64,000 nucleotides of DNA from Jannaschia sp. CCS1 (GTDB lineage Bacteria > Pseudomonadota > Alphaproteobacteria > Rhodobacterales > Rhodobacteraceae), in contig NC_007802.1 of NCBI RefSeq assembly GCF_000013565.1, positions 2,604,001 through 2,668,000 of the forward strand, written 5' to 3'. Below, piece by piece: positions 1 through 64,000 of this stretch. The notes beneath the pieces were generated by a model that saw nothing but the letters and a program-made list of their open reading frames with translations, was not told where the DNA came from and searched no databases. How positions within the stretch are numbered: position 1 is the stretch's first letter; every line of letters starts with the position of its first letter. The position numbers and the translations under genes were made by a program.

Positions 1-1716
1 GACAGAGCCCCCGATGTCCTGAGCGCGCAGTATCTTGAACGCCGCCCGGCTGACCAGAAAATATCCCGTCGACAGGATGTCCATGTTCTTCTGCCACAGT
101 GCCAACGATGTCTCTTCCACCGGAGCGGACGACGCGATGCCTGCGTTGGACACCAGGATGTCGATCCCGCCATAGGCGACGGACGCGTCCGCGAACGCGC
201 GCGCCACGGCATCTTCGCTGGTGACGTTCATGACAACCGCGCGGACGACATCGTCGGAGAAGCGGTCTGAGAGGGCCGCGGCCGTGGCCTCAAGCGCGCC
301 CTCGTCAATGTCCGCAAGGACCACGCAGGCCCCTTCCGCCAGATAGCGCGCGGCGGTGGCCGACCCGATGCCCCCCGCCCCACCGGTGACCAGTGCGACA
401 CGCCCCGCCAGCGATTTCGGCTTCGGCATCCGTTGCAGCTTGGCCTCCTCCAACAGCCAATATTCGATGTCGAAGGCCTCCTGCTCCGGCAGGCCGCAGT
501 AGGTGCTGACGGCGCTCGCGCCGCGCATCACGTTGATGGCGTTGACGTAGAACTCGGCCGAGATCCGCGCCGTGGCCTTGTCTTTGGCGAAGGTCACCAT
601 GCCGACGCCGGGGATCAGATAGACGACCGCATTGGGATCACGCAGGGCGGGACTGTCGTCATGTTTGCAGCGCTCGTAGTAGGCGGCATACTCATCGCGG
701 TACGAGGCGACTTGCGCGGGCAATCCGTCCAGAACCGCGTCCACGTCCGGCTTGGCCGGATCGAAGCCCACCACAAGCGGGCGAATTTTCGTGCGCAGGA
801 AATGATCCGGACAGGAGGTGCCGAGGGCGGCCAAGGCCTCCATATCGCGGGCGTTCACAAACTCCAGGACCGTATCGCTGTCCTCAAAATGTCCGACCAT
901 GTGCTGCGCGCCCGAAACCATGCCCCGGATTGCAGGCATCAGACGGGCAGCTACGGCCCGGCGGTCTGTCGACGGCAAAGACGTGTGAACCGCGCCTCCA
1001 AACGCAGGCACATCGCGGGTTTTCGCCTCGAACCAATCCATCGCCTTTTGGATGACATCGACGGTCAGGGCGTAGCAGGCCTCCGCATCATCATCCCAGG
1101 TGAACAGCCCGTGGCTTTCCAGAACGACCCCCTTGGCGTCCGGGTTCTTCAGGCAGAAATCCTCCAGCCACAGCCCCAGCTCATAGCCCGGCCGCTTCCA
1201 GGGCAGCCAGCCGATGTCGTCGCCAAAAATCTCTGCGGTCAGGGCCTTGCTGTCCGCCGCCGCCGCAATGGCGATGATCGCGTCGGGGTGCATGTGGTCG
1301 ACGTGTTTCTTCGGCACATAGGCATGGAGCGGCGTGTCGATGGAGGCGGCGCGCGTGTTCAGGTTGAAGGTGCAGTGGGGCAGCAGGCCAACCATCTCAT
1401 CCTCGAACGCCACCCCGCGATAGATCCCCTTCAAGGCGCGCAGCTTATCCATGTAGAGCGTCGCGAAGCCGTCCATCTTGATGGAGCCCACGTCGCCACC
1501 CGATCCCTTGACCCACAGGACCTCGACCATATCGCCGGTCAACGGATCCTGTTCCATCACCTTGGCGGACGTGTTGCCGCCGCCGTAGTTGGTAATCCGC
1601 TTGTCGGACCCCAGAAGGTTGGAGCGGTAGAGCAGCCTTTTCGACTCGGACATCGCGGCCGCTTTGCCCGCGTCCCAAAGGGTCTTCAGGCGTGCGTTTT
1701 CAGTGGTTTCCAACAT
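1..1716 (-). CDS. rhaD: Bifunctional rhamnulose-1-phosphate aldolase / short-chain dehydrogenase (3' end outside window)
   Basis: The frame reads without a stop from the ATG at 1716 to the left edge, giving about 572 residues of a protein that is usually near 700. Residues 1 to about 410 are a class II aldolase domain with the zinc-ligand type motif HVDHMHPD near residue 140. From about residue 435 a short-chain dehydrogenase begins with the Rossmann motif TGGAGGIG. This fusion is the rhizobial and roseobacter form of rhamnose catabolism: it cleaves rhamnulose-1-phosphate to DHAP and L-lactaldehyde and is thought to oxidise the aldehyde. The YxxxK catalytic motif should lie just outside the window. 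The gene diverges from the rhamnose regulator and transport operon. A rhamnose isomerase gene is expected further left but is not visible. The function call is firm; the exact role of the dehydrogenase half comes from family knowledge. Confidence 0.93.
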   Translation of the reverse strand, partial: MLETTENARLKTLWDAGKAAAMSESKRLLYRSNLLGSDKRITNYGGGNTSAKVMEQDPLTGDMVEVLWVKGSGGDVGSIKMDGFATLYMDKLRALKGIYRGVAFEDEMVGLLPHCTFNLNTRAASIDTPLHAYVPKKHVDHMHPDAIIAIAAAADSKALTAEIFGDDIGWLPWKRPGYELGLWLEDFCLKNPDAKGVVLESHGLFTWDDDAEACYALTVDVIQKAMDWFEAKTRDVPAFGGAVHTSLPSTDRRAVAARLMPAIRGMVSGAQHMVGHFEDSDTVLEFVNARDMEALAALGTSCPDHFLRTKIRPLVVGFDPAKPDVDAVLDGLPAQVASYRDEYAAYYERCKHDDSPALRDPNAVVYLIPGVGMVTFAKDKATARISAEFYVNAINVMRGASAVSTYCGLPEQEAFDIEYWLLEEAKLQRMPKPKSLAGRVALVTGGAGGIGSATAARYLAEGACVVLADIDEGALEATAAALSDRFSDDVVRAVVMNVTSEDAVARAFADASVAYGGIDILVSNAGIASSAPVEETSLALWQKNMDILSTGYFLVSRAAFKILRAQDIGGSV

Positions 1717-1906
1717 GCATCCTCCCCCGCCTGGCACAGCCTGCCCGGCTATCAATTCACCCACAAGTTGCGGAGGCGTGGGGTCAAAGTCAATCACAAA
1801 CCGTCACAATCTGTCGCGCTGCGCCACAGAATGACCGATAATGACATTTACTGATTGACAGGGGCTGATAATGCACGCCACGATTGAGTGGACTGGGGAG
1901 GATTCG
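1717..1906. promoter_or_regulatory. Divergent promoter region between rhaD and the rhamnose regulator
   Basis: This 190-base gap must hold the promoters for both arms of the rhamnose regulon. The motif GATAATG occurs at 1837-1843 and again at 1867-1873, exactly 30 bases apart, which would put both copies on one DNA face and suits a DeoR-type operator. A TTGACA box lies at 1855-1860, but no strong -10 follows it. The operator assignment is inference. Confidence 0.4.
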
Positions 1907-2707
1907 ATGCACGAAAAAGAACGCCACAACGTGATCCTGAGCGCTGTGCAAGAGCGCTCAGTCGTCACTGTGGCTGATTTTTGTGCCCTGACCGGCGCGT
2001 CGGAAGCAACCGTGCGGCGCGACATCAACACCCTGCACACGCAAGACAAGCTGCGCCGGGTGCGCGGCGGGGCGGAGGCGATCACACCCCCCCAGTTCGT
2101 CGGTCTGGCAGGCCGCACGTTTGCGGTGAATGAGGCCATGCGCGGGCCTGAGAAACAGGCCATCGCCCGTGCGGCGGTGGAGCTGTGCGACGACGGCGAT
2201 GCAATCATCATCAACGGCGGCACCACGACGTTTCAGATGGTTCATCCGCTGGCCATGCGCCGGATGCAGATTTTCACCAACTCCTTCCCCATCGCGGAAC
2301 ACCTGCTGAAGCATTCCAAGAACACCATCATGCTGTCGGGCGGGGTGATCTACCGCGAGCAGAACATCATCCTGTCGCCTTTCGACAACGACGTGACCCG
2401 CAATTTTGCCGCGACCCGAATGTTCATGGGCGCCCAGGGCCTCGGCCCACTGGGCCTGATGGAGGCTGATCCGATGCTGATCCAGGCCGAACAAAAGCTG
2501 ATCGGTCAGGCCGATGAGTTGGTGGTGCTGGTCGACAGCTCAAAATTCGAAAACCGCTCCAGCCTCGTGCTGTGCCCGCTGACCCGCATCGACGTGGTGA
2601 TCACGGATGACGGCATCAGCGACCGCGCGGCGGCGATGCTGGAGGCGGCAGACATCAAACTGGTTGTGGCGCAAACAAGTGCCGCGGCGGACACAGGTTC
2701 GGGCTGA
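1907..2707 (+). CDS. rhaR: DeoR/GlpR-family regulator of the rhamnose cluster
   Basis: The 266-residue protein has an N-terminal DeoR winged helix (VADFCALTGASEATVRRDI, about residues 20-40) and a C-terminal sugar-phosphate sensor domain containing IINGGTTT and VLVDSSKF, as in DeoR/GlpR proteins. I prefer the ATG at 1907 because GGGGAGGA sits at 1895-1902; an in-frame ATG at 1871 has no ribosome site and would add 12 residues. It heads the transport and kinase operon, with the binding-protein gene starting 40 bases later, and is divergent from rhaD. By analogy with rhizobial rhamnose clusters it probably represses both arms until a rhamnose intermediate binds. Family assignment is firm; the ligand is inferred from context. 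Confidence 0.88.
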   Translation: MHEKERHNVILSAVQERSVVTVADFCALTGASEATVRRDINTLHTQDKLRRVRGGAEAITPPQFVGLAGRTFAVNEAMRGPEKQAIARAAVELCDDGDAIIINGGTTTFQMVHPLAMRRMQIFTNSFPIAEHLLKHSKNTIMLSGGVIYREQNIILSPFDNDVTRNFAATRMFMGAQGLGPLGLMEADPMLIQAEQKLIGQADELVVLVDSSKFENRSSLVLCPLTRIDVVITDDGISDRAAAMLEAADIKLVVAQTSAAADTGSG

Positions 2708-2747
2708 GACCGGGCCACAAAAGACTCATTATCTGGGAGGAATTGAC

Positions 2748-3746
2748 ATGAGTATCACAAGACGGATTTTCGGCGGCACGGCGCTCGCCGCGATGATGAT
2801 GGCAGGCAGCATGGCGCAGGCGCAGGAACCGGTGCGCATCGCGCTGGTCGTCAAGGCGCTTGGCATTGGCTTCTTTGAGGCCGCAAACGACGGCGCGATG
2901 GAAGCGGCGGAAGAGCTTGGCAATGTAGAGATCATCTATACCGGCCCCACCTCCACCACGGCGGAGGGCCAGATCGAGGTGATCAACTCACTGATCGCCC
3001 AGGGTGTGGACGCGATCGCCGTCTCCGCCAACGACCCCGACGCGTTGGTGCCGGTGCTACAACGCGCCATGCAGCGCGGGATCGCCGTGATCTCATTTGA
3101 CTCCGGCGTGGCGGAAGAAGGCCGGATGCTGCATCTGGCCCCGTCGTCTGATGCGCTGATCGGGCGGACGATCATCCAGCTTGCCGCCGATCACCTGCCC
3201 GATGGCGGTCAGGTCGCGCTGTTGTCGGCGACCGCCACATCGACCAACCAGAACACCTGGATTGCAGAGATGAATGCCGTGATGGGCGATTATCCCGACA
3301 TCGAAGTGGTGGCGACGGTCTACGGCGATGACCTGGCGGACCGGTCCTATCGCGAAGCCATTGGCCTGATGCAGACCTACCCTGATCTGGACGCGATCAT
3401 TGCGCCGACTTCCGTGGGCATCGTGGCCGCAGCGCAAGCCGTGTTGGATCAGGACATGGTCGGTCAGGTGAACGTGACGGGCCTGGGCCTGCCATCGGAG
3501 ATGGCAGGTGCCATCGAATCCGGTGCGTCCCAGTCTTTCGCGATCTGGAACCCGATTGATCTGGGCTATGCCGCGACAATGCTCGCCTACGAGCTGTCCG
3601 CCAATGAGGTCACGGCAGAAGCCGGCGCCACGATCCCGATGGGGCGCATGGGCGCGTTGGAGTTGGATGACACCACGACCGGTGCCATGGCCAATCCGTT
3701 CACCTATGATGCCTCCAACATCGAGCAATTCCGCGAGATCTTCTGA
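2748..3746 (+). CDS. rhaS: Rhamnose ABC transporter, periplasmic substrate-binding protein
   Basis: The 332-residue protein opens with a twin-arginine-like signal peptide (ITRRIFGG, hydrophobic core, cleavage probably after AQA near residue 25). The mature part is a type 1 periplasmic binding protein of the ribose/rhamnose class, with motifs such as ALVVKALGIGFFEAANDG and AVSANDPDALVP. It would capture the sugar and hand it to the permeases encoded downstream. The start is supported by GGGAGG at 2735-2740. An internal hairpin at 3760-3787 separates it from the ATPase gene, a common arrangement that lets the binding protein be made in excess. Specificity for rhamnose is inferred from the mutarotase, kinase and aldolase genes around it. 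Confidence 0.9.
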   Translation: MSITRRIFGGTALAAMMMAGSMAQAQEPVRIALVVKALGIGFFEAANDGAMEAAEELGNVEIIYTGPTSTTAEGQIEVINSLIAQGVDAIAVSANDPDALVPVLQRAMQRGIAVISFDSGVAEEGRMLHLAPSSDALIGRTIIQLAADHLPDGGQVALLSATATSTNQNTWIAEMNAVMGDYPDIEVVATVYGDDLADRSYREAIGLMQTYPDLDAIIAPTSVGIVAAAQAVLDQDMVGQVNVTGLGLPSEMAGAIESGASQSFAIWNPIDLGYAATMLAYELSANEVTAEAGATIPMGRMGALELDDTTTGAMANPFTYDASNIEQFREIF

Positions 3747-3759
3747 TCCAATGCGGTCT

Positions 3760-3787
3760 GCCCGGCGCGCGTGCCTGCGCGCCGGGC
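3760..3787 (+). promoter_or_regulatory. Intercistronic hairpin after the binding-protein gene
   Basis: GCCCGGCGCG at 3760-3769 pairs perfectly with CGCGCCGGGC at 3778-3787 around an 8-base loop. No T-run follows, so it is more likely an mRNA-stabilising or attenuating element than a full terminator. Its place between the binding-protein and ATPase genes fits differential expression within a sugar ABC operon. Confidence 0.6.
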
Positions 3788-3813
3788 GTCTCTCTCGTCG
3801 CGGAACGCCTTTC

Positions 3814-5364
3814 ATGCTCAAACTTGCCCCCACGCCGTCCGATGATCCGGTTCTGCGCCTGACCGGGATCACCAAGACCTTTCCCGGGGTCAAAGCGCTT
3901 AACGCCGTGTCGTTGGAACTGTATCCCGGCGAAGTCACTGCATTGATTGGGGAAAATGGCGCAGGCAAATCCACGATCGTGAAAGTATTGACCGGCATCT
4001 ACCGCGCCGATGGGGGTGAGATTACGGTTGATGGCGAACCGGTCAATTTCACCTCGGCCGAGGACGCGACCGCCGCAGGTATCACCGCGATCCATCAGGA
4101 AACGGTGCTGTTTGATGAGCTTTCCGTGGCGGAGAACATCTTCATCGGCCACGCACCCCGGGGCCGTTTTGGCCTGATCGACACAAGCACGATGATCGCC
4201 CGCGCGCAGGAGATCCTGGACCGGATCGACGCACCACTGCGCGCCACGACACCGCTGAAGGACCTTGGCATCGCCAACAAGCATCTCGTCGCCATTGCGC
4301 GCGCGCTGTCGGTGGATGCGCGCGTCGTGATCATGGACGAGCCCACGGCGGCCCTGTCACAAAAGGAGATCGAAGAGCTTTATGAACTGGTGGATCGCCT
4401 GAAGGCTGAGGGCCGCGCGATCCTGTTCATCTCTCACAAATTCGACGAGGTGTTCCGCATCGCCGACCGCTATGCCGTCTTCCGGGATGGCGAACATGTG
4501 GGCGCGGGCCTGATGGCCGATGTGAATGAGGGTGATCTGGTGCAGCTGATGGTGGGCCGTGCGGTCGACCAGATCTTCCCGGAGCGTGACCATGCAAAGG
4601 GCGCAGAGGTTCTACGCGTCGAAGGCTATGCCCACCCCACCGAATTTGACGATATCTCGCTCACGCTGCACGCGGGCGAGATCCTGGGCTTCTACGGCCT
4701 CGTTGGCGCGGGTCGGTCCGAGTTGATGCAGGCAATCTTCGGGATCACGAAGCCCAGCGCGGGGACGATCCAGATCGCTGGCGAGGCGCGGACAATCGGC
4801 TCTCCCGCGCAGGCCATTGAGAATGGCATCGTCTATGTGCCCGAGGATCGCGGCCAGCAAGGGGCGGTTCTGGGTCTGCCGATCTTTCAGAACGTGACGC
4901 TTCCCTCACTCTCGCAGACCTCTCGCGGCGGCTTCCTGAAACTGGCAGCGGAGTTTGCGTTGGCGCGCGATTATACGGAACGGCTGGAACTGCGGGCTGC
5001 GGCGTTGGATCAGGACGTGGGCAACCTGTCCGGCGGCAATCAGCAGAAGGTTGTCATTGCCAAATGGCTGGCCACGAAACCCCGCGTGATCATTCTGGAT
5101 GAGCCGACGAAGGGCATCGACATCGGATCCAAAGCGGCCGTCCACGCCTTCATGGCGGAACTGGCGGCAGAGGGTCTGGCAGTCATCATGGTCAGCTCGG
5201 AAATCCCGGAAATCCTTGGCATGTCCGACCGGGTGATCGTGATGCGCGAAGGGTTGATCGCGGCGGAACTGGACCGCGCGGACCTCAGCCCCGAGGTGCT
5301 TGTGCGCCATGCCGCAGGGATTGGACCAAAGGTCCATGAGAACGAGATGGAAGAGCGGCCATGA
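3814..5364 (+). CDS. rhaT: Rhamnose ABC transporter, dual ATP-binding subunit
   Basis: This 516-residue protein has two fused nucleotide-binding domains, as in RbsA/RhaT-type sugar importers. The first has a canonical Walker A (GENGAGKST) and Walker B (VVIMDEPTAAL). The second has the altered Walker A typical of this family (GLVGAGRSE), plus signature LSGGNQQK and Walker B VIILDEPTKG. It energises sugar import together with the two permeases. I start it at the ATG at 3814; the same frame is open upstream to 3508 but that part overlaps rhaS and has no homology. The stop overlaps the next gene at 5361-5364, so the two are translationally coupled. Confidence 0.92.
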   Translation: MLKLAPTPSDDPVLRLTGITKTFPGVKALNAVSLELYPGEVTALIGENGAGKSTIVKVLTGIYRADGGEITVDGEPVNFTSAEDATAAGITAIHQETVLFDELSVAENIFIGHAPRGRFGLIDTSTMIARAQEILDRIDAPLRATTPLKDLGIANKHLVAIARALSVDARVVIMDEPTAALSQKEIEELYELVDRLKAEGRAILFISHKFDEVFRIADRYAVFRDGEHVGAGLMADVNEGDLVQLMVGRAVDQIFPERDHAKGAEVLRVEGYAHPTEFDDISLTLHAGEILGFYGLVGAGRSELMQAIFGITKPSAGTIQIAGEARTIGSPAQAIENGIVYVPEDRGQQGAVLGLPIFQNVTLPSLSQTSRGGFLKLAAEFALARDYTERLELRAAALDQDVGNLSGGNQQKVVIAKWLATKPRVIILDEPTKGIDIGSKAAVHAFMAELAAEGLAVIMVSSEIPEILGMSDRVIVMREGLIAAELDRADLSPEVLVRHAAGIGPKVHENEMEERP

Positions 5365-6338
5365 TGCGCATTCTGAAATCGCGGGAGGTCTTGTTGGTGG
5401 GTGTGATCCTTGCCCTCACCGCCCTGATTGCCAGCCGCTTTCCGGCCTTCATCGCACCCGCGAATCTGGTCAACGTCTTCACCGATACCTCTCCGCTGAT
5501 CATCCTCGCCATCGGGCAGGCCATCGTGATTTTGACGCGCTGCATTGACCTGTCCGTCGCGTCGAACCTGGCGCTGACCGGCATGGTCTGCGCGATGCTC
5601 AACGTCGCCTATCCCGGCCTGCCCGTCCCGGTGATCCTTGTCATCGCCATGGGTTTGGGTGCGATCCTTGGGGCGTTCAATGGCATCCTCGTCTGGAAGC
5701 TGTCTATCCCGCCCATCGTCGTGACGCTTGGCACACTCACCATCTACCGAGGGCTTATCTTCGTCATTTCCGATGGCGCGTGGGTGAATGCCCATGAGAT
5801 GTCGCCCGCATTCACCGGGTTCATCCGCGTTGTGATCCTCGGCCTGCCTGTGCAGGCATGGTTCGCCATCCTCACCGCCGCAATGGTGTTTGTCGTCATC
5901 GCCCGCACCCCGTTGGGGCGCGCGTTTTACGCCGTGGGCGGCAACCCCCATGCGGCAGTTTACACAGGCCTCAACGTGGGCAAAACGCAGTTCTGCGCCT
6001 TCGTGATCTCGGGCACGTTGGCAGGATTGGTGGGATACCTCTGGGTCGCGCGCTATTCCGTGGCCTATGTGGACATCGCCAAAGGGTTCGAGCTGGAGGT
6101 CGTGGCGGCTTGCGTCATCGGTGGCATCGCGATTGCGGGCGGCGCGGGCACAGTGATGGGCGCTATCCTCGGCGCGATCTTCTTGGGCATCATCAAGAAC
6201 GCACTGCCCGTGGTGGGGATATCGCCATTCTGGCAGCTGGCGATTTCCGGGGCGGCCATCGTGATCGCCGTGGCCTTCAACGCCCGCGCAGGCCGGGCAA
6301 AGGGGCGCATCATCCTGAAGAAGGCGGAAGCGGTATGA
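5361..6338 (+). CDS. rhaP: Rhamnose ABC transporter permease 1
   Basis: The 325-residue hydrophobic protein belongs to the RbsC/BPD_transp_2 permease family. It shows the family hallmarks CIDLSVASNLALTGM in the N-terminal half and AACVIGGIAIAGGAGTVMGA in the C-terminal half, with about eight to ten membrane segments. Two adjacent ATGs occur at 5361 and 5364; either is possible, and both overlap the stop of the ATPase gene. It also overlaps the second permease by the ATGA at 6335. The two permeases presumably form a heterodimer in the inner membrane. Confidence 0.9.
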   Translation: MMRILKSREVLLVGVILALTALIASRFPAFIAPANLVNVFTDTSPLIILAIGQAIVILTRCIDLSVASNLALTGMVCAMLNVAYPGLPVPVILVIAMGLGAILGAFNGILVWKLSIPPIVVTLGTLTIYRGLIFVISDGAWVNAHEMSPAFTGFIRVVILGLPVQAWFAILTAAMVFVVIARTPLGRAFYAVGGNPHAAVYTGLNVGKTQFCAFVISGTLAGLVGYLWVARYSVAYVDIAKGFELEVVAACVIGGIAIAGGAGTVMGAILGAIFLGIIKNALPVVGISPFWQLAISGAAIVIAVAFNARAGRAKGRIILKKAEAV

Positions 6339-7327
6339 GTGACGCAAGACACATCCCCGACCGTCTGCGAAGCCCGGCGCTCAAGGCGTTCAAGTCGTGG
6401 GAGACGCTGCTGCTGGCCGTGGCCATCGCGATTTTCATCACCAACTCCTTCCTGTCGCCCTATTTCCTGAACGCGTGGAACCTGAGCGACGCGACCTTCA
6501 ACTTCACCGAAAAGGCCATGATCGCCTTCGCCATGGCCCTGCTGATCGTCGCAGGCGAGATCGACCTGTCCGTCGCCTCCATCATCGCGCTTGCCTCCAC
6601 CGCGATGGGCTATGCGCTGCAATTCGATGTGGGTGTGGTGGGTTTGGTGCTGATCGGGCTCGGCACGGGCGTCTTGTGCGGCGCATTCAACGGCGCGCTG
6701 GTGACGAGCCTTGGCCTGCCGTCCATCGTTGTGACCATCGGCACGATGAGCCTCTTTCGCGGCATCTCCTACATCGTGCTCGGCGATCAGGGGTTCCGGG
6801 GCTATCCGCCCGAGTTCAGCTATTTCGGGCAGGGTTACGTCTACTGGGTAATCTCGTTTGAATTCGTCCTCTTCGCCATCCTCGCGGTCGTTTATTACGT
6901 GCTCCTGCACCGCACCAATTTTGGCCGCGCGGTCTACGCCATTGGCAACAACCCCACCGGCGCATTGTTCTCGGGCATCCGCGTGGCGCGGGTAAAGTTT
7001 ATCCTGTTCCTCCTCACGGGACTGATGGCTGGCCTCGCGGCAATCTGCCTGACCGCCCGCCTCGGCTCCACCCGCCCGACCATCGCCCTGGGGTGGGAGT
7101 TGGAGATTGTCACAATGGTGGTCCTTGGCGGCGTCAACATCCTGGGCGGGTCCGGCAGCATCCCCGGCGTCGTCATCGCGGCCTTCGTCATGGGGCTTGT
7201 CACCTTTGGTCTGGGCCTTCTGAACGTGCCCGGCATCGTGATGTCCATTTTCATCGGCTGCCTATTGATCGGTGTGATCGCCCTGCCCCGGCTCTGGTCC
7301 CAATTTCAACACGCCCGGAGGAGATGA
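6335..7327 (+). CDS. rhaQ: Rhamnose ABC transporter permease 2
   Basis: This 330-residue protein is a second RbsC-type permease, with [14 protein letters not shown] and [17 protein letters not shown] at the positions equivalent to the first permease. The start ATG at 6335 is inside the stop region of the upstream permease. Two different permeases with one dual ATPase and one binding protein is the standard composition of the rhizobial rhamnose transporter. The stop at 7325-7327 touches the start of the mutarotase gene, so the operon continues without a gap. Confidence 0.9.
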
Positions 7328-7641
7328 TGGAGAAATACGCCTTCAAGATGCAGCTCACGCCCGGGTGCCTTGCCGAATACCGCAAGCGCCATGACGAGAT
7401 CTGGCCAGAGCTGGTGGATCTGCTGCACCAGGCAGGCGTCAGCGATTACTCGATCCATCTGGATGAGGAGACCGGCATCTTGTTCGGCGTCCTCTGGCGG
7501 ACGGCGGATCACAGCATGGATGCCCTGCCCGATCATCCTGTGATGCAACGATGGTGGGCGCATATGGCCGATATCATGGAGACGCATCCGGACAATGAAC
7601 CCAAAGCCGTCCCCCTTACCCCCGTCTTCCATATGCCATGA
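7327..7641 (+). CDS. rhaM: L-rhamnose mutarotase
   Basis: The 104-residue protein matches RhaM/RhaU in length and motifs: [12 protein letters not shown] near the N terminus, and [20 protein letters not shown] near the C terminus. It interconverts the alpha and beta anomers of L-rhamnose, supplying the form used downstream. Of the two tandem ATGs at 7324 and 7327 I prefer the second, because GGAGGAG at 7317-7323 then has a usable spacing. It overlaps the kinase gene by ATGA at 7638. In rhizobia the homologue is called rhaU and was found necessary for rhamnose transport. Confidence 0.93.
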
Positions 7642-9008
7642 CCCATATCGCCGTCATCGACATCGGTAAGACCAACGCCAAACTGGCGCTGGTGGATGGC
7701 GAGACCCTGGCCGAACGTGCCGTTGTCACCCGCCCCAATACCGTGCGCCCCGGCCCGCCCTGGCCGCATTTTGACCTGGAGGGGCATTGGCGGTTTCTGC
7801 TGGACAACCTCGCGGCATTTCACAAGCGGTACGGTGTCGACGCGATCTCCATCACCGCCCATGGGGCATCTTGTGTGCTGCTGGACAAAGACGGCAGGTT
7901 GGCCGCGCCGATGTTGGATTATGAGCATACCGGCCCCGATGATCTGGCGTCCGAGTACGACCAGATCCGCCCTGACTTTGCGAAGACCGGGTCCGCCCGC
8001 CTTGCCGGGGGGCTGAATGTGGGCGCGCAACTGCATTGGATGTTTGCGCACGACCCGGATCTGCACGCCCGCACGGCGCAGATCCTGACCTATCCGCAAT
8101 ACTGGGCCTACCGCCTGACCGGCGTGCCCGCGACCGAACGCACATCGTTGGGATGCCACACCGACTTGTGGGAACCTGACGCGGATCATGTCTCGGACCT
8201 CGCCCACAAACTGGATGTGGCGGACAAGCTGGCCCCCATCTATTTTGCAACGGACGTGCTGGGTGAAGTCACGCCGGAAGTGTGCCGCCAGACGGGCCTG
8301 TCGCCGGACACGCCGGTGACCTGTGGCATCCACGATTCCAACGCCTCGCTCCTGCCGCATCTGATGACACGGGACGCGCCGTTTTCTGTCGTGTCGACCG
8401 GCACCTGGGTCATCGCCATGACCATCGATGGCGCTCCGGTGGCCCTTGATCCGGCCCGCGACACGCTCTTGAACGTCAACGCTTATGGTGCCCCGGTGCC
8501 CTCCGCGCGTTTCATGGGGGGGCGTGAGTTTGAGGTCATCATGGGCGGATCCTCTGTGCCGCCGACCTCCGCCGACGCTGAGGCGGTGCTGACGCAAAAG
8601 CCCCTGCTGTTGCCCTCTGTCGCGCCCACCACCGGGCCGTTCCAGGGCCGCATCCATGGCTGGACCCCGTCCGAGCCCGAGGTGGGAACTGGCCTGCGCA
8701 GCCTCGTCACGTCCTACTACCTTGCGCTTGTGACGTCAGAATGCCTCACCCTCACCGGACATCGGGGAGAGATCGTGGTGGAGGGCCCGTTTTCCGAGAA
8801 CCGGGCCTATCTGGACATGCTGGCCGCCGCGACCGGCTGTCCGGTGCTCGCCACGGGGACGGCCACGGGCACCAGCCAGGGCGCGGCTTTGCTGGTCACG
8901 GGTCCCGCTGTGCTGGCCCCGCTTGGGGATCGTGTTGATCCTGATGAACTTCGCCCCGAACTGGCCGCCTATGCCAGACACTGGCGGCAGGCCCTCGATC
9001 CCGCCTGA
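7638..9008 (+). CDS. rhaK: Rhamnulokinase-type FGGY carbohydrate kinase
   Basis: The 456-residue protein has the FGGY-family N terminus ([17 protein letters not shown], phosphate-binding DxGxTN-like loop) and the second nucleotide-binding signature [19 protein letters not shown]. Other FGGY features include [12 protein letters not shown] and [11 protein letters not shown]. It should phosphorylate L-rhamnulose to rhamnulose-1-phosphate, the aldolase substrate. It is the last gene of the rhamnose operon and overlaps the mutarotase by four bases. In Rhizobium, RhaK is also required for the ABC transporter to work, so it may have a second role here. Substrate is inferred from context. Confidence 0.9.
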
Positions 9009-9210
9009 TCTGCTAGCGCGGGAGCAAACCCTGTCGTCCCCGGGCAGGATGTCAGTTTCGCGCCCCCGCGACGGGCCCACCGGCGCAACATGTTTAAAAT
9101 TGAACGGTAAATGCGGGGATCTTTGCGGCGAAACACGCCCCTGTTTCGCGGGGCGTTCACCAAAAGCTAACGTCCGGTCGATAGGTCTTTCGATGGCTGC
9201 CGAGGTGACC

Positions 9211-12129
9211 ATGAGCATTGAGATCTTAAAGACCAACTTCATGGAGTTGACCAGCGATGCCGTCGTGGTCGGCTACGTCGCACCGGGTGAGCGCGTTGCG
9301 GTGCTTAAGTATGTGAACGCGGCCTTTACCGCCCAATTCGGTTACGCGCCCGACGACATTCTTGGAAAGACCGCCGCAACCCTCCACGACGAAGAGGATT
9401 GGGCCGGCTTCAAATCAACCGTCGACGGCCACATCGCTGCACATAGAACGCAGTTCTCCACCGATGCAAAGATGGTCCGCGCCGATGGGAGCCGGTTCTG
9501 GGCGAGCGCGTCATTGATCGTGGTCGAGAACGAAGACGAGGGCGGGCGCTATGTCTGCGCAACCTTTCGCGACATCTCAAACCTCAAGGAAGCGGAGACC
9601 ACGGCGCAAAACGCCCATGGTCGGCTGATCTCGGCCCTCAATGCCTATCCCGACCCTATCGTTATCTATGACAAGGATCTGTTGCTGGTGTGCTGGAACG
9701 ATGCTTATGCGATCCAGATGACAGGCCGCGCCGAAGGTTTGCAGGTTGGAATGCATCTGAAGGACGTGCTGCGACGCTGTGCGTTTCATGGCCAGGTTGC
9801 CGAGGCCAAGGGCCGTGAGGAGGCGTGGATTGCACAAACCATGTCGCCCGAGAACCTGGCGGTGGTCGCGCAGGACATCGAGATGGAGGGCGATATCCAT
9901 CAGCGGCTCATGCGCTCGCGGGCATCCAACGGCGACTACGTGGTCTTCCGCCTCGATACGACGGAGATGGTGCGTCAACGCCGCGCCTCGGAAGCGGCCC
10001 GTTCACGGCTTCTGGCCGCGCTCAATACCTACCCTGCCCCCTTCGCGATCTACGACGCCGACGACAGGCTTGTGGTGTGGAACAACGCCTATGCCGCCTC
10101 CATGGCCAAGGATATCGCGAATATCCAAGTCGGCCTTCATCGCAGGGATGTGGCCGCAATCGCCGTGCGCGATGGGATATTGGCCGAAGCCGTGGGCAAT
10201 GAGACCGAGTGGATCTCCAAGGAACACCAGGAGGCCGATCTTGCGAAACCCGTGCAGGATCTGGAGCTGGCCGGCGATATTCACCACCGATTGCTAAGGT
10301 CGCGGGCCGAGAATGGCGATCTGGTGATGTTGCGGATCGATACCACCGAAATCGTCCGTCACCGCCGCGCGCTGGAGAAAACGCAGGACCGGCTGATCTC
10401 GGCCATCAACGCCTATCCGGACCCTTTCGCGATTTATGACCGTGACCAGAACCTTGTGATCTGGAACCCCGCATATGCGCAGTCGATGACAGATGATCCC
10501 GACAGCCTCTACCCCGGGATCAGTCTGAAGGAGTTGCTGTTGGGTGCCGCCCGATGCGGGCGCATTCCGGTGAGCGGCATGAGTATAGAGGATTGGGTGG
10601 AGGAATATTACTCCGAAGATCTTCTCAAACCCGGCGCGGAAGACTTCGAGTTTGTCGGCGACACCCATTTTCGCATGGTTCGGTCCCGCGCGGAAAACGA
10701 AGAACATGTGGTGTTGAGCCTGAATATCACGGAGGTGGTCCGCCAGCGCCGCGCGGTGGAGGAATATGCCAAGAAGTTGGAGAAGGCCAACGCCGCCATC
10801 ACGCGCCAGGCCCAACGCGATGAACTGACGGGCCTGGGCAACCGCCGCTACCTGGGCCTGAAGTTTGACGCATTCGTCGCCCGACGCGCCCGGAATGGCG
10901 GGGAGATCGCGGCCCTGCATATCGACCTGGACCGGTTCAAGCAGATCAATGACACGATGGGCCATGCTGCGGGTGACAAGGTGCTGCTTGAAACCTCCAA
11001 GCGGGTGCAACGCCTGATCGGCCCGGACGATGTGGTGGCGCGCATCGGAGGGGACGAATTCGTCGTGCTGATCTATGAGCCGACCGTCAGTCAAAGGCCC
11101 GAAACGCTGACGGGTGTCTTACTGGACGCCTTGTCGCGGCCGACCCAGTTCGAGGGCCGCGAATGCCGGTTCGGGGCCTCCATTGGCCTGGCGCGCACGC
11201 CTCTTTCGGGGGTCGATGAGCTTTTGACCAATTCGGACGTCGCCCTTTACAAGGCCAAGCGGCGCGGACGCAGTCAGGTCAGCAGTTTCGACCGCTCGGA
11301 TTTGGAGGAGTTGCGCTGCAACAAGACGCTGGCCGATGACATCCTGCGCGGCATCGAGGGTGGAGAGTTTGTGCCATTTTATCAGCCCCAAGTGGACGCC
11401 AAAACGGGACGGGTCTTGGGGTTGGAGGCACTGGCCCGCTGGGATCACCCCCAAAAAGGCGTTCTGGCACCGTCGCATTTCTTGCAGATCGCGACCGACC
11501 TCAACGTCGCGGCGGACATCGACCGGATGATTTTCGAAGCCGCGATTGATGAATGCAGCAACACCTTCCAGGCCTTGGGTCAGCCCCCGACCCTGTCGTT
11601 CAATGTCAGCGCGCGCCGGGTCAGCGATGACAACATACAAGACATTGCAGGCCGCGTGCGCCAATACCCCGGCCAGGTGTGTTTTGAGCTGTTGGAGACG
11701 ATCTTCCTTGAAGAAGAAGGAGACGAATTCCTGAACCAGCTCGACCGTCTGCGGGAGCTAGGGATTGGGCTTGAGGTCGATGATTTCGGCAGCGGGCGCG
11801 CCTCGGTCATCGCCTTGCAGCGCATCGCACCGGACAGGCTCAAGATCGATCGTCGGCTGGTTGCCCCCATTGCCCATTGCGCAAAAGGCGTCCGCCTGCT
11901 CCGCTCGATCGTGGAAATCGGGCTGTCGCTGGAGATGGGGGTGACTGCCGAAGGTGTGGAAACGCGCGAACAGGCAGATATCCTGGCGGAGTTTGGCTGT
12001 GACCGGCTGCAGGGCTATCTTTTTGCAAAGCCCATGGGCTTCGCGGATATGGCAGCGTTCATGGAGCGCAGTCAGGGACTGGATGACGCCGCCACCGTCG
12101 CGCGGTTGCACAAGGCGCGGCGGGCCTGA
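9211..12129 (+). CDS. PAS-(PAS-like)x3-GGDEF-EAL cyclic-di-GMP enzyme
   Basis: This 972-residue protein starts with a PAS domain of the LOV/redox type (about 10-125), followed by three repeated PAS-like units beginning near residues 140, 267 and 395. Each contains a version of LISAxNAYPDPxxIYD and NxAYAxSM, so the repeat period is about 127 residues. Then come a GGDEF domain with intact GGDEF at residue 613 and an EAL domain with EALARW at 739, DDFGSG, and AEGVET. The diguanylate-cyclase I-site is missing: GPDD stands where RxxD is expected, so product inhibition should be weak. I chose the ATG at 9211 (AGGTGA just upstream); an in-frame ATG at 9193 is possible. No transmembrane segment is evident, so it is probably a cytoplasmic sensor that makes or degrades c-di-GMP. 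The signal is unknown. Confidence 0.9.
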   Translation: MSIEILKTNFMELTSDAVVVGYVAPGERVAVLKYVNAAFTAQFGYAPDDILGKTAATLHDEEDWAGFKSTVDGHIAAHRTQFSTDAKMVRADGSRFWASASLIVVENEDEGGRYVCATFRDISNLKEAETTAQNAHGRLISALNAYPDPIVIYDKDLLLVCWNDAYAIQMTGRAEGLQVGMHLKDVLRRCAFHGQVAEAKGREEAWIAQTMSPENLAVVAQDIEMEGDIHQRLMRSRASNGDYVVFRLDTTEMVRQRRASEAARSRLLAALNTYPAPFAIYDADDRLVVWNNAYAASMAKDIANIQVGLHRRDVAAIAVRDGILAEAVGNETEWISKEHQEADLAKPVQDLELAGDIHHRLLRSRAENGDLVMLRIDTTEIVRHRRALEKTQDRLISAINAYPDPFAIYDRDQNLVIWNPAYAQSMTDDPDSLYPGISLKELLLGAARCGRIPVSGMSIEDWVEEYYSEDLLKPGAEDFEFVGDTHFRMVRSRAENEEHVVLSLNITEVVRQRRAVEEYAKKLEKANAAITRQAQRDELTGLGNRRYLGLKFDAFVARRARNGGEIAALHIDLDRFKQINDTMGHAAGDKVLLETSKRVQRLIGPDDVVARIGGDEFVVLIYEPTVSQRPETLTGVLLDALSRPTQFEGRECRFGASIGLARTPLSGVDELLTNSDVALYKAKRRGRSQVSSFDRSDLEELRCNKTLADDILRGIEGGEFVPFYQPQVDAKTGRVLGLEALARWDHPQKGVLAPSHFLQIATDLNVAADIDRMIFEAAIDECSNTFQALGQPPTLSFNVSARRVSDDNIQDIAGRVRQYPGQVCFELLETIFLEEEGDEFLNQLDRLRELGIGLEVDDFGSGRASVIALQRIAPDRLKIDRRLVAPIAHCAKGVRLLRSIVEIGLSLEMGVTAEGVETREQADILAEFGCDRLQGYLFAKPMGFADMAAFMERSQGLDDAATVARLHKARRA

Positions 12130-12203
12130 CCTGCCCACCAGGCGGACTTGCCACCTCGCCCATCGCTCACCGCCCCGGTCAAACTCCTCAGATTCCATTG
12201 ATT

Positions 12204-12220
12204 TATCGGATTTTCCGATA
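12204..12220. promoter_or_regulatory. Perfect palindrome upstream of allE
   Basis: TATCGGATTTTCCGATA is a perfect 7-3-7 inverted repeat about 80 bases before the allE start. Its size and position suit a dimeric regulator's operator. It contains a T-N11-A arrangement, so the LysR regulator encoded at 21788-22720 is one candidate; that link is a guess. Confidence 0.45.
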
Positions 12221-12299
12221 GGTGCTGTCGCTACATTCCGTCTGGTGCAGGCGGATTGAGACGCCCTATCCTACAACGATGTTAATCAAGGACGGTGTC

Positions 12300-13133
12300 A
12301 TGACGGCTCGCTATTTCGCCCCCAAGGGGGGCCATCCGCCTCAAGAGCAACTTCTGACTGACCGCGCCGTTTTTACCGAGGCTTACGCGGTCATCCCCCG
12401 GGGCACGATGCAGGACATCGTCACCAGCGCTTTGCCGTTTTGGGACCACACCCGCCTGTGGGTCTTGTCGCGCCCGCTCAGCGGATTTGCCGAGACATTT
12501 TCGCAATACATTATGGAGGTGTCGCCCGGCGGCGGTTCGGACCGGCCCGAGACGGACCCGAATGCCGAAAGCGTCTTGTTCGTGGTCGACGGGACGTGCG
12601 GCATCACCATCGCAGGGGCCGCCCATACCCTGCGGCCCGGTAGTTACGTCTACCTCCCGCCCGCCACCAACTGGACCTTGCACAACAAAACAGACGCGGC
12701 GGTGCGGTTTCACTGGATCCGCAAGTCCTATGAGGCGGTGGACGGCCTGCCCCTACCCGACCCCCTTGTCACCCACGAGGATAATGTGACCGCCAACGTC
12801 ATGCCGGACACGGATGGCAAATGGGCGACAACACGATTTGTGGAATCCGCCGATATGCGCCACGACATGCATGTCAACATCGTCACCTTCCAGCCCGGCG
12901 CCGTGATCCCCTTCGCTGAAACCCATGTGATGGAGCACGGATTATATGTGCTTGAGGGCAAGGCGGTTTATCGCCTGAATCAAGATTGGGTGGAGGTGGA
13001 AGCCGGGGACTACATGTGGCTGCGCGCGTTTTGCCCGCAGGCTTGCTATGCAGGTGGGCCCGGTCCGTTTCGGTATTTGTTGTATAAGGATGTAAACCGG
13101 CACATGACGCTGCGTGGCGGGAGGGCCATCTAG
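12300..13133 (+). CDS. allE: (S)-ureidoglycine aminohydrolase, bicupin
   Basis: The 277-residue protein has two cupin domains in tandem (about 50-135 and 185-270) and aligns by eye along its length with E. coli AllE. Shared features include ETHVMEHGLYVLEGKAVY (E. coli ETHVQEHGAYIL), GDYMW, and the C-terminal YKDVNRxM-like ending. It deaminates ureidoglycine to ureidoglycolate, the step between allantoate and the AllA reaction. The ATG at 12300 is preceded by AAGGA at 12288-12292. It is transcribed toward bhcABCD but separated from it by 257 AT-rich bases with their own palindromes. An allantoate-cleaving enzyme is not present in this window. Confidence 0.88.
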   Translation: MTARYFAPKGGHPPQEQLLTDRAVFTEAYAVIPRGTMQDIVTSALPFWDHTRLWVLSRPLSGFAETFSQYIMEVSPGGGSDRPETDPNAESVLFVVDGTCGITIAGAAHTLRPGSYVYLPPATNWTLHNKTDAAVRFHWIRKSYEAVDGLPLPDPLVTHEDNVTANVMPDTDGKWATTRFVESADMRHDMHVNIVTFQPGAVIPFAETHVMEHGLYVLEGKAVYRLNQDWVEVEAGDYMWLRAFCPQACYAGGPGPFRYLLYKDVNRHMTLRGGRAI

Positions 13134-13217
13134 ACACGGCGACCTCACTGGCCGCCCGGTGCCAATTTGACGGCGACGGACGTGCATTGATTTCGTCTCT
13201 GACGTAGAATCAACACC

Positions 13218-13289
13218 GTATCTCGACATCTCTTTCAGATGAAATGAAATAGAATTTCATCATATGAAAAATATAAATACCTGAGATAC
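13218..13289. promoter_or_regulatory. Probable bhc operon promoter/operator with nested inverted repeats
   Basis: This AT-rich stretch contrasts with the GC-rich surroundings. At 13244-13260, ATGAAATAGAATTTCAT is a perfect 7-3-7 palindrome close to the IclR-family operator style (TGGAAATnATTTCCA). It is flanked by GTATCTC at 13218-13224 and its complement GAGATAC at 13283-13289. The known regulator of the beta-hydroxyaspartate cycle, BhcR, is an IclR protein, but no gene for it is visible here. Confidence 0.55.
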
Positions 13290-13390
13290 ATGACTTTTTG
13301 ATACCGATGCGTATGACGGGTCCCCTATATGCAAAAATAGGCACCCGCCGTCACCTCCGATATGTTGCCCGAAATCGAGAGGAGACGACG

Positions 13391-14581
13391 ATGAGCTTTC
13401 AGAACCCGGTCTTTATTCCCGGCCCTACGAATATGCCCGAGAGGATTCGCACGGCTTGTGATATGCCCACGATTGATCACCGCTCTCCAACCTTTGGACG
13501 CATTCTGCATCCCTGTCTTGAGAACGTGCGCAAGATCCTGAAATCAGACAACGCCCACATCTTCATCTTCCCCTCCACCGGCACTGGCGGTTGGGAAACG
13601 GCGCTGACCAACACGCTGTCACCCGGCGACAAGGTTCTGGCAGCACGCAATGGCATGTTCAGCCATCGCTGGATCGATATGTGCCAACGCCACCAACTGG
13701 ATGTGGACATTGTCGAGACGCCCTGGGGTGCGGGCCTGCCCGCCGAGCGTTACGCGGAAATTCTCGCAGCGGATACGGCCCACGAGATCAAGGTCGTGCT
13801 GGCGACGCATAATGAGACGGCCACGGGCGTCAAATCCGACATCGCTGCCGTCCGCCGCGCGCTGGACGACGCGGGCCACCCCGCCCTGCTGTTCGTGGAT
13901 GGGGTCAGCTCTATCGCATCCATGGACTTTCGCTTTGACGAATGGGGCGTGGACATCGCCGTGACCGGATCGCAAAAGGGGTTCATGCTGCCAGCCGGTC
14001 TGGCGATTGTCGGCTTCTCCGACAAGGCGAAGGCCGCAAGCGAAACCGCGACACTCCCGCGCACCTTCTTCGATATCAAGGACATGGCGGGTGGCTATGC
14101 CGCCAACGCCTTCCCCTACACGCCGCCCGTGGGTTTGATGCGGGGATTGAAACTGGCCACGGATCTCCTGCTAGAGGAAGGGTTGGAGAACGTCTTTGCC
14201 CGGCATCACCGCATTGCTGAAGGCGTTCGCCGCGCCGTGGATGCCTGGGGACTGGAGCTGTGCGCGCAGAGCGCCGATGTGCAGTCTGACACCGTCAGCG
14301 CGATCAAAACGCCCGAGGGATTCGACGCCACCGATATCGTGACCCGCGCGGCAGAGACCTATGGCGTCGCGTTCGGTGTCGGTCTGGGCGAGGTTGCAGG
14401 CAAGGTCTTTCGCATCGGCCATCTGGGCAGCCTCACGGACGTCATGGCGCTGTCAGGCCTCGCCACCGCCGAGATGTGCATGGTGGATCTGGGTCTCGAC
14501 ATCAAACTGGGCTCTGGCGTGGCGGCGGCACAGGAATACTATCGCACAAACCCTGCACAATCGGCACTGCCGGTGGATTGA
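13391..14581 (+). CDS. bhcA: L-aspartate:glyoxylate aminotransferase of the beta-hydroxyaspartate cycle
   Basis: The 396-residue protein is a class V (fold type I) PLP aminotransferase. The PLP lysine is expected at K196 in TGSQKGFMLPAG; the N terminus has FIPGPTNMPERI. Similar proteins are often labelled serine-glyoxylate or alanine-glyoxylate aminotransferase, but the gene order here with a threonine-dehydratase-like, a D-threonine-aldolase-like and an ornithine-cyclodeaminase-like gene is that of bhcABCD described in Paracoccus denitrificans. There BhcA makes glycine from glyoxylate, with aspartate as amino donor. A GAGAGGAGA ribosome site precedes the ATG. It leads a four-gene operon behind an AT-rich promoter region. 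Confidence 0.92.
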   Translation: MSFQNPVFIPGPTNMPERIRTACDMPTIDHRSPTFGRILHPCLENVRKILKSDNAHIFIFPSTGTGGWETALTNTLSPGDKVLAARNGMFSHRWIDMCQRHQLDVDIVETPWGAGLPAERYAEILAADTAHEIKVVLATHNETATGVKSDIAAVRRALDDAGHPALLFVDGVSSIASMDFRFDEWGVDIAVTGSQKGFMLPAGLAIVGFSDKAKAASETATLPRTFFDIKDMAGGYAANAFPYTPPVGLMRGLKLATDLLLEEGLENVFARHHRIAEGVRRAVDAWGLELCAQSADVQSDTVSAIKTPEGFDATDIVTRAAETYGVAFGVGLGEVAGKVFRIGHLGSLTDVMALSGLATAEMCMVDLGLDIKLGSGVAAAQEYYRTNPAQSALPVD

Positions 14582-14595
14582 AGAGAGGTGTGACC

Positions 14596-15558
14596 ATGAA
14601 AGATACCCTAGATCTTCCAACCTACGACGACATGCTCGCCGCGCATGAGCGGATCAAGCCGCATATCAACCGCACGCCGGTGCGCACCTCTGCCTACCTC
14701 AATGAACTGACGGGCGCGGAGTTGTTCTTCAAATGCGAGAACTTCCAGGAGCCGGGCGCCTTCAAAGTGCGTGGCGCGGCCAATGCCGTTTTCGGGTTAA
14801 GCGATGCGCAGGCCGAAAAGGGCGTCGCGACACATTCGTCGGGCAACCACGCGTCCTGCCTCTCCTATGCGGCGATGCGCCGGGGCATTCCGTGCAACGT
14901 TGTGATGCCGCGTACCGCGCCGCAGGCCAAGAAAGATACCGTGAAGCGCTATGGCGGGGTGATCACGGAGTGCGACCCGTCCACCACCTCGCGCGAAGAG
15001 ACGTTCGCCAAGGTGCAAGCCGCAACAGGCGGCGACTTCGTCCACCCCTATAACGACCCGCGCGTGATCGCGGGCCAAGGCACCTGCTCCAAGGAATTCA
15101 TGGAGCAAGTGGACGGGCTCGACATGATGGTTGCCCCCATCGGCGGCGGCGGCATGATCTCTGGCACCTGCCTGACCCTTTCAACCCTGGCGCCAGAGGT
15201 GCAGATCATCGCGGCAGAGCCGGAACAGGCCGATGACGCTTACCGCAGCTTCAAAGCGGGCTATATTATTGCCGATGATGCGCCCAAAACCATCGCCGAC
15301 GGCCTGCTGGTGCCCCTGAAAGAACGGACCTGGCACTTCGTCAGCAACCATGTGACCGATATCCTCACCGCATCGGAAGAGGAAATCATCGACGCGATGA
15401 AGATCACCTGGAAGCATCTGCGCATCGTAATGGAGGCCAGCTGCGCCGTGCCGCTCGCCACCATTCTGAAGAACAAGGATCGCTTCGCGGGCAAACGCGT
15501 GGGCGTGATCATTACGGGCGGCAATGTCGATCTCGACAAGCTGCCTTGGACCCAATGA
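14596..15558 (+). CDS. bhcB: Erythro-beta-hydroxyaspartate dehydratase
   Basis: This 320-residue protein is a fold type II PLP enzyme of the threonine dehydratase/serine racemase family. The PLP lysine is predicted at K57 (GAFKVRGA), with the glycine-rich phosphate loop GGGGMISG and the SSGNHA motif. In the beta-hydroxyaspartate cycle it removes water from erythro-beta-hydroxyaspartate to give iminosuccinate. The length fits the single-domain form without an ACT regulatory domain, which argues against biosynthetic threonine deaminase. The ATG at 14596 has AGAGAGG at 14583-14588. It lies 14 bases after bhcA and 25 before bhcC. Confidence 0.92.
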   Translation: MKDTLDLPTYDDMLAAHERIKPHINRTPVRTSAYLNELTGAELFFKCENFQEPGAFKVRGAANAVFGLSDAQAEKGVATHSSGNHASCLSYAAMRRGIPCNVVMPRTAPQAKKDTVKRYGGVITECDPSTTSREETFAKVQAATGGDFVHPYNDPRVIAGQGTCSKEFMEQVDGLDMMVAPIGGGGMISGTCLTLSTLAPEVQIIAAEPEQADDAYRSFKAGYIIADDAPKTIADGLLVPLKERTWHFVSNHVTDILTASEEEIIDAMKITWKHLRIVMEASCAVPLATILKNKDRFAGKRVGVIITGGNVDLDKLPWTQ

Positions 15559-15583
15559 ACGACACTTTGAAGGGAGTTCAGAG

Positions 15584-16747
15584 ATGAACAAGCAAGTGAA
15601 TTTCGATGAGCTGGAAGTTGGTTATGACGTCCCCGCGCTGCCCGGCATGGATGAGGCTGATATCCAGACTCCCTGCCTGGTGCTGGATCTGGACGCGCTG
15701 GAGCGGAACATCAAGAAGATGGGTGATTACGCACGCGAACACGGGATGCGCCACAGGGTTCACGGCAAGATGCACAAGTCCGTTGATGTGGCCAAGTTGC
15801 AGGAAGAGCTTGGCGGGGCCTGCGGTGTGTGCTGCCAAAAGGTGTCCGAGGCCGAGGTCTTCGCGCGTGGCGGGATCAAGGATGTCATGGTCTCCAACCA
15901 GGTGACGGACCCGCAGAAGATCGACCGCTTGGCGCGCATGCCGAAGTTTGGCGCACGTGTGCTGTGTTGTGTGGACGATCCGGCCAACGTGGCGGATCTG
16001 TCGGCGGCAGCCGTCAAGCACGGCACCCAGATCGAGGCGCTGGTGGAGATCGATTGCGGCGCGGGCCGCTGCGGCGTGACCACGACGCAGGAGGTCGTGA
16101 ACATCGCGAAGATGATCGACGCCGCCGAGGGCCTGAAGTTTGCGGGCATCCAGGCCTACCAAGGCGCGATGCAGCACCTCGACAGCTATGACGAACGCGC
16201 GAGCAAGACCCAGGTCGCCATCGACATGGTCGAGGACGCGATTGCAGGCCTGAAGGCCAATGGGTTGGAATGTGATATCGTCGGTGGCGGCGGCACGGGC
16301 AGCTACTACTTTGAAAGCAATTCGGGCGCGTTCAATGAGCTTCAGTGCGGGTCCTATGCGTTCATGGACGCGGATTATGGCCGTATCCTCGACAAGGACG
16401 GCAAGCGCATCGACGACGGCGAATGGGAGAATGCGCTATTCATCCTGACATCCGTGATGAGCCATGCGAAGGCCGACAAAGCCATCGTAGACGCAGGCCT
16501 GAAAGCACAATCCGTCGACTCTGGGCTGCCAACGATCTATGGACGCGATGACGTGGAATACGTCAAATGCTCCGATGAGCATGGCGTGGTGATGGATCCG
16601 GACGGTGTGCTGAATGTGAACGACAAGCTGCGCCTGGTGCCCGGCCATTGTGATCCCACCTGCAACGTCCACGATTGGTATGTCGGCGTGCGCGGCGGCA
16701 AGGTCGAGACGCTGTGGCCCGTGTCGGCGCGTGGCAAGGCGTATTGA
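15584..16747 (+). CDS. bhcC: Beta-hydroxyaspartate aldolase
   Basis: The 387-residue protein belongs to the D-threonine aldolase/alanine-racemase-fold family. HGKMHKS near residues 60-66 corresponds to the PLP site (predicted K62), and GHCDPTCNVHDWYVG near the C terminus supplies the metal-binding His/Cys pair of this family. BhcC condenses glycine with glyoxylate to make (2R,3S)-beta-hydroxyaspartate, the carbon-carbon bond-forming step of the cycle. AAGGGAG lies 7 bases upstream of the ATG. The order after bhcAB and before bhcD identifies it better than the generic aldolase family does. Confidence 0.92.
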   Translation: MNKQVNFDELEVGYDVPALPGMDEADIQTPCLVLDLDALERNIKKMGDYAREHGMRHRVHGKMHKSVDVAKLQEELGGACGVCCQKVSEAEVFARGGIKDVMVSNQVTDPQKIDRLARMPKFGARVLCCVDDPANVADLSAAAVKHGTQIEALVEIDCGAGRCGVTTTQEVVNIAKMIDAAEGLKFAGIQAYQGAMQHLDSYDERASKTQVAIDMVEDAIAGLKANGLECDIVGGGGTGSYYFESNSGAFNELQCGSYAFMDADYGRILDKDGKRIDDGEWENALFILTSVMSHAKADKAIVDAGLKAQSVDSGLPTIYGRDDVEYVKCSDEHGVVMDPDGVLNVNDKLRLVPGHCDPTCNVHDWYVGVRGGKVETLWPVSARGKAY

Positions 16748-16774
16748 GGGCGTTTCGCCTGACGGCGACCCACC

Positions 16775-16850
16775 GGGGGACTGGTCCCCCGGACCCCCTA
16801 GAGGTGTAAAGCCAAGATGAAGGAGCCGCGTTGGAAGGCGCGGCTCTTCT
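16775..16850 (+). terminator. Tandem hairpins between bhcC and bhcD
   Basis: Two stems lie in this gap: GGGGGA/TCCCCC at 16775-16790, then GAGCCGCG/CGCGGCTC at 16823-16846 followed by TTCT. The short T-run suggests partial termination or mRNA processing, so bhcD may be expressed at a different level from bhcABC. Confidence 0.55.
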
Positions 16851-16871
16851 ACAATCAAACGGAGTGAACCC

Positions 16872-17837
16872 ATGTATATCGTGCCCGAGCGCGCAATTGC
16901 GGACCTGATGACGCGGGAGGCCGCGTTCGATGCGGTTGAAAAGGTATTTGCCGCCATGGCCGCAGGCGACGCCTATAACTTTCCCGTCGTGCGCGAGGCC
17001 ATCGGCCACGAAGACGCGCTTTACGGCTTCAAGGGCGGGTTCGATCAGGCTGGTCTGACGCTGGGGCTAAAGGCGGGGGGCTACTGGCCCAACAACCTTG
17101 AGAAGCGTGACTTGATCAACCACCAGTCGACGGTGTTTCTGTTTGACCCCGATACCGGCAAAGCCAAAGCCATGGTTGGCGGCAACCTGTTGACCGCCCT
17201 GCGCACGGCGGCGGCGTCCAGCGTCTCTATCAAGCACCTGGCGCGCGACGACGCGAAAGTTATCGGCATGATTGGCGCGGGCCACCAAGCCACGTTCCAG
17301 TTGCGCGCGGCACTGGAGCAGCGGACCTTCGAAAAGGTCATTGGCTGGAACTACCACCCCGATATGCTGCCCAACATCGAGAAGGTCGCGACTGAGGCGG
17401 GCGTGCCGTTTGAGGCGGTCGACCTGCCGGGCATGGCTGAGGCGGATGTGATCATCTCCATCACGTCGGCCTTCGCGCCTTCGCTGATGGCGGACCATGT
17501 CGCGCCGGGCACACACATCGCCTGCATGGGCACCGACACCAAGGGCAAGCAGGAGGTCGAGGCCGCGCTTCTGGCGCGCGCGACGGTGTTCACCGATGAG
17601 GTGGCGCAGTCCGTCTCCATCGGCGAAGCGCAGCATGCCGTCGCCGATGGCTTGATCGCGGAGGGCGACGTCCATCAACTCGGCGCAGTGATCAATGGCA
17701 CCCATGCGGGCCGCGCCTCCGCCGACGAGATCACGCTGTTTGACGGGACGGGCGTTGGCTTGCAGGACCTGGCCGTTGCGGCATCAGTCGTCGATCTGGC
17801 GATTAAAAAAGGCGTGGCGATTGAGGTCGACTTCTAG
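16872..17837 (+). CDS. bhcD: Iminosuccinate reductase
   Basis: The 321-residue protein is of the ornithine cyclodeaminase/mu-crystallin family, with a Rossmann segment around VIGMIGAGHQATFQLRA and a later HIACMGTDTKGKQE motif. In the beta-hydroxyaspartate cycle BhcD reduces iminosuccinate to L-aspartate, which regenerates the amino donor used by BhcA. The generic name ornithine cyclodeaminase would be misleading here. It is the last gene of the bhc operon, separated from bhcC by two hairpins, and ends against a strong terminator shared with the convergent permease gene. Confidence 0.92.
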   Translation: MYIVPERAIADLMTREAAFDAVEKVFAAMAAGDAYNFPVVREAIGHEDALYGFKGGFDQAGLTLGLKAGGYWPNNLEKRDLINHQSTVFLFDPDTGKAKAMVGGNLLTALRTAAASSVSIKHLARDDAKVIGMIGAGHQATFQLRAALEQRTFEKVIGWNYHPDMLPNIEKVATEAGVPFEAVDLPGMAEADVIISITSAFAPSLMADHVAPGTHIACMGTDTKGKQEVEAALLARATVFTDEVAQSVSIGEAQHAVADGLIAEGDVHQLGAVINGTHAGRASADEITLFDGTGVGLQDLAVAASVVDLAIKKGVAIEVDF

Positions 17838-17858
17838 AGCGCGACAACAGAATACAAG

Positions 17859-17895
17859 AAGGGGCGTGGGGCCAAACAGCGCCACGCCCCTTTTT
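17859..17895. terminator. Bidirectional rho-independent terminator between bhcD and the permease
   Basis: AAGGGGCGTGG at 17859-17869 pairs with CCACGCCCCTT at 17882-17892 and is followed by a T-run on the plus strand. On the minus strand the stem is followed by TTCTT. It can therefore stop both convergent operons. Confidence 0.85.
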
Positions 17896-17912
17896 CATGT
17901 CTTCAGAACGGC

Positions 17913-19349
17913 CTAGCTGTCTGATCCCGGAAGGCTGCCGGACCCGTGGCCCGCCATGCCGCCCGAGACTTCCTCGGTGGCCTCACCGGACAATTCCTCC
18001 GGCAGGATCAGGTTCAGCACAATCGCGATGAAGGCGGCGGGCAACAGACCCGAAACCATCAGCACACGCCCCCAATCGGGCAGGTATTGCACGGCCCCCG
18101 GCTCCAGCTGCAGGCCAAGACCTATCGACAAAGCGACCGCGAAGATCACCATATTGCGCCGGTTCCAGTTCACGTCTGACAGCATGGAAATACCGGCGGC
18201 CACGACCATGCCGAACATGACGATGACGCCGCCGCCCAGAACCTCGATCGGGATGGTGCGGATCAAACCACCCACCTTGGGCACGAGGCCGCAGATGATC
18301 AGGAAGATCGCACCGCAGGTTACAACGTGGCGGCTCATCACGCCGGTCATCGCAATCAGACCAACATTCTGAGAGAAGCTCGTGTTCGGGAAGCCACCAA
18401 AGAGGCCCGCAAACGCCGTACCGACACCATCGGCGAAGGTCGCGCCCTGGATCTCTTCATCCGTTGCTTCACGACCGGCGCCGCCCTTGGTGATGCCCGA
18501 CACGTCGCCCACCGTTTCAACGGCAGAGACGAAAGACATCAGGCAGAAACCGAGGATGGCCGCGACGGAGAATTCAAACCCATAGGCAAACGGGCGCGGC
18601 AGCGCGAAGACGGCGGCGCGATCCCAGGATGTGGCGATGGCCTCAAAGCTGAGCATATCGGTGAAAAACAGGCAGTAGGCGTAACCCACGGCCAAACCGA
18701 TCAGAACCGCCGAGATCGACAGCATACCGCGGGCAAAGAACTTCAGGCCCAGGGTCACAGCGATCACGATGCACGCCACGATCCAGTTGCCGAGCGAGCC
18801 ATATTCCGGCGTACCGATGGCAGGCACCCCACCTGCGGCGTACTGGATGCCCACGCGCACCAGCGCCAGACCGATCATCGTCACGACAAGGCCGGTGACC
18901 AGCGGCGGCAGCGCGAACCGTATCTTGCCAATGAACAGACCGAGGAAGCCGTGGAACAGGCCCCCGATGATGACACCGGTGAAGAGCGCGGCCAATGCGT
19001 CCACACCCTGCCCCGCCACCAGCGGGATCATGATCGGCAGGAAGGCAAATGACGTGCCCTGTACGATGGGCAATTTCGCCCCAATTGGACCGATGGAGAT
19101 CGTTTGCAGCAGGGTCGCCACGCCCGCAAACAGCATCGACATCTGGATCAGGTACAGAAGTTCGGGGAAGTCGGGGCTGTTGGACCCAAAGCCGAAGCCC
19201 GCTGCGCCCGCCACGATAATTGCAGGCGTCACGTTGGACACGAACATCGCCAGAACGTGCTGAATGCCGAGCGGCACCGCTTTGTAGAGCGGTGGTGTGA
19301 AATTTGGATCGCGGAGCTGCTCCGGCGTTCCGAGTGAATGATCGGCCAT
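17913..19349 (-). CDS. NCS2-family nucleobase permease (urate/xanthine type)
   Basis: This 478-residue membrane protein belongs to the uracil-xanthine permease (NCS2) family, with about 12 to 14 hydrophobic segments. Family features include an N-terminal GIQHVLAMFVSNVTPAIIV and the middle segment GFPNTSFSQNVGLIAMTGV, which matches the family's substrate-site helix. The start ATG at 19349 follows GGGAGGG; longer frames reach 19496 but overlap allA. It is 22 bases downstream of allA, at the end of the puuE-uraD/allA operon. Urate, xanthine or allantoin are therefore the likely substrates, urate being my first guess. Confidence 0.88.
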   Translation of the reverse strand: MADHSLGTPEQLRDPNFTPPLYKAVPLGIQHVLAMFVSNVTPAIIVAGAAGFGFGSNSPDFPELLYLIQMSMLFAGVATLLQTISIGPIGAKLPIVQGTSFAFLPIMIPLVAGQGVDALAALFTGVIIGGLFHGFLGLFIGKIRFALPPLVTGLVVTMIGLALVRVGIQYAAGGVPAIGTPEYGSLGNWIVACIVIAVTLGLKFFARGMLSISAVLIGLAVGYAYCLFFTDMLSFEAIATSWDRAAVFALPRPFAYGFEFSVAAILGFCLMSFVSAVETVGDVSGITKGGAGREATDEEIQGATFADGVGTAFAGLFGGFPNTSFSQNVGLIAMTGVMSRHVVTCGAIFLIICGLVPKVGGLIRTIPIEVLGGGVIVMFGMVVAAGISMLSDVNWNRRNMVIFAVALSIGLGLQLEPGAVQYLPDWGRVLMVSGLLPAAFIAIVLNLILPEELSGEATEEVSGGMAGHGSGSLPGSDS

Positions 19350-19371
19350 TTGTGTCCCTCCCAAGATAGCC

Positions 19372-19887
19372 CTAAACCAGCCCCGCGCTGATGCAGTGTA
19401 GTCCCGGCTCGACCGAATACGGGGTGTCGAGCCGGTGTTCTTCCAGGTTCGGCGTCGTGCCGATCCTGTCGACAACCGCAAAAAGGCCTGGCGCATGCAG
19501 AGGCGTCAGAACCCCGTGCCAGGTGTTGCGGTGAAAGTTGATGCCTTGCCCGGGCGCCGCCACGAAGGCCTGCGCAGGACCGGGTGCGCCGCCAGCGTCT
19601 TGGGCCACGACAACCAAAAACGGATGCCCGGTCATGCAAATGAAGGTCTGAGAGCCCTCGGGATGACGTTCCAGCAGCGCAATTTCTACCGGCCATCGCC
19701 GCGCCTCGGCTTTGAAAATGCTGATGCCCGCACGGCCACCCGGTCCGAAGTCAAGCGTTGCGCGGTCATGGAAACGGCCACAGCGCCCCTCGTTAATGAT
19801 CTTGTCAGGCGAACCCTCGGCCTCCAGCACGTCGCCGAAGGGGGCGAAGGCCGTGGATGTCAGGGGCTGTGCGGTCAGCGGGATCAT
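19372..19887 (-). CDS. allA: Ureidoglycolate lyase
   Basis: The 171-residue protein matches the AllA cupin family, with LTSTAFAPFGDVLEA at the N terminus and GQGINFHRNTWHGVLTPL in the cupin core, where the His residues probably bind metal. It splits ureidoglycolate into urea and glyoxylate, which is the point where purine degradation meets the bhc operon encoded next to it. The ATG overlaps the stop of the puuE-uraD gene (ATGA at 19884-19887), so the two are coupled. Confidence 0.93.
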   Translation of the reverse strand: MIPLTAQPLTSTAFAPFGDVLEAEGSPDKIINEGRCGRFHDRATLDFGPGGRAGISIFKAEARRWPVEIALLERHPEGSQTFICMTGHPFLVVVAQDAGGAPGPAQAFVAAPGQGINFHRNTWHGVLTPLHAPGLFAVVDRIGTTPNLEEHRLDTPYSVEPGLHCISAGLV

Positions 19888-21296
19888 TGGCCCAGTTTCT
19901 CCAACAGCCGCAACTCGGCAATCCGTTCGACCTGTTTGCAGGCCTCGGTGAATTCGATGTCGCGTGGGTTGGCGATGCGGGTGTGGAATGCCTCAAGAAT
20001 AGACGCTTTGGTGTTGTCTTTGACGGCGATGATGAAAGGAAAGCCGTGGCGATCCACGTATTGCGCGTTGAGGGTTTGGAAGGTTGCGCGCTCCTCATCG
20101 GTCAGCAGATCCAGCCCCGCGCCCGCTTGCTCGGCGGTCGATTCTGCTGTCAGTTTGCCCGCAGCCGCCAGCTTGCCCGCCAGATCGGGATGCGCCTTCA
20201 GGACATCCAAACGTTGCCCCTCGGACGCCGAGCGGAACACCCGTGCAAGGGCCGAGTGGACGCCAACCGCACTGTCATGCATGGGTCCAAGTTCCAGCGC
20301 GTGGGCCCCCTCCGCGATCCATGGGGAATGCTCGAAGATGCCGCCAAATGCCTCCACGAAGGCGTCCCGGTCCATCTGCGAAGGGCGCGCGCGGTGGCGA
20401 GGGGGATGCTCTGCCGCCCAATGGTCCGCAATGTCCTCGCGGGTCGCGAACCAGACATCATCGTGACCTTGCATATACTCCAGCACACGTTTCAACGCGG
20501 CCGCCCGACTTGGGCGCCCGATGATGCGACAATGCAGCCCGATGGTCATCATCTTGGGCGCACCTGCCTGACCTTCTGCATAAAGCGTGTCGAACGCATC
20601 GCGCAGCATCGCCTCAAAATCAGCACCTGTGGTGAAGCCCGCCTGGATCGCAAAGCGCATGTCGTTGCAATCCATCGTGTAGGGCAAGATCAGCTGATCC
20701 TGGCCGCCCGCCGTCACCCAATAGGGGAGATCATCGGCGTAATCGTCTGAGATATAGGCCAGATCGCCCTCTTCCGCGGCCAGATCAACGGTGTTCATCG
20801 AGCAGCGCCCCGTGTACCAACCGCGCGGCGGCTGGCCCGTCACTTCGGTGTGCAGGCGGATCGCTTCAACGATCTGGGCGCGTTCCTCCTCCGCGGGCAT
20901 GTCCTTATGCTCCACCCACTTGAGGCCGTGGCTGGCAATTTCCCAACCCGCAGCCGTCATTGCGGCCACCTGTTCCGGCGCGCGGGCCAGCGCTGTCGCC
21001 ACACCGTAGACCGTCACAGGCACGTCGTTCAGGATGCGATGGACGCGCCAGAACCCGGCGCGCGCGCCATATTCGTATAGCGATTCCATGTTCCAATGGC
21101 GCTGCCCCGTCCAGGGGGCGGCCCCGGTGATCTCCGACAAAAACGCCTCGGACGCCCCATCGCCGTGGAGGATGTTGTTCTCGCCACCCTCCTCATAATT
21201 AAGCACAAAGTTGACAGCGATCTTTGCCCCTCCCGGCCAATTGGCGGCGGGTGGGTTGGCCCCGTATCCGGACATATCGCGTGGGTAGCGGTTCAC
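19884..21296 (-). CDS. puuE: PuuE-type allantoinase fused to OHCU decarboxylase
   Basis: The 470-residue protein has two parts. Residues 1 to about 300 form a metal-independent, polysaccharide-deacetylase-like allantoinase (YPRDMSGYG, VNFVLNYEEGGENN, IGLHCRIIGRPSRA). The last 160 residues are an OHCU decarboxylase (UraD) with HSPWIAE, LKAHPDLAGKLA, and GFPFIIAVKDNTK. One polypeptide therefore covers OHCU to (S)-allantoin and allantoin to allantoate. The start is a GTG at 21296 with AAAGGA upstream; it keeps the conserved YPRD segment, which the internal ATG at 21275 would lose. It is the first gene of the minus-strand operon and diverges from uraH. Confidence 0.9.
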   Translation of the reverse strand: MNRYPRDMSGYGANPPAANWPGGAKIAVNFVLNYEEGGENNILHGDGASEAFLSEITGAAPWTGQRHWNMESLYEYGARAGFWRVHRILNDVPVTVYGVATALARAPEQVAAMTAAGWEIASHGLKWVEHKDMPAEEERAQIVEAIRLHTEVTGQPPRGWYTGRCSMNTVDLAAEEGDLAYISDDYADDLPYWVTAGGQDQLILPYTMDCNDMRFAIQAGFTTGADFEAMLRDAFDTLYAEGQAGAPKMMTIGLHCRIIGRPSRAAALKRVLEYMQGHDDVWFATREDIADHWAAEHPPRHRARPSQMDRDAFVEAFGGIFEHSPWIAEGAHALELGPMHDSAVGVHSALARVFRSASEGQRLDVLKAHPDLAGKLAAAGKLTAESTAEQAGAGLDLLTDEERATFQTLNAQYVDRHGFPFIIAVKDNTKASILEAFHTRIANPRDIEFTEACKQVERIAELRLLEKLGQ

Positions 21297-21339
21297 GAGC
21301 GAGATCCTTTCGATGTTAACGACTTCTATTCCAAGAAAA

Positions 21340-21354
21340 TGGAAACATTTTTCA
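21340..21354. promoter_or_regulatory. IclR-like palindrome in the puuE/uraH divergent promoter
   Basis: TGGAAACATTTTTCA fits TGRAA-N5-TTTCA, the same half-site pattern as the palindrome upstream of bhcA at 13245-13259. The surrounding 150 bases are AT-rich and also contain TTCAA-N7-TTGAA at 21351-21367. A shared regulator for purine degradation and the bhc operon is inferred from this similarity. Confidence 0.45.
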
Positions 21355-21446
21355 AATTATTCTTGAAGGAGCCTTCGGTCCACCTTGCTTTGCACCGCCC
21401 CCTCTGGCCTCTCTATAAGGGCATAGATCAATGGAAAGGACACGCG

Positions 21447-21803
21447 ATGGCGGGCTATTTGACTACCCACGTTCTCGACACGGCCAAGGGCTGCCCGGCC
21501 AGTGGCATCCAGATTGCGCTGTACCGGGTGTCCGGGAACTCGCACCGTATAATCGCGGAGGCTGTGACGAATGCGGATGGGCGCACCGATGCGCCAATCC
21601 TGCCATCGGACAAGTTCGAACCCGGATCGTATGAGCTGATCTTCTTTGCGGGTGACTACCTGCGCCAGCCCGGCCAACCGGACGACACGATCCTGTTCCT
21701 GGACCAAATCCCGATCCGCTTCGGCATGTCCGACGCAGACGCCCATTACCATGTGCCGCTTCTGCTTTCGCCCTTCGGATATTCCACCTATCGCGGCAGC
21801 TGA
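21447..21803 (+). CDS. uraH: 5-hydroxyisourate hydrolase
   Basis: The 118-residue protein is a transthyretin-related HIU hydrolase. It starts with the conserved LTTHVLDTAKGCPA segment and ends with the diagnostic C-terminal tetrapeptide YRGS; HYHVPLLLSPFGYSTY is also typical. It hydrolyses 5-hydroxyisourate, the PuuD product, to OHCU, the substrate of the UraD domain encoded across the divergent promoter. AAAGGA lies at 21434-21439 before the ATG. The last 16 bases overlap the 3' end of the convergent LysR gene. Confidence 0.95.
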   Translation: MAGYLTTHVLDTAKGCPASGIQIALYRVSGNSHRIIAEAVTNADGRTDAPILPSDKFEPGSYELIFFAGDYLRQPGQPDDTILFLDQIPIRFGMSDADAHYHVPLLLSPFGYSTYRGS

Positions 21804-22720
21804 CCCAGCTTTTCGGCCTGCCGCACCAGATCGCCAATGCGGTTGATCACGAATTCCATGAAGAGCCGCGTCTTCGGATCCTGCATCCGGCGATGGGTGA
21901 ACAGGCACGCCATCTGGATCGGCATCGGCGGCGTTTCCTGCGCCACCGCCACCAACCGGCCCGCCTTCAGATGCTCGGCCACCTCAAAAATCGGTTTCAT
22001 CACAATGCCTTGACCCGCCAACGCCCAGTCATTCAGCACATCACCATCATCGGATTCGTAGCGCCCCTGGATGCGGAAGCGCTTGGGTCCGTCCGGTGTC
22101 TTCAGGTGCCACTGGAATTCCGTCGCGCCGGGAAATCGCAGGTTGAGGCATTCATGCGCCCCAGACGTCAGCTCCGCACCGCCCGCAGGCATACCGCGGG
22201 CCGCAACGTAGTCTGGCGCGGCGCACAGAACCCGTTCCACGTCCGCGATCTTGCGGATACGAAGCGTGCTGTCCTCAGGCTCCCCCAGAAAAAACGCGAG
22301 GTCGAGGCCTTCGGTCGTCAGATCCACTTTCCGGTCGGTCAGACGCAGGCGCACGCGAACCTCCGGATAAAGGTCAAGGAACCCCGGCACCTCCGGGGCA
22401 ATCAGGCGACGTCCCACACCCAAAGGGGCAGCCACATAGAGTGACCCCTTTGGGTTCTCCGTGATATCAATGACTTGCGCTTCGGCATTCTCAACCGATT
22501 CAAGGATTTCCTTCGCGCCGGAATAGAAGGCCTTGCCATGTTCCGTCGGCGTCAGACTGCGCGTGGTGCGCTGGAACAGCCGCACGCTCAGATGCTCCTC
22601 CAGCTGCGAAATCCGAGACGACGTGACAGCTGGCGAAATACGCAAATCGCGCCCCGCCGCAGACATGGAGCCCAATTCATAGACACGCACGAAGGTTCGG
22701 ATGTTATCGAGATAGGACAT
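21788..22720 (-). CDS. LysR-family regulator in the purine cluster
   Basis: The 310-residue protein has an N-terminal LysR winged helix (MSAAGRDLRISPAVTSSRIS, about 18-40) and a substrate-binding effector domain. I start it at the ATG at 22720; the frame is open to 22903 but that would run into puuD. It is divergent from puuD across 112 bases and overlaps the end of uraH, so it probably controls urate oxidation and perhaps the wider cluster. Effector unknown; urate or a later intermediate would be logical. Confidence 0.88.
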   Translation of the reverse strand: MSYLDNIRTFVRVYELGSMSAAGRDLRISPAVTSSRISQLEEHLSVRLFQRTTRSLTPTEHGKAFYSGAKEILESVENAEAQVIDITENPKGSLYVAAPLGVGRRLIAPEVPGFLDLYPEVRVRLRLTDRKVDLTTEGLDLAFFLGEPEDSTLRIRKIADVERVLCAAPDYVAARGMPAGGAELTSGAHECLNLRFPGATEFQWHLKTPDGPKRFRIQGRYESDDGDVLNDWALAGQGIVMKPIFEVAEHLKAGRLVAVAQETPPMPIQMACLFTHRRMQDPKTRLFMEFVINRIGDLVRQAEKLGQLPR

Positions 22721-22832
22721 TGTTCCGGCTTTTTTGATACAGCTTGGCTTTTGCCTGCAATAGCAGAAGAGTGGGTGATACCCTAGGCTGAACCCGACAC
22801 GCAGGGCTGAGGCCGGGCAATGGAGATTGGAC

Positions 22833-24074
22833 ATGTATGATTGGCTGGTGCTTTGGGACTGGATCGCGTTTGCCGTCCGCTGGCTGCACGTCATCACCGC
22901 CATGGCCTGGATCGGGGCATCGTTTTACTTCATCGCGCTCGATCTGATGCTGAAAGCCTCCCCGGATCTGCCCGAAGGCGCGTCTGGCGAGGAGTGGGAG
23001 GTGCATGGCGGCGGCTTTTACCGAACGGTGAAATACAACGTCGCGCCCTCCGTGATGCCCGAGCATCTGACCTGGCACAAATGGCAAAGCTACTGGACCT
23101 GGCTCTCGGGCGCGGCTTTGTTGATGATCGTCTACTGGGTGGGGGGAGAGCTGTATCTGCTGGACCCCAACAAGGCCGAAATCAGCCTATTTCAGGGTAT
23201 CTTGATCTCTGCCGCGTCGCTGACCGTGGGCTGGATCCTCTATGATCTGATGTGCAAATCGAAGCTGGCCGAGACGCCGACCGTCCTGATGCTATTGCTG
23301 TTCGTGATCCTTGTGATCATGTCCTGGGGCTATAACCAGGTCTTCACCGGCCGCGCGGCGCTGCTGCATCTGGGCGCGTTCACGGCCACGATCATGACGG
23401 CCAACGTCTTCTTCCAGATCATGCCGAACCAGCGCATCGTGGTGGCCGATCTCAAGGCCGGGCGCACGCCGGATGCGAAATACGGCAAGATTGCCAAGGT
23501 TCGCTCCACCCACAACAATTACCTGACGCTGCCGGTCATTTTCCTGATGCTGTCCAATCACTACCCGCTGGCCTTTGCGACGGAGTATTCGTGGATCATC
23601 GCATCCCTGATCTTTCTGACCGGCGTCACGATCCGGCATTTCTTCAATACGATGCACAAGACGGGCAAGGGCCCGCACTGGACCTGGGGTGTTACGATCA
23701 TGTTGATGATCCTGATCGCCTGGCTCAGCACCGCGTCGATGCATGACACCTATGAGGAGGCCGAAGCCCGCGCGTTCACCCCCTATGAGGCGCAATTCGC
23801 CAGCGCCGCTAATTTTCAGGAGGCGGTTGGCATCGTGCGCGGCAATTGCTCCATGTGCCATGCGCGCGAACCGGTCTGGCCCGGCATGGCCTGGGCCCCG
23901 CGCGGCGTGCTGCTGGAGACGGAAACGGACGTCGCCCGGCACGCGCAGCAGATCTTCCTGCAGTCCGGCGTTAGTCACGCGATGCCGCCACCCAACGCGA
24001 TCTCTACCATGACGCCCGAGCGTCGGGCCTTGATCGTGGCCTGGTATCGGGAGGCGACGCGCGCGCCCGAGTAA
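22833..24074 (+). CDS. puuD: Membrane-bound urate hydroxylase with cytochrome c domain
   Basis: The 413-residue protein has about eight hydrophobic segments in its first 300 residues (WDWIAFAVRWLHVITAMAW at the N terminus) and a C-terminal cytochrome c domain with one haem motif CSMCH at residues 339-343. This is the PuuD architecture, which oxidises urate to 5-hydroxyisourate and passes electrons to the respiratory chain rather than making peroxide. The ATG at 22833 follows GGAG. The haem-c attachment would use the Ccm system encoded at 57960-60795. Divergent from the LysR gene. Confidence 0.93.
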   Translation: MYDWLVLWDWIAFAVRWLHVITAMAWIGASFYFIALDLMLKASPDLPEGASGEEWEVHGGGFYRTVKYNVAPSVMPEHLTWHKWQSYWTWLSGAALLMIVYWVGGELYLLDPNKAEISLFQGILISAASLTVGWILYDLMCKSKLAETPTVLMLLLFVILVIMSWGYNQVFTGRAALLHLGAFTATIMTANVFFQIMPNQRIVVADLKAGRTPDAKYGKIAKVRSTHNNYLTLPVIFLMLSNHYPLAFATEYSWIIASLIFLTGVTIRHFFNTMHKTGKGPHWTWGVTIMLMILIAWLSTASMHDTYEEAEARAFTPYEAQFASAANFQEAVGIVRGNCSMCHAREPVWPGMAWAPRGVLLETETDVARHAQQIFLQSGVSHAMPPPNAISTMTPERRALIVAWYREATRAPE

Positions 24075-24097
24075 CGGACACGCGCGGCCAGACCACC

Positions 24098-25300
24098 CTA
24101 GCCCACCACGTTGAACTCCGGCCCATAGGGATAGCCGGTGATGTTCTCGTTCCCATCCTCGGTGATGATCAGGATGTCATGTTCGCGGTAGCCACCTGCC
24201 CCGGGCTGGCCTTCGGGGATCGTCAGCATCGGCTCCATGGAGATGACCATGCCCGGCTCCAGAACCGTGTCGACGTCTTCGCGCAGCTCAAGGCCGGCCT
24301 CCCGGCCATAATAATGCGACAGCACCCCGAAGGAGTGGCCGTAGCCAAAGGTGCGGTATTGCAGCAGGTCACGTTCAGCAAAGACTTCGTTGATTTTATG
24401 GGTGACGTCCGCACAGGACATACCGGGCTTGAGCAGGCTCATCCCATATTCATGGGCGGCGATATTGGCTTCCCAGATCTTCAAACTGTCCGCATCACAC
24501 TCCTCCACGAACATCGTCCGCTCCAGCGCCGTGTAGTAGCCCGAGATCATCGGAAAGGTGTTGAGCGACAGGATATCGCCGCGCTCACAGGCCCGCGCCG
24601 TGACCGGGTTATGGGCACCGTCGGTGTTGATGCCCGACTGGAACCAGACCCAGGTGTCGCGGTATTCGGCATCGGGGAAGCGGCGGGCAATCTCCAACTC
24701 CATCGCGTCGCGCCCGGCCATGGCCACGTCGATTTCCCGCGCGCCGATCTTCACGGCCTCCCTGATGGCATAGCCGCCCACATCAGCGACATTGGCTCCA
24801 TGACGGATCAGCGCAAGTTCGGCAGGCGATTTGTGCATCCGTTGCTGCATGGTGGCCGGGGCGATGTCGATACTGCGGGAGGGGGACAAAAACTCCTCCA
24901 GCAACATCTTTTGCACGACCGAGATGTGGTCGCCCTCAAACCCAACGGCACGGCCCGCACCCGTCACCGACAAGATCGCGCGCCAGTAGTTGTTTCGCTG
25001 CCAATCGGTGTAGGTGATCGCGTCGCCGTGGCTGCGCCGCCAGGGTTGCGCCGCATCGATACCGGCGCTGATCGTTACGCTGTCGGTGGGCGTCACGACA
25101 AGCGCATAAGGCCGTCCAAACGCACAACAGAGAAAACCCGAATAGTAGGCGATGTTGTGCATCGACGTGAAAACGCAAGCCTCCACGCCTGCGTCAGACA
25201 TCCGGGCGCGCAGGCCCTTCAGGCGCGCATCATATTCCGCGCCTTCAAAGGGCAACATCCGGTCACCTTGGTGAAAACGGTAAAAATCGGGACGGGTCAT
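24098..25300 (-). CDS. Creatinase (creatine amidinohydrolase), M24 family
   Basis: The 400-residue protein has the creatinase/aminopeptidase P fold. It resembles Pseudomonas creatinase over long stretches: CAFGRPYALVVT, GIDAAQPWRR, TWVWFQSGINTDGAHNPVT, GYYTALERTMF, and YRTFGYGHSFGVLSHYYG. These motifs and the length distinguish it from Xaa-Pro dipeptidases, which share the fold. It would split creatine into sarcosine and urea. I choose the ATG at 25300, with AAGG nine bases upstream; another ATG lies at 25306. It is convergent with puuD, 23 bases apart. Sarcosine gives glycine, which also enters the bhc cycle. Confidence 0.87.
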   Translation of the reverse strand: MTRPDFYRFHQGDRMLPFEGAEYDARLKGLRARMSDAGVEACVFTSMHNIAYYSGFLCCAFGRPYALVVTPTDSVTISAGIDAAQPWRRSHGDAITYTDWQRNNYWRAILSVTGAGRAVGFEGDHISVVQKMLLEEFLSPSRSIDIAPATMQQRMHKSPAELALIRHGANVADVGGYAIREAVKIGAREIDVAMAGRDAMELEIARRFPDAEYRDTWVWFQSGINTDGAHNPVTARACERGDILSLNTFPMISGYYTALERTMFVEECDADSLKIWEANIAAHEYGMSLLKPGMSCADVTHKINEVFAERDLLQYRTFGYGHSFGVLSHYYGREAGLELREDVDTVLEPGMVISMEPMLTIPEGQPGAGGYREHDILIITEDGNENITGYPYGPEFNVVG

Positions 25301-25567
25301 CGACATGATCCTTCTCATCAGGTCGACGCAAAGCCGGGGCGCACTCTCCCTCAGCCGCGTCAACGGTCAAGCAAGATCCCGGCGTTCAGGATGGGAAACC
25401 AGAGCTCCGCTGTCGCGGTGGCGACGCCATCGCCGCTCCGTGGGTCATGGGATGCCCGAAGATCGCGATTATGGCAAGACATTCCATCGTCGAAAGGGAC
25501 TGGGTCGTGTGCGGATCAAAGCGCGCGCGGCGCCTGATGCGGGCGGGACGGCGCAAAACCCGCCCCG

Positions 25568-26989
25568 CTACTGCAAGATCCGCAACGCGCGGCGCAGCTC
25601 GGCGATATGATCGGGGACGTCGACAGGACCTGTCTCGGTGCCCTTGTGCATTTTCCAGTAATTGTTGTGGGACACGAAGCAGCGGCGATGGCCAGGCGCG
25701 ACGCCGCCTTTGGCGTCCAGCTTCGGCAGGACGGCAACGTCGCGAATGCCTGTCACAGTGCCTTCATCTGTCGACAAGCCAAAGACCTCTGCCACGGGAC
25801 CAGAGACGATATCGCCGGTCAGAAAGGCCTTCTCCTGCGAGTATAGATTGGTCCAGCGGGTGTAGGCGAACAGGGCGGCGTGATGGGGCACGCGGCGGTC
25901 GATGGGCACACGGTCGGGGTGGCGGGCATAGGTGAAGTGGTGCAGCTCCGTCCTGCTGTCATATTCCAGCGTGGGAGGGCATGTCGGCAGAAGACGCGCG
26001 CTTTGGCGCGTGCGCAGGTCTTCTCGGCTTTCGGCCATCAGGAATTCCGCATGGGTCAGCGGAGAGCCGAAGGTCACAAAATCACTGATGTTCCACTCTG
26101 CCCCCTGCCCTTTCGCCTCCGCCAAGGCCAGCGCCTGCTGGTCCTGATAGGCATCCAGATCAAGCGGAGTACCCGTGGCTCTGGCCTCTCGGATCATGTC
26201 TTCCAGCCGGTGGCGCTCGGGCTGGTGCATCTCGGACGGTGTGCCGTCATCAAGGGTCGTATTGTACCGGGCAAAGAGCATGGCGAGGATGTCGTAGGCG
26301 ACAATCGTGCCCAGAGAATGGGCGACGACAACGATCCGGTCGTACTTCCCGGATTGGATCAGCCGGTCGAGCAGATCGACGCCCGTTTGCCGGATAAGAT
26401 GACGCTTGGCGACATTGGGTGGCCAGGCCTTCACGTAACGGGCCACATCGCCAAGCCGCTTCAACATGACGTTGGAGATAAGGGCGGAGACCGCAATTCC
26501 GAACGCTGCGGCCCCCACGACGACCCAGGGCCGGGTCTCCACCGGTCTGGGCCACAATCCCCAGATCAAGACACCGATGATGATCAACGCCACCATCCAA
26601 AGTACCACCCAGGCATGCAACATGCGCCGCGGCACCTGCGTGCGCGGATTGCGCAAGAGCAGATCGCGGATCCAGGTGGTCACATGTTCCCACGTGGTGC
26701 CCTGCATCATATGGGCCCAATAGTACTCGTAGAAATCGGTATGATTGCCAGCAATGTCAGATTCCGTGGTAATCCGGCGCAGCTCGGCCGAAGAGTTGCG
26801 CCGGTCGGGCTTGGCCCAGGACACATTGCCTTGACGCTTATGACCGGTATTTGGGTCCGGCCTGTCGGGGTCGACCAGATCCTTGTCGGTCGTCCAGACC
26901 GCACTTACCAGGGCGTTGAGGGTCTGCATGGGGATCTGTTCGCCCATGCCATGCAAAATCACGACGGCCTGTTTCAACGGGTATTCCAA
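25568..26989 (-). CDS. Membrane-anchored alpha/beta hydrolase, function unknown
   Basis: The 473-residue protein begins with AVVILHGMGEQIPMQT, a beta-strand and oxyanion-type turn of alpha/beta hydrolases. It has two membrane segments (about 125-145 and 155-175) and then the nucleophile elbow VVAHSLGTIVAYDIL near residue 225, which is a GxSxG-like AHSLG. The C-terminal part has a conserved-looking VTFGSPLTHAEF. This suggests a lipase- or esterase-like enzyme held in the inner membrane. I do not recognise a named family. The start appears to be TTG at 26989, because the first ATG would delete the HGMGEQ strand; this is uncertain. Confidence 0.75.
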   Translation of the reverse strand: MEYPLKQAVVILHGMGEQIPMQTLNALVSAVWTTDKDLVDPDRPDPNTGHKRQGNVSWAKPDRRNSSAELRRITTESDIAGNHTDFYEYYWAHMMQGTTWEHVTTWIRDLLLRNPRTQVPRRMLHAWVVLWMVALIIIGVLIWGLWPRPVETRPWVVVGAAAFGIAVSALISNVMLKRLGDVARYVKAWPPNVAKRHLIRQTGVDLLDRLIQSGKYDRIVVVAHSLGTIVAYDILAMLFARYNTTLDDGTPSEMHQPERHRLEDMIREARATGTPLDLDAYQDQQALALAEAKGQGAEWNISDFVTFGSPLTHAEFLMAESREDLRTRQSARLLPTCPPTLEYDSRTELHHFTYARHPDRVPIDRRVPHHAALFAYTRWTNLYSQEKAFLTGDIVSGPVAEVFGLSTDEGTVTGIRDVAVLPKLDAKGGVAPGHRRCFVSHNNYWKMHKGTETGPVDVPDHIAELRRALRILQ

Positions 26990-27128
26990 TCAATGGAGAA
27001 ATCAATTGGCCCATGGTAGCAAGCCTTGGTCGTCCATCAAGTCTTTCGATGGACCCGCCTACCGAGGCGCGCACTTGGCAGCCCGCCAGGCAGGCCACGC
27101 GGGAAGACCTCCTGTTCGCCGCAGCCAC

Positions 27129-29948
27129 CTAACCGTCATTCGGGTTGTCAGACCCGGTGGTATCAGGCGTCTCCCATTGATCATTCATCACCCGGACGAT
27201 CCAGGCGAGACCCGCCATCGAAAGACCCAGTCCAAGGAACGAGACGACGCGCAACAGCCCCGTCAACCCGCTCATATCAATCAGAAAGACCTTCGCGATG
27301 GTCAGCGCGATCCCCGCAATCGCCACCCGTCGCAACAGGTGAGATCGGCGAAGAAAGGCGATGAACAGCACGATGACCGAGGTCAGCAGAAGCGCAATTG
27401 TGTAGCTGTAAAGCTCTGCGTCGCGGACGGCACCGCCCGACAGAATGTCACCCTGCCAGAAGCGCCGGATCTCCAGCGCCACATAGAACCCGCCGAGGCC
27501 CGCCGCCACCCAGGCCGAGGCCATCCGAGCAAGCCGGGGCAGATGGGTGTACCTCCACGCGATCAGCACGAAGGGAATGGCGGGCAGCACGTAGGCCACC
27601 AGAAGCGTGTCGAAGATCCACGGCCCACGGACGGGTATGGATGTCGTCAGCGGGTTTTGAACGACCACCGCCCATCCAAGCCAACCAAGACCGATCAGGC
27701 CCGTCACACCCGCTAGACCAAGGCGGATCCGCCAGAGCCAGTGTCCCCCGATCTGCAAACGCCACAGCTGAACGGCGGCCGAGCTGAGCCACACCAGTGC
27801 AGTCAGGCCCGCAAATGCCCGGGAGACGTCGATGTCAAATCCCTTCATCCACTTCCATAGAAGCACCGATACAAAAACGGAGACGGCCAGCCAGGCGGCA
27901 CTGCTGACGACGATCCGGGGCTGCCAGCGGTCGCGCGACGCCAAGACGGTGTGAGAGGCCGCGAGCGCTCCAATGGAGCCCAGATAGACCAGGGCGATTT
28001 CCCAATACGGCATCTCGAACGCCGTCATGAAGCCGGGATCGACGACCAGACGCCAGCCGATTGCCAGCGCCCCGCCAATCACGAACACACCCAGATACGG
28101 CAGGTTGAACCGTCGATCGGCGTAGGAGGACGCCAACACAAGCGCCGCGATGGCAAGGGTCAGGGCGGTCAGCGACACCACCAAAACCAGCGACAGGGTG
28201 ATCATGACGGTGGCCGCCAGTGCGAAGTAGGAGGCTTGCGCCGGATGGGTGTGGTCCCGCCGTGCCACGACGGCGGTGGCCATAACAAGGCCCGCCGCAA
28301 TGGCCATCGCATGCAGTGCCCAAGGGTAGGCACCGAGGATATCGGCGGGGTGCCACTGGCTTTCCAGCACTAACACGACAAGCGGGGCTGCAATGGCCGA
28401 TCCGGCCAACCAGATGCCCGGGTATGTTTCGTCCATCAAACCCCTGCGCAGGGCAAGAAAGCTCAACGCTGCCCCAAGCCCTGTCAGCAGCGTCGCCTGC
28501 ATCGCGGGACTTGCGTCAGGCGCACCTTCCACGGTGGTCCGAAATGCCGCGAAAAGCGTCCCGTTGCCGGTGGCCTGCAACGCCACGACCGCAACGATGG
28601 CGGGGAGGGCGAACAGCGCCCCATCGCTCAGCGCCACGGCCTTGCGGGACCAGAGGGTCACCAGCGCAAAGATCAGGAAAATAGCGCCAAGGGCCAGCGT
28701 GACTTCGGTCTCGCCCAGATCATTGGCGGCCACCAGCAGGGCCGCACCGGTCGCCGCCGCAATCGTGCCGAACGCCAGGCGGGTCGGGAACTCTGGCCAT
28801 TGCACACCGTTGGAAGGCGTTCGTGCCAGCGCCTCGGCGACCATGGAGCCGCTATGTCCGGGCGATAGCTTGAGCGGTGGCAGGATCACCGCCGCAAAAA
28901 CCATCGCGATTGAAAAGGCAAGAAACTCCACATCCCCTGCCCCGAGCGAGAAGATGTATGTGCTGGTGGCAAAGGCGCCGACCAATCCCAGTACCGACAC
29001 CCAGGCCCATCGACGAACGGCGTCGATCAGCAGGGCGACCACGGCCACGATCCCGAAATAGAGATAGAAAAGCTGCGGCGTGTCAGAGGACCCGCCCACC
29101 AGAAACGGCGCGAGAAGTGCGCCCACGATCCCCACAAGCGTAAGGAACGGGCCATAAAACCAACCCAAAACGACGCTGAGGGCCGCCACCACTATCAACC
29201 AGGCAAACGTCGCCCCATCGCCGATCATCCCGTAGAGATGGGCGGCGGCCAGCACCGCGGAAAACAACACGATCAGTCCGGCACCGGCAAATGTGGACGG
29301 CAAGAACGCAACCTTCGCGTCGCGCCCTTCGGCCCCATCGACAGGCGCGTCATCGCCAAACCGGCGGCGCGTGACCTCACCGGCCGTGACCAGTGCCAGC
29401 CCCAGAGCGATAGCCCCCATAACCCGCCAGAACGGGGTCAGAAGGCCGTTCTCCACGCCGTATTGCACCAGGAAGATCCCCGCCAGCGCGAGGGAAATTG
29501 CGGCGACGGCCAGGAACCAATTGTCGCGAAGCCAGGCCCCCGCTGCGGCAAACCGATCCTGGCGGAAGACGACTGCGCGCGGGACGTGCTGCGCCTCATC
29601 GGGCTCGGCACCGGGCTTGACGGCCTCTGGATCCGGAACGCCCGGCGAAAGCGGGTTCGCTGATGTGGTGCCGGACCAGGCGCGGTTGCTGACCGGGTCT
29701 TGCGACGGTGCCGCCTGCGCTGGAGGAGGCTGGGTCGGAGGGACGGGCGTTGACGATGGCGCAACCGACGACGTGTCCTGCGCGCGCTCGGCATCCGGCG
29801 CATCGGTTGATGCATCCGCCAGATGCGCCAGCTTCGCCTCCAGAACGCCAATACGCGCCTTCGCACCCGACATTGCGACCAAAAGGTAAATCACCGCAAT
29901 GGGAAGGCCGACAGCGATCAGACCAGCAAGAAGCAGCAGACTTTCCAA
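27129..29948 (-). CDS. DUF2339 family large membrane protein
   Basis: The 939-residue protein starts with one membrane helix and a short coiled-coil stretch (ARIGVLEAKLAHLADAS), followed by a proline- and alanine-rich linker to about residue 125. Then come more than twenty hydrophobic segments separated by very short loops. DNWFLAVAAISLALAGIFLVQ and YGVENGLLTPFWRVMGAIAL are typical of DUF2339. The family has no established biochemical role. The start is TTG at 29948 with AAAGGA nine bases away. It is transcribed in the same direction as the membrane hydrolase gene, 139 bases upstream of it. Confidence 0.85.
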   Translation of the reverse strand: MESLLLLAGLIAVGLPIAVIYLLVAMSGAKARIGVLEAKLAHLADASTDAPDAERAQDTSSVAPSSTPVPPTQPPPAQAAPSQDPVSNRAWSGTTSANPLSPGVPDPEAVKPGAEPDEAQHVPRAVVFRQDRFAAAGAWLRDNWFLAVAAISLALAGIFLVQYGVENGLLTPFWRVMGAIALGLALVTAGEVTRRRFGDDAPVDGAEGRDAKVAFLPSTFAGAGLIVLFSAVLAAAHLYGMIGDGATFAWLIVVAALSVVLGWFYGPFLTLVGIVGALLAPFLVGGSSDTPQLFYLYFGIVAVVALLIDAVRRWAWVSVLGLVGAFATSTYIFSLGAGDVEFLAFSIAMVFAAVILPPLKLSPGHSGSMVAEALARTPSNGVQWPEFPTRLAFGTIAAATGAALLVAANDLGETEVTLALGAIFLIFALVTLWSRKAVALSDGALFALPAIVAVVALQATGNGTLFAAFRTTVEGAPDASPAMQATLLTGLGAALSFLALRRGLMDETYPGIWLAGSAIAAPLVVLVLESQWHPADILGAYPWALHAMAIAAGLVMATAVVARRDHTHPAQASYFALAATVMITLSLVLVVSLTALTLAIAALVLASSYADRRFNLPYLGVFVIGGALAIGWRLVVDPGFMTAFEMPYWEIALVYLGSIGALAASHTVLASRDRWQPRIVVSSAAWLAVSVFVSVLLWKWMKGFDIDVSRAFAGLTALVWLSSAAVQLWRLQIGGHWLWRIRLGLAGVTGLIGLGWLGWAVVVQNPLTTSIPVRGPWIFDTLLVAYVLPAIPFVLIAWRYTHLPRLARMASAWVAAGLGGFYVALEIRRFWQGDILSGGAVRDAELYSYTIALLLTSVIVLFIAFLRRSHLLRRVAIAGIALTIAKVFLIDMSGLTGLLRVVSFLGLGLSMAGLAWIVRVMNDQWETPDTTGSDNPNDG

Positions 29949-30300
29949 ACCAGACAGTCCTTTTGTTAAGCAATGCGCGCAGTGGTTTAAGCGTTGATAA
30001 ATCAGAATTCTCTGGATGTCAGGTGCATGATCCGCTGACCTTCAGCGTGCAACGATCATGGTGGGCATGCTCCGGACCCAAGGCTGCGGGCTGACATGGA
30101 ATTTTCGCCTTGGCCGATCGCCTTGATCGCACCCCGGCCTGATGCGGCCAAAATCTGCTCCGCGTCAGCCAGAAATGTGCCGGGCCATGGATTGCCCCAA
30201 CTGGACACCTGCGCAACGCGCGGCCACGAATGACCGTGCACCCACGCAAGATCCGGCGTAAACACCCGGTAATTCGGAACTTTGCCAGAGGTAGCGCAGC
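29949..30300. other. Intergenic region without a recognisable gene
   Basis: These 352 bases separate the divergent DUF2339 and SDR genes. I see short open frames but none with homology or a ribosome site. It should contain promoters for both genes; no clear boxes or palindromes stood out. Confidence 0.5.
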
Positions 30301-31074
30301 ATGACATCAGGTCACAAAACGGCAATCGTAACAGGTGGCTTGTCCGGGATGGGGCTCGCGATTGCGCGGCGGCTGGCGCGTGACGGGACAACCGTTGTGA
30401 TCGGTGCGCGCAGTGCGGGCGACACGGATTACGTGAAAGATGTTCTGGGAACCGATGCGGATGGTCTTCACGCCGAACAACTGGATGTCCAATCGCACGA
30501 AAGTGTCGATGGGTTTGTTGCAAGCGTGGTCAAGACCCACGGCGGTGTCGACATTCTGGTCAACGCAGCCGGCGTTTACGAGGAGGCCGCCGTGATTGAT
30601 CACCCCGAGCAGATCTGGGACGACCACATCAACACGAACCTCAGCGGCACATTCCGCACGATCCGTGCCGTGATGCCCCATATGAAGCGTGCGGGCTGGG
30701 GGCGGATCATAAACATGGCGTCGGTCGCCGCGCATAATGGGATGGCCAACAACGCGGCCTATTGCGCCTCCAAAGCCGGGCTTTTGGGGTTGGGACGTTG
30801 TGTGGCGTTGGAAGGGGCGGCCCATGGCGTGACCTGTGTGTCGATCAGTCCGACCTGGGTTGAAACGGAAATGCTGCGTCGGTTTATTGACGCGGATATG
30901 AAGGCCACGGGTCAGACGCTGGAGGACGTGAGGGCCGAATACGCAAAGTCGAACCCGCAAAACCAGCTTGTTCAGCCCACCGAAGTGGCCGAGCTTGCCG
31001 CCTTTCTGGCCAGCGACGCCGCCCGCGCGCTGACCATGGAAGATTATCAGGTCAACGCGGGATCGCTTTGGTAG
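30301..31074 (+). CDS. Short-chain dehydrogenase/reductase
   Basis: The 257-residue protein is a classical SDR with nucleotide-binding TGGLSGMG (residues 12-19), NAAG in ILVNAAGVY, catalytic Ser in INMASVAAHNG, and YCASK as the YxxxK motif. The overall layout resembles 3-hydroxybutyrate dehydrogenase and 3-oxoacyl-ACP reductase relatives; the substrate cannot be read from sequence. A weak AGAGG lies 11 bases upstream of the ATG. The gene overlaps the 3' end of the convergent A-T-R reductase gene by 28 bases, and the two may act in one aldehyde/alcohol pathway, though opposite transcription makes this only a suggestion. Confidence 0.85.
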   Translation: MTSGHKTAIVTGGLSGMGLAIARRLARDGTTVVIGARSAGDTDYVKDVLGTDADGLHAEQLDVQSHESVDGFVASVVKTHGGVDILVNAAGVYEEAAVIDHPEQIWDDHINTNLSGTFRTIRAVMPHMKRAGWGRIINMASVAAHNGMANNAAYCASKAGLLGLGRCVALEGAAHGVTCVSISPTWVETEMLRRFIDADMKATGQTLEDVRAEYAKSNPQNQLVQPTEVAELAAFLASDAARALTMEDYQVNAGSLW

Positions 31075-33830
31075 TCGCGGGCGCGGCGCGTTAGCAGGGC
31101 TTCGCTGTCACTGATTTCGTTGAATGGAAGGGCGCTGACCCGTTCCCAAGCAGCACGGGCGGCTGTGTTCTCAAAGTCGGAAGAGGCGCAAAGGGTGTCG
31201 GGGAAGTCGGCGATGACCTTGGCGATGCCGGGGTCCAGTGTGACCCTGGCCAGCCAGTCCGTCGCGGGCAGCGCGTTTGGGTCGTCCGGCGCGATGCGCG
31301 CATCGGCCATCAGGTTGTAGATCGGGGCGTCCGGGGCCGTGATCGGGCCGAGCAGGAAGGCGGCGGCGGCGGTCACATCGGTCATCGGAAATTCAAGCGC
31401 CTGCGGCATGTGGCCCGCGCGCAGGGACGCCTTGAGGATGATCTCATAGATGTCGCGCGGGTTGGGCGCGTCCAGATCATAGAGCGACGGCAGGCGCACG
31501 ATGGCCGCCGGGATGTCGGCGGCGCGAATTGCCGCCTCCGCCGCGATCTTGGCCGCGCCATAGCCGGTGCAGCCGTCCCACGGGGTCGCGGGAGCTTCGG
31601 GCCACGGCCCGCCCCGGTCCGGGAAGACCGCGCTTGAGGAGGTGAAGCGCAGGTCGGCCCGGGCATCGGCGCAGAAGGTCAGGACGGTGTCCATCCCGCG
31701 CGCCGACCAATCCAGCATCTCCTGCCGCCCGATGGCGAGGTTCACCATCGCCGCGCAGTGGATGACGCGGCTGACCGAACCGCTCAACGCGGCATAGGCA
31801 TCGGCCTCCAAAGCGAAGCGGGGCGCATCCAGGGTGCCATGGACGATCACGTAGCGATCAGGGGCGACCCCATGGGACTGCGCCGCCTCATCCAGCCGGT
31901 CCCTGGCCCCCCGGTTCTTGTCTCTGACAAGGCAATAAACGACCTCTCCCTCCGGCAGATCGCGTGCCGCTTTTGCCAGAACATGGCCACCCAGAAACCC
32001 CGTCGCGCCGGTCAAAAGGATGCCCGGGCGGCCGAAGTCTTCCGCCGGGGCGGGGGCGTCGGCCTCCTGCGTCATCAACTGGTCGAGCCGGTGCAGCGGC
32101 ACATTCATCGCCAGATCGAAGTCGATGGGCAGGCCGTAGGTCTTCTCCAGCTCCAGCATCAGGGTCACGCACATCAGTGAATCGCCACCCTGATCGTGGA
32201 AACTCAGCGCCGGGTCGATCTGCGACGGCGCACAGGACATGGCGAGGGCGGCGGCGGCAATCACGGCATCCTCAGCGAAGTCTGATCCGTGGTCGTCCTC
32301 CTCAACCGCAGGCAGCGCGCGCAGATCCGCCTTGCCCGACACGGGATGCAGGGGCAGCGCGTCCATCTGCACGAGGAACGACGGCACGCAATAGGCCGGC
32401 AACACGGCGCGCAGATCGGCGGCAAGGGCCGCTGGCATCTTGTTGGTTCCCGCCTTCAGGCCCCATTGTTCCGCATTGCGCCTTGCCTGTGCGGCGTCAG
32501 CGGCGAAGTAGAAGATCAGGCTTTGACCGCGCGCGCCGACCTCTGCCACCCAGGGCGCGGCGCTGGAAAACGCCAGCCGGTCGCGCATCGTGTCCGTCAG
32601 CTCCCGCGTCTGGACCGAGAACCCGCGCAGCTTCAGCATATGGGCGATGCGCCCCTCGATATGCAGCGCACCGGTGGCATCCACCCACGCCTGATCGCCG
32701 GTGTCGTAAAGGCGCGTCTCACGCCCCTGAAGCGTCACCTCGCGAAACCGCAGGCGGGTTTCCTCGGGCCGGTTGACGTAGCCGGGCCCCAGCATCCTTG
32801 GCCCCTCGAAATGCAGCTGGCCCGAGGTGCCGGGCGGGCATGGGGCGTCGGCCTGATCCAGAATGACGGCGCGCAGATGCTCCATCGGGACACCCACCGA
32901 CGCGGGCCCATCGCCAGCGGGTTCTGTCAGATGGGACATGCAGACATCATGGGTCTCGCAGATGCTGTAGAGGTTCCACAGCGCCGTGCCCGGCAGCTTG
33001 GCCAGCGACGCGATGATCAGGTCATCGCCGACAACCTCGCCGTTCAGGATCACCCGGCTGAGGGGAAGGGCCGCCGCCTTGTCGCCGTCCAGCGCATTCA
33101 GGAACGTGTCGTAGAACGACGGCGTGAACAGCATCTCGTCGATATCGTGGGCGATCAGAAAATCGGCCAGCTGTCCCGGCGCGAACAACGTGCTGGCATC
33201 GGGAAACCACAGCCCCGCCCCCTTGCGCAGCGGGCGGAACATCTCCCAGATCGCGAAGACATAGATACCGACGCGCGTGTCCGGGCCGTAGGGCGTGAAC
33301 GCGTCGCGCCAAGCATACGACAGATAGGCCGCGTCCTGGGCCACGGGAATGCACTTGGGGCGCCCCGTCGTGCCGGACGTGGCCACCAGATAGATGGGAT
33401 CGTCCGGCGCAACGGGGGCCGCTTGCAGCGGAGCATACGGCGCGGGCGCGGCATTCAGCAGGTCATTGGCGTCGATCGTGGCGCAGTCGCGGGGCAGCTG
33501 CCCCGGATCCGCGCGCTGGCAGGTGACAATCAGGCTGACCTGCAATTCCGAGACGATATTGTGCAGCACCATCTGCGGCATGGCCGGGTCAAGGTGCACA
33601 AAGGGGCGGCCATGGACCACGCAGGCCACCGCACTCGCCGCCATGGCAACGCCCGGCGCGCCAAAGACGCCCACAACCTGCGGCGTTTCCAGATGCACGC
33701 CCAGTTGTGTCGCGAACTGGCCAAGCCCGCCATAGGTGACCGTGCGATCGCGATCTGACATGGCGGCCAGATCCGCAAAATCCGTGATGGCGCGAACAAG
33801 CTCGGCGGCGACGGTCTGAGTTGAAATCAT
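31047..33830 (-). CDS. Adenylation-carrier-thioester reductase protein (Lys2/carboxylate-reductase type)
   Basis: The 927-residue protein carries three domains. The adenylation domain (about 1-510) has TSGTTGRPK at 151-159, YDTGDQAW, and HPVSGKADL as the A10 core. The carrier domain has DQGGDSL with the phosphopantetheine serine at 551. The reductase domain (about 600-927) has TGATGFLGG near 607 and YGAAK near 757-761. Such proteins load a carboxylic or amino acid as a thioester and release it by NAD(P)H reduction to an aldehyde. It stands alone, without condensation domains or a phosphopantetheinyl transferase nearby. The ATG at 33830 has AGGGG upstream. Substrate unknown. It could also be called an NRPS-like reductase. 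Confidence 0.88.
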   Translation of the reverse strand: MISTQTVAAELVRAITDFADLAAMSDRDRTVTYGGLGQFATQLGVHLETPQVVGVFGAPGVAMAASAVACVVHGRPFVHLDPAMPQMVLHNIVSELQVSLIVTCQRADPGQLPRDCATIDANDLLNAAPAPYAPLQAAPVAPDDPIYLVATSGTTGRPKCIPVAQDAAYLSYAWRDAFTPYGPDTRVGIYVFAIWEMFRPLRKGAGLWFPDASTLFAPGQLADFLIAHDIDEMLFTPSFYDTFLNALDGDKAAALPLSRVILNGEVVGDDLIIASLAKLPGTALWNLYSICETHDVCMSHLTEPAGDGPASVGVPMEHLRAVILDQADAPCPPGTSGQLHFEGPRMLGPGYVNRPEETRLRFREVTLQGRETRLYDTGDQAWVDATGALHIEGRIAHMLKLRGFSVQTRELTDTMRDRLAFSSAAPWVAEVGARGQSLIFYFAADAAQARRNAEQWGLKAGTNKMPAALAADLRAVLPAYCVPSFLVQMDALPLHPVSGKADLRALPAVEEDDHGSDFAEDAVIAAAALAMSCAPSQIDPALSFHDQGGDSLMCVTLMLELEKTYGLPIDFDLAMNVPLHRLDQLMTQEADAPAPAEDFGRPGILLTGATGFLGGHVLAKAARDLPEGEVVYCLVRDKNRGARDRLDEAAQSHGVAPDRYVIVHGTLDAPRFALEADAYAALSGSVSRVIHCAAMVNLAIGRQEMLDWSARGMDTVLTFCADARADLRFTSSSAVFPDRGGPWPEAPATPWDGCTGYGAAKIAAEAAIRAADIPAAIVRLPSLYDLDAPNPRDIYEIILKASLRAGHMPQALEFPMTDVTAAAAFLLGPITAPDAPIYNLMADARIAPDDPNALPATDWLARVTLDPGIAKVIADFPDTLCASSDFENTAARAAWERVSALPFNEISDSEALLTRRARDYQSDPALT

Positions 33831-34113
33831 GAAATCAGCCCCTGTGTGTTCCCGCAGACGTATCAGCATCAAACCGGAAGCACAGCCGGACTCTTGGCCC
33901 AACGACAGAAATGCGCGCAAAAAAGCGTTGAAGGTGATTGGGGGTGGGCGCTGGCGGACACGCGAACCGCGCGCAGGGCGTCTGGGGGCCGCCGAAGATC
34001 ACGGCACAGCCATCACCCGTTCTCTCCACAAAGCGCGCTTCGGCGACCATTCCACCCAACTTGATCAGGTGTCGGGGGCCGTTGCGGCGGTCGACTTGCC
34101 ACTTGCGCATGTC

Positions 34114-34433
34114 ATGGCGCGCCACTACCGCCTGATGCCGATGGCGCAGACTCACTGGACCGGGGCGACCAAGCGGCTGGAGCGTTTGGGCTGGTTCAAC
34201 ACCTGCCATCGCATGCGTTGAAGGAGCCAGTGACCAAGTTCGGAGACCGCAGACTGGGCGCTCAGATCGGGGTGGACCCAGAATTCGGTCAGAGCGTGGT
34301 TTATGTCGAAGAATGGCTTGAGGCGATGAAGGACGGCGGCCGTGCGATCTTCGGCGCCGCGTTGGAGGCACAGGAGGCGGTGGATTACATCATGGAGCGC
34401 CCCGCGCAGGCCGGAAGAATAGCCGCCGGGTAG
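34114..34433 (+). pseudogene. Remnant of an ArdC-like (DUF1738) antirestriction/zincin gene
   Basis: Two frames together resemble the C-terminal third of ArdC-type proteins. The first (to the stop at 34219-34221) contains THWTGATKRLERLGWF, like the HWTG segment after the HExxH zinc site. The second (34218-34433) contains KFGDRRLGAQIGVDPEF and YVEEWLEAMKDGGRAIF, like the end of the family. The frameshift between them, and loss of the first His and Glu of the zinc motif (MAQTH where HExTH is expected), mark it as decayed. ArdC genes travel on plasmids and integrative elements. The 283 bases before it, to 33831, show no other gene that I can support. Confidence 0.6.
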
Positions 34434-34572
34434 CGCCCGCATCACTGACAGACCACGGTCCCTGCCATGGGTGCGAGAAGTTTGCACGGAGGTCTGATCC
34501 TGGTGGTGAAGACCGTCAGCTTAATTGCACACCATTATCCGACCCAAAGTCCCACCTTAAATCGATCACTGC

Positions 34573-34606
34573 TTGACATTATTCACCGATCAGTGAATAT
34601 GAATCC
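34573..34606 (+). promoter_or_regulatory. Promoter and operator of the first TetR gene
   Basis: TTGACA at 34573-34578 and GAATAT at 34595-34600 form a 16-base-spaced promoter. The near-perfect palindrome ATTCACCGATCAGTGAAT (34581-34598, 16 of 18 positions symmetric) fills the spacer. A TetR repressor bound there would block RNA polymerase. The ATG begins only seven bases after the -10 box with no ribosome site, so the transcript is probably leaderless. Confidence 0.65.
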
Positions 34607-35191
34607 ATGGCACGTCAAATCGCATATGATCCAAATACTCTGCGTGAAAACCTTCTGTCGGTTTTCTGGCAGCAGGGCTATGCGGAAACGTCGCTGAGTG
34701 ATCTTGAGGCAGCGACCGGGCTGAACCGCCGCCAGCTCTACAATGGCCCGGGCGACAAGTTGGCGATGTTCGTTCAGGCCATGGATGATTTCGCGGAGCG
34801 TGCCGGTCGGGAGTTTCTCGGGCCGTTGGAACAGGACGGAGCCGGGATTGCCGACATCGTCCATCTTCTCTCAACCTTCGTGGCGTTGGCCGCTGCAAAG
34901 GACGGTCCGACCGGATGCCTTGTCTGTAGCGTGTCACAAGAGGAGGTCTCGCAGGAACAGGCCGTGAAACGGCGTGCCGACGCTTATTTCGAGCGTATCA
35001 AAGCCGCTTACGAAAATGCGCTGCGCCGGTCAGTCGCGCGCGGCGAATGTGATCTGACGGAACGTGCGATCAGCGACCATGCCTCTGGGTTGTATGCCGC
35101 CCATGTCGCCCTTTGCATCCTTGGCCGGGCCGGGCGTCCGAACAAGGAACTAAACGCGATCGCAGAAAACGCGCTGAAGGACCTGGTCTAA
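34607..35191 (+). CDS. TetR/AcrR-family regulator 1 of the dehalogenase region
   Basis: The 194-residue protein has a TetR helix-turn-helix (SLSDLEAATGLNRRQLYN, about 27-44) and an all-helical ligand domain with CLVCSVSQEE. It resembles the second TetR of this region at 43133 in both halves, for example FWxxGYxxT, DLExATG and YNxxGDK. Here GPGDK replaces the usual AFGDK-like turn. A palindrome overlaps its own promoter and a related one precedes the dehalogenase gene 43 bases downstream. It is therefore likely to control itself and the 35235-37542 genes. The inducer is unknown. Confidence 0.87.
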   Translation: MARQIAYDPNTLRENLLSVFWQQGYAETSLSDLEAATGLNRRQLYNGPGDKLAMFVQAMDDFAERAGREFLGPLEQDGAGIADIVHLLSTFVALAAAKDGPTGCLVCSVSQEEVSQEQAVKRRADAYFERIKAAYENALRRSVARGECDLTERAISDHASGLYAAHVALCILGRAGRPNKELNAIAENALKDLV

Positions 35192-35203
35192 AATTTCACC
35201 ATA

Positions 35204-35221
35204 ATTCACCAATCGTTGAAA
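35204..35221. promoter_or_regulatory. Second TetR-type site before the periplasmic dehalogenase
   Basis: ATTCACCAATCGTTGAAA at 35204-35221 shares the ATTCACC half-site and spacing with the palindrome at 34581-34598. It lies 13 bases before the dehalogenase ATG, just upstream of AAGGAGA. A repressor here could block transcription or ribosome access. Confidence 0.5.
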
Positions 35222-35234
35222 TAAGGAGAACACA

Positions 35235-36227
35235 ATGAAACGAATACGAGCGCTGGCGACAGCCGCAACACTGGCTGCGGGCCTCGCCATGCCTGTAGCG
35301 GCGCAGGACACAGGTGGTGCGCAACAACCGATCTCTGCCGAATTCCCGTTTGAGCTTCAGACCGTCGAAGTATTGGGGTCGAACATGGCTTACGTCGATA
35401 CAGGCGACGGCCCGGTTGTTTTGTTCATTCACGGCAACCCGACATCGTCTTACCTGTGGCGCAATGTGATACCGCATGTGGCGGAGGATCACCGCGCGAT
35501 TGCCATCGACCTGATCGGCATGGGAGCCAGCGACAAGCCTGACATCGATTATACGTTTCAGGATCATTACGCGCATCTTGAAGGGTTCATCGACGCGCTG
35601 GAGCTGACGGATATCACCCTTGTCCTGCACGATTGGGGCGGCGGGCTTGGCACTTATTACGCGGCCAACAACTCCGACAATGTCCGCGCCATTGCGATGA
35701 TGGAGGCGGCAGCCCCGCCCGCTTTGCCGATCCCCGATTGGGCGATGGTCGCGGACCAGCAGACCCGTGAGACGTTTCAGGCCTTCCGTGACCCTGTGAT
35801 GGGCCCCCAGATCATCCTTGAACAGAACGGTTTTGTCGAAGGGCTGCTGCCCGCCACGATCCTGCGCACGCTGAGCGATGCCGAGATGGACGCCTACCGC
35901 GCGCCTTTTCCCACACCCGAAAGCCGCCAACCTGTTCTGATGTGGCCCAACGAAATCCCGATCGAAGGCACGCCCGCGCGCAATGTCACTGTGATGGAAG
36001 AGGTGGCGGCATGGCTAACCACATCCGAGCAGCCCAAATTGATCCTTTATGCCTCGCCCGGCTTGATCTGGTCGCCTGAGGTTGCCGATTTCGCCGCCCG
36101 CACCTTCAACAACACCGAGGCCCGTTTCGTCGGGGCTGGCATCCACTTCATCCAGGAAGATCAACCCGAAGCCATCGGTCGCAACCTGTCCGACTGGCTG
36201 CGCGACCGCGTCACGAGAGGAAACTGA
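35235..36227 (+). CDS. Haloalkane dehalogenase, LinB/DhaA-like, with signal peptide
   Basis: The 330-residue protein has an N-terminal Sec signal (residues 1-24, ending PVAAQ) followed by an alpha/beta hydrolase that aligns closely by eye with LinB. All five HLD-II active-site residues are present: N68 in HGNPTSSYLW, nucleophile D133 and W134 in HDWGGGLG, acid E157 in AMMEA, and base H304 in GIHFIQED. It should hydrolyse carbon-halogen bonds in haloalkanes. Export is unusual, since characterised relatives are mostly cytoplasmic. AAGGAGA supports the ATG at 35235. It is followed in the same direction by a DUF1330-like gene 3 bases later. Confidence 0.85.
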   Translation: MKRIRALATAATLAAGLAMPVAAQDTGGAQQPISAEFPFELQTVEVLGSNMAYVDTGDGPVVLFIHGNPTSSYLWRNVIPHVAEDHRAIAIDLIGMGASDKPDIDYTFQDHYAHLEGFIDALELTDITLVLHDWGGGLGTYYAANNSDNVRAIAMMEAAAPPALPIPDWAMVADQQTRETFQAFRDPVMGPQIILEQNGFVEGLLPATILRTLSDAEMDAYRAPFPTPESRQPVLMWPNEIPIEGTPARNVTVMEEVAAWLTTSEQPKLILYASPGLIWSPEVADFAARTFNNTEARFVGAGIHFIQEDQPEAIGRNLSDWLRDRVTRGN

Positions 36228-36230
36228 ACC

Positions 36231-36548
36231 ATGAGCGATACCAACCCCGTCTACATGATCGTGATGCTCGAAATCGACGATATGCCGACCTTCTTTGAGG
36301 ATTATGCCAACCCGTTGCAGGCGATCCACGCGCGCCACGGTGTGGAGGTTCTGGCCGCGACGCCCGCGCCAACCGTGTTGGAGGGCGACTACACCAAATC
36401 CTTCACGGTGCTGCTGAAGTTCGCCTCTGCCGAGGTCCATGCCGAATGGTGGGCGGATCCCGACTATCAGCCGCTGCGCAAACGCCGCCACGAGCTGACC
36501 AACACAGACACGTCGCTGGCGATGGTCGTTCCGACCTTCACACCTTGA
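36231..36548 (+). CDS. Small DUF1330-like protein
   Basis: The 105-residue protein has the ferredoxin-like dimeric alpha/beta-barrel pattern of DUF1330: YMIVMLEIDDMPTFFEDYANP at the start, and FASAEVHAEWWADPDYQPL in the middle. The function of the family is not established; some relatives are monooxygenase- or decarboxylase-like. It starts 3 bases after the dehalogenase stop, with AGAGG upstream, so it is co-transcribed with it. The next gene follows 22 bases later. Confidence 0.75.
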   Translation: MSDTNPVYMIVMLEIDDMPTFFEDYANPLQAIHARHGVEVLAATPAPTVLEGDYTKSFTVLLKFASAEVHAEWWADPDYQPLRKRRHELTNTDTSLAMVVPTFTP

Positions 36549-36570
36549 TATCCGCCTTGGAGCAAACCCA

Positions 36571-37542
36571 ATGAACAAAACCGTTCAATTCGAAACCCTC
36601 GGAGGGCCAGAGGTTCTGACTTTCGTGGATGCCCCTGCCCCGTCACCCAAGGCCGGTGAGGTGCAGATCGCGGTGAAAGCCGCAGGACTGAACCGCGCCG
36701 AACTGCTGTTCATCGCGGGCCAATACCTGATTGATCCTGTGCTGCCGTCCGGCGCGGGCGTGGAAGGCGCGGGCGACATCATCGCCATCGGGCCAGAGGT
36801 TGACCGGTTCGCCGTCGGTGACCGTGTGGCGATCACGCCGGGCTTCAATCAACTCGATTACGTCGTTCTGGGGGAGACGGTGAACATGTCCGCCGCTGCT
36901 TTGGAGCCGATTGCGGACGACATGAGCTACGTTGAGGCCGCTGCGTTCTGGATGGCCTTTGGTACGGCCTATGGCCTGCTCGTCCAGCAAGGCGGTTTGC
37001 GCCAGGGCGCAGGTCAGTATGTTGTGATGAACGCGGCCAGCTCATCCGTGGGAACGGCGGCGTTCCAGATCATCAAGGCCCATGGCGGTGTTTCTATTGC
37101 GACGACCCGCACCCATGACAAGGTCGCGGCCCTGAAAGCGGCAGGCGCAGATCATGTGATCGTCACCGAAGCCGAAAATGTGGTCGCGCGGGTCATGGAA
37201 ATCACCCAAGGGCACGGCTTCGACATCGCCTGCGATGCGGTCATGGGCGCTGACGGGGCGACTCTTGCGAATGCGGCAGCGGTCGGGGCCACGTTTGTGA
37301 TTTACGGGCTGCTGTCGGGTGAGATTTCTCCGATGCCGTTTGGACCCATGCTCAGCCACGGTCTGAACGTGGTGGGCTTTCACCTCGTCTGGCTGCTGCT
37401 CGATGTGCCCGAGCGTCGCAACGCCGCCGTCGATCACCTCACCGCTGGTCTTGCGCGGGGCGACTATGCCCCCGTCATCGACAAGGTCTTTCCCTTCGAT
37501 CAGGTCGCTGACGCCTACCGCCACATGGCGTCCAACACCTGA
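36571..37542 (+). CDS. Zinc-independent MDR oxidoreductase (quinone reductase-like)
   Basis: The 323-residue protein is a medium-chain dehydrogenase/reductase of the quinone oxidoreductase type. It has GGPEVLTFVDAP at the N terminus, GAGVEGAGDIIAIG, and a Rossmann region YVVMNAASSSVGTAAFQI, and it lacks the zinc-ligand cysteines of alcohol dehydrogenases. It probably reduces a quinone, enone or aldehyde with NADPH. It is the third gene of the operon behind the TetR-controlled dehalogenase. The IS element begins 15 bases after its stop, so any former downstream gene may have been separated from it. Confidence 0.82.
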   Translation: MNKTVQFETLGGPEVLTFVDAPAPSPKAGEVQIAVKAAGLNRAELLFIAGQYLIDPVLPSGAGVEGAGDIIAIGPEVDRFAVGDRVAITPGFNQLDYVVLGETVNMSAAALEPIADDMSYVEAAAFWMAFGTAYGLLVQQGGLRQGAGQYVVMNAASSSVGTAAFQIIKAHGGVSIATTRTHDKVAALKAAGADHVIVTEAENVVARVMEITQGHGFDIACDAVMGADGATLANAAAVGATFVIYGLLSGEISPMPFGPMLSHGLNVVGFHLVWLLLDVPERRNAAVDHLTAGLARGDYAPVIDKVFPFDQVADAYRHMASNT

Positions 37543-37604
37543 CCTGCTCCCCTGAAATGTCCGGCATTTAGAGTTAGCCTGTTCTCCAACTGAGGAGACA
37601 GACG

Positions 37605-37871
37605 ATGAAGAGAAGCCGTTTCAGCGAAGAACAGATCATTGGCGTTTTGAAAGAGCACCAGGCTGGCCTGGGTGCGAAGGATCTGTGCCGCAAGCATGGG
37701 ATCAGTGACGCGACCTTCTACAAGTGGCGATCCAAGTATGGCGGCATGGAGGTGTCCGGCGCTCGGCGGCTGAAGACGCTGGAATCTGAGAACGCCTAAC
37801 TGAAGAAGATGCTGGCCGAGCAGATGATGGATGTGGCGACGCTGAAAGAGATGCTCGGAAAAAACTTCTGA
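37605..37871 (+). pseudogene. IS3 transposase orfA with an internal stop
   Basis: The N-terminal part is a typical IS3 helix-turn-helix protein (KRSRFSEEQIIGVLKEHQAG, then GISDATFYKWRSKYGG). A TAA at 37797-37799 interrupts the leucine zipper between ENA and [11 protein letters not shown], where relatives have a lysine or arginine. Reading on in frame reaches the expected end KEMLGKNF at 37871. The stop leaves a 64-residue fragment without the zipper needed for the OrfAB fusion. Confidence 0.8.
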
Positions 37872-37894
37872 GGCCCGGTTCGAGGAGGAATGCT

Positions 37895-38755
37895 GTGAAC
37901 TGGGCCATGAAGACCAAGAGTTACAATCAGAAACGGGCCTGTTCCTTGGCCGGGATCGATCCGCGTGTGTATCGGCGAAGGTCGAACCGCCCCGCCGACA
38001 CGGAATTGCGGGCCCGGATGAAGGAGCTGGCATCCGAGCGGCGACGGTTCGGATATCGCCGTCTGCATATCCTACTGAAGCGAGAAGGCTGGGAGGTGAA
38101 CTGGAAGAAGCTGTATCGGCTCTACCGCGAAGAAGGGTTAACCGTCCATAAACGGGGCGGGCGCAAGCGTGCTGTGGGCACGAGGACGCCCATGGCGATC
38201 CCGCAGGGGCCGAACCAGCGATGGTCGCTCGACTTCATGTCTGACGCGCTGGAGGATGGCCGCAGGTTCCGCGTGCTGAATGTCATCGACGACTTCAGGC
38301 GGGAATGTCTGGCCGCCGTGGTGGACACATCCATAGGTGGGGCACGCGTCGCCCGCGAACTGGATCGTATCGCTGAACTGCGCGGCTACCCCTGCATGGT
38401 GGTAAGCGACAACGGCACCGAATTGACCAGCAATGCGATGCTGAAATGGCAGGAGGACCGCAAGGTCGGTTGGCACTACATCGCGCCTGGAAAGCCCATG
38501 CAGAACGGCCTGGTCGAAAGCTTCAATGGAAGGATGCGCGAGGAATGCCTCAACGAACACCTGTTCCCGTCTCTGCGCCATGCCGTCGTCCATCGTCCTC
38601 GGACCAATGGCGGAAAATGAACGACCATGATCGCGGCATGGCGCGCCGACTACAATCAAAACCGGCCTCACTCCAGCCTCGCTGGCCTGACGCCACACGA
38701 ATATGCTAACCGGTCAAAGGAAGACCAGAACCTGAACAGTGCTAACCTAAATTAG
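37895..38755 (+). pseudogene. IS3 transposase orfB, interrupted
   Basis: This is the rve integrase domain of IS3 transposases, with [28 protein letters not shown], and [19 protein letters not shown], so the DDE residues are present. After FPSLRHA an insertion of about 36 bases, relative to what I expect for the family, brings in a TGA at 38618-38620. The same frame then resumes with MIAAWRADYNQNRPHSSLAG and runs to TAG at 38753-38755. The protein is therefore split in its C-terminal domain. Confidence 0.78.
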
Positions 38756-38814
38756 CGGACTCCAAGGGGAGCAGGTCACACCCAACTGGGCAAAATCGTC
38801 GTGGAGATGGATCA

Positions 38815-39759
38815 ATGACCGGCGTCTTTGACGCGGCCCACGGCCGCGCGCAAGCAACGGTCGCACGTTTGGGCATCGGCGCAGAGTATCGGTTTGCGCA
38901 TCATTTCGCCCACACGCCCATGGGCACGATGCACTACGTGGACGAAGGGACCGGCGACCCTGTCCTACTGCTGCACGGCAATCCGACATGGTCTTACCTC
39001 TACCGCAAATTCATCCCCGCCCTTGCACAGACCCATCGCGTGATCGCCCCCGATCACATCGGTTTTGGCCTGTCGGACAAACCCGAGGCGGAGGGTGACT
39101 ATACGCTAGACGCGCATATCCAAAACCTTGAGGCTCTGGTGCAGCAGCTTGACCTGACCAACATCACGCTTGTGATGCAGGATTGGGGCGGGCCCATCGG
39201 CCTTGGCATGGCGGCCCGGCATCCCGCCCGCATCAAGGCGCTGGTGGTAATGAAAACTTTTGGCTTCTACCCGCCGATTGATGGGGTCGATCCCGACAAG
39301 CTGAAACTCCCCCCGCCGCTGTTGATGATGCGGGCAAAGGGCATCGGTGATTTTCTGGTGCGACGCCTGGGGTTCTTTGAACGTCAGGTCATGACCATGG
39401 CCACGGCGACCAAACGCAAAGGCCCGTCCAAGCGTGCCTACCGCGACATCTTTCGCACCTACGCCGAACGCGCGGGCGTCATGGCCTTTCCGCGCATGAT
39501 CCCGGCCAACACGGGCCACCCAGCTGCACAGATCCTGATGCAAGAAACCGGCCCCTATATCGACCAGTTCGACGGTCCTGCGCATATCTTCTGGGGCATG
39601 AAAGATCCGTTGATCCCGGTCGGCGCTCTTACCGCATGGAAGAAACGGCTGCCCCAGGCAGGCGTCACCGAGTTCGCGACCGCGCGGCACTACCTTCAGG
39701 ACGACGTACCGGACCAATTGATCCCGGAACTTGTCGAATTTTTGAACCGGGACGTCTAA
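38815..39759 (+). CDS. Haloalkane dehalogenase-like alpha/beta hydrolase 2
   Basis: The 314-residue protein has no signal peptide. It has HGNPTWSYLYR (residues 54-64), nucleophile D123 with W124 in MQDWGGPIGL, a probable acid D264 in WGMKDPLIP, and base H292 in ARHYLQDD. The acid placed after beta-7 and the QDWGG elbow fit haloalkane dehalogenases of subfamily I or III rather than II, so this is not a recent copy of the gene at 35235. GGAG lies nine bases before the ATG. It starts 54 bases after the IS end. Substrate cannot be read from sequence; related epoxide hydrolases share much of the pattern. Confidence 0.78.
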   Translation: MTGVFDAAHGRAQATVARLGIGAEYRFAHHFAHTPMGTMHYVDEGTGDPVLLLHGNPTWSYLYRKFIPALAQTHRVIAPDHIGFGLSDKPEAEGDYTLDAHIQNLEALVQQLDLTNITLVMQDWGGPIGLGMAARHPARIKALVVMKTFGFYPPIDGVDPDKLKLPPPLLMMRAKGIGDFLVRRLGFFERQVMTMATATKRKGPSKRAYRDIFRTYAERAGVMAFPRMIPANTGHPAAQILMQETGPYIDQFDGPAHIFWGMKDPLIPVGALTAWKKRLPQAGVTEFATARHYLQDDVPDQLIPELVEFLNRDV

Positions 39760-39826
39760 GAGAGTGTCCCATTCACGGACCAAACCGCGGCAGAGATCGA
39801 AACGATCTTTATCTTCACACCGGTCT

Positions 39827-39861
39827 TTCAGTCACCTGCGATCTCATCACAGATGACTGAA
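39827..39861. repeat. Inverted repeat between convergent genes
   Basis: TTCAGTCA at 39827-39834 and TGACTGAA at 39854-39861 are perfect complements around 19 bases. It sits between the convergent dehalogenase 2 and MAPEG genes, where a terminator would be expected, but there is no T-run. It may instead be a regulator site. Confidence 0.5.
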
Positions 39862-39877
39862 GTATTTGCTGCTCTCT

Positions 39878-40288
39878 CTACTGAGCGGCCGCGCCGAGAT
39901 TTGTCAGCAGCGCGAAGGTGAAGACCGGTGCCGCAACGAAGAACAGCATCCAGGACAGGCTGCGAAACGGCACAGCGCCGATAGCATAAAGTGGAAAATA
40001 GAGAACCCGTGAAACGATCATCGCAAGTGCGGCCCAATAGGTCAGGTCGTTGGAGATACCGGTCATCTGCTGGACGAACACGAGCGGCACCCACACAACG
40101 GCGGCATGGGCCTGGTTATTGACGGCGCGCATCATGCGATCCTGCATCGGGCTCGGTGGTGGGGCAGTGTCCCGGTTCGACAGGGCAAATCCGATACCGG
40201 CCTTGATGTCGAGCTGGAATTGCTGAAGTGCGATGGACATCCACATCATCACGCCCGTTGCGATCACGGACCAAAGTTCAATACTCAT
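39878..40288 (-). CDS. MAPEG-family membrane protein
   Basis: The 136-residue protein has four hydrophobic segments and the MAPEG pattern RMMRAVNNQAHAAVVWVPLV after the first loop. MAPEG proteins include microsomal glutathione transferases, so a role in conjugating or detoxifying electrophiles is possible but not shown. It is the last gene of a minus-strand operon that begins with the tautomerase at 43009. It follows the alpha/beta hydrolase gene after 50 bases. Confidence 0.78.
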   Translation of the reverse strand: MSIELWSVIATGVMMWMSIALQQFQLDIKAGIGFALSNRDTAPPPSPMQDRMMRAVNNQAHAAVVWVPLVFVQQMTGISNDLTYWAALAMIVSRVLYFPLYAIGAVPFRSLSWMLFFVAAPVFTFALLTNLGAAAQ

Positions 40289-40338
40289 GTCATGTCTTCT
40301 TTCTGTCTGTTGTCAGGAGTTGGGGTTTCGGAGGACGG

Positions 40339-41208
40339 TCATTCGCAAAGCAGTGACGAGACCGGTTTGTGGGTGGCCAAAAAGTCTGCAAGCATTGTCA
40401 TTGTCGCGTCTGGATTTTCTTCCAGCAGCCAATGCCCGGCGTCCGGGATGGTGCGGGTTTCCACATCGTGTGCCACGAGTTCCATCTGCGCACCGATCAT
40501 GGGCCCAAAGCTGACCTCGCCTCCGACAGCCAGGATCGGTGCGGCGATCGGTTTGTCTGCGAGGTTTGCATTGTCTTCGACGTCCTGCGCAAAGGCCGCA
40601 AAATGGCCAAGCGCGGTGCGCAAACCACCGGGCACGCGCAAGTCATTGATGGCGTCCTTGCGCTGCATGTCTGACATTGGGGACGAGCCTGCTGCGGAAA
40701 ATTCTTGCCAGAACCGTTCGAGATAGATGTCTTCCCGTCTTTCGACCAAACGTTCCGCGTGGTGTCCAAAAAACCCGAAATGCCAAGTGCGCGGATCGGT
40801 TAAAAGATCACGCCAGAACCCGACACCGGGAGGCGTCGCTTCCATAATGACGGCGGCGCTGACCTTTTGGGTCGCCGCGAAGGCGTAGGCGACCATGGCC
40901 CCCAGGTCGTGTCCGATAACCACCAATGGAGCATCCGGCCCCGCGCGTTGTGCGACCAATGCTGCGAATACCTCAGCAAGTTCGACTTTGCTGAGGGGTC
41001 TGTCCTCGCCACGGTAGACATGCAGGGACGGTGCAAAGACATGCCACCCCGCCTGCGCAGCACGATCCGCCGTTTCAGCCCACATTAGGGGGGTTTGACT
41101 GTGACCGTGCAACAGGAGCGCAATGGGTCCGCCCTGCAAACCGGCTTCGCGAAACTTCACGTGCGCCTTTCCCAGGTTGTCTCTTTGAAGCTTTTGGAAA
41201 TCGATCAT
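40339..41208 (-). CDS. Alpha/beta hydrolase with Asp nucleophile (epoxide hydrolase/dehalogenase-like)
   Basis: The 289-residue protein has LLHGHSQTPLMW as the oxyanion turn, VIGHDLGAMVAYAF with a predicted Asp nucleophile at residue 101, and AGHWLLEENPD carrying the catalytic His near the C terminus. Asp rather than Ser at the elbow points to epoxide hydrolases, haloacetate dehalogenases or haloalkane dehalogenases. Unlike the other two enzymes in this region it has no Trp after the nucleophile. Its ATG overlaps the stop of the upstream SRPBCC gene at 41205-41208. Confidence 0.78.
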   Translation of the reverse strand: MIDFQKLQRDNLGKAHVKFREAGLQGGPIALLLHGHSQTPLMWAETADRAAQAGWHVFAPSLHVYRGEDRPLSKVELAEVFAALVAQRAGPDAPLVVIGHDLGAMVAYAFAATQKVSAAVIMEATPPGVGFWRDLLTDPRTWHFGFFGHHAERLVERREDIYLERFWQEFSAAGSSPMSDMQRKDAINDLRVPGGLRTALGHFAAFAQDVEDNANLADKPIAAPILAVGGEVSFGPMIGAQMELVAHDVETRTIPDAGHWLLEENPDATMTMLADFLATHKPVSSLLCE

Positions 41209-41693
41209 GCTGCCAGCGCCTTGGCCTTGTCAGGGTGAATTTTGCCCGTTTCAGCATAGAGTTTGAGATCGGCCAGCGTGTCATTGATCGCTGTTTCAAA
41301 CTGACGGCGCATCATCCATCCCATCAGGAAACCGAACGGGGCCATCAGATCGGCTTCGAAGGCCAGATCGACTTCGGTGGTGCCTCCCAATGGGTTCAAC
41401 TTCCAACGCCGATGGAGGCCGCGAACGAAGAATGGCATGGACTTGGAGTGCGCTTCATAAGCGAGTTGATAATTTGCCGCATCATATTCCCGGATCGTCT
41501 CCGCGACCTCTCCGATGGATGCTGTGCAGACCCGCCCTCCGACGGACGCCCCGGTTAGGGGCGCCGCATCGGGATTGGGGGCAGACGACTGCACGGCACG
41601 GGCCCATTGCCCAACATCCGCGTATTCCTCGGCCAGAATGCGCCAGACCGTTTCGACCGGCGCGTCTACATGGATAGATTTTGCGATCTGCAT
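41205..41693 (-). CDS. SRPBCC-family protein
   Basis: The 162-residue protein begins MQIAKSIHVDAPVETVWRIL, the first strand and helix of the START/SRPBCC (polyketide cyclase-like) fold, and ends with the long C-terminal helix MRRQFETAINDTLADLKLYAE. The fold forms a hydrophobic ligand pocket. No specific reaction can be assigned. It overlaps the neighbouring genes at both ends, by one base at 41693 and by ATGA at 41205, so it is firmly part of the operon. Confidence 0.78.
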   Translation of the reverse strand: MQIAKSIHVDAPVETVWRILAEEYADVGQWARAVQSSAPNPDAAPLTGASVGGRVCTASIGEVAETIREYDAANYQLAYEAHSKSMPFFVRGLHRRWKLNPLGGTTEVDLAFEADLMAPFGFLMGWMMRRQFETAINDTLADLKLYAETGKIHPDKAKALAA

Positions 41694-42073
41694 CAGTTGA
41701 CCTCAAGGTTGACCGACGTCGCAATATCAAGCTGCTGCATCTGGAGCGTCTCAAGGTTGGCGACGCCCGGCAATGCACCGAACTCGGGCCATGTCAGGGC
41801 TTCTTCGTTGATGCGGTTCATCGCATCGCGGTCGGTCCAGAAATTAACCATCGTCCAAGCCCCGTTCGGGCCTTCGGCAACCGAACGCGCAACAAGGGTG
41901 CCGTACTGGCCCATCTGCGCGGAAATTGGGTCGAGTGCTGCGGTTACGGCTGCAGCGTCTGCACCTTCCTGAGCTTGGAATGTGACGATTTCCATCACCG
42001 TGGCTTCTTGGGCGAAGGCTGCGAACGGCGTGAGCGCCAAAGCGGCAACGGTGGCTAGTGTACGAAGTCTCAT
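41693..42073 (-). CDS. Exported small alpha/beta-barrel protein
   Basis: The 126-residue protein has a signal peptide (MRLRTLATVAALALTPFAAFA, cleavage before QEA). The remaining 105 residues have the pattern of a dimeric ABM-like alpha/beta barrel (MEIVTFQAQEGADAAAV, then GAWTMVNFWTDRDAMNRI). I do not recognise a named family. It is predicted to be periplasmic, as is the dehalogenase at 35235. Its stop overlaps the start of the SRPBCC gene. Confidence 0.72.
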   Translation of the reverse strand: MRLRTLATVAALALTPFAAFAQEATVMEIVTFQAQEGADAAAVTAALDPISAQMGQYGTLVARSVAEGPNGAWTMVNFWTDRDAMNRINEEALTWPEFGALPGVANLETLQMQQLDIATSVNLEVN

Positions 42074-42126
42074 GGAGGTCTCCTTGGTTGAGTTGGTGTG
42101 GAGTGAGTTTGGGTGCAGCGGACGCC

Positions 42127-42705
42127 CTAGGGCCGCTCGTCCCCGAGGTATTCACCGCCAAACACGGACACGGCGGTCTGGAAGGTTCGGCGCACGGTGC
42201 CGGTCAGGACCGGCGTGATCACCGGGCCAGTTCCGGGAATGCGGGGATCGAAAAACACTCTGACGGTCAGGTCAGTGCCGCCCGCGTTGTTGTCAGCGAA
42301 TTCATAGGCCAGCACGATCTCGGAAACCGGCAGTGACAGGGTCGATGCGTCCTGATCGACCGTGTAGGCGTAGGCATGGGGCGGATCGTAGACGAGAAGC
42401 GGCTCGTGCAGTTCGCGACCATCCTCAAACACACAGATGCGCACACTGCCGACACCCATTTCGCCAGGTGCGCTGCTGCGCGAGTGATCAAAACGAACCT
42501 CCGATATCGTTGGATCGTAGGTGGCTACTTGGGTCAAAAGCTGCGGCAGAATTTCGGCAGGGGACGCATCGAACCGCACCCGCACGACACGTCGTAGAGT
42601 AGCTTGCGTCAATCCGCCTGTATCGCCAGCGGTCTGCGCGTTTCCGCAGCTAGCCACTAGCAGTGCAGACGCGCCAGTTGTCAGAAAAGTTCTTCGGGCA
42701 AGCAT
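42127..42705 (-). CDS. Predicted SRPBCC-like lipoprotein
   Basis: The 192-residue protein starts MLARRTFLTTGASALLVASC, a signal ending in a lipobox (VASC, with the acylated Cys at residue 20) and preceded by a twin-arginine-like ARRTF. The rest resembles SRPBCC/polyketide-cyclase proteins (RVVRVRFDASPAEILPQLL, then FFDPRIPGTGPVITPVLTG). It is the second small ligand-binding type protein in this operon and the third predicted exported one in the region. Function unknown. Confidence 0.72.
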   Translation of the reverse strand: MLARRTFLTTGASALLVASCGNAQTAGDTGGLTQATLRRVVRVRFDASPAEILPQLLTQVATYDPTISEVRFDHSRSSAPGEMGVGSVRICVFEDGRELHEPLLVYDPPHAYAYTVDQDASTLSLPVSEIVLAYEFADNNAGGTDLTVRVFFDPRIPGTGPVITPVLTGTVRRTFQTAVSVFGGEYLGDERP

Positions 42706-42811
42706 GAAATGCTCCGTTGCTTTGAACGTGCTTAGGTGTTTGCCGAGGCCAGAGGTCTCGACAGCGCGATCATTTATTGAAGTTGCGTGAGGTCAGGTGA
42801 CGTGTGGGCGG

Positions 42812-43009
42812 CTAGCCCAGAACATTGCCACCGATCGAGTAGCCACCGGCTGCGGTTTCCTCGACATAGACACTGACGAATTGGCGGATATCGCCCTTAC
42901 CCTCCTCAGAGGCAAAACCAGCCATCGCGTCGGTAAGCGTCGCGATCAGCTCGCCTTTTTCTTCTTGAGACCAGGCGTCTTTTGGAACCGTAAGTCGAAT
43001 GCTCGGCAT
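42812..43009 (-). CDS. Tautomerase-superfamily small protein
   Basis: The 65-residue protein begins MPSIRLTVPKDAWSQEEKGE, so removal of Met would expose the catalytic Pro-1 of the 4-oxalocrotonate tautomerase superfamily. Length and the FVSVYVEE segment in the second beta-strand also fit. The superfamily includes 3-chloroacrylate dehalogenases, which act downstream of haloalkane dehalogenases in known pathways, but the residues that separate those activities cannot be judged here. It is the first gene of the minus-strand operon and diverges from the second TetR gene. Confidence 0.78.
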   Translation of the reverse strand: MPSIRLTVPKDAWSQEEKGELIATLTDAMAGFASEEGKGDIRQFVSVYVEETAAGGYSIGGNVLG

Positions 43010-43032
43010 GTTGCTCTCCTGCTATACATCGC

Positions 43033-43074
43033 TTCAGATTATTCTGAAACGCTTGTTATAAAACGTCTAGCGTT
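43033..43074. promoter_or_regulatory. Palindromes in the tautomerase/TetR 2 divergent promoter
   Basis: TTCAGATTATTCTGAA at 43033-43048 is a perfect 6-4-6 inverted repeat, and AACGTCTAGCGTT at 43062-43074 has AACG/CGTT arms. Both sit in the AT-rich gap between divergent genes, the usual place for a TetR operator. Confidence 0.55.
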
Positions 43075-43132
43075 GGCAAATACTCAGCGCAAGCATAATA
43101 TACCGATGATTATAAAATAAATGTGAGCAGCC

Positions 43133-43726
43133 ATGGCCCGCCCCCGTTCCTTCCAAGAAGACGATGTGATTGACCGCGCGATGCGGGCGTTTTGGCTGAA
43201 TGGTTATGATGCGACCGCCATCGGCGACCTCGAACAAGCCACCGGCATCAAACGGATCAGCATCTACAACGTATGGGGAGATAAAGAAGGGCTCTTCCTT
43301 GCCGCCTTGGATCGCTATCATGGCAAAGCCGTTGAGATTTACGACGAGACAGTCGCAGCGGGCGGGCTTGATGAAATCGCGGGTCTCTTTGACATGATGT
43401 CGGCCCCGGCTCCTCGCGACGCACCGGCGCATGCGGGATGCCTGATGGTAAACACCATCCTCGATGTCAGACGCGTCTCGGAGCCGATCCGGCAACGTGT
43501 TCTGGACTACCGCGCCATGTTAAAAAGCGCGTTCCGCTCCGCACTGGTAACCGCGCGTGAGCATGGCGATATGACGTGCGATGATGACACGCTGGACCGA
43601 CGCGCAGATTTTCTGGTTGGGATCCTATGGGGCGCGCTTGCGACAATCCGCGTCAATGCCGATACCACCGCGGCCCGGCCTATTGCCTTGGAAACGGCTA
43701 AAACAATCGCGGCGTGGCGCACGTAG
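43133..43726 (+). CDS. TetR/AcrR-family regulator 2 of the dehalogenase region
   Basis: The 197-residue protein has a TetR helix-turn-helix (GDLEQATGIKRISIYNVWGD, about 31-50) and a C-terminal domain with AGCLMVNTILD. It belongs to the same subfamily as the TetR at 34607. It is divergent from the six-gene operon led by the tautomerase and probably represses it through the palindromes in the 123-base gap. Two related regulators at the two ends of the region suggest two co-inherited, separately controlled operons. Confidence 0.87.
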   Translation: MARPRSFQEDDVIDRAMRAFWLNGYDATAIGDLEQATGIKRISIYNVWGDKEGLFLAALDRYHGKAVEIYDETVAAGGLDEIAGLFDMMSAPAPRDAPAHAGCLMVNTILDVRRVSEPIRQRVLDYRAMLKSAFRSALVTAREHGDMTCDDDTLDRRADFLVGILWGALATIRVNADTTAARPIALETAKTIAAWRT

Positions 43727-44502
43727 ATGGCAAGAAGTTCGCGGTGTTGGTGTCAGCCGCGACGCGGGCCGGTCTGCCGGTGTGTCTGCTGAACATTTGC
43801 CCGCAGCGTGGGCAAACTTTTGCGCCGCAAAGACGGTTGGCACGGGTGAAAAGCGCCTGCCACCAGATGTTTTGTTTCAGCCCTTGCTTTGATGGTAATT
43901 AACTGATTTTTAAGTGCAAAAATGAGAGGCGGCCGATGATGGGACGGCGGACGCAGGGGACTGAACGCGCCCAAGAGTGTTGATTTGGGGATCATGTCCC
44001 GCGGGATCGACCCGCCATCGGTCAATCCCGGGCTGACGATCCGCGAGCTGATCGTCGGGTATCTCTGGGGCAGTCCGTAGGAGACAAACCCTCTGACAAC
44101 TTCACCGGAACGCGGGTTAAGTTGATGTCCCCTGACCGCTGCGGCCTCCGTCAAAACCAGCCGTTGGCTGCGCGGCACGCACGATGCAGGAATTGAGGGC
44201 GACACGCCACTCCGCGCCGCGAACAGGCCGCCCTGCAGCCGACTCGTCCCCGGTGGCCTAGGGCGGCTATGGCCAAAACGCCATATTTTTCTGGAAATAT
44301 TGATTTTTGACTCATGCGAGTGAAAAGAGACATCCAGACCCTTCATCCGGGCCTCAAATAGCCGATAAGTAGGTAGGCAAATCTCGGCCTCAAGTAGCCC
44401 GAAGGGCGGTAGGCCAAGGAAAGACTGGGCGCATGTGATGAGAGACCTGGAACCGCACCAACGCGCTCACGTAGGCCAAGGATGGACAGTTCAGAATAAC
44501 AG
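43727..44502. other. Long intergenic region beside tRNA-Thr
   Basis: No convincing gene lies in these 776 bases. A 197-codon frame on the minus strand (43753-44346) is rich in Ser, Arg and Pro, has no family signature and looks random. A roughly 36-base imperfect tandem repeat lies at 44350-44420. The position directly downstream of the tRNA 3' end is where integrated elements often leave remnants. Confidence 0.5.
44350..44420. repeat. Two-copy imperfect tandem repeat
   Basis: Two copies with a 36-base period start at 44350 and 44386. Both begin GGCCTCAA or GGGCCTCAA, continue with TAGCC, and include GGTAGGC. No coding role is apparent. Confidence 0.55.
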
Positions 44503-44578
44503 TGGTGCCCCCACACGGACTCGAACCGCGGACCTACTGATTACAAATCAGTTGCTCTACCAGCTGAGCTATAGGGGC
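44503..44578 (-). tRNA. tRNA-Thr (anticodon TGT)
   Basis: The minus strand folds into a standard cloverleaf. The acceptor stem GCCCCTA pairs with TGGGGGC (one G-T pair). The D-arm contains AGCTCAGCTGGTAGAGC, the anticodon stem CTGAT/ATCAG has loop TTTGTAA, and the T-arm contains GGTTCGAGTCC. The terminal CCA is encoded (44503-44505). The anticodon TGT reads ACA and other Thr codons. Confidence 0.96.
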
Positions 44579-44880
44579 AAACCGTTGTCCAGCCCCTTAT
44601 TGGAGCGAACAGGGAGGCTATAGCGTCTCGGACTGCATCAGTGCAATGCAGAAAAAGCTGTCGGCGCTCCGGTGCGGCTGATTATTCTGATGGATCCTGA
44701 AAGCGCGGTCACAATTCGGGGGCCTGAACCGGTGTCGCGTCCCGCGTGCAGGCGATGCTCGGCGACACACATGTGGGTTCGGAGCGACGTGTCACCGGCA
44801 TCGCCCTTGGAAGAGGAATTGCGTCCGGTTGCACCTCGGGTGTAGGTTGACCGAAACAGGTCCGGGCAGAATTCAAGGTC
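44579..44880. other. Intergenic region upstream of tRNA-Thr and the 44881 gene
   Basis: These 302 bases hold no supported gene. A CTGCAT/ATGCAG inverted repeat lies at 44633-44651 with a 7-base loop. Promoters for the divergent tRNA and the plus-strand gene should be here. Confidence 0.5.
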
Positions 44881-45756
44881 ATGCAGGTTGTCTATCATCT
44901 CGGCGCGCCCTGTACCGACGCCGATCAATTGATCATGTCATTGCTGAAAAACCGGCTGCGTCTGGCGCAGGCCGGGATTTTTGTCCCTGTTCCGGGGCGA
45001 TACCGGGCTGTCATTCGTGACACCGCGCGCGCGCTCAAGGGGCAACCGGCAGGCAAGGAGGTGCAGGAGGCGCTTCTGGATGCCATTGTCGATGACGCGC
45101 AGGTCGACCGCCTGGTCCTGTCGGACCCCCGGTTCGTCTGCATCAATCGCCTTGTGGTCCAGGGCGCCCAGATCTGGCCCATGATCGAGCGGGCGGCGAC
45201 GGGCTTGCGCGCGCTGTTTCCCGAAGCGCACGTGGAATTCTTCATCGGCATGCGCGACCCGGCAACACTGATCCCTGCCCTTTTCAAGGCGTCCCGCTTC
45301 TCAGACTTCGCAGAGTTCACCGAGAACATGCAGCCCCACGCCGTCGCCTGGTCCGAGACCCTGCGCCGCTTGCAACTGGCCCACCCCGATTGCCGCATCA
45401 CCGCCTGGTGCAATGAGGACACGCCGCTGTTGTGGGGCGAGATCCTGCGTGAGCTGGCCGGTGTGGGTCCTGAGGGAGAGCTTGATGGGATCAATGATCT
45501 TGCCGTCTCCATCATGGAGGAAGAGGGTCTCAAACGCATGGGTCAGTGGTTTGGGCAGAACCCGCCCAAGACCGAGGCGCAGCGCCGCCGGGCGCTGACC
45601 GCGTTCCTGGAACGCTACGCCAAAGCCGGTGAGATCGAGGAAACGCTGAACCTGCCAGGCTGGGACGAGGCCCTGATGGCCGAGATGTCGCAAAGCTATG
45701 ATCAGGATATGGAAGTCATCGCCCGCCTTCCCGGTGTGACCCTGCTCGTGCCGTGA
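44881..45756 (+). CDS. Conserved hypothetical protein, possibly sulfotransferase-like
   Basis: The 291-residue protein begins VVYHLGAPCTDADQLIMSLL followed by NRLRLAQAGIFVPVPGRY. This resembles the phosphate-binding start of bacterial sulfotransferase-like proteins (HLGxxKTGTT and NRxxLxxxGxxxP), although the usual Lys-Thr-Gly is replaced by Cys-Thr-Asp. The middle has FFIGMRDPATLIPALFKASR, where sulfotransferases carry a second PAPS-contacting Arg/Ser segment. The changed loop makes PAPS binding doubtful. Its stop overlaps the next gene by four bases. Function unproven. Confidence 0.6.
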   Translation: MQVVYHLGAPCTDADQLIMSLLKNRLRLAQAGIFVPVPGRYRAVIRDTARALKGQPAGKEVQEALLDAIVDDAQVDRLVLSDPRFVCINRLVVQGAQIWPMIERAATGLRALFPEAHVEFFIGMRDPATLIPALFKASRFSDFAEFTENMQPHAVAWSETLRRLQLAHPDCRITAWCNEDTPLLWGEILRELAGVGPEGELDGINDLAVSIMEEEGLKRMGQWFGQNPPKTEAQRRRALTAFLERYAKAGEIEETLNLPGWDEALMAEMSQSYDQDMEVIARLPGVTLLVP

Positions 45757-46263
45757 TCCGCGTCTGTGAAACGTTCACCGCAGGCGGTTTGACCGCCCGC
45801 CGTGTGATCCCGCAAGATCTGGACTTCGCGCAAACCCTCTTTTCCAAAGCTGAATTGAGCGCCCATAAGCCGCGACCTGTGCCGCCGTCCGCCGACGAAA
45901 TCGCCACATCGCACGCGACCGGTCTTGCCCATTGGGAGGACAGTGGATTTGGCCGCTATCTGGTTGAACTCAGGAGTGATCCGGTCGGATTTTGCGGGCT
46001 GAGCCATCGCGAGGGCATAACGGGGCTGAACCTGTCCTATCATCTTCTACCGGACCAGTGGGGTCAGGGACACGCTACCACGTTAGTGCACGTGCTCGTC
46101 GCAGTCGGCCCGCGCGCATCTGCCGGGACAGGGACCGATCTACGGGCTGGTGCATCCGGCCAATCCGGCCTCCGCCCGCGTGCTGATGAAGGCCGGGTTC
46201 ACGCGCACCGAAGATCTGACCCTCGCCGGCGCGCCAACCACGCGGTATACGCGCGCAATCTGA
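45753..46263 (+). pseudogene. GNAT acetyltransferase with a frameshift
   Basis: The first frame from the ATG at 45753 reads as a RimJ-like GNAT up to GLNLSYHLLPDQWGQGHATT. Near 46101 the homology moves to another frame, which reads QSARAHLPGQGPIYGLVHP, then ANPASARVLMKAGFTRTEDL, and ends at TGA 46261-46263. One extra base near 46101 explains this. The rejoined product would be about 169 residues, a normal GNAT length, with the acetyl-CoA site spanning the break. Without correction the first frame runs to 46364 over the gapR gene. A sequencing error is possible. Confidence 0.75.
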
Positions 46264-46275
46264 ATCGCCGCGCGC

Positions 46276-46560
46276 TCAGCTCATGCCAAGCGCTTCCTTG
46301 TACATCTCCAGAACCGCTTCTTCCTCGGCGATATCATCGGGCTCGCGCTTGCGCAGCGCGATGACCTTGCGGATCACCTTGGTGTCGTAACCGCGCGATT
46401 TCGCCTCGGCCATGACTTCTTTCTGCTGCTCCGCAATGTCCTTTTTCTCGGCCTCCAGCCGCTCCATCCGCTCGATGAACTGGCGCAGCTCGTCTGCGGT
46501 CACGCGGTAGCTGTCGGGGCGGGCCCCGGCATCAATCGAATTGTCTTGCATGTCATCCAT
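46276..46560 (-). CDS. gapR: GapR-family nucleoid-associated protein (DUF2312)
   Basis: The 94-residue protein matches DUF2312/GapR. It has LRQFIERMERLEAEKKDIAE as the first long helix, KSRGYDTKVIRKVIALRKR as the basic segment, and an acidic tail with EEEAVLEMY. In Caulobacter GapR encircles overtwisted DNA and helps replication and supercoil relaxation. I start it at the ATG at 46560; a second ATG at 46551 is equally possible, and the frame extends to 46629 without homology. It is convergent with the frameshifted acetyltransferase. Confidence 0.9.
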   Translation of the reverse strand: MDDMQDNSIDAGARPDSYRVTADELRQFIERMERLEAEKKDIAEQQKEVMAEAKSRGYDTKVIRKVIALRKREPDDIAEEEAVLEMYKEALGMS

Positions 46561-46699
46561 GGGGGCTCGGGCCTCATCTGATCGGTTTGATTTGACCCCT
46601 TCCGTAGCCGCGCCGCGCGCGCCCCGCAAGCCTTGCAGCTGGCGCAGACATCACTAGTGTCTCGCCAGGCGACAGGTCGGGTGGCAAGAGGTGCAAAAC

Positions 46700-46915
46700 A
46701 TGGGTTGGTTGGTCATGGCGGGCAGCGGTGTGACGCTTATCGGTCTGGGCCTGCTTGGCTATTGCATCTACGCCGCCTTCGCCGTCAAGAAATCCGGCCT
46801 GGATGATGAAGCGATGCGCGCGCGCCTGCAAAAAGTCGTCGCCATCAACATGGGCGCATTACTCCTTTCGGTTCTGGGGCTTATGTGCGTGATCCTGGGT
46901 GTCTTCCTCGGCTGA
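46700..46915 (+). CDS. Small two-helix membrane protein
   Basis: The 71-residue protein has two hydrophobic segments (about 5-27 and 49-70) joined by a charged loop with KKSGLDDEAMRARLQKVV. AGAGG lies nine bases before the ATG. It appears to be a conserved small inner-membrane protein, but I do not recognise a family. It is between gapR and the gamma-glutamyltransferase gene. Confidence 0.7.
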   Translation: MGWLVMAGSGVTLIGLGLLGYCIYAAFAVKKSGLDDEAMRARLQKVVAINMGALLLSVLGLMCVILGVFLG

Positions 46916-47002
46916 TCGCCGCCGAATGGCGCGTTTGGGGCTTTACATTGCGTACCGTTACGTCACCCTCTGAGGTCTGTCCCATAGCCCGGAGAATGCC
47001 CC

Positions 47003-48790
47003 ATGCGCCCCACCCTCCCCCTGATCCTTGTCGTGACCCTCAGTGCAGCCCCCGCGCTTGCGCAACAGGCCGCAGATGCCGTGGCTCCGGAAACTGAAAC
47101 GGAAACTGCCCCTTACGCCCTGTCGGACCGTGCCGCCGCTGCCATGGCCGCACGCGATGCGGGTGATCCCGTGATGGCACAGGACTGGATGGTCGCCGCC
47201 GCCAATCCGCTGGCCGTTGAAGCCGGCGCCGATGTGCTGGCCGCAGGCGGAACCGCCGCCGATGCCATGGTCGCTGTGCAAGCCGTGCTGGGTCTGGTGG
47301 AGCCGCAAAGTTCTGGCCTGGGCGGTGGCGCATTTCTCGTCTGGTATGATGCGGAAAGCGGAGAGCTTACAACGCTCGACGGGCGGGAAACCGCGCCGCT
47401 TGCCGCCACGCCGCGCCTGTTCCAGACCGAGGATAGGGAGCCGATGGGCTTCTGGGACGCCGTCGTGGGCGGCCTGTCCGTCGGCACCCCTGGCACGCCC
47501 GCGCTGATGGAAGACGCGCACCGCCGCTGGGGCCGCGCCAACTGGGGTGATCTTCTGGATCCGGCCATCGCGCTGGCCGATGACGGCTTCCAGGTCTCGC
47601 CGCGCATGGCAGGCTCCATCGCCAATGATGCTGAGCGTTTGTCCACCTTCCCCGCCACTGCCGCCTATTTCCTGCCCGGCGGCACGCCTCTGGCTGAAGG
47701 CTCCACGTTGATGAACCCCGCCTACGCCGCGACCCTGCGCGCCATGCAGACCCAAGGTGCCGATGCGATCTATGAGGGTGCTATTGCCGAAGGCATCATC
47801 GAGACGGTCCGCAGCGCCGAGGGCAATCCCGGCGTCCTGTCGATGCGCGATCTGGACGTCTATGAGGTGATTGAGCGTCCCGCCGTTTGCGCCGCATACC
47901 TTGATATGGACGTCTGTGGCATGGGGCCACCCTCCTCCGGCGCGCTGACCGTGGGGCAAATCCTGGGCATATCCGGCACCTACGACCTGACCACGCCAGA
48001 TGATCCCAACGCCTGGCGCATCATTGGCGACTCCTCCCGCCTCGCCTTTGCAGACCGGGGCCGATACATGGCCGATAGCGACTATGTCCCGATGCCGACC
48101 GAAGGCCTGGTCGATCCGGCCTACCTGGCCGAGCGTGCCGCCCTTCTGGAGGGTGACATGGCGCTGGACGAGGTCGCCCCCGGCACACCCACCTGGGATC
48201 ACGCGCAGCTTTGGGCCGATGACCAAAGCCTTGAATTCCCAAGCACATCTCACATCTCCATCGTCGACAGCTACGGGAATGTCCTGTCGATGACGACAAC
48301 CATTGAGAATGGCTTCGGCTCACGCCTGATGACGCCGGGCGGGTTCCTGCTCAACAATGAACTCACCGACTTCAGCTTTCGCACCCACGCAGACGGCGTG
48401 CCGATCGCCAACCGGCTGGAGCCCGGCAAGCGTCCGCGCTCCTCCATGTCGCCCACCATCGTGATGCGGGACGGCGAACCGATCCTGGCTATCGGCTCGC
48501 CGGGCGGCAGCCGCATCATCGGTTATGTGGCGACGACGATCATCGCCCATTACGAGTGGGGGCTGGACCTGCAAGACGCCATCGCTCTGCCCCACGCGGT
48601 GAACCGCTTCGGCACCTATGACCTTGAGGAAGGCACCGACGCCGAGGCCCTGGCCCCCGCGCTGGAAGCCATGGGGTACGAGGTTAACGTGCGCGGCCTG
48701 ACGTCGGGCCTCCACGCCATCGCCATCACGCCAGATGGCCTTGTCGGTGGCGCCGATCCGCGCCGCGAAGGCATCGCAATCGGGGAGTAA
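47003..48790 (+). CDS. ggt: Gamma-glutamyltransferase
   Basis: The 595-residue protein has a signal peptide (residues 1-20, ending ALAQ) and the full GGT fold. Diagnostic segments are SGLGGGAFLVWYD, GPPSSGALTVGQIL, and TSHISIVDSYGNVLSM, with T415 as the predicted autocleavage nucleophile. NGFGSRLMTPGGFLLNNELTDF and GSPGGSRIIGYV follow. It should self-process in the periplasm into two subunits and cleave glutathione and other gamma-glutamyl compounds. A 60-base inverted-repeat element follows the gene. Confidence 0.94.
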   Translation: MRPTLPLILVVTLSAAPALAQQAADAVAPETETETAPYALSDRAAAAMAARDAGDPVMAQDWMVAAANPLAVEAGADVLAAGGTAADAMVAVQAVLGLVEPQSSGLGGGAFLVWYDAESGELTTLDGRETAPLAATPRLFQTEDREPMGFWDAVVGGLSVGTPGTPALMEDAHRRWGRANWGDLLDPAIALADDGFQVSPRMAGSIANDAERLSTFPATAAYFLPGGTPLAEGSTLMNPAYAATLRAMQTQGADAIYEGAIAEGIIETVRSAEGNPGVLSMRDLDVYEVIERPAVCAAYLDMDVCGMGPPSSGALTVGQILGISGTYDLTTPDDPNAWRIIGDSSRLAFADRGRYMADSDYVPMPTEGLVDPAYLAERAALLEGDMALDEVAPGTPTWDHAQLWADDQSLEFPSTSHISIVDSYGNVLSMTTTIENGFGSRLMTPGGFLLNNELTDFSFRTHADGVPIANRLEPGKRPRSSMSPTIVMRDGEPILAIGSPGGSRIIGYVATTIIAHYEWGLDLQDAIALPHAVNRFGTYDLEEGTDAEALAPALEAMGYEVNVRGLTSGLHAIAITPDGLVGGADPRREGIAIGE

Positions 48791-48827
48791 CCGCAGACGC
48801 CTCCCAACACGAAAGCTGCCTCCGGCG

Positions 48828-48890
48828 GGAGTTGTAATTGCCAAGATGAAGACAGGAGCGCTCTCCCCGTCACCTTGGCATTACAACTCC
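48828..48890. repeat. Inverted-repeat element downstream of ggt
   Basis: GGAGTTGTAATTGCCAAG at 48828-48845 is complementary to CTTGGCATTACAACTCC at 48874-48890 with a single bulge, around 28 bases. No T-run follows. The 12-mer GCCAAGATGAAG at 48840-48851 also occurs at 16811-16822 just after bhcC, so this may be a dispersed intergenic repeat of the genome. Confidence 0.65.
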
Positions 48891-49003
48891 GGGGTCTGTG
48901 CATTGCAAAGATGCACATAAGGGGCAGCGCCCCTTCCCGCCCCTCTCTGGGGGGCGGCTCTTTTGAAAAAGAATGCGGCGCATGCCGCTCTATTTACGAA
49001 CAG

Positions 49004-49528
49004 TCACGGCGTGGGCGGCTCGGCGCGGCCCTCGTCGAACGCCTCCCAGCCTTCTCCGCCAAAGACGTCCACACCCAGTTGCGCCAGAACATCGGGGAAA
49101 TCGACCATCACGTAGTTGTCCACGATTTTTCCGTCGACGACCTTCCAGAAGTCCATGTAGCGAATGTTGACCCGCTTGCCGGTGGCGTCCACGCCCATGA
49201 ACGGGCCCGAATGGGTTGCTTCCTGCCGCCCAAAGGCTGCGGCCCATTCGCCCATGTAAAGACGCGCCTCATCGACACACACCTTGTCCGAAAACGCGGC
49301 CTGGAACGGCTTTTGCCAATTGTCCTGGAACGCACGCAGTCCCTCCTTGGTGCCGCAGCCGCGATTGCCCATCCAGCGAAACCCCTCCGCAAAGAACTCG
49401 CCAATATCGGTGATCCGGTGATCGTTCAGGCCATCGACCATCCCCTCGATCACCGCGCGGGTGGCCTCGGTCTTGTCCATATCGGTGTCGCGCGACAGCA
49501 CGGCCTGTTCGGGGCGGCTACCTTTCAT
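49004..49528 (-). CDS. SnoaL/NTF2-like protein
   Basis: The 174-residue protein has the NTF2-like layout of SnoaL polyketide-cyclase relatives: an N-terminal helix pair (VIEGMVDGLNDHRITDIGEF) and a C-terminal strand set with NIRYMDFWKVVDGKIVDNYV. AGGAG lies seven bases before the ATG at 49528. A related but double-length protein is encoded at 51127, with a sugar-type ABC ATPase between them, so the three may form one functional group. Catalysis cannot be predicted. Confidence 0.75.
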   Translation of the reverse strand: MKGSRPEQAVLSRDTDMDKTEATRAVIEGMVDGLNDHRITDIGEFFAEGFRWMGNRGCGTKEGLRAFQDNWQKPFQAAFSDKVCVDEARLYMGEWAAAFGRQEATHSGPFMGVDATGKRVNIRYMDFWKVVDGKIVDNYVMVDFPDVLAQLGVDVFGGEGWEAFDEGRAEPPTP

Positions 49529-49575
49529 GCCAATCTCCTGTCCTGATTATGTCCGGAACACCAACGTGGTCGGGT

Positions 49576-49941
49576 TCAAAAGTATCGCTCGCCCGACCTG
49601 CCCGCGTCCGGGCGACAGCGCGCGACGTAGCGTCGGGCCGCGCCCATGGTTTGCGGCATCGGACCCGGCATGTATCGGCCATAACGAAACCCGTGTTCGA
49701 CCAGAAACAGCACCACCTTCCAGCGGCGGGCGTCTGAAAGCGGTGGCGGGCGAAAATTGCGTCCCATGCGCAGCGCAGTGCCGCCGCAATTGGGGCAAGG
49801 GCGCTGGGTTTGGTCGCCGGTGGAGGGGCGGTTGAACAGGCGTCGGCATGCCGGGCACAGAAACTTGGGCGTGAAGGCACGCGGGTTCGGTTTGGGACGA
49901 TGGAACGCCCGCCAATCGCGATATCTGTGTCCGACCTTCAT
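49576..49941 (-). CDS. Zinc-ribbon hypothetical protein
   Basis: The 121-residue protein contains CPACRRLF and CPNCGGTA, two CxxC pairs 15 residues apart that should bind one zinc. It is basic and probably soluble, with YGRYMPGPMPQTM near the end. I choose the ATG at 49941 (MKVGHRYRDWRAF); in-frame ATGs at 49950 and 49953 are also possible. It follows the ABC ATPase gene in the same direction. Function unknown. Confidence 0.6.
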   Translation of the reverse strand: MKVGHRYRDWRAFHRPKPNPRAFTPKFLCPACRRLFNRPSTGDQTQRPCPNCGGTALRMGRNFRPPPLSDARRWKVVLFLVEHGFRYGRYMPGPMPQTMGAARRYVARCRPDAGRSGERYF

Positions 49942-49990
49942 GGCGCACATCATATCCGAGCGCACCCGCCGCCGAAAAGTAGGGCATTCG

Positions 49991-51040
49991 TTACCCGATC
50001 CGCGCGCCAGTCGTGGCATCGAACAGATGCGTGATCCCGTCGGGCAAGGCGATGCCCACGGGCTCTCCGATCTTGGCGCGGTAATCCTTGGGCGCTTTCA
50101 CCGCAACCATGGCGCCGCCTGCTTTCACGGTGACCATGGTGGCGTCGCCCAACAACTCCATCGAATAGACCGGGGCGGTGATCGCTCCCTGCCCCGCATC
50201 CGTGACCGTTGCATCCTCGGCCCGGAACCCGAGCGTCACCTTGCCGTTCGCGCCGGACAGGCCGCTGACCTCCACGTTCTCGCCCCTGAAGGCCCCGTTG
50301 GTGATCTCACCCTCCATCAGGTTCATCGCCGGGCTGCCAATGAACCCCGCCACAAACGTATTGGCCGGGTTGTCATAGATATCCGTGGGCGTGCCCACCT
50401 GCTGGACGATCCCCGCCTTCATCACGACAACGCGGTCGGCCAGCGTCATGGCTTCGATCTGGTCGTGGGTCACATAGATGGTCGTCACCTTCAATTCATG
50501 GCTCAGGTTCTTGATCTGCGCCCGCGTGCTGACGCGCAGCTTGGCATCCAGGTTCGACAGCGGCTCATCCATCAGGAACACCTGCGGCTCACGCACAATC
50601 GCGCGGGCCAGGGCAACGCGCTGGCGTTGGCCACCGGACAAGGCGGCAGGCTTGCGGTGCATGAAGTCTTCCAGCTCCACCATCGCCGCCGCCCGCGCCA
50701 CGCGCTCCTCGTGCTCGCTCTCGGGCACCTTGCGGACTTTCAGGGGGAAGCGAATGTTCTCCCACACCGTCATGTTCGGGTACAAACCGTAGCTCTGGAA
50801 CACCATCGCCACGTCGCGGTCCTTAGGGTCCAGCGTCGTGACTTCCCGGTCGCCAATCCAGATCTCACCGCCCGAAGGGTCTTCCAGCCCCGCGATCATC
50901 CGCATCGTCGTGGTCTTGCCGCAGCCCGACGGCCCCAGCAGCACCAGAAATTCCTGATCCGCGATATCGAGGTGGAAATCATCCACACCCACAAAACTGC
51001 CCCATCGCTTGGAGACGTGGTTGAGCCGGATCTGTGCCAT
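49991..51040 (-). CDS. Orphan carbohydrate-type ABC transporter ATPase (MalK/UgpC family)
   Basis: The 349-residue protein has Walker A GPSGCGKTT, Q-loop VFQSYGLYPN, signature LSGGQRQR, Walker B VFLMDEPLSNLDAKLR, and H-loop YVTHDQIEAMTLAD. A C-terminal TOBE/MalK regulatory region (about 240-349) follows. It belongs to the MalK/UgpC group that serves sugar and polyol importers. No matching permease or binding protein is encoded nearby, so it may energise several transporters, as known for MsmK. Divergent from the double SnoaL gene at 51127. Confidence 0.88.
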   Translation of the reverse strand: MAQIRLNHVSKRWGSFVGVDDFHLDIADQEFLVLLGPSGCGKTTTMRMIAGLEDPSGGEIWIGDREVTTLDPKDRDVAMVFQSYGLYPNMTVWENIRFPLKVRKVPESEHEERVARAAAMVELEDFMHRKPAALSGGQRQRVALARAIVREPQVFLMDEPLSNLDAKLRVSTRAQIKNLSHELKVTTIYVTHDQIEAMTLADRVVVMKAGIVQQVGTPTDIYDNPANTFVAGFIGSPAMNLMEGEITNGAFRGENVEVSGLSGANGKVTLGFRAEDATVTDAGQGAITAPVYSMELLGDATMVTVKAGGAMVAVKAPKDYRAKIGEPVGIALPDGITHLFDATTGARIG

Positions 51041-51105
51041 GTGGTGTACCCCTTCGCGTGCATGCGTCGTCTCTATCTAGACAGCCCGTCTCAACTGACG
51101 CAAGG

Positions 51106-51127
51106 TTTTTGCATAGGTTTGCAAAAA
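51106..51127. promoter_or_regulatory. Palindrome in the ABC ATPase/SnoaL divergent promoter
   Basis: TTTTTGC and GCAAAAA, separated by 8 bases, form a perfect inverted repeat that ends on the putative ATG at 51127. Size and symmetry suit a LacI- or GntR-type operator. Its overlap with the start codon may mean the true start of the next gene is downstream. Confidence 0.45.
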
Positions 51128-52125
51128 TGAGAGGCTCGGCAGTGGCTAGGGATCTGACAGACGACAAGGCGATGGTGCACGGGGCGCTGTCGATGCTGGC
51201 GCGCGGCGGGGCGGTCGATCAGGCCTATGCGCCCGACGCCGTGGCCGAAATCGCGCATCCCTACGGCACCTGCACCGGCGCGGATATCACGCGATTCTAC
51301 GGCGACTTGCACCGCGCCCTGCCCGATGCGAACTGGCGGCCCGAGATCTTTTTCGCGGGGCACAACCACCCAGACGAGCGCATGGAGGGACCGCGCGTCG
51401 CCGCCCAGGTCGGCTCCTTCGGCCATTGGCAGGGCACGTTCACGCAGCCGCTTCTGGGGATCGAGCCTACGGGCGGCGTCGTTCATCTGCGCATGTGTGA
51501 GGTTCATCACCTGAACGCGGCTGGCCAGATCGCGCAATCCTGGATCTTGCCCGATTTCCTGGATCTTATGGATCAGGCCGGGCAATTTCCCCTGCCCCCC
51601 ATGAACGGCGCGCGGGGCCTGTGGCCCGGTCCCCGAGGCGGCAATGGCGTGCGCATGGGACCGCCGGATGTCGCGGGCGGCAATGCCTCCATGGCGCAGG
51701 TTCTGGACATGCACAATGCGCTCAATACCCATGTGGGCGCGGATGTCAGCGGGCTGACCATGGCCCATTGGGACCCGAACTTCATGTATTATGCGGCGGC
51801 GGGCATCGGGATCTGTCGTGGCGTCGAGGGGTTCCGCCGCAACCATCAGATCCCGTTCCGCGAAGCCGTGCCCGACCGCTATTCCAAGGGCCATTTCGTG
51901 CGCATCGCCGATGGGCGTTTCGCGCTGACCGGCGGGCGGCTCTATGCCACCCATACCGGGACCTATCTGGGCATCCCCGCCACCGGGCGGCAGGTCCATA
52001 TCGACGTCATGGATTTTTATCATTTCCACGACCAGGGCCTGATCTGCCAGAATTGGCTGCCGTTCGACATTCTCAAGACCGCGCACCAGATGGGCGTGGA
52101 TCTGCTCCCCGCTCTGCCGTCCTGA
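51127..52125 (+). CDS. Double SnoaL/NTF2-like protein
   Basis: The 332-residue protein consists of two NTF2-like halves (about 10-165 and 185-330), each with a strand pattern ending in an FxxxxDxxGQ- or FHDQGL-like segment (VHHLNAAGQIAQSWILPDF and MDFYHFHDQGLICQNWLPFD). The start at 51127 lacks a ribosome site and overlaps a palindrome; an ATG at 51172 (MVHGALSML) is a good alternative. The neighbouring protein at 49004 is a single-domain relative. A scavenging or isomerase role for a small organic acid or sugar is possible but not supported directly. Confidence 0.68.
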   Translation: MRGSAVARDLTDDKAMVHGALSMLARGGAVDQAYAPDAVAEIAHPYGTCTGADITRFYGDLHRALPDANWRPEIFFAGHNHPDERMEGPRVAAQVGSFGHWQGTFTQPLLGIEPTGGVVHLRMCEVHHLNAAGQIAQSWILPDFLDLMDQAGQFPLPPMNGARGLWPGPRGGNGVRMGPPDVAGGNASMAQVLDMHNALNTHVGADVSGLTMAHWDPNFMYYAAAGIGICRGVEGFRRNHQIPFREAVPDRYSKGHFVRIADGRFALTGGRLYATHTGTYLGIPATGRQVHIDVMDFYHFHDQGLICQNWLPFDILKTAHQMGVDLLPALPS

Positions 52126-52210
52126 CCACTGGCCTTCTTGACCACTGGTCCTTCCCGCGCGATTGCGGCAAGTTGCGCGAAACCACCAGCAACCCCCGGG
52201 ACACGCCCCC

Positions 52211-52654
52211 ATGGATCTTCGCCAGATTACCGAGACCTATTCCGTCACCCCCCAGATCGAACCGTCCGACGTCGCCACCCTTGCGGCGATGGGCGTCAAG
52301 ACGCTGATCTGCAACCGGCCCGACATCGAAAATCCGCCCGCCCTGCAAGCCGCCGCCATCCAGGCACAGGCCGACGCTCACGGGATCGACTTTGTTTTCA
52401 ATCCTTTCCAGGCCCAGACCCTGAGCCAAGACCATGTGGATGAACAACTCGACGCCCTGACCGATGCAGAGGGGCCGGTGGTGGGCTATTGCGCCTCGGG
52501 CAACCGCTGCACGATTGTCTGGGCATTGGGGGCCGCGGGCCATGTGCCGGTGGATGACATCATCGCGCTGGCCCAATCCCACGGCTACCCGTTCGAACAG
52601 CTGCGCCCCGCGTTGGAGGCCGCCGCCGCCCGCAACACATCAACCGCTGAGTGA
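52211..52654 (+). CDS. TIGR01244/DUF442 phosphatase-like protein
   Basis: The 147-residue protein fits the DUF442 family (beta-lactamase hydrolase-like, TIGR01244). It has VTPQIEPSDVATLAAMGVKT and LICNRPDIENP near the N terminus, and the active-site loop VVGYCASGNRCTIVWA, where the Cys-x5-Arg signature of tyrosine-phosphatase-like enzymes is nearly kept. Relatives are linked with sulfur metabolism or rhodanese fusions. The ATG is at 52211; the stop overlaps the GTG start of the transporter gene. Confidence 0.8.
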   Translation: MDLRQITETYSVTPQIEPSDVATLAAMGVKTLICNRPDIENPPALQAAAIQAQADAHGIDFVFNPFQAQTLSQDHVDEQLDALTDAEGPVVGYCASGNRCTIVWALGAAGHVPVDDIIALAQSHGYPFEQLRPALEAAAARNTSTAE

Positions 52655-53520
52655 GCAAACTCACCCCGACCACCCAGGGCATCGTGCTGTTCCTGTCGGC
52701 GATCTTTCTGTTCTCGGCCATGGACGCCGTGGCCAAGACATTGACGACGCGTTTTGATGTGATGCAGGTGGTCTGGGCGCGGTATGCGGGGCAAATGGTC
52801 GTTGTTGCCCTGATCCTCTGGCCCCGCCTGTTCCGATTGATCCGCACGGCGCATCCGGGCCTGCAACTGCTCCGCTCAGCATTGCTCTTTGCGGCAACCT
52901 GGTGCTTCTTCACGTCGCTGTCGTTCATGGAGATCGCGTCGGCCACGGCGGTGATGAACATTCACCCGGTGCTGCTCACCCTCGGAGCGGCGCTAGTTTT
53001 GGGAGAGCGTCTGGGGGCACGGCGCATCATTGGCATCGCGCTGGCCCTCACGGGGGCGCTGATCATCCTGCGCCCGGGCACGGAGGTCCTGTCGTGGTCC
53101 GCGCTTCTGCCGCTGGCGGCGGGGTTCTGCTATGCGTCCTACGCGCTGACCACCCGGTTTTTGGGCCGGGATGAGCCGATTCTGACGTCGTTCCTCTATA
53201 CCGCCATCATCGGGACCGTCGCCGCCTCGGCCCTTGTGGTGCCCGTGTGGGACGCGCCCGCGCCCACCGATTGGGCGATTTTTCTTGGTATCGGGATCCT
53301 GGGGGCCGCCGGGCAGTTTCTGTTTATCCGCGCGATGATTGTGGCCGAGGCCGGGGCGATTGCGCCGTTTGGCTATTCCGGGGTGGTCTTTTCGACGATC
53401 TGGGGCCTTGTCGTGTTCTCGGAAGTGCCGGACGGCCCGACGCTCCTCGGGGCGATGGTGATTGTGGGGGCCGGCGTCTATGTCTGGTATCGCGAAAACC
53501 GCGCGACCGCGGCCGGTTAG
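52651..53520 (+). CDS. DMT-superfamily EamA transporter
   Basis: The 289-residue protein has ten hydrophobic segments in two EamA repeats, with the typical FLFSAMDAVAKTL start, LxFxxIASATAVMNIHPVL in the first repeat and FGYSGVVFSTIWGLVVFSEV in the second. It is a probable small-metabolite exporter. It starts with GTG at 52651, overlapping the DUF442 gene by GTGA, so the two are co-translated. Substrate unknown. Confidence 0.85.
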   Translation: MSKLTPTTQGIVLFLSAIFLFSAMDAVAKTLTTRFDVMQVVWARYAGQMVVVALILWPRLFRLIRTAHPGLQLLRSALLFAATWCFFTSLSFMEIASATAVMNIHPVLLTLGAALVLGERLGARRIIGIALALTGALIILRPGTEVLSWSALLPLAAGFCYASYALTTRFLGRDEPILTSFLYTAIIGTVAASALVVPVWDAPAPTDWAIFLGIGILGAAGQFLFIRAMIVAEAGAIAPFGYSGVVFSTIWGLVVFSEVPDGPTLLGAMVIVGAGVYVWYRENRATAAG

Positions 53521-53534
53521 ACGCGGTCCGGGCC

Positions 53535-54236
53535 TCAGTCGAGCCGGGCGGCTCCCAGGATCGCGCCGTGACCATCGGTCTGCACGATCACCACATGGGC
53601 CATATCGGCGACGGGCGACACCTGGGCTTCGAACGCGGCCTCTCCGGCCCAGTCCGAGACGACCTGCCACGACCGCACCACATTGTGGTAAACCGTTGAC
53701 AAGCCCGCGTTTTCGCCCCGTTCAATATCGACGTGCTCCTCAGGTGAATAGGTCACGACCTGCACGATCATGGCCGGGGCCTGGCTATCACCCACCCAGA
53801 CCGCCCGCACTTGCCAGCCGTCCTGGGCCGGTGTCGCGGCGATCTCGACCGGGCTGGCGACACCCCGGTGCGCGGCGATTGTGTCGACCACATCCATCGC
53901 GCGGTTGCCGATCACATGGTCCACGCCGCCGATCACCATCTGCGGCGTATAGACAACAGTGGACCCGGCCGCGTGGCCGTAGTTCTGCTGGCGCTGCGAA
54001 AATGCGCTTTGGGCGAAGGTATCGGCCCACCCGATATAATCCCAGTAATCGACGTGCAGCGCCAACGCGATAATGTCATCGCGCCCGGCCAGCTCCCCCA
54101 GCAACTCATCTGCGGGCGGACAGGACGAACACCCCTGCGAGGTGAACAATTCCACCACCACGGGGCCATCGGCCACAACAGGCGTCGCGAGCGCCGTCAG
54201 CGCAGCTGCGCAGAAAATACCGAAGCGGTGGGTCAT
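53535..54236 (-). CDS. DUF1223 thioredoxin-like exported protein
   Basis: The 233-residue protein has a signal peptide (residues 1-22, ending VVADG) and the DUF1223 core: VVELFTSQGCSSCPPADELL with a CSSC redox-type motif, then HVDYWDYIGWADTFAQ and VYTPQMVIGG. The fold is thioredoxin-like. The ATG at 54236 begins the signal; longer frames upstream are not supported. It is convergent with the EamA gene. Biological role not established. Confidence 0.85.
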   Translation of the reverse strand: MTHRFGIFCAAALTALATPVVADGPVVVELFTSQGCSSCPPADELLGELAGRDDIIALALHVDYWDYIGWADTFAQSAFSQRQQNYGHAAGSTVVYTPQMVIGGVDHVIGNRAMDVVDTIAAHRGVASPVEIAATPAQDGWQVRAVWVGDSQAPAMIVQVVTYSPEEHVDIERGENAGLSTVYHNVVRSWQVVSDWAGEAAFEAQVSPVADMAHVVIVQTDGHGAILGAARLD

Positions 54237-54343
54237 GGGATTGATGTCCGTGCCTGTGTCGTCATGTTTGATCTTAGCTAGTTCATATGGACGTCGATGG
54301 CCAATCAAGCGTTCGCGAGACTCTGTGACAATGCAAATAACGC

Positions 54344-54793
54344 TCAGATCCAGCGCCGTGTGGTGGCCAGATAGGTGCGCGCCTCATCTCCAAACGCCTC
54401 CTCCAATGCGGCTTCTTCAGGGATCACGAAGCGTGATTGCAGCACAAAGACGAGGCCGGGGATCGCAACAACCGCAAGGATCGCGCCCAACCACAGCACC
54501 TGCCCGGTCGGAATCATCACCATGCCAAGGTAGATCGGATTGCGACTGATCCGGTACGGACCTTCCTGGATCAGAGTGCCGGGGGCGTGATGGGGCTCAA
54601 TCGTCGTTTTCTTGCGCCAAAACCAAAGTGCGGACCACAGGATCAGCCCAAACCCCGCCACGGAGACCACCTGCCCCAGAAGGTGCAACGGGCCAAAGCG
54701 GATCTCCAGCGTCGGACCATAGCGGGAAATCGCTCCGGCCAGCCCCATGAAAGCCAGCAGCCACAGCGGTGGAAGATCGGGAAAGCCCTTCAT
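54344..54793 (-). CDS. Isoprenylcysteine/phospholipid methyltransferase-family membrane protein
   Basis: The 149-residue protein has four or five hydrophobic segments and the ICMT/PEMT-like motif LIQEGPYRISRNPIYLGMV, followed by a C-terminal FVIPEEAALEEAFGDEARTY, which completes the S-adenosylmethionine site in this family. It likely methylates a lipid or small molecule at the membrane. It lies downstream of acnA on the same strand but beyond a terminator. Confidence 0.82.
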   Translation of the reverse strand: MKGFPDLPPLWLLAFMGLAGAISRYGPTLEIRFGPLHLLGQVVSVAGFGLILWSALWFWRKKTTIEPHHAPGTLIQEGPYRISRNPIYLGMVMIPTGQVLWLGAILAVVAIPGLVFVLQSRFVIPEEAALEEAFGDEARTYLATTRRWI

Positions 54794-54863
54794 AGCAAGA
54801 CTTTGACGATTGCGTCGGCGACCTGCAAGCCCGGGCCTCCGCCCTTGGGTCTACACACGCAAA

Positions 54864-54883
54864 CGGGGCCCTGATGGGCCCCG
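54864..54883 (-). terminator. Terminator of acnA
   Basis: CGGGGCCC at 54864-54871 and GGGCCCCG at 54876-54883 form a perfect stem with a 4-base loop 21 bases after the acnA stop. On the minus strand it is followed by TTTGCG, a weak T-run. Confidence 0.75.
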
Positions 54884-54904
54884 CGCGATAGGTCTGGTCG
54901 GTGG

Positions 54905-57700
<2,796 letters not shown>

Positions 57701-57959
57701 GAAAGCGGCTCCTGTCCGATGTATGCTGCGAGATATGGTTGCCTGCGCGTGTGCCCGGGTTGCGTGGAGTTGGCAATCGGGCAAAACGACACTGGCGGGC
57801 TTTGGTATGCCGTCGCATACAATGTTGTGCGAGCCGCGTCAATTGCCCGGCTGATCGCGTCAGGCCGCTCCTCCGCAAGATGCGTCCTCGCGGCCTTGCC
57901 GATGCAGCAGATGTTGCGCCCCCTTCCCCCCCTCTGGCAAACCCGTTACCGATTTGACC

Positions 57960-58595
57960 ATGGTCCTGACCGTCACTGATCTCGCCTGCGCCCGTGGGCC
58001 CGCGCAAGTCCTTTCGGGCGTTTCATTTTCCGTGTCGGCGGGTGAGGCGCTGATCCTGCGCGGCCCAAATGGCGCGGGCAAGACGACACTCCTGCGGACG
58101 TTGGCGGGGCTGACCCCGCCTCTCGCCGGGACGATATCCCACGCCGAGGACGCCATCGCCTACGCCGCCCATGCCGATGGGCTGAAAGCGCAACTCACCG
58201 TGGCTGAGAACCTCACCTTCTGGGCGACGATCTTCGGCACCCTGGATATTGCCCCCGCCATCGCGGCCTTTGCCCTCGCCCCCCTCGCCGACCGCCCCGC
58301 CGGGGAGCTTTCTGCCGGACAAAAACGCCGCCTGTCTCTGGCGCGGCTTCTGGTGACGGGCCGTCCCATCTGGGCGCTGGATGAACCGACCGTGTCGCTC
58401 GACACCGAAAACACCGCGCGATTTGCCGCGGCTGTTGAGGCACATCTGCGCGCAGGCGGCGCCGCGATCATCGCCACTCATATCGACCTGGGCCTGCCCA
58501 ATGCGCGCAGTCTCGACATCACGCCCTTCATCGCCAAGGGGTTGCCCGCGTCCGATCCGTTCGCCGACGATCCATTTCTTGGGGCGGCCCTGTGA
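57960..58595 (+). CDS. ccmA: Haem exporter ATP-binding protein CcmA
   Basis: The 211-residue protein has Walker [10 protein letters not shown], signature LSAGQKRR (typical for CcmA) and Walker [13 protein letters not shown]. With CcmB, C and D it forms the complex that releases holo-CcmE for cytochrome c maturation. The ATG is at 57960. It overlaps ccmB by four bases. No ccmE, F or H is encoded in the window. Confidence 0.94.
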
Positions 58596-59248
58596 TCGGC
58601 TTGCTGAAACGGGACCTCGCGCTTGCCCTGCGCGCGGGGGGCGGGTTCGGGCTGAGCCTCGCCTTCTTCCTGATCTTCACCGCGCTGGTGCCCTTCGGCA
58701 TCGGGCCCGACTCTGCCCGCCTGTCTGAGATTGCGGCGGGTCTTCTCTGGCTCGGCGCGCTTTTGGCCTGCCTGCTCTCGCTTGACCGGATCTTTCAACT
58801 GGATTGGGAGGATGGCACGCTGGATCTCATCGCCACGTCCCCGCTGCCGCTGGAGGCCGCCGCTGCCCTGAAGGCCCTGGCCCATTGGCTCACCACCGGG
58901 CTGCCTCTGGTGGCCGCAGCACCTCTCCTGGGCCTCCTCCTGAACCTGCCCGCGCCCGCCTACCCCTGGCTGATCGCCTCGCTGGCCCTTGGCACACCGG
59001 CACTCTCCGCCATCGGCACCTTCGGCGCGGCGCTGACCGTGGGGATCAAGCGGGGCGGACTACTGCTGTCGCTTCTGGTGCTGCCGCTTTATGTGCCGAC
59101 GCTGATCTTCGGGGCGCTGGCGGCGACACGCGGCGCCCAGGGCCTCGACGCCACGACGCCCCTGATCCTGACGGCGGGGATCACGCTGGGGGCCTGCGCC
59201 GTCCTGCCCTTTGCAGCCGCCGCCGCGCTCCGCGTCAATCTGCGCTAG
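58592..59248 (+). CDS. ccmB: Haem exporter membrane protein CcmB
   Basis: The 218-residue protein has six hydrophobic segments and the CcmB hallmark [37 protein letters not shown] follows. It starts with GTG at 58592, overlapping the ccmA stop. It is the membrane partner of CcmA. A 55-base gap precedes ccmC. Confidence 0.94.
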
Positions 59249-59303
59249 TTTGCGTCCGATCGCCCCATTGTGACGCGCAAATCTCCCGCCTATGTTCCCG
59301 CCC

Positions 59304-60035
59304 ATGTCCTCGATCTGGGAATACGCGAACCCGCGACGGTTCATGGCCACGTCCGGCGCGATCCTTCCCTGGGTCTCGGCGCTTGCCGCATTGGTCCTGG
59401 GTGTTGGTCTGATCTGGGGATTTTTCTTCACGCCCGATGACTTCCGCATGGGTTCCACCGTGAAGATCATCTACATCCATGTGCCCGCCGCGATCATGGC
59501 GACGTCCGCTTGGTTCATGATGCTGGTGACATCGCTGATCTGGGTGATCCGCCGCCATCACGTCAGCGCTCTGGCAGCAAAGGCCGCCGCGCCCATTGGT
59601 CTGGTCTTCACTCTGATCGGGCTGTTTACCGGCGCTGTCTGGGGGCAACCGATGTGGGGCACCTGGTGGGCCTGGGATCCGCGCCTGACCTCATTCCTGA
59701 TCCTGTTCCTCTTTTATCTGGGCTACATCGCGCTGTGGGAGGCAGTTGAAAACCCCGATGCGGCAGCTGATCTGACCTCGGTCCTGTGCCTCGTGGGGAC
59801 GGTCTTTGCCGTCATCTCGCGCTACGCGATCCTGTTCTGGAACCAGGGCCTGCATCAGGGCGCGTCGCTGAGCATGGACGCGGAGGAGAACGTGGCCGAT
59901 GTCTTCGCCTATCCGCTGTGGACCTGTATCGGCGGGTTTTTCCTGCTGTTCGTGGCGCTGGTGCTGTACCGGACCAGAACCGAAATCCGCGCGCGCCGCC
60001 TCAAGGCGTTGATTGCGCAGGAGCAAATGGCCTGA
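59304..60035 (+). CDS. ccmC: Haem handling protein CcmC
   Basis: The 243-residue protein has six membrane segments and the tryptophan-rich haem motif WGTWWAWDPRLTS, flanked by IYIHVPAA. It loads haem onto CcmE. I use the ATG at 59304 (MSSIWEYANP), where homologues usually begin; an in-frame ATG at 59292 would add four residues. The stop overlaps the ccmD start at 60035. Confidence 0.94.
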   Translation: MSSIWEYANPRRFMATSGAILPWVSALAALVLGVGLIWGFFFTPDDFRMGSTVKIIYIHVPAAIMATSAWFMMLVTSLIWVIRRHHVSALAAKAAAPIGLVFTLIGLFTGAVWGQPMWGTWWAWDPRLTSFLILFLFYLGYIALWEAVENPDAAADLTSVLCLVGTVFAVISRYAILFWNQGLHQGASLSMDAEENVADVFAYPLWTCIGGFFLLFVALVLYRTRTEIRARRLKALIAQEQMA

Positions 60036-60199
60036 TGGTGGATCTGGGGCAATATGCGGGGCCGGTGCTGGCGGCCTATGCTGGCACGATTGCGTGCCTG
60101 ATCGGGCTTGTGGGGGCGTCCGTCATGCGCGCCCGGCGTGTGGCACAGCGCTTGGCCGAGGTCGAGGCGCGCAAGGCCGCCGCGGGAGGCAAAGTATGA
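60035..60199 (+). CDS. ccmD: Haem exporter small subunit CcmD
   Basis: The 54-residue protein has one membrane helix (about 8-31) followed by a basic, charged tail (MRARRVAQRLAEVEARKAA), the usual CcmD layout. It stabilises the CcmABC complex. It overlaps ccmC by one base and ccmG by four. Confidence 0.9.
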   Translation: MVDLGQYAGPVLAAYAGTIACLIGLVGASVMRARRVAQRLAEVEARKAAAGGKV

Positions 60200-60795
60200 A
60201 GGTCAATTGGTTGATGATCCTGCCTCTGGCCCTGACCGCCGGGTTCTTCGGTCTTGCGGGATGGCAGTTGGCACTCAACCAGGATGCCCAGACCAGCGGG
60301 GTCGATACGCAATCGCTGCCCTCTGCGCAGCAAGGGGCTGCCGCCCCGCCGCTGGATCTGGAGACGTTGGCTGGCACGCCGCTTTTGACCAGAGATGACT
60401 TGGAAGGAGAGGATCTTGTGATCCTCAACTTCTTCGCCTCCTGGTGTCCCCCGTGCCGGGCTGAACATCCGACGCTGACGGCGTTGGCCGAGGCCGGTGT
60501 GCCGCTTTATGGCGTGAACTACCGCGACCGTGACGTGCAGGCCCTGTCGTTTCTGGAAGAGTTGGGTAATCCCTACGATCTGATCGGCACCGACCCAGAG
60601 GCGCGCAACGGGCGCGACTGGGGAGTGGTGGCCATGCCCGAGACGTTCTTCATTAATTCCGACGGGGTCGTTGTGTTGCACTTTCGGGGCCCGATTGTGC
60701 GGCGATCCCTTGAAAACCAAGTTCGCCCCGCCCTGACCGAGGCGGGATATTCGCTGCCCGATCTGGCGCCGCTTGGTGCCGCGGAAACCAACTAA
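60196..60795 (+). CDS. ccmG: Thiol:disulfide interchange protein CcmG/DsbE
   Basis: The 199-residue protein has an N-terminal membrane anchor (about 5-25) and a periplasmic thioredoxin domain with the redox motif WCPPC at 83-87 and GVNYRDR and VVAMPETFFINSDG as in DsbE/CcmG. It keeps the haem-binding cysteines of apocytochromes reduced. It is the last gene of the ccmABCDG operon. Confidence 0.94.
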   Translation: MKVNWLMILPLALTAGFFGLAGWQLALNQDAQTSGVDTQSLPSAQQGAAAPPLDLETLAGTPLLTRDDLEGEDLVILNFFASWCPPCRAEHPTLTALAEAGVPLYGVNYRDRDVQALSFLEELGNPYDLIGTDPEARNGRDWGVVAMPETFFINSDGVVVLHFRGPIVRRSLENQVRPALTEAGYSLPDLAPLGAAETN

Positions 60796-60982
60796 GCCAC
60801 CCCATTCTGCCCGTTTCGATCGTCTCGCGACCGCGCGGAGCTGTTCAATTGGTCGATCCGGACGCCTCTAGCTGTTCTTTTCCTGTCGGTTCCCGGTTTA
60901 CTGTCGATCCCCGGAGTGGAGGCGACGCAGTCGGGGATGAGGATCGCCGCCTCTGCCCCGGTCCACGTCCGCCAAATCCAGC

Positions 60983-61480
60983 TTAGTAAATGTAGCGAAT
61001 CTGATCCGACCAGAACCGCTCTATCCGCTTGAGGGAGTGGTTCAGGCGGTCCACGCCATCCGCGCTCATCACGCCCTGCTTCTCCAGACCTTCCGAGTGC
61101 CGCTCGAATAGACCGTCCACGGTGTCGCGCACATGGCGGCCCTTTTCGGTCAGGCGCACCCGAACCGAGCGGCGGTCAATCTCACACTTCTGGTGATGCA
61201 TATAGCCCATGTCCACCAGCTTCTTGAGGTTGTAGCTGACGTTGGAGCCCTGATAATAGCCGCGCGATTTCAACTCGCCAGCCGTCACCTCATTGTCGCC
61301 GATATTGAACAGCAACAGGGCCTGGACGGCGTTGATATCAAGCACCCCCAAACGTTCAAATTCGTCCTTGATCACGTCGAGCAGCAGCCGATGCAGGCGC
61401 TCCACCATGGCAAGGGATTCCAGATAGCCTGCCAGAAACCCGGTCTGGGTTGGCGAGGCAAGGGGCGCGTGCATACTCAT
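60983..61480 (-). CDS. MarR-family regulator (LdtR-like)
   Basis: The 165-residue protein has a MarR winged helix with AGELKSRGYYQGSNVSYNLK as helix-turn-helix and IDRRSVRVRLTEKGRHVRD as the wing. The DVIKDEFERLGVLDINAVQA segment before it is typical of a widespread alphaproteobacterial MarR group that includes LdtR. GGAG precedes the ATG at 61480. It stands alone between ccmG and sdhE; targets unknown. Confidence 0.85.
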   Translation of the reverse strand: MSMHAPLASPTQTGFLAGYLESLAMVERLHRLLLDVIKDEFERLGVLDINAVQALLLFNIGDNEVTAGELKSRGYYQGSNVSYNLKKLVDMGYMHHQKCEIDRRSVRVRLTEKGRHVRDTVDGLFERHSEGLEKQGVMSADGVDRLNHSLKRIERFWSDQIRYIY

Positions 61481-61583
61481 TATTTAACTCCGCAATCACT
61501 GCTTTCGCTGTAGATTCGGGGAAAAACACGAACATTCCGTTAAGCGCCAAAAGATCGTTTGCGAATAAGCCCTTACAAGAGCC

Positions 61584-61859
61584 CTACGCGCCCCGACCCA
61601 GCGTGGGACGCATGTCCGCACCGATGCGATCAACCATCGCAGACAACTCCGACGGGGCCTCCGCCTGACCCGAAATCCACTGATAAAGGTCGTGATCGGC
61701 CTCGGCCATCACCGCCTCGAACGCATCCAGATCGGCGTCGGTGGCGTCCGACAGGTTCCGGTCGGCCCAACCGCCCAGGATCAGGTCCATTTCCTTGATG
61801 CCCCGATGCCACGCCCGCAGGCGCAGCCGTTTCAGGCGGATCTCACGCGGCTCGCTCAT
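61584..61859 (-). CDS. sdhE: FAD assembly factor SdhE
   Basis: The 91-residue protein has the family's RGIKEMDLILGGWAD motif (RGxxE), required for attaching FAD to the succinate dehydrogenase flavoprotein, and YQWISGQAEAP near the C terminus. The ATG overlaps the stop of the XRE regulator gene at 61856-61859, an unexpected partner for this assembly factor. Confidence 0.93.
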   Translation of the reverse strand: MSEPREIRLKRLRLRAWHRGIKEMDLILGGWADRNLSDATDADLDAFEAVMAEADHDLYQWISGQAEAPSELSAMVDRIGADMRPTLGRGA

Positions 61860-62257
61860 GAATTGCCCAACGCCGCGCGCAGGCGCTTCTCGATCAACCC
61901 CATACGCTCAGCCAGCGACACCTGCTCCTGCCGCATCTGACGCAGGTCGATCAGGATCTTCTCAATGTCTCCATCCAGCGGATCGGACAGCTCGGGGCTA
62001 TCGAGCCCTTCGCCCTGCCCCGCCAGAAGCCACATCATCGACACGCCCAGAATGCCCGCCAAGGTGCCGAGTTTATTGGCCCTCGGCTCAGACTGGTCCT
62101 GCTCCCACGCGCGGATCGTCTTGACCCGCACGCCCAGGCGCTTGGCCAATTCCGGCTGCGACAGGCCCGCCGCTTCCCGTGCGCCGGTGACGCGGTCGCC
62201 GAAGGTCGTGGTCTCTGCATCGAACCATGTGGTCCCGTCGTGTGCCTGGTCTTCCAT
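61856..62257 (-). CDS. XRE-family transcriptional regulator
   Basis: The 133-residue protein has a Cro/C1-type helix-turn-helix (AAGLSQPELAKRLGVRVKTI, then RAWEQDQSEPRANKL, about 29-63) and a C-terminal region with a predicted coiled coil (LIDLRQMRQEQVSLAERMGL). It overlaps sdhE by ATGA and is divergent from the aminotransferase gene. AGGGAC lies upstream of the ATG. Targets unknown. Confidence 0.87.
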   Translation of the reverse strand: MEDQAHDGTTWFDAETTTFGDRVTGAREAAGLSQPELAKRLGVRVKTIRAWEQDQSEPRANKLGTLAGILGVSMMWLLAGQGEGLDSPELSDPLDGDIEKILIDLRQMRQEQVSLAERMGLIEKRLRAALGNS

Positions 62258-62325
62258 CGGAATGTCCCTCCTAGAGGTTGATCGCGCCTGAAGGCCGCTC
62301 TATGCAACCCCTACACGTAATATAG

Positions 62326-63567
<1,242 letters not shown>

Positions 63568-63591
63568 ACCGTCCGATACGATGAGTTTAAC

Positions 63592-63619
63592 GGGCGTCCC
63601 ACTTGGGGCGCTCTTTTTT
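63592..63619 (+). terminator. Rho-independent terminator after aatA
   Basis: GGGCGTCCCA at 63592-63601 pairs with TGGGGCGCTC at 63604-63613 (two G-T type pairs), followed by six T residues at 63614-63619. Confidence 0.75.
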
Positions 63620-63621
63620 CG

Positions 63622-64000
63622 TTACGCAAATGCGGGCGCAGGTGCGCGTATCAGGCCCCAGATCAGTGTCGCGGCAATGGCTCCGAACAACACCCATTGC
63701 AGCATCGCGCCGACGGTCCCCAAAAGGACGATCCCAATCCCGAGGAACAGCGCGACGAAGGCCAAGGTCACGGCCAGAATGGTCACTATCAAGGCCCGGC
63801 TCCCGTCGCGCGCGGTCCACAACAACGCAACGCCGAAGATCACGAACAGCGCCGTCAGAGCATGCCAGATCACTGCTGATATGGCGCGGATAAACGGGTG
63901 CAAATCGCTCGCCTGAATGGGCGCATTGATCTCAGGTCCGCCCATGAACGCGTGAATAGCGGCTGTGGCAATATACAGGCCACCTGAAGCCACGATCGGA
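63622..64000 (-). CDS. Hypothetical membrane protein (5' end may lie outside window)
   Basis: At least 123 residues with four hydrophobic segments are encoded, for example FIRAISAVIWHALTALFVIF and VTILAVTLAFVALFLGIGIV. A GTG at 63993 could be the start, but the frame stays open to the right edge, so the gene may be longer. No family recognised. It is convergent with aatA and ends just beyond its terminator. Confidence 0.65.
   Translation of the reverse strand, partial: PIVASGGLYIATAAIHAFMGGPEINAPIQASDLHPFIRAISAVIWHALTALFVIFGVALLWTARDGSRALIVTILAVTLAFVALFLGIGIVLLGTVGAMLQWVLFGAIAATLIWGLIRAPAPAFA

Follow-up and report, generated by a model that had tools for sequence, protein, structure and literature searches.

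The purine degradation genes and the beta-hydroxyaspartate cycle operon of Jannaschia sp. CCS1 form one locus, which is probably a purine-carbon module in which the cycle assimilates purine-derived glyoxylate. The genes, their families and their neighbourhood are observed; the flux through the joint route is what we infer from them. The window, i.e., the whole stretch of 64,000 nucleotides that was analysed, holds 11 intact and contiguous genes with open reading frames between positions 12300 and 24074: allE, bhcABCD, an NCS2 permease gene, allA, a puuE-uraD fusion, uraH, a lysR gene and puuD (Table 1). This is exactly the list given by the initial annotation. The block ends at 24074 and is followed by a gene for an M24/creatinase-type peptidase (24098-25363, minus strand). 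The beta-hydroxyaspartate cycle has so far been described as a marine bacterial glycolate pathway. The purine genes found beside bhc in the window and in many relatives suggest that purines, and not glycolate alone, feed the cycle. If it does take purine-derived glyoxylate, nucleobase turnover would be joined to CO2-free carbon assimilation.

Table 1. Features of the locus, in window coordinates. Paired scores (such as 752/650) are bits/model cut-off; the cut-offs for BhcA-D are those of NCBIfam equivalog models.
Feature	Position	Strand	Score
allE, (S)-ureidoglycine aminohydrolase family bicupin	12300..13133	+	535.5/338 bits
BhcR-type operator TGAAA-N5-TTTCA, bhcA upstream	13245..13259	+	22.8 bits, operator model
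bhcA, aspartate-glyoxylate aminotransferase	13391..14581	+	NF045640 752/650 bits
bhcB, beta-hydroxyaspartate dehydratase	14596..15558	+	NF045641 583/550 bits
bhcC, 3-hydroxy-D-aspartate aldolase	15584..16747	+	NF045642 752/690 bits
bhcD, iminosuccinate reductase	16872..17837	+	NF045643 590/500 bits
NCS2 permease, xanthine/urate-type	17913..19349	-	ncs2 323/292 bits
allA, ureidoglycolate lyase (glyoxylate + urea producing)	19372..19887	-	NF002952 303/260 bits
puuE-uraD fusion, allantoinase + OHCU decarboxylase	19884..21296	-	TIGR03212 488/425, TIGR03164 200/96
BhcR-like box, puuE upstream, suggestive only	21338..21356	-	20.1 bits
uraH, 5-hydroxyisourate hydrolase	21447..21803	+	TIGR02962 129.5/87 bits
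LysR-family regulator, divergent from puuD	21788..22720	-	LysR models, none above cut-off
puuD, membrane cytochrome c urate oxidase	22833..24074	+	PF06181 431 bits

In the proposed route, urate would be imported by the NCS2 permease or formed by a xanthine dehydrogenase encoded elsewhere, and would be converted to allantoate by PuuD, UraH, UraD and PuuE. An allantoate-hydrolysing step (possibly catalysed by AllE itself), AllE and then AllA would yield glyoxylate, and two molecules of glyoxylate would be turned into oxaloacetate by BhcABCD with the CO2 kept. The cycle is complete, each of its four enzymes scoring above the curated equivalog cut-off, and bhcC has a single match in the whole genome. 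On the purine side, profile matches place all five of urate oxidase, HIU hydrolase, OHCU decarboxylase, allantoinase and ureidoglycolate lyase in the locus. The C-terminal motif of PuuD is CSMCH, and the permease scored 410 bits against the xanthine-permease model pbuX, narrowly below the cut-off of 414. The initial annotation had placed xanthine oxidation and allantoate hydrolysis elsewhere in the genome. This was right for the former, as the xanthine dehydrogenase gene xdhA lies outside the locus at C2:893341 (574/467 bits), but was not borne out for the latter: no clear hydrolase was found elsewhere. Its claim of a complete urate-to-oxaloacetate carbon route in one locus goes too far: neither the locus nor the rest of the genome has a clearly assigned allantoate hydrolase, unless it is AllE, and glyoxylate receives only two of urate's five carbons.

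Two candidate enzymes could fill the concrete gap at the allantoate step, AllE and a PydC-like carbamoylase. AllE also exceeds the cut-off of NF040771, a model for bifunctional allantoicase/ureidoglycine aminohydrolase (504.7/350 bits), and two plain AllE models outscore NF040771 on this protein (535.5 and 523.8 bits). Residues E207, H209, H213, Q247 and K263 are invariant across 51 aligned AllE. Judged from its sequence, AllE is a candidate allantoate-hydrolysing enzyme; the phrase "bifunctional allantoicase" did not occur in the literature searched. Allantoicase (PF03561) has no match in this genome and is present in three of 101 genomes of the order, all from genus g12. Locus L097, the sole sampled locus from allantoicase-positive g12, has no allE in its stretch. 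A strict mutual exclusion of AllE and allantoicase was rejected, as the same-genus loci L040, L041 and L044 also have no allE in their stretches and two of their genomes, G007 and G029, have no allantoicase.

The possibility that AllC is encoded elsewhere was tentatively set aside as well. The best score in the genome against the AllC equivalog model was 210/598 bits, and the cut-off of TIGR01879 was exceeded by one carbamoylase only, whose gene lies approximately 300 bases from that of a dihydropyrimidinase. This carbamoylase is nearest to N-carbamoyl amidohydrolases (8apz, 682 bits; 8c46, 657 bits), against 162 bits for AllC (1z2l), and looks like a PydC-like enzyme of the pyrimidine pathway. 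It also exceeds the NCBIfam subfamily model NF006769, "allantoate amidohydrolase" (693/452 bits), a label that was discounted, as a judgement, because of the low score with the AllC equivalog model. A wider reading combines two statements: that in much of Rhodobacterales the bhc cycle is itself a purine-carbon pathway, with glycolate as a second client, and that a bifunctional AllE converts allantoate directly to ureidoglycolate, a step that lacks a classical enzyme in these genomes. Taken jointly, these are a tentative proposal, rated slightly lower because the NF006769 label was weighed in.

The linkage was followed through 138 other bhcC neighbourhoods from 64 genera of the order, in which six purine genes were sought within approximately 9.4 kb. 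At least one of the six was present in 68 neighbourhoods, so the adjacency is not confined to one strain; such confinement would, by the initial annotation, have refuted its reading. At least three purine genes were present in 51 neighbourhoods, from 27 genera. By arithmetic, chance would place an 8 kb block inside a stretch of this size in a 4.2 Mb genome in less than 1% of cases, compared with these 51 of 138. Among 80 named loci, whose genomes partly overlap the larger set, 37 had at least one purine gene and 26 at least three. It was also found that allE and bhcA lie within 2.5 kb of each other in 37 of the 138 loci, on the same strand in every case. The linkage is not obligatory, since the other 70 neighbourhoods lack all six genes, and PuuD is found in 328 of 341 genomes compared with 195 for BhcC above cut-off.

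No bhcR was found at the bhc locus of the window. In Paracoccus denitrificans bhcR is divergent from bhcA, whereas here a lone BhcR gene (402/350 bits) lies approximately 690 kb away; this gene apparently marks a second bhc site, emptied of bhcABCD. Of the 138 other neighbourhoods, 124 have a bhcR match, usually beside bhcA. Among 136 regions upstream of bhcA, that of the window included, 99 contributed sites to the operator model. The window's operator lies in the 257 bp gap between allE and bhcA and, for this reason, the two genes cannot be taken as one transcript despite their same direction. In many relatives this gap carries bhcR. By analogy with the Paracoccus work, the operator is probably the target of BhcR, which would act in trans and respond to glyoxylate. 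In evolutionary terms, bhcR may have been lost from the allE-bhcA gap and a BhcR gene retained at the second site, from which bhcABCD would have gone. With its lone bhcR, this genome is a natural case in which to test regulation in trans.

While glyoxylate would act through BhcR at bhcA, the LysR protein would regulate the purine genes. A single BhcR regulon over both arms was dropped: the bhcA operator is strong, and the purine-side boxes are weak and shifting. BhcR-like boxes of at least 10 bits occur in 16 of 51 puuE upstream regions at varying positions, in one of 52 allE upstream regions and in one of 45 for puuD. The puuE box of the window has an aligned site in two loci of the same genus (L042, L045) and in genus g33.

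Known systems combine similar functions. The allantoin regulon of E. coli (allA, allB, allC, allE, gcl, hyi, glxR and AllR) likewise joins ureide enzymes to the disposal of glyoxylate, with an IclR-type sensor of glyoxylate in control. E. coli uses AllC and gcl, whereas here neither the cut-off of the AllC equivalog model nor that for glyoxylate carboligase is exceeded in the genome, the best score for the latter being 349/711 bits. The sensor is AllR (PMC11323563). Paracoccus denitrificans has the same four Bhc enzymes, but its operon, unlike the present one, is not flanked by purine genes; the work on it centres on glycolate and mentions that glyoxylate might also come from purines and allantoin (PMC11323563). 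In Pseudomonas aeruginosa PAO1 a glyoxylate assimilation module (PA1498-PA1502) is likewise found near purine genes (PA1513-PA1518); according to PMC12694930, this gcl cluster is induced by allantoin and its mutants grow poorly on allantoin. The PAO1 route relies on glyoxylate carboligase and glycerate, in contrast to the CO2-conserving cycle here. The pairing is a precedent that counts in favour of a purine-carbon module.

Purines are nitrogen-rich, and it is conceivable, although unlikely, that the purine genes serve nitrogen supply while the cycle, with glycolate as its carbon role, mainly detoxifies by-product glyoxylate. Growth of P. denitrificans on glycolate and glyoxylate requires BhcR (PMC11323563), and a glcD-like gene lies approximately 1.95 Mb from the window locus in the same genome, through which glycolate may feed the cycle too. 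However, a four-gene assimilation cycle would be a costly detoxifier, and no close glcD stands beside bhc: a glcD query from this genome, whose positive control was its own locus only, gave one match (22% identity) among 139 bhc neighbourhoods and none among the 80 named ones. The conserved context, the almost complete lack of glcD around bhc and the failure of any carboligase to pass the cut-off argue for a functional link between purines and glyoxylate, and they strengthen the earlier suggestion that the cycle may serve purine-derived glyoxylate.

Mere inheritance of both clusters in one region, with no functional coupling, appears very improbable. It could account for the 35 of 52 linked loci (window included) that share one layout group, a grouping of our own, and for the correlation of bhcC distances with those of purine proteins (r 0.35-0.58; 0/999 permutations), which is no lower than that of bhcC with bhcD (r 0.34) and which shared descent alone would give as well. 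However, the 52 loci with at least three purine genes show 20 gene orders, at least 22 switches between linked and unlinked states are needed on the BhcABCD tree, and the window's genus comprises two distant bhc branches, both with loci beside purine genes. It is also unlikely that the LysR protein governs the whole locus and BhcR glycolate only. The LysR gene keeps its position in the commonest layout of the linked loci, and a TTTC-N11-GAAA dyad stands upstream of puuE in 15 of 51 loci; against this, the BhcR-type operator precedes bhcA in the window and in most relatives, and BhcR is present elsewhere in 10 of 11 searched genomes without bhcR at bhcA.

A further recurrent partner of the linked loci was sought and not adopted; among their uncharacterised frames, just a GAPDH-like one is widely recurrent (nine genera).

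The initial annotation described a contiguous block running from allE through bhcABCD, a permease, allA, puuE-uraD, uraH and lysR to puuD, and this description was borne out, as all eleven frames (11/11) between 12300 and 24074 were confirmed to be open. The window corresponds to G000:C2:2604001-2668000 of a 4.40 Mb genome, and allE is spaced 257 bases from bhcA. An M24/creatinase-type peptidase gene lies immediately after puuD (24098-25363); no link to the pathway was seen.

Features of the bhc-purine block (window positions)
Feature	Position	Strand	Remark
allE	12300-13133	+	
bhcA	13391-14581	+	
bhcB	14596-15558	+	
bhcC	15584-16747	+	
bhcD	16872-17837	+	
NCS2 permease	17913-19349	-	convergent with bhcD, 75 bases between
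allA	19372-19887	-	
puuE-uraD	19884-21296	-	4-base overlap with allA
uraH	21447-21803	+	
lysR	21788-22720	-	
puuD	22833-24074	+	

Across 341 genomes of the order, BhcC (NF045642) exceeds the cut-off in 195, a count that takes in the window's genome, and PuuD is present in 328. The count that the initial annotation proposed, of purine genes around bhc across Rhodobacterales, bore out the linkage. It was made on stretches of up to 20 kb around bhcC from 138 genomes, the best-scoring of the 194 that pass the BhcC cut-off besides the window's, scanned with the window's proteins, a gene being counted at an identity of at least 42%. Among these best 138 of 194, at least one of six purine genes (allE, allA, puuE, uraD, uraH and puuD) was found in 68 neighbourhoods, three or more in 51, five or more in 42 and none in 70, with genes possibly missed where contig ends shorten the neighbourhood. 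Of the 64 genera represented, 34 have at least one of the genes and 27 have at least three. In the best 80 of 568 confirmed named loci, a set that partly overlaps the first and includes several short loci, 37 carried at least one of the genes and 26 at least three, and the purine-bearing loci include Planktotalea, Ruegeria spongiae, Marivita, Loktanella, Roseovarius, Palleronia and Yoonia. No earlier report of the association was found in the excerpts of the literature searched, the original description of the cycle not being among them. PMC11323563, which deals with the hydroxyaspartate cycle, names allantoin as a possible glyoxylate source; PMC11166783 mentions both the cycle and allantoin, and no link between them was found in its passages.

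With the window counted, 52 loci carry at least three purine genes, and they show twenty gene orders, the most frequent (15/52) being allE> bhcR< bhcABCD> ncs2< allA< puuE-uraD< uraH> lysR< puuD>. Sorted by hand, the orders fall into seven layouts, the largest of which (35 loci) takes in some loci that lack allE or puuD. Mapped on a tree of concatenated BhcABCD built with FastTree, linkage, taken as three or more genes, needs a minimum of 22 changes and layout a minimum of seven, counts that do not separate gain from loss and, for linkage, are inflated by contig ends. A GAPDH-like gene (L118:11714-12712 and relatives; 335 bits, cut-off 367) was seen within linked loci of nine genera (11 frames).

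A match to the regulator gene bhcR was found in 124 of the best 138 of 194 neighbourhoods. In 37 of the 138, allE and bhcA are no more than 2.5 kb apart and share a strand in every case (37/37); bhcR is present in 29 of these and absent from eight, as it is from the window, and in these eight loci plus the window the allE-bhcA gap is 190-307 bases. Fifteen genomes, the window's counted, were without bhcR in the fetched stretch, and 11 of them were searched genome-wide: ten have one BhcR above the cut-off, on a different contig or at least 139 kb distant, and G169 has none above the cut-off. In the window's genome, this lone bhcR sits 137 bases from hppD (HPPD, Pfam) and is immediately followed by a family 2 glycosyltransferase gene. 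In L040, L041, L043 and L044, loci of the same genus, bhcR has hppD no more than 1 kb away on one side and bhcABCD on the other; the order in L043 is FGGY kinase, hppD, bhcR, bhcABCD, about 2.9 kb, and then the counterpart of that glycosyltransferase gene. No bhcA-D remnant was seen at the lone bhcR site (best E 0.22). The lone BhcR shares 84-86% identity with the BhcR of these four loci, while the window's BhcABCD falls in a different branch of the tree, with L042, L045 and L163. Taken together, these relationships suggest that the window's bhc block was either acquired or retained from an older duplication, the other copy having been lost and its regulator retained. A 25-residue puuD-like match (L080:17203-17274; 56%, E 0.003) some 7 kb away from the lone bhcR may be due to chance.

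According to a part of PMC11323563, Paracoccus BhcR is an IclR-type, glyoxylate-responsive activator of bhc. GAAA-N5-TTTC was found ahead of bhcA in 99 of 136 regions (window counted), and an operator model, trained on the same bhcA regions it was scored on, reaches at least 10 bits in 94% of them versus 7% of block shuffles. The predicted BhcR-type operator of the window lies at 13245-13259, and TGAAAAATCATTTCA, a perfect operator fit, is immediately upstream of the lone bhcR. The same score is reached before puuE in 16/51 regions versus 1.2% of shuffles, before puuD in 1/45 and before allE in 1/52. A TTTC-N11-GAAA dyad ahead of puuE in 15/51 loci (window, 21297-21446) may be a promoter element or a site for LysR.

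A glcD-like gene of the window's genome (C2:662929) scores 448 bits against a cut-off of 568, and a second frame after it, a weak match to the glcD model, occupies the place of glcE. By tblastn, the glcD-like gene gave a single match in 139 bhc neighbourhoods (L085, 22% identity) and none in 80 named bhc loci; its reach to glcD of other genera is uncertain, its own locus, the sole positive control, being the only strong hit in 261 loci. With this caveat, the sequences point to purine genes rather than glycolate oxidase as the neighbours of bhc. Glycolate use by the cycle is compatible with this arrangement. Glyoxylate carboligase was below the cut-off in the window's genome (best 349/711 bits).

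For the allantoate-hydrolysing step, allantoicase (PF03561) was absent from the window's genome in a profile search and present in 3/101 genomes of the order; the three belong to genus g12, which alone among the 54 genera sampled carries it. In G016 of this genus, the PF03561 match lies about 340 bases from a puuD match (G016:C1:619147-621299). The one hydantoinase/carbamoylase above the cut-off in the window's genome is encoded about 300 bases from a dihydropyrimidinase gene on the same strand, and among solved structures it is closest to N-carbamoyl-L-amino-acid and N-carbamoyl-beta-alanine amidohydrolases. However, NCBIfam NF006769 labels it allantoate amidohydrolase (693/452 bits), which counts against a pyrimidine-type reading. 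The other candidate, AllE of the window, is above the cut-off of NF040771 (bifunctional allantoicase/ureidoglycine aminohydrolase), with plain AllE models scoring higher; no source experiment for the 'bifunctional allantoicase' label was found, the phrase being absent from the literature searched. An alignment of 51 sequences shows no variation at five probable metal and catalytic positions of AllE, whose roles we take to be those in the plant and E. coli enzymes; among solved structures, 1sq4, Glyoxylate-induced Protein, is the closest relative (476 bits).

Elsewhere in the window's genome (L081:18-10788; C2:4213817-4224588), a second allA-like gene (PF04115, 64/23 bits) is paired with a puuE-like gene (PuuE 362 bits, below the cut-off of 424.6). 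Judged by its gene content, this is perhaps a second ureide-like catabolic cluster; the pair's neighbours are an M20-like peptidase, two GFO/IDH/MocA oxidoreductases, an epimerase and two ABC-transporter permeases.
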